A DNA stretch of 64,000 bases from Tetrahymena elliotti 4EA (lineage: Eukaryota; Ciliophora; Oligohymenophorea; Hymenostomatida; Tetrahymenidae): contig JH720338.1 of the NCBI GenBank assembly GCA_000231825.2, positions 297,339-361,338 of the forward strand. Reading direction: 5' to 3'. The translations under genes and the position numbers were made by a program. The notes beneath the pieces were generated by a model, which worked only from the letters and a program-made list of their open reading frames with translations, was not told the origin of the DNA and made no database searches. Below, in pieces: positions 1 through 64,000 of this stretch (positions are counted from its first letter, which is position 1; every line of letters starts with the position of its first letter).

Positions 1-3000
1 TCTTGATATTTGCGTACTCTAGATATGATATTAAAAGAATAAGGGGTCTCAATACATTTATTAGCTTCCTTCTGCAAATTTACATATATATTTTATTTTT
101 GCCCTCACTCAAGGCATCATTCATTATGGTTAATGATTACGAAAAGGTAGATACTTTTCTAGGCTGCATAAATATTATAATATCTTGGCTTATAGGTAAA
201 TTTTCTTAGAACTTCAATATTTAGTTAGGAAATATTCTCTAGTCTATGAAGCTTTACAGTTTTATTATTTAAGTTGAATTTAAAATCATATTTATTGATA
301 AAAAATAAGGATAATTATCAATAATTAAGTAAATTAAGCAAGTAAGTATATGTATGACCTTTAAGCAAATTAGCAAAAAAGAATCAAAGAATAAATATAA
401 ATTACATTTGAACTAAAAGATAATTTATCATAATACTAGGCAATATAATAGAATAGCTTCAAAATTACTCATTAAATTAATATTTGCAAAAAAGAAAAAC
501 AAGTGAAATGAATAAAGGAGTGCTATGATTATCTAAAATATCCGAATAAAAAATATAAGTACTTGTTTGATTAAATTAAGGTCAAAGAGTAATCTTAAAA
601 GTCTAAAAACTGTAAACTCCAATCCAAGATTAGATAAAATAATAGCCTAACTATCTAACTAATTAAATCTTTTTTTATTTTAATTTGATTTATTAAACAC
701 TGTTTACTTTTAAATAATAGGATTCTTTATAGTTTTTCATGATTATGACTATTCCTTCTTGGAGAGAGATAGGCTTTCAAAGAGATTTTCTTATTATGAT
801 GTTTGGCTCTTTATATAGCAAGGCATGCTCCCATTCTTCTTGCAATTCTCTAATGAAAAAGTTTTAGCTATATTCTCCTCTTTATATTCATTACAAAAAA
901 TAATAATATATTTTTTGGATTAGACCTACTTTAATGAAAGAATGTCTTGCTTCTACTCAATGATAATAACTTATTATTGTTCTACTTCTCTAATGTTTTT
1001 ATTATTTTTGGTTTCCCCAAACGATATAAATTTCACTCTGCTTATGCTCCTCTTTATACCTCTCTCTTTTCATCTTGGAAGAGTTATTTACAATTTCTTA
1101 CAAAAAAGTACATTTAAAAATTGCATAGGTAGATAAGATCTTACAGATTTACCCCCTTACAAATTAGACATATATATTCGTCTATTAAACAAAAACCTTA
1201 ACTTTTTCTATGAAGACTACATAAGAGATGGCCAGGGTTTTATTTTTGAAAACCTCTATGTAAATCACTAAATCAACTGCCAATAGGATGATTATAGATG
1301 TTTTTGTCATGATTTCCAAAGAGTAAATATATTTTTGATTTTTTTCTAATGAATTCATTCTATTCTGACTTGAATGTCATATCCACAAATTAAAAATATT
1401 CACTTAAAATATTTTTGAGAACTATTTTTTGAGATTTATCTATCAATTAGGTCTTTGTTTAGTTTATTTTTGATTTATTTTAAGAAAAATAGATTTTATA
1501 TTTATTTGTAAAAATAAATTTTGTTTAAAATTTTAAAAGTAAGATAATAAGCTGGAGTTTGAAGAATATATTGGTTAGGATTTTCGTAAAAAATATGTGA
1601 TGTTTTACATAATTAATTTATATGAATAATACCTTAAGGCAAACTAAAAAAGCTCATATGTTAATTCAGTCACTTTTGCATATATAAGCTTTCTTTTTGA
1701 AATTATGAAGATTTCTACCAAATCATTCAATATCATTTATATTAGTTAATAAAAGCTTATATCTGAAAATGCTAACTTGAGAGATTTATTTGTGTAATAA
1801 ATTTTAATGTACAGAATCAAGAAAGAGTTTTAGCAGTTTTTTTCTAATCCAACTTACCAAAATTAACGTCTATTTGTGATGGCACCAATTCTTTTTGATG
1901 AAAATATGCATTTTATGAAACTTTTACTGAAAGAGTAACTTGTAAATACAGGAATATTCTATGATTATTTATGCTCAAATTATGTTGATCTGTCAGTTGT
2001 AAATGAAAATGCTAGAATTTTATCTAAATATCTTAATGATCTAAAATTATAAATTGAATATCTTTATGATTTAAATCCAGAAAACTTAGAGCTATAGCAA
2101 TATTCAATTCACTTTAGCAATCTCCTCGAGTTTGAGAATTCTAAAGTAACCTAATTTATTAAAAAATCAAAAAATCTAAGTAAAAAAATGCTTCTTGCAC
2201 AAGACAGAAATATTTAAGTTTTTTCTAAAAATGCATGCATTGTTTATGCTTCACTCATTAAAAAAGACGGTTTGATCAAAAAAGTCTCAAACTCATTTTA
2301 AAGAATATACGGTATTGAAAATAAGCTGATTATTGGAAAGACTTTAAACTCTTTAATACCAAGAGGTCTCTACAACACTCATGATGATATCATTAGTAAT
2401 TTTAAAAATAAAGGTAGCATGAACATTATTAATAAAGGTAAATAAATCATTAGTTCTACAATTTATTTTAATTTGCCAATAATTAAATTTTTTAAAAACA
2501 TTTATTTGACATACATTTTCCATTTTCAATGAGGAAATATTATAAAAATTAACTGAAATGTGAATTATTAAAAGCAATTCAATAAAATTATAAATTTTTG
2601 GAGTAAATATTTAATTTAAAATAAATTGATTTAAAAGAAAATAGATACATTATAAATTTTAAAAGAATAAAATGAAAATAATTAATTTATTGATTGATTG
2701 AAATATTAAGCATCTCTTCATAATTTTTTTAATTTAATTCAGAATATTTTTTGAGTTTTCATCATGATTTTAATTTTATTGAATAGAATAAAGAATGGTC
2801 TTTGGGCTTAATGGAGAAGGATTTATCATTCCATTGATGATTAGATTGAAGCTAGAAAATATGAATGATGATTTTGGTGTTTGCTCTTTGCTCACAAGTG
2901 TTAATTAGGATAAAGAGTATTTATTTATTAGTGATGAAGGTTAAATTATGGATATTACAAAAAAATTGTACAATCTTATTTTTAAAGACCTCTCTTCTAT

Positions 3001-6000
3001 TAGTAAATTTATTAAAAATAAAAACTAAATTAACTTTTATTCAAAATAAATTATTTAAAAAGATGACTTAAGAAGATTTGATATTAAGCATTTAATTCCT
3101 CTTATTTGGGGTATTTAAGAAGTTAGCGAATATGATAAATAGTTTTATAGCGTATTGGTTGTTTCAAAGAAGCTTATGTTTATGAAAGAAAATAAGGTGC
3201 AAGATCTTAAATCTCAGCATAAAATGCAAGAAGTTGTTGACAATATTTCTTTGGATGATATTATTTATAGCATCAGTTTCAAGGTTTGTATAATTACTAC
3301 TTCAATTGGTCTCAATTTTAAGTTTGTTGAAATTGACAATTTTAAAAGAGAAGATAATTTAGCAAAAAGAAAAGGTCATATATCTCATTTAAAGACTTGT
3401 CTTAATGAAATTCTTAACAACAATGTAAATGCGCTTTTTAAGGAATTAACTGACGCTAATACTACCAAGCAAGGGAGTAATGAAAACCAAAATATTCTCA
3501 ATAATATAAATGATATTGGAGCTATGGATCAATCATAAGTTTTAAACTCTGAAATGGATAGCAGCTTTTATAGACACATGAGAAATAGTTATCCAAATAA
3601 GATTCTATCTTCTTCTAATATAAAAGATTATGGAGAGGAAAGTAGCAGGCTATCATAATAGTAGAAGCCAAGAAATTAAGCAAAATACCACAAAAACTTT
3701 GTCTATTTTTAGAATCCTTAACACAATATGATTAGTCCATATCTCAATAGTGATTTTGAAAGAGAGTAATACAATTCTTTATTTATTTATTCATTCATTC
3801 ATTAAATTGTATTTTTTTAATCTTAAAATAGTCACAAGATTATTGAAGAGAATAGTCCTTATGGTATTGACCCTAGGTCACCAGGACCAGTTTCTCCAAG
3901 ATCTTTTCTATAATATGCAGCTGGCTTAGAGTAAAATTCTCTTCCACCCACTACAGATAGATAAAGATTAGAGAATAATCCTCTTTTAGGAGATTTTGGT
4001 TAATTAGCTTCCAACAGAATTTAAAATAATCATCATAATCATATTCCTAGTTTATTAAGTTTATAATCACCTATGTCTTAAGCAGGTTTGCTAAGTAAAA
4101 AAAATGAAAATAATCATAGATAGATAGATTAAATGTTCTTTCCTAGTAGCCCCCTTCATAATAATCAGAATTAAAATCATGTTGATAATTACCTTATTAA
4201 CATTTAAAAGACCAAATCAAATGGCTCAACGCCAAGAAAAAGTAATAGTAACAAGCATTAAATGAACTAATAAAATCAGCCATAAGTTCTCAAAACAAAT
4301 AGCAGCGATAACAGTGAACCTAAAAACTTAGAATAAGGATAGATTGTGGTAAAGAGACATGAGTCAAGAAGTAAAACTGAAAAATAGAATCCTAAATCTT
4401 AGAAAAGAGTGGAGATAATAAAAATAGAGCATAATATTAATAAGGAATAGCATGAATTGATCAAAGAGATTGAATAAGATGATCTTGAGTCTCATTATTT
4501 GAGAATAGGAACAAATGACAATGATTATAAAGTTGTGAAAATTGAAAATCAGTACAATATAAATTAAATATAAAGTAATTTAGCTCTTCAACCTGAGTTT
4601 GAGAGAGATCCAATTAATCAAAATGAAATGATTACCTCTTATAAATAAATTCTTAAGATGAATCAGAATCAGCAATAAATCAAAGCTAAGCAAATTAATG
4701 CTGTTATTTAGAAGTAAAACACATCTAGATCTTTACTGAATTACAATCAAGAAATGAAGTTAAGTTTAGACAAAGAAGTCTTTAAGAAGGAGCAGTAGTA
4801 AAGCAATTAGCAAGAAGCACAAATAACAAAAGAGATAACTGATACTAATAATAATAACAACAACAACAACAACAATAATAATAATAATAATAACAATAAT
4901 AATACTAGCGAGAATAATGAGAGCTTTGAAGATGATCCTGCTAATTCAGATAAATTTAATATGGAATCAGAAGGCAAGAAAAAGAGGATTCATCATACTA
5001 TCACATAAAAACTAGAGAATAACAATGATTAGTCAAGTGTTCATTCGAGTAATAAAACATCTGAATAGTCAAGAAGAAAAGTTATTATCAGAAAAATCAA
5101 ATCAAATCATATTTCTGCAGGTTTAAAAGCAATGGTTTATATGGGAATTACTGCTTTCCTCATTTTTGCTGCTGTTTCCGTTGTTTTGTATGTTTAAAAT
5201 AATAAAAGCTACTCTCTTTACATTAGTAATTTCAATAAAGTTACACAAGCTTCTCTTCTATTTTTAGATATCGTAAGTGTAATAAAAGTTTTTTCTTATC
5301 TTGGAATTGTATAGAGTGAGCCCTATTATCAAGAAGAAAAAGTATATTCTATGCAAAGAATTTAATATTATTAAAATCAATTTAAAGATATATATTATTC
5401 ATTTGTGAACGATAATGATGTTACTTAACCTTATTACTAATATCTGCTGAATGAACCCTTTCAAATATCTCTTTTTCATGTTGAAGGGAGTTATGAGTAT
5501 CCTGTTATTCACAAAAATGAATCATAATTCACAGCTATGTCTTAGTTTATGTATATCATTAATCAAATTAAAGAAGTTGATTTTGACAATTCAAATATGC
5601 TCTTTCTCTGGTAAAATATGCATGAGTTTAAAGAAAATATGGGGAATATGCAACATCTTATTTAGTAGTAAGCTTAAGATTAATTCGATAATATTAGTTT
5701 GATGTAAATTATGATGCTAATCATTATACTTATTATTACTTGTACTCTCATTTTTACAGTTTTGCCTTTAAGTGTTTATAACATCATGAAATGTGAAGAA
5801 ATTCTTAAACTTTTTGGCTGTTTTCATCCAGAAAAACTCCAAAAGCTTATAGACATAATGGAAGAAACTGTTAATAAATTAGATCTGATTTCTTACTACA
5901 CTAAACTTCAAAGCTAAAAATATTACCTCAAGACTTTAGAACCTCAAAAAATTGATTTATCGGCTACAAAGAATAGGAGTGCAAATCTTTCAAAAAGCAA

Positions 6001-7351
6001 TAAATTAAACCAAAGTTAAAAGAAAAAAGATTAAAGCTAGGTACAAACTCCATCTCAACATCCTTAAAGTAAAGATACTAAAATTAATTAGTCAAAAAAG
6101 CGTACTATTATTTTACAGCAACAACAATAATAAGGATAAAAAGAAAATGTTAAGTAACAAATGAATAGTGCATCTCCTCCAATTTAAGCAGAACCATCTA
6201 AAAATCCAAAGGAGCTATCTAAAATCAGCAGTGGAGGAAATTAACAAAAAAATTAACATCTCCCTACAAATGAAACTCAATAACAATCATCACACGGATA
6301 AATAACTAACAACCTAAAGTAGACAAAAGGATAATCCTAATTTACAAGAAAGACAGCAGTTTTTGGCAAAAGTGAAGACATAGGCTTTTCTGGTAAAACT
6401 CACATTAAACGCCAGGCTTAAAAAAGAACAAGATAGATAGCTTCATTCAGCAATTTACCTCGTTTTGATTTAAAGCTAGTTACAATAGCCTTGATTATTA
6501 TAGTTGTTATGATGATTCCTCCAGTATTGAATATTGTATTTTCCAACAAGTATATGGATGAAGGTAAGGTGACCTTGAAAGAAAGAATAGCAGTATTAGA
6601 CATGATAGTCTAAATAGTATAAAATGAAGCTGCTCATTTTAACATTTGGATAGATAGTATCCTATATGATATGAGTCTAAAGGATCCTAATACATATCTT
6701 TCTTATCAATCTTTAGTCAATGTCACTGCATAAAATCAATAAATAATATCTAATTTATAAGCACTTTTAGAAATAAACTAGGCAAGAAGAGATCAAACTA
6801 GCTATGACAATATTTATTTAGGCATACTTAAGGATAACATATGTACTGTGCTAAAAAATTACCCAGAATAATTCAATACAAATTTTACAGTAAGTAATTG
6901 TTAAACACTATATACTGGAGTTATGTAAAGAGGTTTTATAATTGCATCGAAGTAAATACTCGGAGATTTCAGTAATCAATATGACCTTTATACACAGAAA
7001 TTATCAAATGTCGAAGTTGTTCTTAATTCTGAATATGCTAATCAAAGGATCAGAGACTTATATAGATCAATTGTGTTTGTTCTAGATACTTTTAATGCCT
7101 TAGATTCCTACTCTTCTAATCAGCAGAAAGATTACAATGATTACATTAATTTAATATCTCTTTATCTTTTTATCTTTTATTTAATCGTTGTAATCTTTAT
7201 CTTTTTTTCTGGTTGGACTCACGTCTTCTTCAGGTTCTATAACTAATTTGATTCTACTAAAAAGCTCCTGGTTTTATTTAACATGAATCTCATTTTAGAA
7301 AATGCATTCTTGATGTAGTTCTTAAAAAATAATAATTTTGGAATAAAATGA
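1..7351 (+). CDS. TmcB-like PAS-domain multi-pass membrane protein (5' end outside window)
   Basis: Large ciliate membrane protein of the 'tiny macrocysts' (TmcB/TmcC-like) PAS family, probably a sensor or ion-handling protein; the function is inferred from family only. Read with code 6, the gene is open at the left edge and stops at TGA 7349-7351, leaving about 2,060 codons. Proposed introns: 196-732 (or 196-720, also in frame), 1323-1539, 2438-2786 and 3766-3831. Exons 1-2 carry N-terminal TM segments, then the family signature FENLYVNH with CFCHDF. Exon 3 holds a helical repeat region and a PAS-like segment (DRNIQVFSKNACIVYASLI, then IYGIENKLIIGKTL). Exon 4 has NGEGFIIPLMIRLKLEN. A long Gln/Asn-rich linker follows, with four further TM segments near 5140-5195, 5708-5790, 6472-6545 and 7155-7210. 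All exon phases agree, and the exon order matches the intact paralogue at 10834. Family assignment is good; biological role is unknown. Confidence 0.8.
4853..4908 (+). repeat. AAC/AAT trinucleotide run coding poly-Asn
   Basis: Imperfect AAC/AAT repeat inside the long low-complexity linker of the first membrane-protein gene. It encodes about 18 consecutive asparagines before TSENNESFEDD. It lies in frame, so length changes would alter linker length without breaking the gene. Confidence 0.85.
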
Positions 7352-7984
7352 TTACCATTCTAACTCTCTAAATGTATATATCATATATTCTCTATATACC
7401 ATTCATTTTTTCTTATTAAATTACTCACAAATTTATAACAAAAACTCTATAATTTTTAAATAACTTCCTATTTATATTCTAATCTCTTTTGTGCTAAATT
7501 TTAAATACTTTAAATTTCTTTTAGATATTGATAATTTCAATAAAAAAAACAGCTGAAATGTAAAAAAAAAGAAAATTTTTGATTTCTTGAAAAAGATTAA
7601 AAGAACATTTGTTTATTTTACAATTTTTTAAACACAATCGTTTTAGGGTGATAGATAAATAATAATTTTAGATTAATTTTATTACTTTCAAGATATTTTA
7701 TGATTTGTTTGATCATACATTATAATCTCTTTAACCACTTTTTTTACCAATCTTAAACAGCTCTTGTACCAGTCTTAGAAGAAGAAAAAAATGATTTTCA
7801 ATATTTTAACTTGTAAATTTTTCAAGTAAAATTCATAGAAAATTACTCTTTAACTGAATGAATGTATAAAGGAACAAAAAATATATTTTGAGAAAATTTT
7901 ATTTTAAATTAACTGATTTTCTAGCTTTTTTTCAATTAAAAAAAATTAAATTAAAAAATTTCAAGGTTTAAAAAAATATTTTAG
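7352..7984. other. Intergenic, no gene seen
   Basis: AT-rich sequence after the TGA of the first membrane-protein gene with no coding-like frame. It probably holds that gene's 3' UTR and the eroded 5' side of the next pseudogene. Confidence 0.5.
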
Positions 7985-9330
7985 TTATGATTGTTATATT
8001 GTGGACTCTAAAGACAGTTTTAAAATACAAACCTACTTATCTTAAAGACAGGCATGATATAAGTAGAATTTAGCTACATAATTCAGCAAAAATCATAATA
8101 GAATTCTTAACTCTTAAAATGAAGAATTTTTAAAATTCATTTCACAGGCAGAAATAGCCACTGTAAGTGACTACTTTGATCATACAATTTTTACACATGA
8201 AATTAAAAATAAGACCATTAGATACACTATTCTATGCTTCTAATCTAATCTTGTTCCAGATAGCTTTTCTGATAAAGATTTAGCCTTGATTACTATCAGA
8301 ATCTATTGTTTTTTGCAAACATTGAAATTTTCTATAGCTATATATAAGATATGATAGATGAATAATTAATGACTCTTATTAGAAATTAGAGATATTCAAT
8401 AATGTTAGCTAATTTAAGTACTAATTTCTGGTCTATGTTTAATAACTATAGTAATTCCTATCATGTTTTATTTTAAATCCTAACAATAATAAAAACTAAA
8501 ACTTCTTGGGTCTTTCTTTCTATCTCTTTTACAATAAAATATTAAGCTATTTTATGTTTATTCAAATCATTTAGAGGGGCTCCAAATTGAAGTAATTCTA
8601 ACAATAAAATGATAAATAAATCATAATGAATAACAAAACTAAATAAAATAAAAATAACAATTTAAATACCTAAAAAATAAGTTGATCAAGACAAATAGCT
8701 TAATTTCATGTATTCAAAATGAACTATATATTAAATTCTCTTTTAGTTACTGCTCCTTTAGTGGTATGACTCCTATGCAATTTAATCAGTGTCAATTATT
8801 TTGATGATGATTCAATCTCTTCCTTGCACAGTACAAATTCTTCAAAATTCTTCTTAATATATCCTCAATTTTGAAGAAGTGAATGATAAGATGTGGGAAG
8901 GTTATTATTAACATATTTTTAATTAGAATTTGAAATATGGAAAAATATTACTTAATAAAGTTAAGAAGCCACATCTAGAATTGAAAATATTACTCATAAT
9001 GAAACTAGCTCAAGGTACTAGTACAACTAAAAAGAAATATATTTGAGTAGTTTACTAGAAGATAATTTGTGTGGTAAATTAGATATAATAAATAACAAAA
9101 TTGATCAAAGCCCATATTTTAAGACTTAATCTCAAAATGACTAGAAAAAACAATTACTTAGTGGAAACTTTTAAAGAGGATTTTTTTTAAATGTATAAAC
9201 ATTATACACTAATTTAAAATGAAACAAATTATGAAAATATATTTCAATAAAATATTAAAGAAAGGGCTGTAAAAATTCAGCTAAAAGAGAATAATCTCTA
9301 GGACATTTATAATTTTAATGTATTATTTGA
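7985..9330 (+). pseudogene. Decayed C-terminal copy of the TmcB-like membrane protein
   Basis: Broken relative of the gene at 10834 covering only its C-terminal third. Landmarks run in the same order but in different frames. At about 8065-8355 there is FSKNHNRILNSQNEEFLKFI (compare FSKNVNKILHSYNEKLFDYI). At about 8400-8470 the TM segment LISGLCLITIVIPIMFYF matches LICAFLLINIAVPFLIHF. At about 8500 LLGSFFLSLLQQ matches LLGSFPPSVLQQ. At about 8735 SLLVTAPLVV matches SLLLVSPFMV. At about 9055-9180 there is SLLEDNLCGKLDIINNK, then QLLSGNFQRGF. Frameshifts and TGA codons separate the pieces. No N-terminal or PAS part is present, so the copy is 5'-truncated. Confidence 0.75.
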
Positions 9331-10833
9331 AATAAATCATTTTTTCTTGAAAATTTCTTTTTAAATGAAATGAAAAATGCACTAATTATACAATTCATAT
9401 GAAAAAGTACAAATAATTTCTTAAATAGTTTTGATATTTTAGACTATTTCAATTGTTTACAAAAAATCCAAAAAAGAAATAAATTAGACAAAATTAATTT
9501 TCATATTGTTACAATTATAAAAATGAACTTACTTTTTAATATCTAAAGAATTTATAAAATTGCTCAGTAACTTTCCTTCATTAAAAATTTTTTAAATAAT
9601 CCAATCCAAAAATTATTATTTACAAGTTTTTTATTGATGTCTTTCTTCAACATTTTATTTTTTTTAAAGATAATATTTAGATATTTTCATAATATTTTCT
9701 TCCTCTTTTGTTCTCTTTAATCAAGAAGTTTTTTTCTCTCAGATTTCGATAGACTTAGTCTTACAATAAATTATATTCAAAAATTTTTTTTTATTTAAAA
9801 TATAAATAAAAATTCAAAATATTTTTTTTTAAATTTATTTAAATTTTGATAACTTAAAAAACTCTTTTAAGCTGCTTATAGAATCTATTCTTTATGTGTA
9901 CTGAAATGTCTCTAAATTTTTATTTGTATATTTTATATGTTCTTAATACAATATATTTAAAGGTAGTTTTTATCTTTTAATTCAGTTTTTAAAAACAAGG
10001 TAATCACTTTCAAAATTCCTGTGAAATTTGTTTCATTATGAAGGAATTATCATTTTGAAAAAAAATATTAAATGCTATTTAGAAAGATAAGTGATTAATG
10101 ATTAATTTATTAAAAAATTTAATTATTGATTTTTTAGGCTGGTTTAATTCATCTGGTTTTTAATTGAATTTGTTATTTAGTTTACATTGACAGTTTGATG
10201 AAAATGTATATCATTAAAAGTAAGATTAAATAAGAATTCAAATTTTTAATAAAATTAGCTTACAAAATCTAATTTGTTCTATAAACTGCTTAGAAATAAA
10301 AGAAAAAATTTTATGGCAAATTTTATGTAATATTCATGTATCAGACAAGAATCATTTTGAAAATATTATTTATTTTAGTAAAATTTTATGGCTAATGTTA
10401 AGGAATATTCATGTATAAAATCAAGAAAAATTTAGAAGATTAATTTTATATTTTCTAATAAAAGCGGAAATCTAATGAAAATTCTATTTATAACTTTAAT
10501 TTTAAATTCATTCCATTTGTGAGCATCCAAAAAATCATTTTGGAATATTACAGATTTTTTATGTTTAGTTGTTTGTTGTTTAGTTAGTTGTGTAAGTTAG
10601 AAAAGAAACTTTTCTGGAAAACAAATCAAAAAAAAGACCTAATAAAATCTTTAATTAAATAAAATGTATAAAGTCTGATTAATGAACAAATGTCAAGTAA
10701 TCGATAGAAATTTAAGTGTGGCATAAATAAATAGCAAAAGTAATTAATAATTTCCAATCAAATTAAAATAAAAAAATCAATAGTGTTAATTTTAAGGTAA
10801 AAAAGAAAAAAATAAATTTTTTTAGAAATAGCC
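9331..10833. other. Intergenic, upstream region of the second TmcB-like gene
   Basis: Very AT-rich with many homopolymer A/T runs and no coding-like frame. The last bases form an A-rich leader before the ATG at 10834, as is usual for ciliate genes. No specific promoter element was recognised. Confidence 0.5.
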
Positions 10834-13800
10834 ATGAACTAGCAACAAGGAGGCATTTTTTAGTTGTAATCTAAATTTTAATAGTTTTATGTCCATATCT
10901 TTTGGATCACTCAAAAATTTTTTAAGAGAAACTTTTATTTGTCTTTAGTTCTTATATTAGTAAGATAACTTTAAGAGATAGCTATTGTCCTTTCAAATTT
11001 TTAAACTGAAGAAATAGAAGAATAAATAGATTAGCTGGGCTATTTAAAAAATATTGCATAATTCAGCTCTTACTATAGGATTTTAAAAAATGTTTTTGAT
11101 GAAGATTCAGCTCAAAATTTAAGCTTGTTCTTTAGTTTTGGCATCAATTTATTTATAATGATTAGCTTGGTAACCTTATTTACTATTTCTCCATTCATTT
11201 AATATGACAGAAATAAAGTTAAGAATATTGGAAAAGTTCTTTCTTTTCTGTTTTCTATTTACAATTATTTAATATTCCTTCCGAGCTTAGAATGCACTAC
11301 AATCATCCTGTATTAAAATACTAAGCCAAATGCTAGCATAATTTGCTACTTTAACTACTTATTGACTTGGGCAATTGGTAATAAATAAATAAATCTTTAT
11401 TCATTAAAAGACTATAAATCTAGTGATAATTATTTTATTTAACTAATAAAGCATTAGTTGAGGCAATTCATGATTATGACTATTCATTCATTGATACTGA
11501 TTATTTATCTCAAGGTTTAGTGAGAACTTTTACTTTTAATGAGATTTTTGCTGGTATTTGCTGCTGTATATCTTAAATCTCTATACAAAAATATTCTTTA
11601 GGATTTTCCTTTTGCTTTTCAGTATTTAAAATTATTTGTTACATGAGAAGATAAAAATACAATCATCCCTTGTTTTCATTAATGTACATATAATTCTAGT
11701 GCTTTTAATTTATTTATGACATAGTAGCTCTATTAAGTTATATAAATACAGAAAATTCATTTTTTTTTCTAACAATTGTGGTCATACCTGTATCAGCAAA
11801 AATTGGATATTAAATAAATAAAATAGTGGAAAGTTAAAACTATGAATAAAATATCTACAGAGAAGATTTGTCTGACCTCTCTCCACATTAATTTCACTGC
11901 TTTATTAGACTCATTTGCTAGAATTCAAGCTTTTTTTATGAAGACTACATAGCACAAAAGCAAGGGATCTTTTTTGAAAATATATACATAAATCACATTA
12001 ATTAATGCAATAATGACAATAAAAGCTTAAATAATATGTGCTTTTGTTCCAGATTTCTTCCAGTATACATTTAATTAATTATTTAGTCTTTTTTAATAAT
12101 TTATTAATTAGTCTTTTTGCTTAAAATAATTGTAGCATTTTGATTTTAATTATACTTTTTATCAACAGTAACACAAATAAAATGGAGGTGACATTGACAT
12201 CTATCTTGAAAACTTGCTAGGATAGGAGTTCAGAGAATAATTCATTATTCATTATATCCTGAATTTATATTAAAATTATATCAACAAGACAGAGAAAATC
12301 AATAAAAAATTCATTATTCTATCATATTTAAATTTTTTGATAGAAAAAACAAAAAATGTAACAAAATCATAGTAGGAGTTATTAAGTATGTAACAAGAGT
12401 ACAAAAAGAATAAGGAGTACTTAAATTTGTATGATATCTAAATTTTAATGGAAAAATCTACTTAATTATTCGAATAGCGCATTATTTTAAATGCATCTAC
12501 ATTTAACCAAAGTATTTAAATGCATGATCCTATTGCTTTTGATTTTTCTATGATCGAATTTTAAAATAGCTTAAAAGATTAACTCTAAAGATAAATAGAA
12601 TATTTCAAGTATCTCTGTTCTGATTATTTTAATTTAGAAGAACTGACAGAGATTTCCAAAAACAACTTAAAAGGAATTCATAAAATTAAAGTACTTTAAA
12701 GACAACTTTATGAAATTAATCCAAATGATTTAGCCTTAAGTAACCTATCTTCAGTGTTTCAACATACTTTAGATTTTTATTATGTTTCTCCTTAAACTTT
12801 AAGATAAAGATCATAACAATAAAAAAAACAACAACAATAATAATAAATTGATTAAAAAATATAAGTTGATATATTTTCATCAAGTAATTGCTCAATATAC
12901 TGTAGTCTAATTAATAAAAATATTGAAATCAGCAGGACATCTTCTAATTTCTCAAATATATTTGAAGTTGACCAAATTAGAGTAATAGGAAAATAAGTTT
13001 CTAATCTATTACCAAAACTACTTTTTTAAATGCATGAGATGACTCTGAATGATTTTATTAACTTTGGAAATACGGGCTCTATTTTTTCTACCAGTAAATC
13101 AATCTATTAAAATTCATTTTCAGCAAATTTATTAATTTCTCTTTGTTCTAGGCTACAGATACGCATTCGCTTTAAATGGAAATGGCTTCGTTTTTCCTAT
13201 TAAATTATATATCAAAATGGAAAATTTTTCAGATGATTTTGGAATTACAGCATTAGTCAGCAAAGTGGAAGATTCCAAATAGTATATCTTTTTTAATGAA
13301 TAGTTTTAAATATCTGATATTAGCAGCATCATATTTGAATAGATATTCTCCAAAGAATACAGTCATAGTAATTATTTTCAAACAATTTTAAATTGAATTT
13401 TAAAGCAAAATTTGAATAAACCTAAAATGTTTAAATTTATTTCTAAATCATCAAATAGGTTAATTGAAGAACCAGCTTATTTTTAATTTCATTCCTCTAC
13501 TTAAATCCCTCCTCAATGAAAACACATTAAAAGAAGGAAAATATTATAATACTTGTTTATTCTTAAGAAAGAGAGTAGAAATTAATACTTATCGCGAAAT
13601 GAATATGTAATTGAATGATAAAAAACAAACAGTCTAAAAAAATGAAATAATATTTTCTATTATTTTTTAAATAAAAAATCTTGAGTCTAGAAGAATGAAG
13701 GATGTCAGATTTCTTGAAATAATTTAATTTTAGGAAGAAACTTCTGTTTAGGGTAAATATTAGTAACTTAACATGCTTGGTAAAAGTCTAAGTTTAGAAT

Positions 13801-16697
13801 ATTAGCTTGCTAATGAAACTCAAAATGATATTTAATAAGAAAATGAAAAACGTAAAATTCAGAATGATAAATATCAAAAACAAATTTCTAATAAAGAGGA
13901 AATTTTATAAAAAAGCCAACAAAAACTTCTTAGTAGCTTAAAAACAGGCTCAAAAATTAATATTGAAATGGAAAATTAACCTAATCTTTATACCTATAAT
14001 TAATTATCTAATAGAAGTAGTGTATACCTAAATAATAGAAAAGTTGATGATATGAATTAAAGTAAAAAATTTTTTTCTAACAACAATTACAATACTTCAA
14101 TCATGGAAATTCCTGAAGATTAGTAAGATGAATTAAACTATAAAAAATACGAGACCTATACTTCTTAAATATAAATGGACGTCTCAAATAAACCTAAAAC
14201 CCCCTCAGCAAATAGTTATTTAAATGTTTATTAAGATAGTCCTAATGGTTTAAAATAAATGAATAAAAGCAAAGAAAATTTGAATTCCAAAAAGGAAAAA
14301 TTATTAAGGAGTATTTCATAATTGAATTAGAACTAAAAAGTACTTTAAAAGATATCAACAGAAACTCACTTAAGTAGTAATAATTTAGAAAATTATTAGC
14401 TGAAGTATGCAACATGCGATTTGAATTAGGTTATCAGAGAAAAGTTGTTTGAGTCACCTTCAAATATTGAATTTTATCAAAATAACATCTAACAGATTCA
14501 AAGCTAGATTGGTTATGATGAGTGTTCTATTCAAGATTAAATATAATCTAGAAATAAAATATGTATTTAGAGTAGCTCAGGTAAATCAATAAAAGAAATC
14601 TCAAAATAAAATTAACGCTTTGAAGAATAACAGCAATCAACTTTAACAGGAAGCTAAAATACCTAAATATCTATGAAAAAGATTATAGCTAAAAAGCTAT
14701 CTAAAAATTCTTTCTCTGGGACAACAAGGATTATAGCTTGTACAGGATTCTTTTCAATAATTATTTTATATGCATTTGTTTTGATCTTTTACTTCAGCAA
14801 TATGAACAAACTAAATGTTATTTCAGAATAATTCAACAAAGTTAATGTAGTTAATGCTATTAATGAAGGAGTTTAATGGTTTACTAAAGAATAATAATTT
14901 GGTATTGATGCAAACTTATTTTCAAGTGTGTTAGGTATTGATAAGGAAATAGTAGATCCAAATAATCCTTCAAAAAACACAACAGTCTTACAATAAATAC
15001 AGAAAATGAGTAGATAATAATAACAAAAAGCTGTTCAAGATTTCAGCAAAAATGTGAATAAAATCCTCCATTCATATAATGAAAAATTATTTGATTACAT
15101 TAAATCAACAGAAATTTAAATCTCAAGTAATTACATGGAATAATAAATTTTCTCTAGTCAAAATAGAAGCAATTCAATTTTATATACAATGATGATTTAT
15201 TAATCAAGTCTAAACTAGTTATATTTAAAAGAACACTCTCAAGATCTTTATCCTTAATCTATTATATTTGGAAATATTTAAAATTTTAATAATGCTATGC
15301 TCTAAATTTAAGGGATGATATCCTCTGAACTGTAAACTTCCTATGATTAGCTTAAAAATAATTAATTATAGCAGTTCATCTAAACTTTAATATGTGCTTT
15401 TTTACTGATCAACATAGCAGTTCCTTTTTTGATTCATTTCAAGAAATAAGAATATCAAGTAATAAAGCTTCTTGGTTCGTTTCCACCATCTGTTCTTCAA
15501 TAATATAAATAATTGTTTCAGTTGTATTTAAATCGAATTGAACTCTAATAAAGAAAAGATACTGAAATAATTCAAAAATATTAATCTTAAAATGGCATAT
15601 TTTCCAAAAGATCAATTAGCATGAAATAAGCAAGCTAATTTGATTTCTAAAAAACAAAGCATGAAAACAATCAAGAGAATTCAAAATCTAAAAAATAAAT
15701 TAAAAAATTGTTGCTTGTTGATAAAAAAGGAAATATTTAAAAAAGATAAAGGCAAATAGCTTCTTTTAGCAAAACTAAACCTTTTTCACTGAAATATATT
15801 TTAATTTCTTTACTTTTAGTATCTCCTTTTATGGTCTATCCAGTTTTTAATATGATTACTATTGACAAGTATGTAGATGTGTCGCTTGACACTTTAAGCT
15901 AAAGAAATATTATTTTAAACTCTTCTTAATTCATCTTAAACTTTGAAGTAATTCACTATAAAATATGGGAAATGGCTCTTGACAATATTTTAATTAAAAA
16001 AATCTCTTTTTATAATTATGGTTTTGATGTTATAAAATACAATGATGGAGTACTTTAAAGCATGTAAAGCTTAACCAGTTTTGAGAATAGTTAAAGTTAT
16101 GATTCAGATAGTAGAAAATAATATTTTGAGAGCCTTTTGCTAGATAGCTCATGTACCTATATTGATAAAATAAACAATAACACTATAACAAAGCCTTACT
16201 TAGAAACTAATTTTACTGGTGATTAATGCCGTAAAATGCTAAGCGGAGGTTTTGAAAGAGGTTATATTTTAGCATTTCAGCATTTAACTAATCTCTACTC
16301 GGATTGGTTTTCAACATATGAAAAATATGCAGCTATACAAACCCCAGAAAATCCTCTCTTCCAAAATGTAACATAAAATATAATAGACATTCAACTTTCA
16401 GAAAATAATATCATAGATATTTATCAATCCAACCTTCTTCTTTAATAAATCTCTTCTTCCTTTGAAAAATTCTTTGAAAATTAGAATGAAAATTACACTA
16501 ATTTTATTGTTAAAATGTTTACAATTTTATTGATTTTACAAATGATCTTAATATTCTTGGCCATTTCTATTGTCTGGACTACTTTATATAAAAAATTCTA
16601 AAAAGAAATCCATGAATTTAGATTACTTTTGACTAATATGCATATAGATATAATCCTAGAAAACAAGCTCATATATTAATATTTAAAAATAAAATGA
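10834..16697 (+). CDS. TmcB-like PAS-domain multi-pass membrane protein, complete (1,842 aa)
   Basis: Intact paralogue of the first gene. Proposed introns 11378-11457, 12063-12168, 13094-13151 and 13368-13458 leave exactly 1,843 codons including TGA 16695-16697; all phases fit. The start ATG 10834 (MNQQQGGIFQLQ) follows an A-rich leader. Order of parts: N-terminal TM segments (about 10940-11350), family block YEDYIAQKQGIFFENIYINH (about 11937-11998), helical repeats with LGQEFREQFIIHYILNLYQ, a PAS-like segment (FSSSNCSIYCSLINKN, then VDQIRVIGKQVSNLLP), the NGNGFVFPI block after intron 3, and a Gln/Ser/Asn-rich cytosolic linker. Four TM segments follow near 14725-14795, 15380-15440, 15785-15860 and 16510-16575. 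Between the last pair is a conserved loop with two Cys (DSSCTYIDKINNN; NFTGDQC). It is likely a plasma- or organelle-membrane sensor; substrate and partners are unknown. Confidence 0.85.
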
Positions 16698-19200
16698 AAA
16701 AAAATATAAATAAATTTATGCTTTTATCTCACTTGTGACTTAGAATACTTACCTCAAATTTTTAAAGGCCTAACTTATATTAATATATATAAAGTGAATC
16801 TAAATTTAAATGTAAAATAAAAAAAACAATTTCTTTTAATCAATGTTGTAGAAAGCAAATTTATTATTTATTAATATTTAAAAAGAAAATGAATATAATC
16901 AATATCTATTTGTTTATTTCACTTCAACTTTAATTAGATTACTATTTCTTTTAATCAGCAGAGTAGATCTAAAAAAGATTTAAAGCAACTTACTTATTCA
17001 TCAATCTTTAAAAAGAAAATGAAAATAATACATCATCTATTCCTTTAAAAATTACTATTTTTATTTAAAAATATTTCTCTCTTTTATTTTTTCTCTTTAT
17101 CTCCATATTCTTTCTTTCTATCTTTAATTTTATAAAATATTTTGTCTTAAGTAAACATGATAAATTAATGTCCATATGAAAAGTACTTAAAAATATTAAA
17201 AATGCAAAAGCAAAATAATAAGAATTAAAATAATCCACCTATTTTTATCCAAATTGTTCCTTAAATTTAATATTTATTTTTATTAATTCAAAAATTAAAA
17301 ATCCTAAAAAAATACAAAAAATTAGATTTCTTTCAGGTTGAAATTCAAAGCCACTTACCTATTTAAAATATCTCTGTCATGGTGATTTTATTTAGAAGAT
17401 CTTATTCATCTTAAAAATCAATTTTAATAAATCACTAAATCTAGGAGATTTTAAAACTCATAAGATCCTATCCTCCACTAAATAATCTTTCACAATTTTT
17501 TAATTAAAATTAGATAGATATTTAGAGTGTTTCTCAAATCTAATTTACATTTTTAAAATATATATTTAATTTTTCAATTAAGTAGATCTATTCTTCTATT
17601 CACAAATATCTTGTTCTAGAAATTATAGTTGGTTACATTAAAGAAAATCATCAAATTTCAAGTTCGTGTTAAATTAATAATCCATATTTTATTGTTTATA
17701 ATTGGATTCTGAAGATAATAATCATGACAAATTAGTTTATAAAAATAAACCGCTCTTTTGCTTAAATTGCCATAGTAGATAAACACATTAGATACAGCAT
17801 AAACTTCAGACACATTTTACTAAGAATTTTTAGCTAGGCTTAAGGAAGTGAGTCTAAATTTTCAATTTAACCAATATTAGATAAATAAACATAAAATAAA
17901 TAAATAACCTACCTACCTACCTACCTTATAAAAATTTGTTGAATTAGCTAATGATTTATTCAGTACATTATATTAAATAAATCATCATAAGACATGATTT
18001 TTCTATATATTTTAATAGTTATTATCTAGATGAAATTTTATAAAAACAAAACATAAAGTTCTGATTAAATTTTAATATTCATATTTTATATTCATTAACT
18101 TCCTCTACGTTGATACTAAAATAATAAGAATGTTGTGAATCCTTACAAAACTTTTTTACTTTTTGATTGTGTTTTATTTATTTTTCTTTTTTTCCTTCCT
18201 TCCTGGCTAATTATAAATTAGAGTTGGGATCTAATAATTATTTTGTATCATATTTTACTTAATTATTAGTGATGTTATGAATAGGTATTCAATAACTTGT
18301 AGTAATGTACTTATTCAAACAAAGTTATTAATTTTTAGATAGTTAATTAATCATTTTAATAGTAAACAATTTTCATGTTGTTTGTTTGCTTGTTTATCTA
18401 TCTGTATCTCACAATTATGATTATTCTTTAAATTTGGAGAGATAGGACAATTTATTAGAAAATTTTTAAAAATTTAAGTGATAGAAGACATTTGCTAAAA
18501 TCAATTACTTTTTTCATTTTTCTTTTTATAAATGTCTCTAAAATTTCTTCATTGTCGTTATCAAAAGAAGTATTACTCAAAAATATCTTGATTTTGATTT
18601 TATTTTATCGTAAGGGATATTATTAATTTGAAAAATTAAATAATATTGTTTCAGTTTTTCTCTTAAAAGCAAAAGCAGCAATTTGAGGAAAATAAATCAA
18701 AGATTAAGTTTTAAATTTATTTGATGTATTTTCTCAAATATCTTGCTATTTTCAGCCTATTAGTTTAAAGCTTAGAAGCCAAATACCATCATCATTAAAA
18801 TAACAGTAAATAATCGAATTAATTATTATTATTTATGAATGGGTAGAGTTGAGCCTCTTATCAAAAAATAATATATTAACTGTAGATAAATTTCTAGATA
18901 TTTAATATATATTGAAATGATGCTTTATTAAGGAATGTAACATAGATAGCTATTAGATAGTTATGTTTAATATAAATGTATTTGAACTCCTTAAAAGCAT
19001 AGGTGAATTATCAAATTTATATGAAATATTGCTAATTCTTAATTTAATCTAGAATATTTGCATGATAAATACTTCTATTTAAAAAAAGAACCTAAAAAAT
19101 AATTAAAAAAACACAAATCTTAAATAAAAAAGAGACAAATACAAACAAACAAAGATAAAGGAATAAAAAGAAAATAGCTTAGAAAGATATTAAAAATAAA
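16698..19200. other. Intergenic with microsatellites and a duplicated promoter-like stretch
   Basis: No supported gene. It contains a CCTA tandem run near 17905-17924. At about 18970-19080 lies a segment that resembles the upstream region of the intact gene at 29814, sharing GAATTATCAAATTTAT and flanking bases. The segment precedes the decayed copy at 19201, so promoter and gene appear to have been duplicated together. Confidence 0.5.
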
Positions 19201-19880
19201 ATGAGAACCAAATTCTAACTTCAACATTATAAGACAATAATTTTAATCCTCTTCACGATCAGATCATAATTATCTTCTGTTCTTCTATGATTGGTTTAGA
19301 ACTCAATTTTAGCAACTGTCAAGAATTGTATCAGAATTAATTTTTCTAAAAATATTTTAACATTGCAAATAAATTTTTCATTAACATCTTGAATCTTTTG
19401 TTTAACTTAGTTGTTGTAGGAATTACCCTATTTGCACTCTAAAAAGTACCCAAAGAAATCTAAAATACTTTAACTTTGATTAATTCTCTCAGTATGGAGT
19501 TTGCCTTGTACTATTAGGTCTATTGATTAAGAAGATGCGGTCGATGAATTAGTTTTATAAAAATAAATTGATTTGGAATTGTAATAACAAGATAATCAAG
19601 TATCTTTAGATTTTTATTAAAAGTTCCTAAGAGCCTTAAATTTAAGCAAAATTAGATAAGAAAGCATAAAACAAATCTCTTACAGCATAAGAATAGACTG
19701 ACTTAGACTCATATAATGCTTTATAGCTAATATTGCTAAAACTCAAAATTCAGTTGATTATTTTAATAAAGTAATTTGAAGTTAAAAAGAAATTAACAAA
19801 GCTAAATGATTTTAAACGATTTCAGCATTGTAAAATTCTTCATAAAAAGTTTAAAAGGAAATGAAAATACTAAAAACCAT
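19201..19880 (+). pseudogene. Decayed copy of the four-TM tetraspanin-shaped protein
   Basis: Relative of the gene at 29814. It opens with ATG and MRTKFQLQHYKTIILILF, parallel to MGIQLKPQQYRVTTAILF. A small indel then shifts the frame, producing TGA where the intact gene continues AAMIGL. Downstream pieces remain recognisable in other frames: NKFFINILNLLFNL (compare NKFFVDCFNLAINL), ALQKVPKEIQN (compare AYQKVPKTAQH) and a SYNAL-like stretch near 19710. The long loop is shortened and the final TM with its IEMNAQN tail was not found. It is a pseudogene by frameshift and 3' loss. Confidence 0.75.
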
Positions 19881-21059
19881 TTAACCTGGTTTAAATAAAG
19901 CTCATTTACTATTAATTACCATATTTATTTATGAATTTAATCTCAATTAAATAAAAAAAATATTAAAATAAATGACAATTAAATCAAATTATATCCTTAA
20001 TTCATTATTACTTTTGTAGATTAAATTTTAATTATTAAAATTTTACATTTAAACTCTAAGAAGAATGACATATTAAATTGCATATGGTATTATAATTAAC
20101 ATTTTTCAACAGATACAAATATTAAAATTTTTAACATTTGATATTTCTTTCTTTATGTTAAAACAAAATTTGCTTTAAAAAATCAGTTCACTAAATAAAT
20201 TTAAATCCTTGAAAGGCAGGAGATTTCAAATTTTTTATTAAGAATAAAATCTTTAAACATTGATTTTGTCAAGTATTCACTAAAGATTTTTGGTGATATA
20301 AATATTTACCATATCTAAACAATATTATACAATTCAAATATTTTTTATTTTGAATATACATCTGATTTTACAAATTGTAGATAAAATTTACAACCTTGTT
20401 TTTTAAACATTCATTCGTCATTTATTTAAATAAAATTTAATTTGGTCATATTATATTGTTTTAGACTTTGTTCCCATATCAACGAAATGTAAAGTATCTT
20501 TGTATTATGAATCTCAAAAGGTAAGATTAAAGTTAATTCTTAGTTTAAACAGAAATTATGGAGGTTTAATCCAAATAATTTACAATTTCTAAAGGTTTCA
20601 CTGATACTTTATAATAATATTCTTCTAAACTAAGTTATTACACTTGAATTAATTATGCTGAGATAAGTTTTTGTAAAATATACTACCAAATAAAATCTAT
20701 TATTTGCATTTATTTCCTAAAAATTAGAAAATAATTTCAAATCTGGCTTGAAAAAGTTAAAACTAGAAGTAGAAGTACTGCAAAGAATTCAAAAAATTAA
20801 ATAAATTTTTAAAGTGTTTGCTATAATTAAAGAAAATTATATAAATTGCTTTTAATAAAAGTAATAATTACTGGTTATTCTTTATCATTCAATTATTCAA
20901 TAAACATAAAATTTATATTAGAGACTTTCAAAAATAAATAAAAGGTAAAAGAAAAGAATTTTCACATAGAAAAAATAAACAGATTAGTTATGAATTAGAT
21001 TAAAAAGAGTGCTGGGTAGATAAATTCGATGTTTCATTAGTTTTATATTGAAATATTTT
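19881..21059. other. Intergenic, no gene seen
   Basis: AT-rich stretch between two pseudogenes. No frame with protein-like composition or family resemblance was found. Confidence 0.45.
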
Positions 21060-23551
21060 GGGTTACCATTAAATTTTTTGATAGAAATTTTGTAACAATA
21101 GAAAATTAAAAGATTAAAATGCATGATCCCATAACTTTCGACTTGGTCATGGTTGAATTTCAAAATAGCCTAAAAACATAATTATAGAAATAAACAGAAT
21201 ATTTCAAATATCTTTGTTCTGATTATTTTAATTTGGAGGAACTCTTGATCATTTCAAAAATAAATTTAAATGAAATAAAAAATATAAGGGCACTTTAAAA
21301 AGAGCTCTATGATATTCATCCTAAAGATTAAGCTCTAAACAATCTTTCACAAGTTTTTTAATTCACTTTACATTTTTATTGTATATCTTCTAAAAAGCTA
21401 ATTTAGCAAGCATAAGTTATATAAGTTAAGACATAATTTTTGAATTAAGTTGATTTATTTTCACAGAAATCTTGCTCAATATACTGTAGACTGAATGGGA
21501 AAAGCATAGATGTCAAAAGAACATCATCTAACTTCTAATAAATATTTGAGTTAGAATAAATTAATGTGCTTAGCAAACAGGTGTCTAATCTTTTACCAAA
21601 GCTTTTATACTAATTGCATGAATAAACAATGGATGATTTTATAAGTTTAGGAAATGTTGAATCAATTAAAATAGGTATTCATTCTCTTTCAATTATTTTT
21701 AATTAAAATTTTTTCTCTTAGGTTAAAGATCAGCATTTGCTCTTAATGGTGATGGCTTTGTTTTCCCAATAACAATTAGAATTAAAATGGAAAATTTTTG
21801 TAGATGATTTTGGTTATCACAAAGATGAGTGATTCAAAATAATATATTTTTTTTGATGAAAGCTTTCAAGTATCAGATATGAGCAGCTATATTTATCAAA
21901 AAGTATTTTCTTCAGAATACACTCTCAGTATCTCATTTTTATTTCAATTTTATAATTTAATTATCTTAAAAAATGAAGATATGAGAAAATATTTTCTATG
22001 AATAAAAAAATAATTAAATTAATTATCTAATTTAAATAGGTCAATTGAGGAATTAGAGCATTTTTTGCTTTATTCCATTACTTCAAGCCATTTTGAATGA
22101 CAGAAGCTTGTCTGAAATAAACTATTATAAATCATGTTTATTAGTGTGGAGGAGACTAAGTACAAGATTGGAAATAAAATCCTTCAATGATAGAAAGTAG
22201 AATATTCAATCAAACGAATAAATTTTTAAATAGTTTTTAGGATAAGAAGTTTGTAATCTAAACAGATGAGTCATATTAAATATATAGAGATAGAAAAATT
22301 TTAAATGATAAATACATTTTATGGTAAAAAACATTAACTTAGTTTACTGAGCAAATTTCTGAATGCAGGTTTTTAGGTTTAAGATGTATCTTAAAAAGAA
22401 TGTTAATAAGTAAACTAGGAATCTCAAATCAATGTTCTTGCTCATGAAATTAATGAAAAATAGTAACATATTAAAGTAGAAAATGTTGTGAGCAATTAAG
22501 ATAACTGCATGAGCTTCAAAATTGAAGAGGACAGTTTATATTTTTTTAGTGCATATAACCAATAATCAAATACTCTAATTCCTGGAATGAGAAGTAATGA
22601 TGAAGAAACAGCTGATGTCAAAAGATAAAATACTTAGGATAATTATAATAAAGAGATCAATAATATTTCTTTAGACCCTATTAATTTATAGGATTAAAAT
22701 CAAGAATTAATTTCTCCTAAATATGATATTTCAAGCTATTAATAATTATTCAACTAATCCAATAGACTGGCAGGCCCATAATCACTATTAAATTTAACTA
22801 CAATAAACTCTCCTAAATCTCCATCTTATGAAAAAATATTGAGGTAACACACTTCAAAGCAAAAAATATGTAAAAAAATCATTACCCACACCAGACTTAA
22901 GGAGTTATGAATGGTATAAAAAATTTAACAAATTATGAAACTGATTCTCGTTATGATAGCAGTTAAAGATAAGTTTACTTCAGTAATTTACTATGAGGAA
23001 ATGTATGTGACAAAATTGATAAAATAAATAAGAAAACCATAACCAACCCATACCTTAAAACCAATTTTACTGGAATCTAGTGTAATCAATTTTTAAATGG
23101 TAACTTAGAAAGAGGTTTTATTTTAGCAATTTAAGATCTTACAAATCTCTATCAAGATTGGTTTTCTACTTATAAACAATTCGCAGATATTTAGACCCCA
23201 TAAAAAAGTTATCAGAGCAACATTACTTCGCATGTTCTTAATATTTGAATGACAAAAAATAATCTATTAGATATTTACTATTCTAATATTCTCCTTCAAT
23301 AGTTGATATAATCCTTTGAAGATTTTTTTGAAAATCAAAATAATAAATACATAAAATATATCATTTAAATGTTTAAACTATTAATTATTCTGCAAATGAT
23401 TCTTATCTTCTTAGCTATCTCAATAGTTTGGACATCTCTTTATTAAAAGTTTAAATTAGAAATCAGCAATACAAAGCTACTTCTAACAAACCTTCAGATA
23501 GATCTGATTTTAGAAAATAAACTCACTTTACTTCATTTTAAAAATTAATGA
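21060..23551 (+). pseudogene. Decayed TmcB-like gene with internal deletion
   Basis: Close relative of the gene at 10834. Resemblance becomes continuous at MHDPITFDLVMVEFQNSL (about 21120) and runs through the PAS-like part (SCSIYCRLNGKSID) and a retained intron near 21674-21722. In the NGDGFVFPI exon a one-base insertion after MENF creates TGA, and an adjacent indel adds another. A second retained intron precedes QLRNQSIFCFIPLL. The frame later breaks near 22270. The region corresponding to the linker, the first three C-terminal TM segments and the first extracellular loop is deleted. Resemblance resumes at about 22990 (KTITNPYLKTNFTGIQC) with one more TGA, then the last TM (IILQMILIFLAISIVW) and the family's terminal stop at 23549-23551. 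The N-terminal TM region is absent. Confidence 0.85.
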
Positions 23552-26500
23552 ATTAACAAAATCTTAAATTAAATGTTATTTAGTAAATAAAATAAATGTT
23601 TTTAATTTTTTTCCATATGTTTATGTCATATAACTTTTCAAATTTCTAATTATTTGTTTATTAAATATTTGTTTAAAAAGTATCAATTTTAAATAAATAA
23701 AAAATATTCCATAGGATCCTCAAAAAGATAATCTTTGGTAATAAACCAAATCGATGAGTTAGGAGTTTTTCCTCCAAAAATTTATAGCAAGTTGACTAAA
23801 ATAGTTTTAAGAAAATGTTTTTACTTAAAATTAATTTTTTCTGAAATAAAAATAAACACCAAATGAAAAAAATTTTTAATTCCTTCATAAAAAAGAGATA
23901 TTTTATTAATTAAAGGCAGGATTTAAAAAATTTTTAATTCTGCATGGTGTGGCAGTGTGCATTTTTACAGTGGATTCAAAATTTCTCTTAGATAAGTAGA
24001 TCTCTATTTTAAAAAAATTGAGTTAAATTAAAATTTTTTTTGTTATTTGTTGTAAAGAATAAATATTAAATTTTTAAATCTGTTTTTGAATGTTAATGAT
24101 TTTTTAAATAAATAAAAATAAAAAAAATTACTTATTTCTATTTGTTCATAATTTTTAGTAATTAAAATAAAACCAAAACTATCAAAATGAATTTTTAAAT
24201 ATTAATATTTAAAAAAGATTTCAAAACTAGCAATATTAGAGCATTTATTATATTAATAGAATTAATATTGCTTATTTGATTTCATTTAATATATTTTATT
24301 TAAATCCTCAAATGATGGATTAAAGTTTTTAATAAAAATCAATCAATAATAAATTAATCAGATAAAATAATTTGTTTTTTTATCTTTTGAAAATTGAATT
24401 CTTAATATTTTTTTTCTAATTAAAGGAAGTTAATAAATTGAATCTTTTAATTCTAAATTATTAAGAAGGAAGTTTTAAAAATTATGGATTACTAACTTAT
24501 TCATCGTATTTATATTGAAGAATCTAATTGAAAATTTTGATTATTTAAGGCCTATAATTAATGGTGTTTTATTTAATAAGCTTATTTAAAAGTGTTTTTT
24601 ATCAAAATATGAGGAATTAATAATATACTTAATGACATTAGCTTATTTTTATAATAGCATCTTTTAAAAATACGTTGAATTAAATTATGAAGTGATATTA
24701 GTTATTTGTTGAGCTATTGGTTTATTACGAATAGCAAATAAACTAAAAAAAAGCAGAGTTGAAAAAATAAGATACTAATTAAGCTTCAAAGATAGATGTA
24801 AGCTAGAAAAACTCATGTTTTTATCTTCTGAAATCATTCATATTTAGCAAGAACAATTGTATTAAATTAGTTTTTGAAAAAGATATTTGGTAATTGTTTT
24901 TATGAAAGTAATCTAATTAATTTATAATTAATTGTTGGGAAAGATTACTAAATTTGAAATATATGTAACAATATTCTGATTTAATTTTTTTAAGAATGTA
25001 AGTTAGTATTATTGTAAATATAAGCTTAAAATTCAATTTATAGTAGATGTGATGCAACTAGAATCAACCTTCATTGAGTTATTAAGTTAATAATGAGTGG
25101 AATTTTTCTAATAAACACTTAAAGAAAAAAATAAAGTACAAATTTATATGACCTTCGTCAATAATAAAAAAAATAATATTCAAGTATTTTTCAATTTAAG
25201 CATTTTTTTGTAATTGAGATAATCAAATCAGATATTAATAAATAATTGAAATCTGTATTTTTTGAAGATTATTTTTCAATTTTTTATACCTAATTTTTAG
25301 AAATTTCATAGTAACCTAAAAAAAGTCTATTTATTAGATTACAATAATAAAATAGTAAATACTTTTGATGTCTTGTAATCATTAAAAAAATATTTCATAA
25401 ACTTCTAAAATTAGTTCTAGAGAAGATAAAACCCAATTTTCTCTCAAAATGGCTAACTTTATTTACAAAAAAGATTGATTTTTTTTTGATACAAACACCT
25501 TTTGCTGATTTCAAATAAAATATAATTACAAAATAACATGAAGAGGAAATATGAAAGCAAGATAAAAGAAAATTTTCAGAAAAAATAAAGGGAGAGTGAA
25601 TACTAATTTTAAAAATTTAGTTTTTTTAATCAATAAAAAATGATATAGAAAGAAGATTTAAGAATAGAATCTACAAAGAGTTAGAAATTTAAGTAAATTA
25701 ATTGTACTTTTTTTAGTTATGAAAGAATGAATTCATATGTAATTAAATAAGAAAGCAGCTAGGGTGAATGCAAATAAAGTATTAAATGATTTGCTTTTTT
25801 ACCATAAAATTTCAAAATACAAACAAACCTTTTTACTTTTTGAAAAAGAGCTATACTATTTTTAATTTTGAATTTAATCAAAATCACCTATTTTTTTATC
25901 TAGATATATTCTTTTAGAGTAAAAAAAAATTATAAAAAATATTGTATCATTTTTCATCACACAAAAAGCAAAAATGACCCAGTTCATTTGATAAAAATTA
26001 TTCATTACTAATTATTAAATATTATATTTTTTTTAAAAATCTAATATTTCGCATTAAATAAAGTGAAATATTTGTTAATAAATGCATGGTTTAAAATTTG
26101 CAAAGTTTCTTAAATTCATCCTATTCTTTTATGTCCACTATTTTAGTAAACAGACTATAACTTTAAAATATTTCGATCTACATATTATTTATATTAACTG
26201 TAGTGATAGCTAAATAATCTATCCAGCATCTTATAATTGAATGCTTTACTAAAATAAATGTGAAAATATATTTGAAAAAAAAAAGATAAAATGTTATTAA
26301 AATTAATGAATTAGTTTCATTATTAATAAGTATTTTTCAAATACATTATTCGAAAATTGATAATCTATTCTTAGATTTTTAAAATTTTTTAGAAAATTTA
26401 CTCAAAATAGAATCAACATCAAAAAAACAAAATTTTATATACATACAATAGAGGGTAATTTAAATTAAAATCAATAGAAATCAAAAAAACTTTTTGACAA

Positions 26501-27538
26501 AATATTTTAAGGCTGGATTGAATTATTTTGCATTTTTCCTCTTTATTTTTTAAATCTCTCGACATATTAAAAAAGAAAATCAATCTAAATATTGTTTAAC
26601 AATTAAAGAATCTTAAATATCTATTAACTCAAGCTAAATTGAATTAAAAATAAATTTTTATTGTTAAAAAAGAAAATTTTTTCTATTAAATGAAATTTAA
26701 TAATTAGTTAAACAATCCATCTTAACTCTAAAATTTTTCTTATTTTTGCTTGTAAATATGTCTTTTCTTTTTTTTTATTTCTTTTATTTTTTAACAAAAA
26801 TATCTTGAGAATACTTTTTATGTATCTTTTTATTTTTTAAGAATTTAATAGTACATAAAAGTTAAGCTTTTTTATTGTTAATTTTTTACCATTTTGAATA
26901 CCAACACCAACAATATCCTTACTTTTTACTTAGAATTTTGTTAATATTAATTTACATATATTTTATCTTAGAAGACGCATTAAAAATCCTTTTCTGTAGG
27001 TTCTAGTTTATTTTTTAAATGAGTACATTCATAATTAATTACTATTAATATACTCAAAAAAATTAATATTTTTTCATAAGTTTTACATGTCTAAAGAAAA
27101 TAATTTTTTTGCGCTCATTGAAGTTTTACTTTTTATTATTATTTCATTATAAAATTAATCTATTTTATTGCAAGATTAGTGCATAGAATATAACTAAACT
27201 GACATCTTTTTTTTTATCAAATAGCAAAATTGTACTCTAAAATTCTTAAATTAGAAATAACTAGATTTTTATATAAAAAATTCAAAGTAACACAAATATA
27301 CAATCAGCATGCATTTACTCTTACCTTTTATGCCCAAATATTTAAAAAATGATTACTACGCTGATGATATTAATGCCTTTTTAGGTAAAATTGAAAAATG
27401 AGAACGAAAGATTATTTATTCTACTTAGAGAGTTATGGATTAGAAATACAGTTATGTATTTTAGGATGAAAGAAAATAAAGGTCGAAAGAATTAGTATTA
27501 AAGAATTGATATTGCTTGAGAGAGAAGATGTTGGGTGA
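23552..27538. other. Long intergenic stretch, no supported gene
   Basis: Nearly 4 kb of very AT-rich DNA. A single plus frame from 24533 to 25249 can be followed for about 238 codons but carries four internal TGA codons, about what base composition alone would give. No RNA gene, repeat family or housekeeping motif was recognised. Confidence 0.45.
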
Positions 27539-28153
27539 AATTTCAGACATGGTGTCAGAGTTTCTAATGATGAAAATTAATACATATTAAATAAATAAGA
27601 AATATTAGGTAATATTTTGGTTGAATTTAGCTCTAATTATGACGACCAATTTAATACAAGGCAAACGTAAGCTGTTAATATATTATAATATTCATATTTA
27701 AATTATCATTATTGGTTAATAAAAGGGTTTGTTCAAAAAAGAAAGTTTTGTCAGAAATTACATAAATTATTTTAAAATGATTTGATAGGTGAAGTAGTCA
27801 TATTATTTATTTATCAATCATAGTAGTACTTTCCAGATGTTTCATCGTTGATGCTAAAACATAAGCTTATATATAATAAATTTTAATTGCTAAATTTTTT
27901 GCTGAAAAGGAATGATTTTTTTCAAATTATTTAATCTAATTCCACACAAATATTGGTTCTACTTATATTTGTAATACCAACTACAATTGTAAACAAAGAG
28001 TATGAATTATATTTTCCATTTCCCATTAAAAAATATTATAAAAATACAAAATTTTCATGCTCAAAAAAAAATTACATGTATAATACTGAGTTCAAATAAA
28101 TAGCTCTATGGAAATTTTAGAGGATTGTTTATGTTTTAGATAAAGAGACATGA
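27539..28153 (+). other. Unassigned open frame of about 204 codons, doubtful
   Basis: In code 6 this frame is open from just after a TGA to TGA 28151-28153. It has no ATG near its start. It contains stretches such as YSYLNYHYWLIKGFVQKRKF and ALWKFQRIVYVLDKET. In AT-rich DNA with only TGA as stop, open frames of this size arise often by chance, so openness alone is weak. It could be a degraded gene whose Trp codons became TGA, since the frame also extends upstream through two TGAs. No family was recognised. Confidence 0.2.
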
Positions 28154-29813
28154 TTAAAATCTAAAATTATGAAGATTAAAGATCCTTAAAAGGTCCAGCA
28201 ACACTATTTTTTCATCAAAAGATCAAATAATCATAGGTGGGAGATTTTTTAAAAAAATTGAGGGAATTCTTAAAATAGCTGTTTCTTATTTTGATTTGTT
28301 GGTTCATATTTAAAGAAAAGGAATTTACTCAATTAATTTATAATAAAATTTTTGATACATTCATCGATTCATGTTTAATGAAATCATCGATTAGTTAGTT
28401 GGTAAAAAGAAAAGATTTGTTATTTATTTCAAAATTATTAATTTGTTTTAATAAATCAAAGAAATCCCAACCAACATTCATGATTGCATTTAATCATCCC
28501 ATCCCACCCAACCCAACGGTAAATTACAAACAAACTATAAATTAGCTGAGAATTTCAGTAATTCTAATTTGTATTTAATCTATCTAAACAATATAAAAGA
28601 CTATCTTATTTAATTCTTATAAATAATCATTTCAACAAGAGGAAATATTAGTCCTCAGAATAAGTTTCATTTATTATGACTGTCTCCAATTTGCTAAGGA
28701 GAAAACCATTTTTATTTTATGAGACTTTAAATAGATAAGCATTTAGATTAAAGGAATGATTTTACTATTTAAACTGCATATAATAAAGGAACAAGCAAGT
28801 TTCCCCAACAAATAAAAGTAGTAATTAATTTAAGATTATTATAGTTAAAGGCTTACTTGACTTTGGTTACTATAAATTGCTTCTTTTCTTTTAATAATTT
28901 ATTAATTTACAACCTCTCTCTCTAAATTTAGAAGAAAGCCATTCAATTTATAAAATTTTTTAATTTACTCAGAATTTATTTACTACCATTAAGAAAATAT
29001 AATTATAAAAAAGCTATGAGTGTTTGTGTGTGAGTGATTGCTTATTAACGAATTAATTAATTTATTTGCTCAAGTTTTTTGTTTTTATATCATGAGTTCT
29101 ATGTTCCATAAATCTTTTTTAATTTGTGGCTTATCTGTCGATTTCCTTAGGGCTTACAAATAAATTCAGTATCAAACAAAATTTTAAAATAGCAAATACT
29201 ATGCATTTTATTTTATGTCTAAGCTGGAAAACTGATCATGAATATTTACTTGCATACATAACCACAAAGAAAAATACATTCTAACAATATATTTAGCTTC
29301 TGAATATTTATTATGAGATAATAAGCTTTGATAAGGGATGACGCCTGTGCTTTAAATATGGATAGGACATCAGTTAAGATATATCAAGAAATGGATTTTT
29401 TTGCTTTGATTTTTATCTATTAGCTAGCTTGCTAAGTATAATATAAATGTGTCTGAAAAATTGTAAAAGTGAGGCGAATTATCAAATTTATGTGACGTGT
29501 TGTGAATCTTTAATTAAATCCATGAGATTTCCATACAAAATCCTTCAATTTATATTAATAATCTAAAAAAAGAAGAGTGCGTAACTAGTTGCGAAAGTGA
29601 CGATCTCTGCCCACAAATTAAATTTTGGCATGAAGAAAAAAAATTGAAATTAAGTTACTTCTGAATATCCCTAAGTATAAATCCAAGAGTATTTTGTAAA
29701 TTACAAAAAGAATAATTAATTAAATTTTAAATAATAAAATAAAAACTAGACAAAAAAATAACTAACTACAAACAAAATAGCTTCAAAAAAAAGAAAGGAT
29801 TTATTTAACAAAA
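28154..29813. other. Intergenic, upstream region of the four-TM gene
   Basis: No gene seen. It holds a short C-rich island near 28497-28518, unusual in this base composition. At about 29437-29560 it contains the segment shared with the region upstream of the pseudogene at 19201, the best candidate for a conserved promoter piece. An A-rich leader precedes the ATG at 29814. Confidence 0.5.
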
Positions 29814-30782
29814 ATGGGTATATAATTAAAACCTCAACAATACAGAGTAACAACTGCAATCCTCTTCATAATCAGTCTTACTTTCTGTGCCGCTATGATT
29901 GGGTTAGTTGCATCTTATTGGAAGTAGAGAGTCGATACTTGCCATGATCTCAATATTGACAATTAGACCGATTGCAAGCAAAGAACTCATGATTACTTGT
30001 TTGATGGATATCGTAACATCACAAATAAATTCTTCGTTGATTGCTTCAATCTTGCAATTAACCTCATCGGTCTTGGCATTATCAGCTACGCCTACCAAAA
30101 AGTCCCCAAAACTGCCTAACATATTTTAGTTTTAATCCTCTTAGCCCTCTCTACCTGGAGTTTGGCTTGCACAATTAAGTCTATAGATGAAGAAGATAAG
30201 CTCGATAAATAAGTTGTTTAAAGATAAACTTCTGTTTTAATTGAGTTACAAACTGGAGAAGCAGCCGTAGCTTCTGCATAAGTATCTGTAAAAGCTTATT
30301 AAACTTTGTTAACTAATCTTTAAACTTAAAAAACTGGAGCTGAAGCTAATCCTTAAGTTGCAGCAATATTACAAAAATAAGCGTCAGGACAAACACTTTC
30401 ATAACAAGAACAAGCTGGATTAACCTCGTATAATGCTTTATTAGCTGGTATAGCTTCAACAAATGGTGCTATAACTCTTTTCAATAAAGCCATTTCAGGT
30501 GGTTAAGCTAAATTCCCTGTTGCTGTTGATGCTACTGCAAGCTTACAAAGATTACATGATAAATACTAAAATTACAGAAAATCTTGTATGGCATTAGTCT
30601 TGATCAACTTCGTTAGCCTTTTGCTTATTGCCATGTTTAATATCTTTTCCTTCCCTGGTGAATTAAATAAAATCGAAAGTGCTAAACTTGATTAAGTTAT
30701 TACAACAAATGGTTTTGAAAATGTTGCTTTGAAAAAGGCCCCTTCCAGCGGTATTGAAATGAATGCTTAGAATGTCATGTGA
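29814..30782 (+). CDS. Four-TM tetraspanin-shaped membrane protein (322 aa)
   Basis: Single-exon gene from ATG 29814 to TGA 30780-30782. Predicted TM helices lie at about residues 13-34, 73-94, 103-121 and 257-280. This gives a short first loop with paired Cys (C43 and C54) and a long Ala/Gln/Thr-rich loop of about 135 residues between TM3 and TM4. That is the tetraspanin layout, but the CCG motif of true tetraspanins is absent. The block YLFDGYRNITNKFF at the start of TM2 and the C-terminal IEMNAQNVM are shared with the gene at 34274, proving common descent. Codon use (many GCT, ACT, GGT, GTC) looks like a well-expressed gene. I do not recognise a named family; it is a surface or organelle membrane protein by inference. 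Confidence 0.85.
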
Positions 30783-33700
30783 GAGTGCAAGCAAAAAATA
30801 AATTTAAAAAGAATATGACATAAGCTCATTTGCTTGATAAATAAATAGTATTTGGTAAAAACAAACTTAGTTACTTACTTGACAAACTAAACTAACTGAC
30901 TATTTAAGAAAAAAAAAGTTGTAGTAAAAGCAAATAAATTTCTCTCTCATTTATATTAAACCCTATATTAAATATCATTCTTATCAATTTTAAAAAAGTA
31001 TAAAATATCTCACCTAAAATGAATTAATCAATTCAATGTCTTAATTCACTTTCATTCAAATTGTATTATATATTTACACCCTTACTTTGCTTTTTTCTTA
31101 TTCCTCACTCGCTTACATTCTCATATTAATATTTTCATCAATTTATTTCTTAAGTTTTTTCAAACAAATTTTGTGTCTAAAACTTAATTCAAATGTTAGT
31201 TATGTTAATTTGCTAATCTGATCAAGCATTTAAATAAATCTAATCTTTATCAGATATTAAGTAAAAATAGCAAACAAATATGCTTTTTAATAAATTTTCA
31301 TATTTAACCAATTTTATTTGTTTTTAAATTCTTATTGAAAGTATTAAGTGAAAAAATCATTTTCTTTTTTAAATATAAATGCATTTTTTTAATCTAAAAT
31401 TGTTTAGAATTATTTTGAGTTAAAGTTATCAGTATCGAATTAATTAATTGGGTCTACAAAAAATTTATTATCAATATCCATAATTTTTGCTGATGCTAAA
31501 ATATGTAAGCAAATATTAATTAAATAGTATTAGCGTTATGTAATTTTTGATCCATCAAAATCCCTTTTTAGATAAAAAATAATTATCAATTTTATTATTT
31601 TAACTATTTTTCATGCTATTTAATATGAACTTTTACAATTTTATAAAAAATGTCTACAAATTTCCCATTTCTTTCAAAAGCTAGCTGCTGAAAAATTAAT
31701 CTAAAATTAGTATTAGAAAAATAAGTCAATAAAAATAGATAGTTATAAAGAGAATATGACTCAATAAATTTTGCAAGTCTTATTAACAATGGGTTAAATA
31801 ATGACTCAATAAAAAATAAAATGAATTGAAATGTTAATATATATATATGTATGTATAGTACCCTAGGGTACTGCCTGTTCGGCTACATACAGTTTTACAG
31901 TTTACAGTTTTATATATGTTAATATTCCAAATACTGAATTAAAAAATACTTTTAAAAAAATGGTTGGAGATGTGGTATAAAAAATTATAAATTATTTTTG
32001 AATTATTAATTTTGCCATCTTTTCAATTTAATAAAAATAAAATGAGCAACACTTAAATGCTGGGTTAAAAAACATTGAGCTTTTAAGTATTATCAAATTT
32101 TGTTTAACTCATTTATTTATCTTTATTTTAGGATCTATTACTTACTCAATTTATTCTAAATGCTAAATAAGTTACAACGCGATTGACCCATTTCAAAGTT
32201 CAATCTATTTTTTTAAGATAAATTAGAATATTTTCAACTTGTTTCAAAATAAGTTAATTTCATTTTTTTAAATAATTATATTGATTTTACTAATATCATT
32301 TATAAAATTTGTCAACAAAAAAGATTAAAGAAAATTTTTCAATAATTTCTATTTTGATTATTCTGTAAATAGATACTCTTTATAGTTAAAATTTCAGAAA
32401 ATTTCACCTTAATATATGGTATTTAAACTATTGATTATCACTCACATTCATCAATTCTTTAAATTGATCACTCAAATTTAAATCTCCATTTAATTAAAAA
32501 GGGGTAAAAACTTTCTTAGTTTACTATATTTTATAGAACCAGAGAATTTCTATTTTAATGTTTTTATATCAACAGTGAACTAGAATAGATATTTAGATAC
32601 TTACTAACTTAAAAAAAATCAACAATAAAAGCAATAATTTAAATTAACTTAATTTTGATTATATGTTTTTAAGATTGATTTTTTCTGCTGCAGTAAATTA
32701 AAAATTGAGAAATTCTCACAATAAATTTAAATGAAATGTTACTAAATATCTTCTTGATAAATTTAATAAAATGGCTCTAAAAATATTAATAAGAAAGTAA
32801 TTGCTTATAAAAGCATTTAAGTATTGATATTCAATATAAATTAAAGGTGATAGATAAGACATTGAAAGTTTTGAATACAAACATGACAATATTACAAAAT
32901 AATGCTTATAATATTTAATCTGATGCAATGGGCTGGTTTAAGTGACAAAATTCAACTTTACGTACATTGAATTTATAATTCGTAAAATGAATAGTATTTC
33001 AAAAGTTTTTAATTTAAAACAAGCAAACCCACCTTTTTACTGTTTCTGAAATATGAAAAAACCTTTTTCAATAGTCCAAGAGAGATCTTTTTTGATGTAA
33101 ATGTTTTATTTTCATGGTAAATTATTATTGATCTATCAAGAGATTTTTGAGAGAAAGTTTTTCTTTAAATTCCTTAAAATAAAAAAAGCTAAAAATAACA
33201 AAGTATTTTTTCTAATCATTACTTTTCTAATGATTTACTCACTAATTCTGTTGTTTTTACTTCTAGTGTACAATTTTTTATAATATTTGAATCAGATTGA
33301 TTGATAGATGTGTGTGTTTATGTAGGACTATTATTAGATTTTGATCTCAACTGAGCCTTAATATAATTTAGTGGTATTTCTTATTTATTTGATATGAATA
33401 AATAAAGTAAATCAAGCAAATTTACATTTAATTAGAAAGGTCATGATAAAAAGTAGTTGAATCTTTACCAATAATCTTGATTAAATTCTTTTATGTCTAT
33501 AAAGTAATACTTTAATCAAATAAAAAATTGACCACTAAATCAAACCCACTTAAAAAGGAAATTATTATATAAAAATATCAATATAATATTCCTCCTAACT
33601 CCATAATACTTAAATTTTTTCATTCAAGAGCTAGTCAACTTTTACATACTAAAAAATACTCTAAATTCATTAAAACGTAAATTCATTTTGATCAATTTGC

Positions 33701-34273
33701 TGAATTCATGCGTATAAATATATGTCTGCTTGTAAATGATGTATAAAACTAATCTAAAAGGACTTTAGTAGATTAATAACTTAAACAAATTAAATTTTTT
33801 GGAAATTTATGAGGATAAAAATTGAAGATAGAATCGAAAAAAATTACATTTCACTTACAAAAAATATAATCAGAATTATTATTTCATCAGAGGTATTTGT
33901 CAGCAGAGAAGATGAAATATAAATAGTACTTTGCTAATTAATCTAATGGGAAAAAATTAATCCCCACCTGCTAATCATAATTGCCTCACAACGATTTAAT
34001 TGACATATGACTAATTAGAACGAATTCAAAAAAAATTGATATCAAATTTATTAATACACATTCAAGCCAAACGATTATAGTCTAGTCACTCCTTACTAAT
34101 TTATCATATTATTATAATCTTTCACAACTACTCTATTATCAATCAGTCTACAAAATAATTGTCCTTTAAAAAACTTTATCAGACTTTATCTCAACATATA
34201 ATTTAAATTAAAATTATAAAAAGTAGAAACAAAAAATAAACAAACAAACAAATAAAAAATAAAATCAATAGAA
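30783..34273. other. Intergenic, contains the nested-palindrome element
   Basis: About 3.5 kb separating the two four-TM genes. Apart from the palindromic element at 31831-31925, only AT-rich DNA was seen. Standard-code ORFs near 32716-32928 and 33101-33283 have no protein-like support. The last 50 bases are an A-rich leader with CAAA repeats before the ATG at 34274. Confidence 0.5.
31831..31925. repeat. GC-richer nested palindrome flanked by 10-bp direct repeats
   Basis: ATGTTAATAT occurs at 31831-31840 and again at 31916-31925. Between them the stems GTATGTA (about 31849-31855) and TACATAC (31884-31890) enclose two hairpins: the perfect 16-bp palindrome AGTACCCTAGGGTACT (31857-31872) and the stem-loop GCC-TGTTC-GGC (31873-31883). 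This could fold as a three-way junction. An ACAGTTT repeat follows. Composition is far more GC-rich than the surrounding kilobases. It could be a small mobile-element relic with target duplication or a structured RNA; neither is proven. Confidence 0.6.
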
Positions 34274-35233
34274 ATGGCAAACTACAGACCTGTCGAAATA
34301 GGCCTTTTAGTACTGTTATTAGCTTTCACTGCTACTAACATCGGTCTTGAAGGTAGATACTTAATGAAGAGATTACAAATTTGCAATTCTCTCAATTTAG
34401 ATAACTGCACTGAACAAAAAAATAGCTATCTCTTTGATGGATTCAGAAACTTGACAATGAAATTTTTTGCTGACTGCATTAACTTAGGTTTTATCATAGG
34501 TTCTTTCTTTGCAGTTATTTTTGTCAAAAAGCAATACGCTCCTAATGTTTCTCGTGTTTTGTTTGTTATAATCCTTGCTCTCACTTTAATGAGCTTAGGT
34601 ACTGGTGTCAGATCTATTGACTAAGAAGATGATTACAACAAAGATTCTTATGGTCCTAAATTAGAAAAATACTGCACTGCATAATCAGTATATGATTCAA
34701 ACTTATCTACCTACTAATCCAGCCTTGATTAATATAATAAGCTTACTAGTATCACTTAATTACAAGCTATTTAGCAATAATTTGCATCAGGTGATCCAAC
34801 TGAATATGTTAAAGCTAAAGGTTATTTAGACCTTGTTTCTAATTATCCTAAATTTACTGATGCAACTAAAGTTCAATCATCTTAAGGTGTTGTTGGTATA
34901 ATTGAAGGAGGGGCTAAACTTAAGACTGCAAAAGATTAATTAGATGCTGCTATCCCTCAAGTTAAACTAGCCAACAAAGCCTGCCCAGAAATAACAGACT
35001 TCAAAAATATATATGAAAGATATAGAAATTCAGTTGTTGCCTTAGTCATAATTAACTTTGTCTGGGCCTACACCTTAGTTCTACAATCATTTTTTAGATG
35101 GAATAATGAATAAGAAGAAAATAATAGAGTTAAACTTACTGGTACTGATCTCAGACTTTAAGACGCTAAATCAAATGATCTCTTAAAGAATCCTAACACA
35201 GATATTGAAATGAATGCTTAAAATGCTATGTGA
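34274..35233 (+). CDS. Four-TM tetraspanin-shaped membrane protein, second copy (319 aa)
   Basis: Single-exon gene from ATG 34274 (MANYRPVEIGLLVLLLAF) to TGA 35231-35233. TM helices lie at about residues 7-24, 62-83, 95-113 and 253-274. The first loop has paired Cys (CNSLNLDNC) and the block YLFDGFRNLTMKFFADC. The long TM3-TM4 loop here carries two Cys (EKYCTAQS and NKACPEI) that could pair, again as in tetraspanins, though no CCG motif exists. The C-terminus IEMNAQNAM nearly matches IEMNAQNVM of the gene at 29814, an unusually conserved tail that could be a sorting or binding signal. It faces the minus-strand B-box gene tail to tail. Function is unknown. Confidence 0.85.
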
Positions 35234-36078
35234 CTTATAGTAAGAAATAACTACTTCCTTCAATAATTAATTTATAAAATAAATAAATAAATAAGTTTTT
35301 CTTTGTAATATATTGATAATTTATTATCAGCTTCATTTATATTTTATTTTCTTTCGTTTGTTTGTTTACACAATAACAAACATTCTCACCTAATTAACTA
35401 ATCCAATCCTACTTACTATTTATTTTTTTAATTTCTCAAATTATTTCATTTATTAAATTTATTCTGAAATATTTATTTGAACAATCTTGAATAAATTATT
35501 TTGAAAACTATTTTAAATACTTTTGAGACTCAAAATAAACAATTCATTTAAAATGTAGAAAAACGTTATGATAAAATATTTTCAGGATGATAATTTTAAA
35601 TAAAAATGAAAAATTTCATCAACTAATTCTAATGAAAGGGATACATTTAAATGTAAAATATTAGAAAAAATTGTTTCAAATTTTTTTTTTCATATTTTTG
35701 ATTTTTTTTTGTTGGCTAATAATCAAAAAAAGTATTGAATTTTTCTTTATTGAAATACAAAAATTTAGGAAAATTCTACTAGTTCAGCTATTCATGATTT
35801 TTTTATTATTTTCAGTATTTTAATTATCTTACACAAATTTATGATTAGAATGAGCGAAAGATTACATACAACTCACTCACTTAAAGAATAAATTAATTAA
35901 TAGAAAGTTTACTCTTAGATCATACAATATATTCTTATGATATCAAATATTAAGAAAGATATGTATTATTCAATGTTTTGGAAAAATTATGAATAGATTC
36001 TATTCATAAATCAATTAATTTAAAGGATCAGATCCACTTTTCTCGGTTAAAGTATTTTTATTTAAGTATGTTTTTAAG
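35234..36078. other. Convergent intergenic region
   Basis: Tail-to-tail spacer between the four-TM gene (plus) and the B-box micro-exon gene (minus). It contains AT-rich 3' UTR-like DNA and no coding-like frame. The exact minus-strand gene end is uncertain and could lie a little lower. Confidence 0.5.
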
Positions 36079-38965
36079 TCATTTTTGAGAAAATTTTATT
36101 TTTAAAGATAAATAAATACTCTTATTAATTGCCAATAATCTTTTATAATTTATTATTTTTAACATTTATTTTTCTTGGATTTTGTACTTTGTGAGTTATC
36201 TAAAAACTTACACTTACCTTAACCTTAAAAAACTTACACTTAACTTAACTTTAAAAAACAATGATAATATGTATATGAAAAAGATCTTATTGATTAAGAA
36301 AGTACAAAAATATAAAAACAAATATTACAAAATTAATATAATATCTTCGGTTTTTCTTTTAATTTGCCTTCTTGGTTATTTCTATTTTATTTAAAATATT
36401 TTGATCTATTTATTTGCTTGGTAGCACATTAAATTTTACCAGAATTGTGCATGCTCGATTTATTAGTTGATATGCAACCAATATTTATAAAGTTCTTGAG
36501 CCTAAAAATAAAATAAAATAATTAAATTTTCCATTTTTTTCTAGATAAAAATTATATTTTACTCCAAGATATTTTTCCTAAATGATTTTGGTATTTGATG
36601 AGATATTTAAGCAACTGAAACCACAAAAATTAGAATTTACGCTCTAGTTATTAAGATTATATTAATTAGAAAAAGAAATAATGAAAATTGTATCTTACGA
36701 ACTATTTTTAGTGAGAGTTATTGAATTGCCATAAGAAAAAGAAAGATATTTACATACTTTTGATTGGTTAATAATAAAAAATAAATAAGATATGTAAGTT
36801 AAAAGCTATAATAATTACTGCCTAGGTATTGATTGGATAAGATTTGTAAATAGATAGATAGATATCAATTAAAATTAAACTTACAATCTATATTTTAAAA
36901 ATAATGAATTTCTCAATCACTTTCTCAAATGAAAATCTATTTTACGTACTATTAAAAAGAATAAGTAAGAATTTAAATATCAAAATAATCAAACAATTAA
37001 TTTACTTCCTGTTTGGTGATAAATAATTTTTTATAGCTTCATTTAGATAAATTGTATTATAATTTACGTCCTTTTATTTTGAAAGAATATTGTAAGAAAT
37101 TAGACAGAATCAATTATGATAAATTACTCCCTTTTTTATAATAAAATTTATAAGATTATTCAGTAATAGCATATAAAAATTGAATTAAAATATATTACGA
37201 TCTGTTTTAGTGATAAAACCAATTTATTTAATAATTAATGCTTCATTCAAATCTAAAATTACATACTATTTTATTAAAAAGTACTATTTTAACACAAGAT
37301 TTATTTTTAATTTAAACATTATCTTACATACTATTTGATCAATCAAGATAGAATATTAATATAACCAACTAAACATCAATAAAACTAAATTTACTCCCTA
37401 TTCATTTTTTATTAGTAAATTAATCACTTAAAAAGTAGAATTTATATTAATTTTACTCTCTAGTATGAATATTAAAAGCAACAATTATTTATTAAGTCTT
37501 TCAAATGCAAAATTATTTTACTTGCTATATTATTTTTATTTTTGTTTATCTTACTAAATCATAATTATTTTTTATTATCTTACATACTATTTATCATTAA
37601 AATAACTCTTAAATAAGTATTCATTTATTTTAAAATAATTTATTATTACATACTAAGGTTGTTAAAATAATTATTAAATATGATTTGCAAAACCTGTGAT
37701 AATTAATTAATCTTTGTCATTTGATAGATGGGTTCATTTGTATTTTCAACAATCTCATCAACCAAGTTAATAAGAATTGATTCTCTGTAAAGTAAAATTA
37801 ATTACATCCTAATAAATCAATTGACATTAAATCTATTTTGAGCTTGCAATTAAAATCTTATTTACATACTATTTATTAAATTATTAATAAAATTTTTATT
37901 GAATATTTGAAAAACAAATTTACTTGCTAATTTAGTTGTTAGAATTCACATTAAATGGATGTAGTTTATTTAAATTTAATTTACGATCTTTTCATTATCA
38001 ATAAACATAACTTATTTATTACTTGCCAAATTTTAAATCAATCAATTTACTTTCTATTTATAAAAGAAAAATATTTTATTCTTTATAGAAACAAAAATTT
38101 TAGTTATTTACGATTCTCTCCTATTATTTTGGTGAATAATAATAATAATTTAACAACATTTCCTTATTTTTATTAATGTGAAATCTCGAAGAAACTTACA
38201 AAAGAATTAAACTATTTATTTATTTTAATAATCAGTTATTACTATTTAATATTCTTTATTTTAATTTACGGCGATGTTCAAATTGATCTGCTTGATTTGT
38301 TGGTTAACCTTTTCTATTGCTTGTGACTTGAGTGCATCTTTAGTCAACTGCTATTGTTGCTATGTCTACTCAGAAGATTGTAATAAAATTTATAATATAT
38401 TGTTCACTCTTGTTTGAGTCTATGCAACTTCACGGACAATATTTGTTTGCTTTAAATCCTTCAACACTAATGTGTTGTTCTCAAACTAAGCGAAACCTTT
38501 TAATTATTGTAAATTTTGAATAATTTATTGATAACTTGAAGAACTTTAAATTTGTAAATTCTGATGGATTGTTTTAGCTTATGCTGAAGGGTTGGAGACT
38601 TACTCTTTAACGGTTAGCAAATTTGTTTTTACTCCTTGTAATCTGCTAACAATATCATCAATAGTATTGACTGAGTCATTTATTTAGCTAACTAGATTTA
38701 AAATATCTTCACTTTTTCCTTCCTTTTCTATTTAATTTTGTCTATCAATCATTCCCTCAATCTAAAGAAGGAATTCATCTAGACTAATTTGCTTCACATT
38801 ATCCTTCTTTTCATGGATCTTTTAGTGATCATGGATATCTTTATGGCATTATTCGCAAATTAATGTCATAAACTTTTCATCACAAGATTGGCTGATGCAA
38901 ACATGCAATTGAGGAATCATACGTTTACATTGTAAACATTGCTTTCTGAAATCTCTGTCTCCCAT
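36079..38965 (-). CDS. B-box zinc-finger coiled-coil protein with a chain of single-codon exons
   Basis: Exon 1 (38965-38270, 232 codons) starts MGDRDFRKQC. It shows a B-box-like zinc site (C10, C13, C23, C28, C37, C40, H45, H47) and then a Gln-rich coiled coil (QAIEKVNQQIKQINLNIA), so it resembles a short TRIM-like protein. The exon ends exactly at a codon boundary before GTAAAT. The gene then appears to continue through exons of 12 nt (38211-38200, FNSF), 9 nt (38120-38112, ERI), twenty-two 3-nt exons, a 15-nt exon (36577-36563, EKYLG) and a last long exon from 36501 beginning AQELYKYWLHINQQIEHAQF. All are in phase 0. The last exon stays open to TGA 36081-36079 and includes a hydrophobic stretch; further splicing there is possible, so the C-terminus is uncertain. 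The predicted product is about 406 aa. Exon 1 is secure; the array rests on splice-site pattern only. Confidence 0.75.
36202..36257. repeat. Two-copy 27-bp tandem repeat with donor-like motifs
   Basis: Two adjacent imperfect copies of AAACTTACACTTA followed by a CTTAA-rich half. On the minus strand each copy contains GTAAG donor-like words. The repeat falls in the uncertain last part of the B-box gene and may mark its 3' UTR or a further splice site. Confidence 0.6.
36563..38211 (-). other. Micro-exon array: 22 consecutive 3-nt exons between 52-153-bp introns
   Basis: On the minus strand the word AG-NNN-GTAA recurs 22 times, about every 61 bp. Exons, by higher coordinate and codon: 38053 AAA, 37987 ATC, 37926 CAA, 37868 TAT, 37808 GAT, 37652 TAT, 37586 TAT, 37524 CAA, 37459 AGA, 37397 GGA, 37330 TAT, 37265 TAT, 37201 ATC, 37130 GGA, 37070 GAC, 37008 GAA, 36948 TAC, 36887 ATT, 36821 GCA, 36756 TAT, 36701 TTC, 36643 AGC. 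Exons of 12 and 9 nt precede and 15 nt follows. Introns are 52-68 bp except one of 153 bp (37805-37653). Acceptors look normal (AAATAG, TACTAG, AACAG, AAAAG). The intron interiors are not alike, so this is not a simple tandem repeat. Confidence 0.8.
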
Positions 38966-39839
38966 TTTGGAAATTTTAGATATGAGTTGTTGCTATTTGT
39001 GTTGATCGCTTATAATTATTTCTAAAGATAATTGAAACTTTTTTAAGAATTTCTAACAATTAATAATTAATTATTTGTATTTATAATCAACCAAGATTTT
39101 ATCAACTTTTTTGTTTTTTTCTTTCACTTTTGTAAGAAAATAATTAAAAGGAAAAGAATAGAAATTAGATAATTAAATTTATTTTATTCTTCTGAAAGTT
39201 TATTCTTACCATAAAAAATTAATGAATGAATGAATTTATTTTAAATTTAATTTTATTTGAATTTCATTTCCTTCAAGCTAAGCTTACTGATATAATTTAA
39301 CGGAAAGATTCCAAATTAAAATAAATTTATTTTATTGTTCAAAAAATTTCCTAAACCAGAAGAAATCAATTTGTATTTTTATTATTTTAATTTGATTTCT
39401 TTTAAAATTTCTTACAAATTTAATATTTAAAAAACAGAAAGCTTCCAAATTTTAAAATAATTTCAATGACTAGCATTTGACAATTAAGAACTTTTCTTTT
39501 TAGATAAAAAATGTACAGTTAAATTGAAAATCTAATGAATAGCAATATATAATTTAAATTCATTGTTAAATTATTTATAATATTAAAATCAAATTAACAA
39601 TAAAGTTTGAAGTTAATTTACTGAAAATATATTTTTTTAATATTTAAATCCAAAAGTATAAAACTTTTAGGGAATTTAAGATATTATTAATTGAGTAGTG
39701 AATTTTCTTTAGAAATAAATAAATTACTGATAGAGTAGTTCATATAAAAGTAAATAATAATTTGAAATGATATTTTAAGTTTGTTTGCTTTTTTAGAAAT
39801 TAATTATTTTATTTGGTTTTTAGGAAAGACGATTTATAT
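38966..39839. other. Intergenic: upstream of the B-box gene, downstream of the WD40 gene
   Basis: Head-to-tail spacer on the minus strand. AAA precedes the ATG of the B-box gene. AT-rich, with no further gene or recognised element. Confidence 0.5.
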
Positions 39840-42800
39840 TCAATTTTTAGGTATGATTGATGGTAAACTTTATCTATTTTTATTAATTTTGTTATTTTAA
39901 AAGCTGCTATAATTATTATCAAATGTTCCTTAGTTTAATTAACTTGGGTATTATGTCACGTTGTTTAATTATTTTTTATTATTTTTTTATTTAGTATCAA
40001 AGTGGAAAGAAGTGTTGTATTTGAAGCCTTGTAAATCATTGAGAGATGCTGATAAATTATTTCCTACATTAACCTTAGCAAAAAGGGTGTTTATTATATT
40101 TTTTTTTGGCAAGCTTCTTTAAGAAGATTATTAAGAAAAAGGGTCTTACTCAGTTTTTTTAATCATTTCATAATCGATAGAAGATTTTGTATTAAATAAT
40201 CTATCATTAGTATTTGTGTTTAAGACAAGGTGACTATTACTATTTTAGTTTCCAAGTTTTTTAGATTTCATCAATTTTGAATTGATTCCGTTCAAAATTT
40301 AGTGTAATTTATTTGTTGAGGCAGATACAATTTAAGAAGTACTCCCATTTGATTCCATTGAGTGACCTTATGTACTTAAATTACTATTACCAATTATTTA
40401 TTTTTCTTGAGCATACTTATAAACATCTTAGCTCTTTTTAATTTTTTAGTCTGAATTCTATCCAAAAGAACTCTTATTATTATTATGAGGATAAGAAGTA
40501 TATGCTCCTAATATACTTGAATCATAATCTTCTCTTACAGTTTAGTTAAAAGCATGTTATAATTTTGCTACTGTTTAAGGGAAGGCATCAGCTCTTATTT
40601 TAGTATCCAAATCCTCCTATTTAAAATAAATTTCAATTAAAAAAAATAAAAAGAAAATTTAACAATTTACTGGAAACACAAAGACATTCTTTTGCTAGAC
40701 TACTTTAGGTGTATGAGTAAATTTTTGCAGAATGTTGTCAAAATTAATTGGTTCTTTTACGGTTGGTGATAAAACAGAGATCACATTTACTCCTAATTTA
40801 GTTTGGTTATTAATGCTATTAATGCTGTTAACACCATTATTATTATTTTAAGATTGGTTCTTTTGCTAATTTTCTGATTGTAGCTCAATTGACTGTTTTC
40901 TTTTGTTTAAGTCTTGCTTAGCTTGCTATTATGCCTAAATTTAGCTGCTTTTATAAAGGAAACTCATTCTTTTTTGAGTATTCAAATTGAGCACTGATGG
41001 AATTTTTTGATCTGCATTAGATGTCTCTGTTAAAAGAGATTATTATGGAGTGTGATTTATTTGATTTTACTAGGTGCTTTAGGTATTTTACCTTTTTCCG
41101 CTTTAAGGGATTTAGAGCTTTTAACTGCTTTAGAGCTAGACACTGACACCAGAATTTTGAGTTTTTAATAATTTATTTGCTTTCTTTTAGGCATTATATT
41201 CATAAAATTCTATCTTATTTAAAAGGTTTTAAGTAAATCTAGAATAATCCTCTTCAAAATGGAAACCTTGTTTAATCACTTAAGTCCTAAAATTAGGATC
41301 TAAAAAGTTTACTATTGTTTCTCTTTCATCACTTTTTACATGAAAATCAAGAACTTTTTTTACTTTCTCTCTTTCTTCTTCCTCTTTTGTTAGCTTAGGC
41401 TTCTTCCATATTTACTAAGCTATTGCTACTCTTTTATTTATTTCTAGGCGCTTCAAAGAAGGACCAAGGAGTTCACTTTTATAAAAACTCTTGATTTCTT
41501 CATATTTAATATCTTTAGGACTGTAATATTCAGATAAAAGGTTCTTTTTAAAGTCCTATTAGTACTCATATTCATATTCATAATTTCGTTCCTATCCTTC
41601 TTTATAAATTGATAAAATTATTTTGACTGAAATACAAAAATTTATTATAAGTTTTACTAATATTTTTTTTAAAAGAGGAAAATAAAAATAATATTAACAA
41701 AAGTAAGAGAGTTCACTTGTTTGTTAATTTTTAATAAAAAATAAAAAGTGGGTGTTAAAGTTAATAAATATTTACAAAAGTTTGAACAAAAATGTTTACC
41801 TTTTTCTTAATTATTTTGGTCCTGAATATTAATCATCCTCCTTTTTCTGTTTTGGATCCCCATGAGCTTCTTAAGAAAATTTATTATTGCAGTTTGGTTA
41901 TGCTCGTTTCTAGATTTATCTGAGCTGTACTTTCTAAAAAAATCAAAATAAATATTATCAATCAATTATTTTTAATGAAAAATAAATTATCATACTTATT
42001 CAAAAGGTCAATTATTCTGAGAGCAAACAAGACCTTTTTCTGAGATTTTTTGTTATGGTCACATTTGTAATCCCATTAAATTGGGAGAGGGTGATTTATA
42101 TTCAAAGAGCATAATAAATTAAGAGTTTTTGTTTCCCAAATTTTCACATAAAAATCTTGGCTAGAAGTCATAATAGCATTTTTATCACCATTCAAAAAAG
42201 CTATTGAAGTTATTACCTCTTTATGAGCTTAAATATTCATAACTATCAATTTATTAATAAAGAAAGATATATGCTGGTCACTTAATGGGTTTTTCTACAT
42301 CTTTTAAAACTAGTCAGTTAATTAAGTCAACTCAGATAACTTCTTTGGGGGGTCACTTATCCTTTTAAAAGATGCTTTAAAATCCTCATTACTGTTCCTA
42401 TGGGGATTGTAATTCATTCTTGTATTTGAGTGAGGTTAGTACTACAAATTATCATAATACTTAAAAAGCTCTAATATTATAAAAAATATTTTAAACAAAA
42501 ACATAAACAAAAGAAAATGTATTTTTCTACTTTCTAAATCAAAAGCTATTAGATGCCCCTTACTAGTTGCACAATATATTTTTGCCATAACCAATTCATT
42601 TTGCTCATTGAACTAAAAATCAGGAAGTATTTTTGTAATTGAGACTTATTGCTCTTTCTCTAAAGGCATATCATTGTTTGGCATTTTTGTTTTATTTTTA
42701 AGATTAGCCTTTTCTGTTCTAGTAGATGCCTCACCACTTGAAGGATTCTCTATGTAATTAATTTAGTCCAACTAAAGGCTAACTCTTTGTTAATATTCAT

Positions 42801-45800
42801 TAGTGTTTTATCCTTCTGTCTATCCAAAGCTGTTATTAACCTATGCAATAGATTAATTTAACATCTTAGAAGGGTAGTTGCTATACTATTGGTCATTTTT
42901 AATCAGAAACTAAGAAGCCGTTTAGAATTAATTTTCTTACTCTTCAGCTTATTTAGTAATGAATAAATCTGTTTCATTTGCATTATTTTACTATTTATTG
43001 CTTTATTGAAATATGTATTCAGATACTTCTATGTTAATAACTCCAAGCAAATCAAATTTAACTTTGTTTTCTTTCTTTTGAAAATGTATCAGATAAATTT
43101 TATTTTCACTTGTGGCTACAAAAAGAATAGGATATCCTTAAATAACACATAATGCCGTAGGCTCTGTTTTCTTTTTAAACTCTATATAATTAAGCAATCT
43201 ACCATATTCATAGTCATAAATAAATATCTGTTCCAAATTCTAAGTAGCTGAGAATATCACATTATGATAAACAGAAACTTCTAATAAGCTAATTCCCTAA
43301 ATAAAATTAAAGTAAATTATTAAAAACAATTCAAAAAGCTATTATAGATTTTTTATCATTTAGTAATGAATGATAGCTATTTTATTTTAGCATGAAATTG
43401 CTTTTATTTTCAAACAAAACATCGTCGTTAGCCAAAATATAAGTTGAAATAACTTTCTTGTTTGATTGCTTGTTCATGAAAATAAACGTGATTCTTTGTA
43501 AATGAAAAATGAAAATTTTCATATTTGATTTACCTTTTCACTGTGGACATTTTCAATTTTTCTTTTCAACTCAACTGTTTCTTCACTTAACTACTATATT
43601 TTAATAGTTGAGTCCCAACCTCCTGATATGAGTAGTTTATTGACATAATCAATTTTAAGTTGGGTAATCTCATTAGAGTGGTTATTTAAGAATTTAATTC
43701 TTTCCCCATTTTACTAGTAGCTGTGTAAACTAAGCTATCCTTTTTAGTTACCTAAAAGAAACTTTTATCCTTAGAAAACTTATTTAAAAACAGTAATTTC
43801 ATCTTAAGAATTATCCATCAGGCCATTGATTGTGAATTTACATAATCCAGTATTCATATCATAAAATTAGATATTTTTTCTAGTACAAACTATCAATTCA
43901 TCTCTGATTGTATTGTTTTCCACTTTAAATGCAAATAAATTTTCAACTTAATTAAAAGATTTAATAATATCTTCTTTCTCATCGAAATTAACAATATTTA
44001 TTCTACTTCCAATCAATGCTACCATACCCTCTGAATACATATCTAGTATCAGCTAGATATTCATTTTTTTTATTGAATTATTAGATAAGGCAAAGCTATT
44101 ACTGCATTCGTAAGACTAAATACAAGATTGATTTCTTATATCCCATAATCTAACCACTCCTAAATCATCTGCAGATATTACCATAGGTGTAGTTTCAATC
44201 ACCTAAATGCAACTTATCATAGAACTGTGTCCTCTCAATTTCCCTAAATTTAATTAAATATTTGATAAAATGAGAGAATTAATTATAAAGTACCTATAAG
44301 GGTAGAATCGAGATACTGATCATCAATTGTAAACAACTAAATATTATTCTCATAACCAGCAGTTAATAAAACTTAAAATGAATTTGAAAATGCTATTGAG
44401 TGTACTCCTACCTATTTCAAATAAAATAGTTGTAAAGTTAAAAATAAATTTAATAAAATAAAAATCAAGATAATACCTATCCTACATCTATTTGAAAAAG
44501 CAGAAGCTACTTATAAAAATCCCATATTGTTACTTATTTATCAATAGACCCAACTGCACAATATCCTATTTAAGGTAATTCAAGAACCTAAAAAATTGCA
44601 CCTTATATTAGAGAAGTTGATAAAGAAAAATCAGTTTTCTCCTCACCAATGTCCCAGCAATAAAGCATGTTTTTTGAGTCAGTTGTAATCCACATATCAT
44701 GCTTTTCTAAATACCATATGTTGTTCTAGTAATCTTGGGTATAACCATGAACTGAAAAATTCTTTTCAAACTCAAAATCATCCACTGCATCCCAAAAACT
44801 AATTGTAAAATTCTTTAAAACGGCACCAATCTTTTGATAATAAAAACATGTTTAAAAAAATTGTTTCTTAAAATGTAGGGATTTAAGTGTTAAAGAAGAA
44901 TAAATAAATTACTCTCTGCTATCTCTCTGACCAAGCTAATCCAAAAATAATGATATCTAACTTAGAATCATCCTCTTTATTTTTTAGATTAATATGTTTA
45001 ACTAGGTTGCAATTCAAATCATAAATAGCTATTTTATCATCCAAAGAATCTAGGGTTATGACTTTTTTAATCTCCCTTGCGAAAACACCACTTTTTTCCA
45101 GTTAAATTATAAATTAATTAATTAATTAATTAAAGAAAATTTAAAATATTTATTTGATTTATTTAAAAATCTTTTCTATTTTGAGTGAAAAAATCATTAA
45201 GAATAATGAATAATAAATAATATACTGATTTATAGATTGTTTATTGTGAAAAGTAGAATCAGTCTTAAACTTTCCTTTGTGTAGTCTTTTAAGTGAGTTT
45301 TGTAGGTTATTTTCAAAAACTAAGGGAGGTCTAAAATCTATTTTTTTAGCTTTTTCATGATTTCCTTCAACTAACTCTGTGAATCTTCTTTCAGGTGGAT
45401 ACTTTCTTGTTTTAATTTTATACTCATCTTCGAATTGTATTGCAACTCTCTAAATTTATTATTTCAATAGGTATTTTTATTTTATTCAGTTTAAGTTATC
45501 AAATGAATATTTTAGTTATTTCAAAAATATGATATGCAAGTAATCAAAATAAATTTACATCACATATTGAAGTTGTTATATCAGAAAATTTAACTTCTTA
45601 TGTCATGTTTAAATTCTCGCAAATACTCTTAAATAGTTCAATTAAACCCAAAGTAAGAAATAAAGTTTCTTCTTCATTATGAGGTATCAAAGCCAAAAAA
45701 GTGTAAATGAATTATAATATATCCATTGTTTTATTTCCTTAATCTGCAAATTTTTTTTCTAATTCTTGCAAATAGTCCTTTCCCATAACACTTATGATAT

Positions 45801-45948
45801 AATCTGAATTCATTTTTGTAAATAGGTTGATATTTGATTTATCTTTGTAATCCATTATTTTTTAGACTAATTCCTACAAAGAAAACTCAAAACCCTCTAG
45901 CAAGAGCTTGTTTTCTGATTCATTTATCCCCAATTTATGGTTATTCAT
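39840..45948 (-). CDS. Large WD40-repeat protein, possibly CFAP337/WDR49-like
   Basis: Multi-exon gene from ATG 45948 (MNNHKLGINESENKLLLEGF) to TGA 39842-39840, roughly 1,500 residues. Exon 1 is 45948-45559 and exon 2 is 45449-45226; exon 3 starts at 45090, and later introns are short and AT-rich. After a helical N-terminus, WD40 repeats follow: VITLDSLDDKIAIYDL, YCAVGSIDKQVTIWDF, LRGHSSMISC with VVRLWDIRNQSC, LLISGGWDSTIKI, and towards the end AHKEVITSIAFLNGDKNAIM with FYVKIWETKTL. Two beta-propellers are likely. The C-terminal third is charged, then Gln/Asn/Ser-rich. The arrangement of helical N-terminus, double propeller and low-complexity tail suits axonemal WD proteins such as CFAP337/WDR49. 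The WD40 nature is clear; the specific orthologue is a guess. Confidence 0.8.
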
Positions 45949-47215
45949 ATTCACGATTTCTAAATTTAAAGTTATTTTTATAAATCTAGATTCTATTTCT
46001 TTTGAATTAACTATAATAGATTTATTTTGAAGAATATCTTTCCAAATTTAAGAATAACTAATCTTTTGATAACTAGGTATTATAAAAATAGTAATTTATA
46101 GAAGTAAATCAATCAATAAACTAATTAATTAATAATTATTTTTTCATGAAATATAAATGTTTTGTAAATAAGAAAGTTATATTTAAAATTAATAGCAAAC
46201 TAAGTAATTATTTAGATAAAATACTTCAAAAATACATGTTTACAGAGCTTTCTAGTCTCAAATTTCTTTATTATTCCATTAAATTAAAGCAAAAAAGCTG
46301 GCTCAATTATTCATAAATTAGAATCAACTTCACACACTCCTTTTAATTTTAGAATATCAAAAAATATTTTTTAAATGAAGCACATTCTCTCAATTAAAAA
46401 TTATAACATTTTAAATTTGAACCTATTATTTATTTGTTAATTTTTTCATTTAATTTATTTTCTTTTGACTTAAATGGAATTTTTTGAAATCTCTTAAACA
46501 ATTTTTAAAATATTAACAATTGAACTTAATTTAAAGATTATATTTTCATTAATTTCTTTGAGTTCTTTGAGATTAATTAAATCAATTTAAATTTTTATAT
46601 ATTTTTTTACCACTTTGGTGAAGGAAGTAGTTTATTTAACCTATGTAAATTATATCAACAAATTTTATTTTAGAATCTATAAATTGAAATCTTTCTTTAT
46701 TTTTTAAAAGCTTAACTAAATAAATAAATAAAATCTGTTGTTAAAAAAGTTTACTGTTAATTTTTTTAAAGCTAAAAATCATGATTAAATTATTTTTTTC
46801 TCTTTTGATATTAGTCAGCTTTCTAAGATGAATAATGGGCCTTAAGACACGGATTGAAATTTTGATTTTTTTAAAATAGGATTCAAGGTATTATTGAACA
46901 AAGTTGGAATTTTAAATAAAAAATATAATATTTTAGTGAGAAATGAAATAATTGAAAGATATGAATCAAGCATTTTTAAAAGATAATTGATATACAGATC
47001 TGATATACACTTACAAACTTATTTAAAAGAAATATATAATTTATGAATATATTGATCTAATTAATTTAAGCATTAATCAAAGAAACAACTCTTTTAAAAA
47101 CGATTGATAAATTAATTATTAAATTCTTGAGTTACTAAATTGATTTTATTAATCTTTGAGATAATAAATTGATTGTTTTCTTGAAAAATTTATTTTTTGA
47201 AGTTTGATAGAGCTC
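45949..47215. other. Intergenic: WD40 gene upstream region and PES1 3' side
   Basis: AT-rich DNA between two minus-strand genes. It must contain the WD40 gene promoter and the PES1 terminator/poly(A) region, but no specific motif was recognised. Confidence 0.5.
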
Positions 47216-49273
47216 TCAATTCTTCTTGTTGTTGGACTTGGTTTTAAGCTTGGCAGCCTTCTTTTGCAATTCCTTAACTTTTTATAACTTATCTGACTTA
47301 GATTTTTATATCAATTCGTACATTTTTTTATTTTTTCTGGTCATAAGAGCCTTGGCTAATTCCTTTTATTCTTTAGTTTCTTTTATTTACTTGTTCACCT
47401 TCTTTTATTACTCCTTTTCATGATCATATTCATTTTCTGATTCTTCAGCATCTTATTATTTCATGTCTTCAACATCACTTTCTTCATCATAGTTAATTTC
47501 TTCTTCTTCATCTTCCTCATCATCATCGTCATCTTCTTCAACATCTTCATCATCATCGATTTCTTCATCGCCTTCTTCTTCAATGTCACCATCTTCTTCT
47601 TCTTCTTCATCTTCTTCAGCTTCTATTTCTTCTTCTTCGTCGTCTTCATTTTCTTCATCGACTTATTCTTCTTCTTCATCTTCGTCTTCAGAAATTTCAA
47701 CTTCTTCTTCTTCATCTTCATTTAATTCAGCTTCAACACCCTTGAGCAAGTCTAATTGTTTTTGTCTTTCAGGCTTGTATTCAGTTTCATTGTATTCAAC
47801 GAAAGGAGATAAATGAGGAGGTAAGCTCTTACCAGGAGCATATTCACCAACAGGTAAAAGAACTCCATTGTTAATGCTATCATAGATCCATTGAGGTTGA
47901 ATGTATTCTCTTTTTGTTAAAATTAATTAAATTAGTGATAAGTAGAAGAATCTTTTGAAATAAAAACATTAATTATATTTACCTATTTTTAATCATTTAG
48001 AGAGTCTTAGGATCTCTATCAGTAACAAAGTGAGTAATGGAGGGATCATTCCATTAGACTTCAGAGTCATCACCAGCCCAGTGAACTTTACCAGAGAAAG
48101 CGAGAACAATGAATTCAATGGAGAGTCTGGGAACTTCAGATGAGAGATAGAAAACGCAGTTCTTAAAGAGAGAAGTAGCGCTGTTGTCATTACTCATTTT
48201 TTAAATTTATTAATCCTTTTTGAATTTATCATCAATAGCATATTTTTCGTTTTCTTCTTCAGCATTTTCAATAGTTTGTTGGCTATCTTTGTGCTTGAGA
48301 ATGAAGGAAGAATATGAGAAATAGCTCTAATCTTCAATAGATTTGTTGATTTCTAATGGGTACTTAACATTAATAGAGTTAAAAAGCTTGAAGTTAACAA
48401 ACTTAATCAAAGTTTCGTAGAATTCCAAGAAAGTTAACATAACCTTGTAGTCAACTTCAGCAGGTAATTCAGCAGGGAGTTGGAAAGGAGCAATCCAGGT
48501 AATCTTTTATCCTTCAATTTCAGCTTGGTAGTAGATACCTTTAATGGAAATAAAGACCTTTCTTAAACTCTTATTCTTAATGACAAAAAGATTAAATTCT
48601 CTCATAAGCTTAATGCACTTAGTGATGCTATCTCTGGGAACACCAAGAGCCTTGTGGGCAGGGAAACTGGCGAATAAATTAACTAAACATAAAGGATCAT
48701 CTAAATCTCTTAAAGCATCAATGAAAGTAGGATATCTGTTTATAAAAATAAATGTTTAGCATATTTACAAGAAATATTGAAATTTCACATTTTTCATGTT
48801 AATTTATTGGAAAATATGAATGATATTATTGTATTCGTATGAATGAAGAATAAACCATTAAGCTCTTCATTTATTTTGTGGGGATTTTGAAAATTAATTT
48901 TGAGTAATGGAAAGTAGGATTACCTTTCTTTGACAAGATGATTTAAAGAGTATGTGGGCTTTTATTTTTAAAGTAATCTAAGTCTAGTCTTATCACCCTT
49001 GGCCTTTAATTTGATAACCTTTTTCATGTGAGTTTTTAATTCACGGAACTTGTTAAGAATCTTTTCATGCATCAAGTAGTTGATATCTTTCATATGATAG
49101 TAGGTCTTGTTGTTCTTTTACAACTTTTTGGGAGGCTCTCTAGGATAAACACCCTTCAAGATGCATAATCTTCTGAAATCCTTCAAACTAACCTATAACT
49201 TCTTAATAGCCTTAGCTCTGGATATATACTTGGTGGCTTCGCCCCTAGTGTTTTTCATAACTTTCTTAACCAT
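47216..49273 (-). CDS. PES1: Pescadillo homologue, 60S ribosome biogenesis factor (598 aa)
   Basis: Pescad/Nop7 family, the PES1 subunit of the PeBoW complex (with BOP1 and WDR12), acting in the nucleolus on ITS2 processing and 60S maturation. Exons 49273-48924, 48735-47983 and 47909-47216 join to exactly 599 codons including TGA, matching the 588-605 aa of the human and yeast proteins. The N-terminus has the family blocks [46 protein letters not shown] and [23 protein letters not shown] domain follows at about residues 300-390 ([14 protein letters not shown], then THFVTDRD and WIYDSI). Next come a Glu/Asp tract (about 425-517) and a basic Lys-rich coil, also typical. Downstream gene order is all minus strand. 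It is a strong assignment. Confidence 0.96.
47440..47735 (-). repeat. GAA/GAT-rich tract coding the acidic region of PES1
   Basis: On the plus strand this is a TTC/TCA/TCT microsatellite-like run. Read on the minus strand it encodes about 90 mostly Glu and Asp residues of pescadillo. Long poly-Ser frames on the plus strand here are shadows. Confidence 0.85.
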
Positions 49274-50639
49274 TTTCGCTTGTTCAAAAACTAGTAATTA
49301 TTGAATATATTTCTAATAATATAAATAGAAAAATTTTATCTTATTAATTAAATGTATTAATATCGTTTGCTTCTTGCTTGTTTGAAATTGTATCTTAATT
49401 AAATTAAGTAGAGAGATAAACAAACAAAAAAACAAATCAATAAACAAGCAAAATAACAAGCAAATAAATAAATAGAGATAAACAAATAAAGGTTTTTTAA
49501 GATAGCGATTTATTAACTACATTGATCAAAAGTGAATTAAGTCTTTCTAATTGAATGATATTCTTTTAATTTGTTCCATTTATTTTATCTTATCTTATTT
49601 TGCTCTATATGTATTTCATTTATTTCTTAATTTTAACCCAATTTTACAAGTAGAAAATTTATAGATTGATAGAGAGAGATGACTGATAGTGAGAGAACTC
49701 TTTATCATTCATATTTCTTATTCATTTCATATAAAAAAATTATCAATAAACTAATAAATAAATATTTATTTCTACCATCAATTAAATTTTGCTCAAAACT
49801 ATCTTGAAACAACCATTTTTCATTTGTTAATAAATATTTATTTATTCATTTTATTTTTTAATTACAAAAAAAAATCTATTGTCAAAAATAAACTATTTTA
49901 TGATTAATTATTAAATATTTTTTTTTTATTTTTATTAGTTATTTTGTTTTGTAAATCAGAATTTATTTCATTTTACATTTTTTTTAAATTTAATAACTTT
50001 GTGAGTTAAGTTGAGGATAGTTTTGATATTAAAAAAATTTTTTCAAGTTTTTAACAAATAATTATAAATAATAAATTTATTTAATAGCATTTATCATCAT
50101 AACAAAAATTTACAAATGAATTAAATGACTAATTAAATTTTCTCATTTTGGTAATATATCAAATAAATAAGTTTGATATTTTTTATTCCACAAAAAAGAA
50201 TTATTTTTTAGAAGACACATTTTTAATTACTTTAAAATATTTTTAATTGTAGTTGAATATTTTATTTAAATTTACAAAATATTTTATTGAGGATATTATC
50301 TATTTTATTCATATTGATTTTTTTAAGAAAATAAATTTTGCTCCCCCCATCTCTACTATTAAGGTAAAAAATCTGGTCATTTAATTTGTATTGCTGTTAA
50401 AAACTTGATAAATTTTATTTTGATTAATAAAGTATTCTTTGTGTTCATTCTTAATCAGTAAAATTTTAAATTAATTCATTATCAAAAATATCAGCAAATT
50501 TCAATATGGTTTTTGGTCTTTTAAATAATTAATTTAACTGAATTTTAGTAATAAATAATAATAATAAAGTAATTTTAATCATTTATGTGTAATAAAAAAA
50601 GCAAATTTTTATGAATACATAAATTTAAAATTTTCAGTT
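49274..50639. other. Intergenic: PES1 upstream region with a dispersed repeat
   Basis: No gene seen. The part just above 49273 serves as the PES1 promoter region and is rich in CAAA/TAAA runs (49420-49490). The part at about 49920-50100 resembles 55800-55945 in the same orientation. Confidence 0.5.
49920..50100. repeat. Dispersed repeat, copy 1 (second copy near 55800-55945)
   Basis: Shares ordered blocks with 55800-55945: TTTTGTAAATCAGAATTTATT (copy 2 TTTTGTAGATCACAATTTATT, quoted in part), then TTTTTTCAAGTTTTT and AATAAATTTATTTA. Both copies are in the same orientation although the neighbouring gene copies are inverted, so it is independent of the palindrome. Confidence 0.55.
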
Positions 50640-52724
50640 TCATATTAGTGATGAATATATTCTTTGATCTATTTAACTAATGTTGGCTTGATGGTTATTG
50701 GATTTTTCTATAAACTATTTAATAAATTATGTCTATAAATTATCAGATTGAGAAATTTGAAGCTGCTCCTAAAAATAATTGATGACTTTATCTTGCTCTA
50801 CAGCTGCTGATTTAAAAAATAATTTGATTGATTTTAAAAAATACACTAATTATTTACATGTCATGAGGCTAGCACAACCATTCTAATTACATAAATAATT
50901 ATCTTGACATCCAAAGCAGCATATTGATCTTTGCTTAAAATCATCGTAATAGCTTTTTTCAATAAAATTACTTCACTATAAAAATCCAGGAAATCTAAAC
51001 TCTTGCTATTGTCTTATTCTATTTAACTTATTGCATTTTTATATAAGCCCAGAAATTCAAAATTCTTTTTCTAATTCCTTACTTTAAGAATAATAATTCA
51101 TTTTAAATCAACTTCCCTAAACTTAAACAGAACTAAGTTTTTTTAGAAATTTCAATATCTTTTTGACAATTTGTTCTTTTATGAACTTGTTTAAAAGATT
51201 GTTCTCTACTCTCTTTTTTAATTTAACCAATTTAAATATGTTACTTTTTTTATTTAGTTATCAATTTTATATTTATATTTTAAGATACTGTTTATGATTC
51301 TATTATGTTAGGTTGAGTCTATTAGGAAGTATTATTTAGTAAGTCATTTTTAATAATTTATTTAAATAAATTTAGGTTAGATCTACTTTTTTAATTTCTA
51401 TTTTGGAGTTAAATTTAAGAAAAATTTGTTGATTACTCTATTTCCAAATATTTTTTATCTACAGATCCCTTTTTCTTCAAATTCAAAACAGATTATTCTT
51501 TTGTGTCATCTATTTTTTTATTTATTTAACTACTCTATTAATTCAATATTTATTGGCCTGATTTAGCTTCTAATGAAGGCATCAGTATAGGTTCAATACC
51601 TTCTTCCAATATGTAATCTGATTTAAACTCAGAAAACTTGATTTTTCTGGGTAGATATCTCTAAATTGTTGAATATTGCTAAGCCTTAATAACTTTTGGT
51701 AAGTTTCTTAGTACAAAGTTTTCAAGATGAGAATAAAAATTTCTTATCTTATGAGCTTTTTAGTCATAAACTTACCTAAAAATCCTAAGCTCACTAATAA
51801 TGCAATAGTACTATTGCATTAGACTAATATTTCAGGAAAAGTAACATATTAAATTTTGATTAATTAAATTGTTCCATCCATATCAAATACGAATAGAAAA
51901 CTATAATTATCAAACTATTTTTAAACTTTTTAGGCCATATTTTAATTAACTATGTAGGAAATAGGAGAGGAGTATTGTGATTCGTATTAAATAAACTAAC
52001 CTTCTTTCACTGATGATACTTGTTTTTAGATTCTAAATTCTGTTAATTAAACTTATTTAGGTGATCCCATAAACTAATATTAATTCTTACTTACATTTAA
52101 TGTGAAGTAATATTATATTAAGATATATGTACTTTTATATTAATTAAATTATTTAGGTCTAAAATATATTCATCTGTTTCTTCTGCAGAGGCATAATTGT
52201 CTGGAATAATAGTTTTAAATTAATCAGTTTCTTAGCATTTATAAACAGCAATAGATATCATTGAATAAATATTATTTTAAGTTCCTGTTATTATTTTTTT
52301 GTCAAGTAAATTTTTAAAATCAAAACAGAAATAGCCTTCCAACTAAGAGTCTTCACACTATCTTAAATCTAAATCAATCCGATCGTAAGAAGAGCCCTCC
52401 TTTTGTTCATAGAATGCAGCGAATGTAAGATAAGTTTTATTTTAGGTTTTTTGTAAAAGATCTAAAGTTAAATTTCCATTAAATTATCTTATTTATATGC
52501 CTAGAAAATTGTTCTCAAAAGGAATATCTATGTCATCATTCTAAAAAATGTTTTTGACCTAAATTTTGGTTGAATTTAGCCAGTAGAGTATTAAAATGTG
52601 AGGTAATAAAGTAAAGTATGGATAAAACAATAATAATAACTGTTAAATCAGCTCCTAAGAATGTTCTCTTTTTAATACTCTGCTTTGAAGAATTAAGTCT
52701 AAATTTTTAACGAAATCTTACAAT
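50640..52724 (-). pseudogene. Decayed inverted copy of the two-TM ciliate membrane protein
   Basis: Mirror-image relative of the gene at 53068. Reading down from about 52724, the start codon is lost (ATG replaced by ATT). A deletion after KNLDL shifts the frame ahead of the TM segment (LTVIIIVLSILYFI), and a TGA appears soon after. Later blocks survive in pieces: GTQNNIYSM with an intact neighbourhood, AKETDQFK-like sequence, KAITMILSKDQYAA with a deletion, and the final exon's resemblance down to a terminal TGA at 50642-50640. Several indels make it clearly non-functional under code 6. Confidence 0.85.
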
Positions 52725-53067
52725 TAAAAAAACTTCTACATAAATATACATAAACAGAGTTGATAACATAAAACCAAATGTTAAATAGTGATATATTTTT
52801 ATTTGTAATTAAATAAGAAGGGCTGGTTATTGATTTTTAAAGAACTGGTTTAATTTTTTTTATGAGCATATTCTCATAAAAAAAATATGAAACCAATTCT
52901 TTAAAAATCAATGACCCACCCTTCTTATTCAAATTACAAATAAAAAATATATCGTTATTTAATAACATTTAGTTTTATGTTATCAACTCTGTTTATGATT
53001 ATTTATGTAGAAGTTTTTTTAATTAATTTTAAAACAAGAATAAACTTAAAGAAACAAAGAATCAAAT

Positions 53068-55231
53068 ATGTTGTAAGACTTCATTAAAAATTTAGACTTC
53101 TTTTCATAATCAATTGAATTTAATTCTTCAAAGCAGAGTATTAGAAAGAGAACATTGTTCGGAGCAAGTTTAACAATTATTATTATTGTTTTATCCATAC
53201 TTTACTTTATTTATCTCTTATTTGAATATTCTACTGACCAAATTGAACCAAAATTTAGATCACAAACATTTGTCACTAGTGAGGACATAGATATCCCTTT
53301 GAAGAGCAATTTTGCAGGGATATAAATAAAATAGTTTAGTGGAAACTTAACATTAGATCAAGTGCAAAAAGCATCAAATAAAACTTATCTTACATTTGCT
53401 GCATTCTACGAAATAAAAGAGGGTTCCTCTTTCAATCGAATTTATTTAGATTTAAAATAATGTGGAGATCCTGATTTGGAAGGGTATATGTGTTTTGATT
53501 TAAAAAATTTACCTGACAAAAAAATAATAACAGGGACTCAAAATAATATTTATTCTATGGTAGAAATAGCTATGTATAGATGCTAAGACACTGATTAATT
53601 TAAAACTTTTGTACCAGATAACTGTGCCTCTCCAGAAGAAATAGATGAATATATTTTAGACCTTAATAATTTAATTGATATAAAAGTATAAACATCTTAA
53701 TATAATATTACTTCCCGCTAAATGTAAGTAAGCTATAAACATTAATATCAGTTTATGGGATCTCCTAAATAAGTTCAATTTACAGAAATTAAAATATAAA
53801 AACAAGTATCATCAGTGAAAGAAGGTTCCTTCATTTAATATGAATCACAATACTCCTCTCCTATTTCCTTCACAGTTAATTAAAATGTAGCCTAAAAAGC
53901 TTAAAAAGAGTTTGATAATTATAGTTTTCTATTCATAGTAAGTGCCGATGAAACAATTTAACATATAAAAATTCAATATATCACTTTTCCTGAAATATTA
54001 GCCTAATGCAATAGTGCTATTACTTTATTAATGAGCTTAGGATTTTTAGGTAAGTTTATGGCTAAAAAACTGATAAGATAAGAAATATTTATTCTCATCT
54101 TGAAAGTTTTATATAAAGAAACTTACCAAAAGATATTAAGGCTTAATGATATTCAACATTTTACAGATATCTACCCATAATAAATCAAATTTTCGGAGTT
54201 TAAATCAGATTATGTATTGGAAGAAGGTATTGATCCTATACTTATACCTACATTAGAAGCTAAATCAGGTGAATAATTACTAATTTAATAGAGCAGTGAA
54301 ATAACTCCTAAAATAAATGATACAAAAGATTAATCTGTTCTAAATAAAAGTGAAAAAGATTCTACAAATAAAAAATATTTGGAAATAGAGTAATCAATAG
54401 ATAGATCTTAAAATTAACTCCAAACTAGAAATGAAAAAACTTAATCTAAACCAAAAAGTTTTAAGTAAATTATTAAAGGTGAATAGCTGGATCAAACTTT
54501 TTCATAGATTCAAAAAAGTAATACTCTAGAATCATAAAAATTATCTTAAAACATAAATAGGAAATTGACTACTAAATAGCAATAGTAAGGCATTTAAATT
54601 GATTTTATTTAAAAAGAGAGTAGAGAATAATCTTTTAAAAAAGTTCATGATAGAATAAACTGTCAAAAAGATATTGAAATTACTAAATAAACAGAAAAAG
54701 CTCTATTTAAGTTTAGGTAATATATTTATCTATTTTATTATATTTAATCAAATTTTGAAATAAATTATTATTCATAAAATAAGGAATCAGAATAAGAATT
54801 TTGAATTTCTGGGTTTAAGTAAAAAAGCAATAAGTAAAATAGAGTAAGACATTAGCAAGAGCTTAGATTTCTTGCATTTTTATTAAGAAGTAATTTTATT
54901 GAAAAAAGCTATTATGATGATTTTAAGCAAAGATCAATATGCTGCATTGTAAATTATTGGATGTAAAGATAATTATTTGTGCAATGAGTAAGATTCTGAT
55001 GGCTTCATGACAAGTAAATAATTAGTACATTTTTAAAAATCCATCAATTTTTTTTAATGAGCAGCTGCAGAGTAAGATAAACTAGACAATAATTACTTTT
55101 AGGAGTAACTTAGAATATCTCAATCTGATGATTTATAGACATATTTTATTCAACAATTTATAGAAAAATGCAATAATCATCAAGCCAAGATTACGTAAAT
55201 AGATGAAAGAATATATTCATCACTGATATGA
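53068..55231 (+). CDS. Two-TM ciliate membrane protein, intact copy (681 aa)
   Basis: Exons 53068-54716, 54784-55013 and 55065-55231 join to 682 codons including TGA 55229-55231. It starts MLQDFIKNLDFFSQSIEF. The basic motif SSKQSIRKRTLFGA leads into TM1 (about residues 29-54, LTIIIIVLSILYFIYLLFEY). A lumenal or extracellular domain of about 260 residues follows, with paired Cys (QCGDPDLEGYMCFD; YRCQDTDQ with DNCASPEE). A second hydrophobic segment lies at about 312-345 (ITLLMSLGFLGKF). The rest is a charged Gln/Ser/Lys-rich cytosolic tail ending in helical sequence (AIMMILSKDQYAALQIIGCK). The architecture matches a large Tetrahymena family annotated only as putative transmembrane proteins. 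Function is unknown. It is the only intact copy of three here. Confidence 0.85.
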
Positions 55232-56376
55232 AACAGAGATTTTACAATTTTTTGAATTTATAAAAATTTGTTTTTCCTATTTTATTAAATAGTTGAAATT
55301 ATTTTATTTTTAATTAATAATTTAACAGAATTTTAAATTCTATTAACTAATCAATACAAATAATACTTTATTAATAAAACAAAAAAAAAATGTATCAAAT
55401 TTTTCAATAATTGAAATTATGACATAATTTATTACATTAATAACATTCATTTAAAATGATCTAGAGGATAATCTTCAACCAAAAGAGTTTAAATTTCTTT
55501 TTTTGATTAATTGTACCATAAACACTCGAATATGAGGTGAAAAAAAAATAATTTTTCAAAAAAATATTCACCTCAAAATTTTTCATCTTTTTAAAAAATT
55601 CCTTATATTTTGAGTGAAATAGAATTAGTGTTTATGGTATATGGTATTATACAAAGTATCATAACAAAATAATTTATCATTTTATTTTTAAGATTATAAA
55701 AATGTTTATTTAAATTTATACAAAAAAGAAAAATTTTAAAGAATAACTATTAATTTTAATTTATAAAATTCATTTTATTTAATATATCAAGAAATTTTTT
55801 ATTTATGATATTTTGTAGATCACAATTTATTTCATTTCGCATTTTGAGAAAACGCTATGCCATTTTAAGTTTTAAAATTTTTTTCAAGTTTTTCACAAAT
55901 CACTGTAAAGAATAAATTTATTTAGTAATATTTATCAAACTAGCTTACATTAAAACCATAATAAAAATTAAATATTATACTTTAAACATTTAGTAAATGA
56001 TGATAAATATATTTTCATTCATATGTTTACTTAGGTGGTATTTATTACATTTTATTTTAAAAATTTAAACTTAAAATAAAACAGTTAAAAACCATTATTA
56101 CATTATTATTGATCAAATAAAAGGTTAACAATTTAAAACATCAAATATCCTTCTAATTTTTGTTACAAATAAAAAATAAACAAAATATTATTGAATCCCA
56201 AGTACTACTATTGATTGATTCAGTATGAAGGAATTAATATTTAATTTAATCATAAATTACCCTTTTAATTCAAATATAAAATAAAAAAAATATAATTATT
56301 CATTAATAGGGTTTATGTAGAAGTTTTTTTAATTAATTTTGAAAAAAAAGAAACTTTTGAAAACAAAGAATAAAAT
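55232..56376. other. Intergenic with two dispersed repeat copies
   Basis: No gene. It contains the second copy of the 49920 repeat (about 55800-55945), one copy of a segment found again at 58862-59130 (here 55985-56275), and at about 56305-56345 a block resembling the leader of the intact gene at 53068 (TTTATGTAGAAGTTTTTTTA). It also has an inverted pair near 55515-55640. Confidence 0.6.
55985..56275. repeat. Direct repeat, copy 1 (second copy 58862-59130)
   Basis: Shares ordered blocks with 58862-59130: ATAAAAGGTTAACAATTTAA, then ATATCCTTCTAATTTTT, AAGTACTACTATTGATT and TCATAAATTA. The downstream copy abuts the VPS50 stop, so it is probably the original 3' flank, with this one duplicated along with the pseudogene between them. 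Confidence 0.75.
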
Positions 56377-58265
56377 ATATTGTCAGACATTATTAAAAAT
56401 TTAGATTTATTTTCATAGTCAATTGAATTCTTCAAAGCAGAGTATTAGAATGAGAACACTGTTAGGAGCCATTTTAACAATTATTATTATTGTTTTATCA
56501 ATACTCTACTTTATTTGCCTCTTAATCTAATATTCTACTGACTAAATTGAACAAAAATTTAGATCACAAACATTTGTTACAAAAGAAGATATAGATAGAT
56601 ATCCCTTTGGAGAATAATTTTGTAGGAATATAAATAAAATAGCTTAATAGAAACTTAACTTTATTTGAAAAACAAAAATTATAAAATAAAACTTATTTTA
56701 CATTCATCTCAAGTTACTCAAAAAAGGAGGAGTCTTCTTTCACTCAAATTTAATTAGAATTAAGATAATGTGAAGACCCTTAGCTGGAAGGTTATTTGTG
56801 CTTTGATTTTAATAATTTGCCTGAAAAAAAATAATAACAGGGACTTAAAATAATATTTATTCTATGGTAAATATAGCTATATATAAATGCTAAGAAACTG
56901 ATTCTGTTAAATAATTTATTCCAGATAACTGCGATTCTCCAGAAGAAATTGATGAATATATTTCAGACATAAATAATTTAATTGATGTAAATATATAAAC
57001 ATCTCAATATAATATTATTTCATACTAAATGTAAGTTAGCTATAAGCATTAATATTAGTTTATGTCATCTGCTCTATAAATTCAATCTACAGAATATAGA
57101 ATCTAAAAATAAATATCATCAGTCAAAGAAGGTTCCTTTATTTGATAAGAATCTCAATACTCCTCTCCTATTTCCTATATTTTAATTCATAATTAGTCTA
57201 AAAGACTAACTCATAGCCTAATAATTATAGTTTTCTATTCACATTTGATGTAGATGAAACAATTTAATTTGTCGGATTTACTGAAATATTGGCTTAATGC
57301 AATAATGCTTTTGCTTTATTAATGAGTTTAGGATTTTTAGGTAAGTTTTTGGCTAAAACGCTAATAAGATAAGAAATTTTTATTCTCATCTTGAAAACTT
57401 TATACTAAGAAACTTATTAAAAAATATTAAGGCTTAATGATATTCAACATTTTAGAGATATCTACCCAGAATAAATCTAGCTTTCTTAGTTTAAATCAGA
57501 TTATGTATTGGAAGAAGGTATTGATCCTATGCTTATGTCTATATTAAAAGCTAAATCAGGTGAATAAATATTCATTTAATATAATAGTTAAATAAATCAA
57601 TAAATTGATGAGACAAAAGAATAATCTAATCTGAATTTAAAGAAAAAAGAATCTAAAGATAAAAAATATCTGGAAATAGAGCAATCAATAGTTAGAACTT
57701 AAACTTAGCTGAAAATTGGAAACTAAAAAAGTAAATCAAATCCAAAAGTATTTAAATAAATTATTAAAGATAACTAGCTAGTAAAATCACTCTTTTTAGT
57801 AGAGTCCATCAAATACTATTGAATCATTAAAAGTATCCTAAAATATTAAAACGAAATTTATAAAATAGCAACAATAAAAAATTTAAACTGTTTAAATTAA
57901 AAATGAAAGTAGAGAATAATCTTTTAAAAAATTCATGATAGAATAAGTTGTCAAAAAGATATTAAAATTTCTAAAGTATTTTTATATTTTTCTTTTGAAA
58001 CATTTTTATCTTATTAATTTAATAAAATTGAGAAATAAATTATTTTTATTAAAATAAGGAATTAGAAAAGAATTTTGAATTTTTAGGTTTAAGTAAAAAA
58101 GCAGTAAATTAAATAGAGAAAGACATAACAGTTTAGATTTCCTGCATTTTTATAATGAAGTAATTTTATTGAAAAAAAGCTATTATGATGATTTTAAGTA
58201 AAGATCAATATGCTACCTTGTAAATTGTTGGATGTCAAGATAATTATTTATGCGATGAGAAAAGA
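56377..58265 (+). pseudogene. Decayed direct copy of the two-TM membrane protein
   Basis: Relative of the gene at 53068 in the same orientation. The start codon reads ATA. A five-base loss after SQSIEF shifts the frame before the TM region, and a four-base duplication appears at GATAGATAGATAT near 56590. Further indels follow. Recognisable parts include ILSTIIIVLSILYF-like TM sequence, YLEIEQSI, the intron position near 57978-58065 and KAIMMILSKDQYATLQIVGC. It lacks the last exon of the intact gene (3'-truncated at about 58265). Confidence 0.85.
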
Positions 58266-59132
58266 GCATATAAATTTATCTACAATTAATTTTGTTTATC
58301 AAATGATTTATTTTTAACTGACTCTTTTCAAAAAAAAATTTTTTCAAAATAATAAATTTAATTTCTTTTAATTCTAATTTAAAAGTTTTTTAAATTGTAT
58401 TTTTTTAAACTGAGGTATGAATTAAAGATGTTTGTATTTTGGAAAATAATTTATTTTATTTAGTTAAATTGAAGAATAAAAAACTAAAAATGTTGAATGG
58501 TAAACATTTTATGTTTTAGCCCTGTATTTACCTAACTTAAAAAGCAGAGATGAGATGATTAATGGTACATTAATCTTTTTTAAAAGGAACTTGTAAAAAA
58601 TTTATTTAATGTAGAATTTATAATTTTAGAAATAGAATAGAGACTATTAGTTAAAATGAACTTTTAGGGTACTAATTTTATCATGAGCTGTCAATAAAAA
58701 GTTAGAATTAAACCAAAAAAAATATTGAGCCAAAATAAGTTTAAAACAAACAAGAATAGCTAAAACTCAGATTTTAAAAATTTTTGTTTTTCAAAAGTTA
58801 TTAATTTAAGAATAATTAAATTTTTCTATTATGAACATATGTCATTAATAATACCAAGTACTCTATAAAAGATGATGTATATTTTCATAGGCAGTATTTA
58901 TTACATTCTATTTAGAAAAATTTTTAACTGAAACCTATCAGTTAAAAATCATCATTATTATATCAAATAAAAGGTTAACAATTTAAAACATCTTATATCC
59001 TTCTAATTTTTATTACAAACAAAATATATGTAATCATTATAGAATGCCTAAGTACTACTATTGATTCAGTATAAAGGAATTAATATTGAATTTTATTTAA
59101 TTTAGTCATAAATTATCCTGTTCATTTAAATT
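58266..59132. other. Intergenic: 3' side of VPS50 with direct repeat copy 2
   Basis: AT-rich. The segment 58862-59130 repeats 55985-56275. The last bases are the 3' flank of the minus-strand VPS50 gene. No other feature was found. Confidence 0.55.
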
Positions 59133-62100
59133 TCAAAAAGGAACAACTATGTTGTTTTCAAGGAAATATTTTTTATAATCATTTAAAATGTTTACTATTT
59201 AATCTTTTTATTTTGTTCTCATAATATTTGATCCTGCTGCACTAATTCTTATTAATCCTATTAACGCTTCTAAAGAATATCTTTCCTAATTAATTTTATC
59301 AATTTTAAATAAATACACTCAGAATAAAATTGTTTGTTTACTTTATTTATATTTATGAAACTTTGAACTTCATCTAAGTCTTATGACTGACACATGTTTA
59401 AATAAGCCTCTACAAATGCACGTTGTAATTTCTCTTTATTTTAATTTTTAGATAGAGATTAAACTTTATTTTATATTGTTTAGAAGTCTCTCTGCATTTG
59501 TAACCTGCCAAAATCGTTTATCTAATTAAATAAAAAGAAAAAAAATTATTTCAATTTATTAATAAGAAAATTATACTTTTTTTATTTTAGAAAATGCTTC
59601 AATAAGTTATTTGTATGAGTAATCTATTAGTATGCAAAAGATTTCTTCTTAAACTTATTCAGGTACTGAACCACCACCTGTACTTCTAAGTTATTCTTTT
59701 TAATCAACAATAATTTAGCAAAAACGTTCTACATAAGTGCTAGTTTAACCTATTTCGTTACTAGATAGTTCCCATTTGTTATTTGGAATAGATGCAAAGA
59801 TTTAGTCTGATCTAGCAAATTAAGGAGCATAATCAATGAATATTAAGCTCTTTAATTCTTCATGTATATTTTGATAATATTCAGTCTCAAATTAATCAAA
59901 ATTCTTATCATACATATACTATTTATTTATTTATTAAAATTTATTAAAATTTGAGAACAAAAAATATATTTACTTAAATGATTGGGATAAGCTTTTTGTA
60001 TGTAAATAGTAAGTAGTCAAAAGATTCTATAGCTATAATTCTTTCAGATATCCCTTTTAATTATTTGGATTGTAATTAGGAAGGAGGAATTAATTTTTTA
60101 ATTGTCTAAAAGCAGGATATATTATTCTCTAGATAAACTTTAGCCAAATTTTTATGGTTTTTCTAAAGTTTTAATGAGTTATTAACTTAGGAAAATCTGT
60201 TAATATTCTATTCAAGTTAATTAGGATCATCGAGCTTTTAAACTCCTTAAAGAACTAATTTTTCCATAAGTTGAGCTTAGATGCTACTATCTAGAAAAGA
60301 ATTTACAATATAATAAATATAAAAGTTTAAGTTTTATTTAATGCATTTAATAATTTGAGGAGTAGCAGGTCTTACAGTGTCTATCAACTCTAAGTATTCT
60401 TCAAAGGAGTTCATTAATTTTTAAGAGCTGTTTGAAATAACTATTTATTCTTTAGAATATTTCTATGATTCGAAAATTTCTCTCATATTGAAATTGCAAA
60501 TATCTTCCTCATTTGAAATGCTATTAGATTTCTCTTTAATTTAGCTTTCTTCTCCATTTTCCTTATGATTCATAATATTGTATTTTTTATTAAATTTTCT
60601 AAAGTAAGAAGCTGATCTTTATTTATTAGAGGTCTCATTATCCTTTTTAATCTCAACCTAGAAGGGATTGTCTGTTTTAAATGTATTTAAGTTATATTCA
60701 AACACATCCTTCACATTATCATTCAAATCTAAGGGCTTAAAAGAATAACTTTTCATTACTCTTAATATTCTGTGAATACTCTTAATCTCTCCCTTTTCAA
60801 TGAAAGAATAGCTAACTCCCTATGTTATAGGAAGCCTTTTCCAATTTTCGCTCTACAAAGTAGATATGACAGCAACCTGAGCAATGTGATGGTAATGATC
60901 AATATATGCCTCACATTTATCAGATATAAAATTTTATAACCTAATTATTTAGTGAAAGGAAAATAATCATTAAATAGATCTTCTTTATTAATCATAATTT
61001 TAAACTTAATTTGTATTTACAAATTAAAAAATTTTGTCAATAATTATTTTTTTTCATGCCCATCAATCATACCAATTTTCATTTTATTCATTTTAAAATT
61101 CAAAAATTTAATAAAATTATTGATTGAATACTCGAAAAATGCAAAGCAAAAGTATCCTATTCTATTATCTTAATAAAGATAAATTGATCACTATTGTAAT
61201 CATTATACTTATTTTTGTTTTTGAGGTAAAATAGAAAATTATTTATCAAATTTATTTTATTTAAAATTTGAAGATAAATTTTTGATTTAATTTATTCAAA
61301 AAAGGAATATTTCATATTTTTTTGGCAAACTAATTTTTTAAGTTATTTTTTATTGAAAAATGGGATTTGATTTATGATTGATAATTTCAATTTTTAAGAT
61401 TTTAATTATTTATTAAATAAGAGATGGGATTTTAATTTAATTTTACTTAGTGAATAGTTTTATTTTTTTAAATCAATTAAATTAGTTTTAAGCTAAATGT
61501 AAAAATATAAAGTGTTAGAAAGACTAATTACTGGTGTGAAGGAGAATTAGAAAAGCTCTCACCAATACCTAGAAAAATATTCACATACTCAAGGAATTGC
61601 CTGATCATTAAATGAGAAAAAGACTATATTTAATTAGATGGTTATATAATCAGACCTACTTTACGTTGTATTTCAATCCAATAAATATCTTTATTTTTAA
61701 TATATAAATTTTTAACTGATTCTAAAAATTCTAAGAATTCTTATTTTTCTTCGCTATCTACTTTATTAATGAAATCTTGATTTTAATCTGGGTTAAGTTG
61801 TAAATGAAAGGCTAGACAGTTTGAATAGCAGTTCATAAATTCACAATACTTATGAAGGAGAATTCTACAAAAGATTAAAAATTAATCTTTCTATATTGAT
61901 GGTAGTAAATTGGCTATATTGAATCTTCTTTCATCATATTCAGAAACATAAAATCCCACCTCTTCTCTAAACTAATCAAACGCATATCTAACCTAAATTA
62001 ATTAAATTTGATACTTATTTAAATGTTGTTTTGAATTAGAAATGCTTACTATTTAGTCAACGTATAAATGAATATTAGTAGTAAATAACTCAGAATATGG

Positions 62101-63578
62101 CTTGATTTCATCGCAAAAATGCTTTTATAAATAGAAGTAACTGTGCATGACTGTGAAATACTTGGCAGGTGAGTAATTAAAAATAATTTTTTCTGCACTA
62201 GATTAAATGCATTTCTTAAACAATTATATTTTATCCTGTATAAACTATTCTATATTTTGCAAACACCTGTACTTCTTAAGTAAATTATTCTCATCATTAT
62301 CTTAACTTTTTTCTTCCATAATTTATTGCTTTGCTTAATTAAGTTTAGGAATAACAGTGTGGGCATCAAGTAAACAATCATCACTTTCTATATCTTTAAT
62401 TTTATTATTAAGCTCACCAAATTATTTCTACATGAGATTCAATTAATTCAAAACTTCCTAAAATAAATTGTGAAAATAAAAAATGAGATTTTAATGGAAA
62501 ATAAAATATTTTTCAATCATGATGAATGTAAAAATAAATACTTTTTAATATCAATAATTTACTTTCGTTCTAGTTATGCGCTTTTTAAGAGAAGTAATAT
62601 GGTTTGTTTATGTAACTAAATGCTATTTAGTAGATTTAAGTGTTAATCTAGTGCTCTAAATTGATGATATTTAATTAGAATTGACCTTATAAATCTAATC
62701 TATTAACTTGAATCCCTATGCTATATTGTCATAATGTTTCATGCAATTTTCATTTAGCTTTTCACCTATTATATTACTCCAGTTGTTTAAAATTTGCTCT
62801 CTCTTTTCCACTTCTTCTTATGGCAAAATTTATGGTAACTTTCTAAACTCTAATTCTATTAACTCAGTTTCTGATGTTTTTTCTAAAATATAAGGCTTAT
62901 CAATAGAACGTAATACTTCTTTTAATTACTTTTCTTTTTCTTCCTTTACCTTCTCTTCCTACTATTCTTTTGACATTCTCAACTTACTCTGCTAAAAAAT
63001 TTTTAGTGATTTCTCACCAAATTCTGAATCACTTTTTGGTGTTCCATCTGCCTAGGAATTTTCTTTTTCAAGTTTCTCTAATGTTTTTATTTCTTCTTCA
63101 TCGACTTTTTATAAAAATGATATTAATTGCTTATTTAAGACCTTGCTTATGCGAAAGATTATATGAATATTTATGCTCTATTTACTTAAATCGAAGAAAA
63201 CTTTATTAAGTGAAGCTTGATCTTATTTGCTTAAAGCCTATCTAATCATATCAAGAGTGACCAATTATTGCTATGGCTTATCAATGTATTTAGATGCTAG
63301 ATCATTAAACTAGTCTTTGAGAAAATTTAGCATATATATGAGCTGATTTAAAATAATGAAATACTTAAAAATCTTGAAAAATGTATCTAGCTAGAATATG
63401 TAATAAAGAACTAATTTTTTATTTGTATTAAATTTTTTTAGTTTATTTCTTAAAATAATGTCACGTTGATAATTTCTAATAATTAATATTAATAATAATC
63501 ATAAATCTTTGTTTTATAAATTTATTCATCGTAATCTCTCCAAATCTGATGCACCAACAATTGCTGATAAGAAGCCAT
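59133..63578 (-). CDS. VPS50: VPS50 (syndetin) homologue, EARP tethering-complex subunit
   Basis: VPS50/CCDC132 is the subunit that distinguishes the EARP complex (with VPS51, VPS52 and VPS53) from GARP and directs endosome-to-plasma-membrane recycling. The gene runs from ATG 63578 (MASYQQLLVHQIWRDYDEQI) to TGA 59135-59133 with several short introns (for example near 62465-62560 and 61530-60965). Family blocks appear in order: an N-terminal coiled-coil part (EVEKREQILNNWSNIIGEKL; STRLTLKSTKQHL), a middle part (IYWIEIQRKVGLII; then EAYIDHYHHIAQ with LQSENWKRLP), EEYLELIDTVRPATPQIIK, and the C-terminal block LIDYSYKQLIEAFSKIKK, RLQMQRDFQTIQNKVQSL, LQRAFVEAYLN and a last exon ending FLENNIVVPF. 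The first exon junction is uncertain because no GTA donor fits. Length is about 1,000 residues or more. Confidence 0.85.
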
Positions 63579-64000
63579 TTTAGATTAAAAAATTTTATGC
63601 AAAATTAAAAAAAACACGATTAACATTTTTCGCAGACTTAAACATAAATTATTATCATTACTACTACTCTACTCTCTACTCACTCTCTACTATCAATAAA
63701 TTAATTTATTTAATGTTCAAACAACAAAATAATTTTTTAATCAAATAAAAAATCTTGTTAGCAAAATCATTTTTTTGGGTAGAATTATAAATTTATTGAC
63801 TTATCATTATTTTAGAGATATGAATTTAATGTGATAATTTATTCATTTATCTTTCTATCAATTTATGAAATTTTTATCTATCTATCTATCTAAGTATTTA
63901 AGATAAAAAGGAGTTTATTTTAAAACTAATAACAAATAAAGTAATACTAAAACAATAATTATCATGTAATATTTAAATAAGTAATATAAAATAAATATAA
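63579..64000. other. Upstream region of VPS50 with a CT-rich run
   Basis: It contains a CTACT/CTCT-rich stretch near 63658-63693 and a TATC microsatellite near 63878-63893. The CT-rich run on the plus strand is a GA-rich run relative to VPS50 and lies about 80-115 bp before its ATG, a possible promoter element. No further gene was seen to the window edge. Confidence 0.45.

Follow-up and report, generated by a model that had tools for sequence, protein, structure and literature searches.

In recursive splicing, exons have zero length and the splice sites meet at AG/GT ratchet points. Runs of very short exons have been described in the MEGs of Schistosoma mansoni, for which the accessible part of the account gives exons of 6-81 bp (3-81 in the abstract), mostly of 15 bp, 10-20 micro-exons per gene and introns of 0.1-5 kb (PMC10526429). 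Still shorter exons are described, in the accessible parts of the respective papers, for Arabidopsis APC11 (1 nt; PMC4674806) and Drosophila homothorax (a 3-bp micro-exon; PMC7392893). Tetrahymena itself has arrays of 90-bp LRR exons, which were attributed to exon shuffling, unequal crossing over among its routes. Its introns have a length mode of 56, with components with means of 55 and 64 bp, according to the accessible part of PMC5014332. An RNA-seq study of T. thermophila accepted junctions only with 8 bp or more on both sides, which a 3-nt exon cannot provide, and the word 'microexon' occurs there once, as a mapping parameter (PMC3274533). None of five micro-exon-type terms was found in PMC6564038, and a literature search, mostly outside subscription journals, returned no paper on arrays of single-codon exons.

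The window analyzed here is a stretch of 64,000 nucleotides from Tetrahymena elliotti. An earlier note had claimed 22 AG-NNN-GTAA sites on its minus strand, and all of them were present from 38053 to 36641, each with the complete GTAA. The note had put the chance expectation below one; first-order Markov copies of the 1.6-kb region contained AG-N3-GTA 1.0 times on average (maximum 6, n = 2000), compared to 22 observed, and a chance origin of the array was rejected. When AG-Nk-GTAA was counted in the region for k = 1 to 24, k = 3 gave 22, whereas the counts for all other k lay between 0 and 2; elsewhere in the window the k = 3 spacing was not enriched. The note had claimed a spacing of about 61 bp; the stretches separating the triplets (n = 21) measured 52-68 nt, except for one of 153 nt that the note had passed over. 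A genome search with the array region, in a mode that passes over very common words, returned besides the region itself only two short matches of 41 and about 70 nt. Among all pairs of 20 introns of the array none exceeded the shuffled value + 5 SD, and neighboring introns were not alike by this measure. The intervening DNA was therefore not repeated, as the note had stated, and a repeat family or copied introns within this array were rejected.

The gene predicted across these sites (Table 1) had 28 exons, 22 of them of 3 nt, and the lengths of exons 1-26 were all multiples of 3. Joined together, they gave a complete frame of 286 codons that closed with TGA. All 27 introns were GT...AG introns; 26 measured 52-79 nt and one 153 nt, and the gene thus has the GT...AG ends and the length near 55-64 bp of short Tetrahymena introns. 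The window triplets look like codons and unlike intron: their log-likelihood was +5.1, compared to 4.6 ± 3.2 for coding and -5.8 ± 4.4 for intron triplets (P 0.0004). Two short upstream exons implied by the earlier note, FNSF and ERI, were both present, and exon 1 together with FNSF matched T. thermophila TTHERM_00628400 over 236 aa at 96% identity. A paralog search with exon 1 gave one weak match (25%, C16:1042003). The first part of the predicted protein is Cys/His-containing and, by eye, coiled-coil-like. The Cys/His pattern led us to consider B-box/TRIM proteins; no Pfam B-box match exceeded the cut-off for the window protein or three orthologous proteins (P0001-P0003), nor did any other Pfam family for these proteins or the window protein's tail. 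The spliced tail had no relative in a protein search, and in a genome search it matched only its own last exons.

Table 1. Features of the predicted gene in the window, in the order of transcription.
Feature	Position	Strand	Remark
Exon 1, 696 nt (232 codons), phase 0 at its end	38270..38965	-	open frame in ciliate code
12-nt exon FNSF	38200..38211	-	AG/12/GTAAGT; present in T. thermophila database model
9-nt exon ERI	38112..38120	-	C1 and C16 genes share 12 + 9 plan
3-nt exon AAA (K)	38051..38053	-	AG-NNN-GTAA
3-nt exon ATC (I)	37985..37987	-	AG-NNN-GTAA
3-nt exon CAA (Q)	37924..37926	-	AG-NNN-GTAA
3-nt exon TAT (Y)	37866..37868	-	AG-NNN-GTAA
3-nt exon GAT (D)	37806..37808	-	AG-NNN-GTAA
Single long intron, 153 nt, with a possible further exon inside	37653..37805	-	automatic model prefers 104-nt exon
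3-nt exon TAT (Y), alternatively end of a longer exon	37650..37652	-	AG-NNN-GTAA
3-nt exon TAT (Y)	37584..37586	-	AG-NNN-GTAA
3-nt exon CAA (Q)	37522..37524	-	AG-NNN-GTAA
3-nt exon AGA (R)	37457..37459	-	AG-NNN-GTAA
3-nt exon GGA (G)	37395..37397	-	AG-NNN-GTAA
3-nt exon TAT (Y)	37328..37330	-	AG-NNN-GTAA
3-nt exon TAT (Y)	37263..37265	-	AG-NNN-GTAA
3-nt exon ATC (I)	37199..37201	-	AG-NNN-GTAA
3-nt exon GGA (G)	37128..37130	-	AG-NNN-GTAA
3-nt exon GAC (D)	37068..37070	-	AG-NNN-GTAA
3-nt exon GAA (E)	37006..37008	-	AG-NNN-GTAA
3-nt exon TAC (Y)	36946..36948	-	AG-NNN-GTAA
3-nt exon ATT (I)	36885..36887	-	AG-NNN-GTAA
3-nt exon GCA (A)	36819..36821	-	AG-NNN-GTAA
3-nt exon TAT (Y)	36754..36756	-	AG-NNN-GTAA
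3-nt exon TTC (F)	36699..36701	-	AG-NNN-GTAA
3-nt exon AGC (S)	36641..36643	-	AG-NNN-GTAA
15-nt exon EKYLG, downstream of array	36563..36577	-	gene reading
Penultimate exon, 62 nt, AQELYKYWLHINQQIEHAQF + TG of stop codon	36440..36501	-	closed frame
Last intron, 58 nt, splits TGA as TG/A	36382..36439	-	closed frame

From the sequence we infer, with a probability of about 0.85, that the 22 units are single-codon exons joined into the 286-codon frame by intron-by-intron splicing. Each AT-rich intron of ~60 nt would be recognized as one unit through the GTAA and AG at its two ends, in the manner of intron definition. Simultaneous binding of a 3' and a 5' splice site separated by only 3 nt is hardly feasible, so neighboring introns would likely be removed successively, the upstream exon growing by one codon per step. 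Splicing itself, its order and the inclusion of each codon are predictions, as is any function of the protein, of which the joined codons would encode the C-terminal part.

Arrays of AG-N3-GTAA recur at many places in the genome. Genome-wide, 572 triple matches (436 + 136) were counted compared to 28 (20 + 8) for the reversed pattern, which served as the whole-genome control, and a stricter pattern gave 37 matches, spread over 15 contigs, and none for the control. The earlier note had held that such a run within one gene would be extraordinary; it is not unique, the window array being one of many. In nine arrays AG-N3-GTA occurred 320 times in sense and 14 times in antisense; the excess of the 3-nt spacing is partly by choice because the arrays were picked via that pattern, and Markov copies of the arrays gave about 15 per spacing. 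The spacings k = 2, 4, 5, 7, 8, 10, 11, 13 and 14 each occurred only 3-7 times in sense, the multiples of 3 from 12 up were likewise low (6-11), and antisense counts were 5-14 per spacing; the depletion of spacings other than 3 is partly general. The arrays also contained 6- and 9-nt units, and in three genes the array continued the frame of preceding coding exons. In the C16 gene the array consisted of 26 single-codon exons following a 12-nt and a 9-nt exon and was followed by a 63-nt exon, and the C3 genes had about 60 sites. Tandem copies of an exon-plus-intron unit were visible in some other arrays: four intron pairs exceeded the shuffled value + 5 SD in C106, which has true tandem copies, and four in C17, and none did so in C1, C16, C24, C58, C3a or C3b. 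Tandem duplication of a unit of 3-nt exon plus intron is the likely origin of the arrays, visible in some of them and not in that of the window.

The codon content of the arrays was scored in all three frames. When the training set was enlarged, frame 0 had the highest score in the arrays of the window, C1, C16 and C24, whose 107 triplets included no TGA. In C3a, C3b and C106 the best score and the fewest TGA went with a one-base shift of the frame, in which codons combine bases lying about 60 nt from each other, and the intron phase in these arrays is probably 1. By codon likelihood, no frame clearly stood out in C17 and C58. Alignment of C106 with C3a and C3b gave scores of 53 and 69 in the shifted frame, 39 and 53 in frame 0, 38 and 41 in shift 2, and 23-24 after shuffling. 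Among the six pairs of the four frame-0 arrays, window-C24 alone was significant (P 0.004) and the other five were not. With the flanking exons included, P was 0.028 for window-C16, 0.08 for window-C1 and 0.22 for C16-C1; the best window-C16 alignment did not pair the 12- and 9-nt exons of the two genes.

C3a and C3b are tandem paralogs with 82% identity. In their alignment 60 of 64 sites shared a column, and at this identity the five free bases of a site are expected to be kept together in about 37%. The three triplet bases were conserved at.85,.75 and.77, no better than the introns. The synonymous share was 5/23 in the best frame (shift 1), 2/26 in frame 0 and 5/26 in shift 2, not beyond permutation (P 0.41), and the mean BLOSUM score was +0.70 in shift 1, +0.08 in shift 2 and -0.58 in frame 0 (permutation P 0.12); both trends were in the right direction and neither went beyond permutation.

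Database models of two such genes in T. thermophila include the short exons adjoining the array. The T. thermophila database model orthologous to the window gene (P0001) contains FNSF and then reads through the donor into the next intron. The model orthologous to the C16 gene (P0002) contains WEKY-EDI, encoded by the 12- and 9-nt exons, and then continues into the next intron; both peptides had been predicted in C16 before the T. thermophila protein was seen. In T. malaccensis, the model for the C16 orthologue passes from the long exon to the 63-nt exon, omitting the 12-nt, the 9-nt and all 26 single-codon exons, and stays in frame, which reflects either a failure of the gene finder or real skipping.

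The 22 single-codon exons claimed by the earlier note are supported by the closed frame, the codon-like triplets, the Tetrahymena-length introns and the 12-nt exon in the T. thermophila model, although not with the same certainty for every unit. The automatic gene model preferred, in two versions, a 104-nt exon at 37753-37650, which makes both the triplet TAT at 37652 and the phase downstream of the 153-nt intron less certain. The longer exon, which would take the place of one triplet and put the other 16 single-codon exons behind it into a different phase, is unlikely: its length is no multiple of 3, unlike the short exons around it, and no stop was found before the neighboring open frame, whereas phase 0 reaches TGA. 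Moreover, the penultimate exon resembles the exon behind the C16 array when read in phase 0 (P 0.012) but not in phase 2 (P 0.64). It is quite unlikely that the units are true alternative exons, any number of which could be skipped so that one gene would yield many proteins differing by single residues. Every skip would keep the frame because the units and the adjoining short exons are multiples of 3, and the T. malaccensis model, which skips the whole array, is in frame, but the window sites are strong and nearly uniform, which favors regular inclusion; the two readings differ solely in efficiency.

The array might also be a single 1.6-kb intron removed stepwise, with AG-NNN-GTAA as recursive-like ratchet points and the triplets transient or skipped and absent from the protein. 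Conservation of the splice sites but not of the triplet bases in the C3 pair would fit, as would the in-frame omission of the array in T. malaccensis. We consider this improbable, since recursive sites require neither a spacing of exactly 3 nor codon-like triplets, the arrays also hold 6- and 9-nt units, the first micro-exons are part of the T. thermophila models, and the C3 and C106 frames built across the sites score best and are nearly free of TGA. Hardly credible is a DNA repeat unrelated to splicing (a binding site, a DNA-elimination signal or a decayed satellite) that reads AG-N3-GTAA fortuitously. The regular spacing, the AT-richness and the tandem copies in C106 would suit such a repeat, but the window spacing varies from 52 to 68 nt without a fixed register, the region has no other long match in the genome, the sites are strand-specific, and arrays follow coding exons in frame in three genes. 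A wider proposal, that the arrays form a genome-wide Tetrahymena gene class in which tandem duplication wrote a domain with one codon per exon, is doubtful; since any unit could be skipped without loss of frame, splicing could then edit the protein residue by residue and produce very many variants.

If RNA confirms the single-codon exons, these genes would represent an extreme form of the split gene, in which splicing stays accurate through 20 to about 60 consecutive exons of one codon each. Exon definition would be impossible in such arrays, where neighboring splice sites could hardly be occupied together, and nature would provide in them a clean way to test intron definition, the order of splicing and the minimal exon for the spliceosome. 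Annotations of a well-used model genus would also miss parts of genes, two T. thermophila models stopping at the first micro-exons. The duplicated exon-plus-intron units would show a visible route to an explosion of intron number.

The arrays resemble the schistosome MEGs in their organization as a gene family, in the succession of numerous very short exons, most of them multiples of three, and in their resistance to gene finders. They differ in having consecutive exons of exactly one codon and introns of ~60 nt (52-79 nt and one of 153 nt in the window gene, instead of 0.1-5 kb), and in their ciliate host. The Tetrahymena LRR arrays belong to the same genus and likewise form tandem arrays of uniform exon length and intron phase, but their exons are of 90 bp with phase 2, whereas the present exons are of 3 bp with phase 0 (window, C1, C16, C24) or probably 1 (C3, C106), and LRR content was not seen in the present genes. 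In the accessible part of its description, recursive splicing (PMC6224609) also places 3' and 5' splice sites back-to-back within a long stretch; here the sites do not abut, as three codon-like nucleotides lie between them at all 22 positions and the introns are of ~60 nt. Ordinary Tetrahymena introns, as covered by the accessible part of PMC5014332, have the same GT...AG ends and a length near 55-64 bp, and the array differs from them in its density of one intron per codon. The accessible accounts of APC11 (PMC4674806) and homothorax (PMC7392893) indicate that exons of 1-3 nt can be spliced; those exons are isolated among normal ones, whereas here 22 follow one another, and the C3 genes have about 60 sites.

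Counting on the minus strand from 38053 to 36641 returned 22 AG-NNN-GTAA sites, as the earlier note had reported. Among distances of 1 to 24 nt between AG and GTAA (k), k = 3 alone was enriched in the window array region, with 22 sites versus 0-2 for each other k. In 2000 first-order Markov copies of the region, AG-N3-GTA arose by chance 1.0 times on average and at most six times.

With each NNN read as a single-codon exon, the predicted gene (see table) encodes a product of 286 residues. All 27 of its predicted introns have the form GT...AG; 26 are 52-79 nt long and one is 153 nt. For Tetrahymena introns a length peak of 56 bp has been described, with components of means 55 and 64 (PMC5014332). 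The last intron is predicted to divide the TGA stop codon (36440-36381), with the A lying behind it. Exon 1 together with FNSF was 96% identical to T. thermophila TTHERM_00628400 over 236 residues. A weak relative of exon 1 (25%) was seen at C16:1042003-1042449 (locus L010), and a 319-codon open frame of high G+C (0.32) adjoins the array gene on the plus strand (window 34274-35233).

Predicted exons of the window gene and features of other arrays
Feature	Position	Strand	Description
Window gene, exon 1	upstream of 12-nt exon	minus	696 nt
Window gene, exon FNSF	after exon 1	minus	12 nt
Window gene, exon ERI	after FNSF	minus	9 nt
Window gene, single codons	after ERI	minus	22: K I Q Y D Y Y Q R G Y Y I G D E Y I A Y F S
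Window gene, exon EKYLG	after single codons	minus	15 nt
Window gene, exon AQELYKYWLHINQQIEHAQF	penultimate exon	minus	62 nt; last bases TG
Window gene, plan			FNSF, ERI, then single codons from K, I (gene model)
C1 gene, plan			12-nt YTSY, 9-nt EEI, then single codons from K, I (gene model)
C16 gene, plan			12-nt WEKY, 9-nt EDI, then single codons from E, I (gene model)
C3a/C3b tandem paralogs (L036, L037)	C3:1770001-1789000		64 and 63 AG-N3-GTA sites over ~5.4 kb
C106 tandem copies (L039)	2714-3038 of locus (TRF rows)		~90-nt unit = 3-nt exon + intron
Sequences homologous to C17 intron	C44:481788-482393; C122:34194-34484; C80:288582-288983

The array pattern was not confined to one gene. Across the genome examined (90 Mb, 134 contigs), a search for three AG-NNN-GTAA units spaced 40-70 nt apart gave 436 + 136 matches, versus 20 + 8 for the reversed control. 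Restricting the first triplet to GAY or TAY left 37 matches on 15 contigs and none in the reversed pattern; among the matches listed, the looser pattern added contig C1 to these 15. No chain of three 3-nt sites was found in 20 loci taken regardless of arrays (200 kb, 2,572 bases being N). Nine arrays picked through the three-unit pattern were read, and contained 22 (window, C46), 31 (C1), 33 (C16), 21 (C24), 15 (C58), 29 (C17), 42 (C106), 64 (C3a) and 63 (C3b) AG-N3-GTA sites. Together they held 320 sense sites in 25.6 kb and 14 antisense, a frequency 19.5 times that of the sampled loci, with a median of 61 nt between successive sites. The excess at k = 3 is partly a matter of choice because the arrays were picked by this motif, and the other spacings are free of that choice. 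Markov copies gave ~15 sites for each k. Observed were 29 at k = 6, 14 at k = 9, 3-7 at each of k = 2, 4, 5, 7, 8, 10, 11, 13 and 14, and only 6-11 at k = 12, 15, 18 and 21. As the latter counts and those for k other than 3 on the antisense strand (5-12) were also low, the depletion of other spacings is partly general. At k = 1, 28 of the 40 sites lay within AG-AGN-GTA. C3a and C3b were the longest arrays read, and their gene models also hold runs of 6-nt units.

The sole irregular spacing in the window array is the 153-nt stretch at 37805-37653. An automatic gene model places a 104-nt exon there, which would move the later triplets to phase 2. That reading finds no nearby stop codon, whereas phase 0 closes at TGA. 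Moreover, when read in phase 0 the penultimate exon was similar to the one that follows the C16 array (P 0.012), which it was not when read in phase 2 (P 0.64). Comparisons of whole tails, a weaker test, gave P 0.028 for window-C16, where the 12- and 9-nt exons did not line up, 0.08 for window-C1 and 0.22 for C16-C1; of six pairs of single-codon strings, one, window-C24 (IGDE/IGEE), was significant. Phase 0 was retained for the window array with moderate confidence.

In this genome TAA and TAG are read through in kinase genes. Under a score that contrasts the codon usage of genes in the window with intron triplets, the triplets of the window array reached a log-likelihood of +5.1, compared with 4.6 ± 3.2 for 22 random codons and -5.8 ± 4.4 for 22 intron triplets (P 0.0004). 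With a larger training set (23,207 codons, 35 ORFs) the array scored 0.193 per codon in frame 0 but 0.019 and -0.232 when the frame was shifted; coding sequence gave 0.184 ± 0.118 and the intron null -0.187 (P 0.0017). C3a, C3b and C106 scored best when the joined triplets were displaced by one base (0.169, 0.179 and 0.135), each codon then taking two bases from one exon and one from the next. This frame contained 1, 1 and 0 TGA codons, versus 2, 3 and 1 in frame 0 and 2, 3 and 2 after a shift of two; the single TGA of C3a and C3b lay at the array end and arose from TTG|AAG. The stop of the C3 pair is predicted to be a TGA split by an intron, by frame, at the last triplets. Aligned with C3a and C3b, C106 scored 53 and 69 in the one-base shift (shuffled 23-24), 39 and 53 in frame 0, and 38 and 41 in the two-base shift, the scores in frame 0 and the two-base shift also lying above shuffling. 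A best shifted frame is what joined micro-exons would predict, and isolated DNA motifs would not. For C17 and C58 codon scoring singled out no frame clearly.

C3a and C3b were 82% identical, and 60 of the 64 AG-N3-GTA sites of C3a shared an alignment column with one of the 63 of C3b; two more were offset copies. The expected joint survival of five unconstrained bases at this divergence is ~37%. The triplet bases (.85,.75,.77) were not conserved above introns, suggesting that the array domain evolves fast or that its residues matter little, and the synonymous share did not go beyond permutation. Judged from this alignment, the splice sites and their 3-nt spacing are what is constrained.

In C106, four adjacent introns, each taken with its single-codon exon, repeat one unit of about 90 nt in tandem (83-86% matches), and array growth still seems visible there. 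One C17 intron, used as query, gave 18 matches including itself, on C17, C44, C80 and C122; five were end to end and six more missed just the first six bases. On C44, in each of two pairs of adjacent copies the partners are separated by exactly 3 nt (481936/481940 and 482317/482321). No intron pair exceeded the similarity threshold in C1, C16, C24, C58, C3a, C3b or the window array, whose intervening DNA the earlier note had described as not repeated. We infer that arrays grew through unit duplication with divergence afterwards, akin to the growth put forward in a report on the 90-bp LRR exons of Tetrahymena (PMC6564038).

The C16 gene was 82-83% identical to its T. thermophila and T. malaccensis orthologues. 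Taken with the 96% identity of exon 1, this points to a species of Tetrahymena that is probably distinct from both. Its micro-exons WEKY and EDI had been predicted before comparison with the T. thermophila database model TTHERM_00189380, which reads ...NVSWR-WEKY-EDI- and then VINYILK, using both micro-exons and then running into the next intron. The database model of the window orthologue likewise reads ...FNSF-VSFLEISHLIN. In T. malaccensis, NISWR is followed directly by INIFQYIAGSTSKETQKKEIE in the model ABPG74_014180, and this segment corresponds to the 63-nt exon placed behind 26 single codons in the C16 gene model, so that both flanks of the array lie in one gene and one frame; the array was either overlooked in that model or is skipped. 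A T. thermophila RNA-seq study states a minimum of at least 8 bp on each side of a junction (PMC3274533), by which 3-nt exons would be invisible to it. Since the models TTHERM_00628400, TTHERM_00189380 and ABPG74_014180 stop or jump at the arrays, truncation may also affect further database proteins of this class.

Exon definition could not work on 3-nt exons, and introns of ~60 nt would be in the size range recognisable as units. Because snRNPs are too large for two splice sites 3 nt apart to be readily occupied at once, intron removal is likely ordered. The simplest order would be 5' to 3', the upstream exon gaining one codon at each step. Our literature search found no report of runs of exactly-one-codon exons at many places in one genome. 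Ultra-short exons down to 1 nt are described singly (PMC4674806), and runs of short exons are described in schistosome MEGs (PMC10526429); here, in contrast, the predicted runs consist of exactly one codon per exon and occur at many places in the genome. Single-codon exon arrays would thus represent the extreme end of known kinds of short exons.
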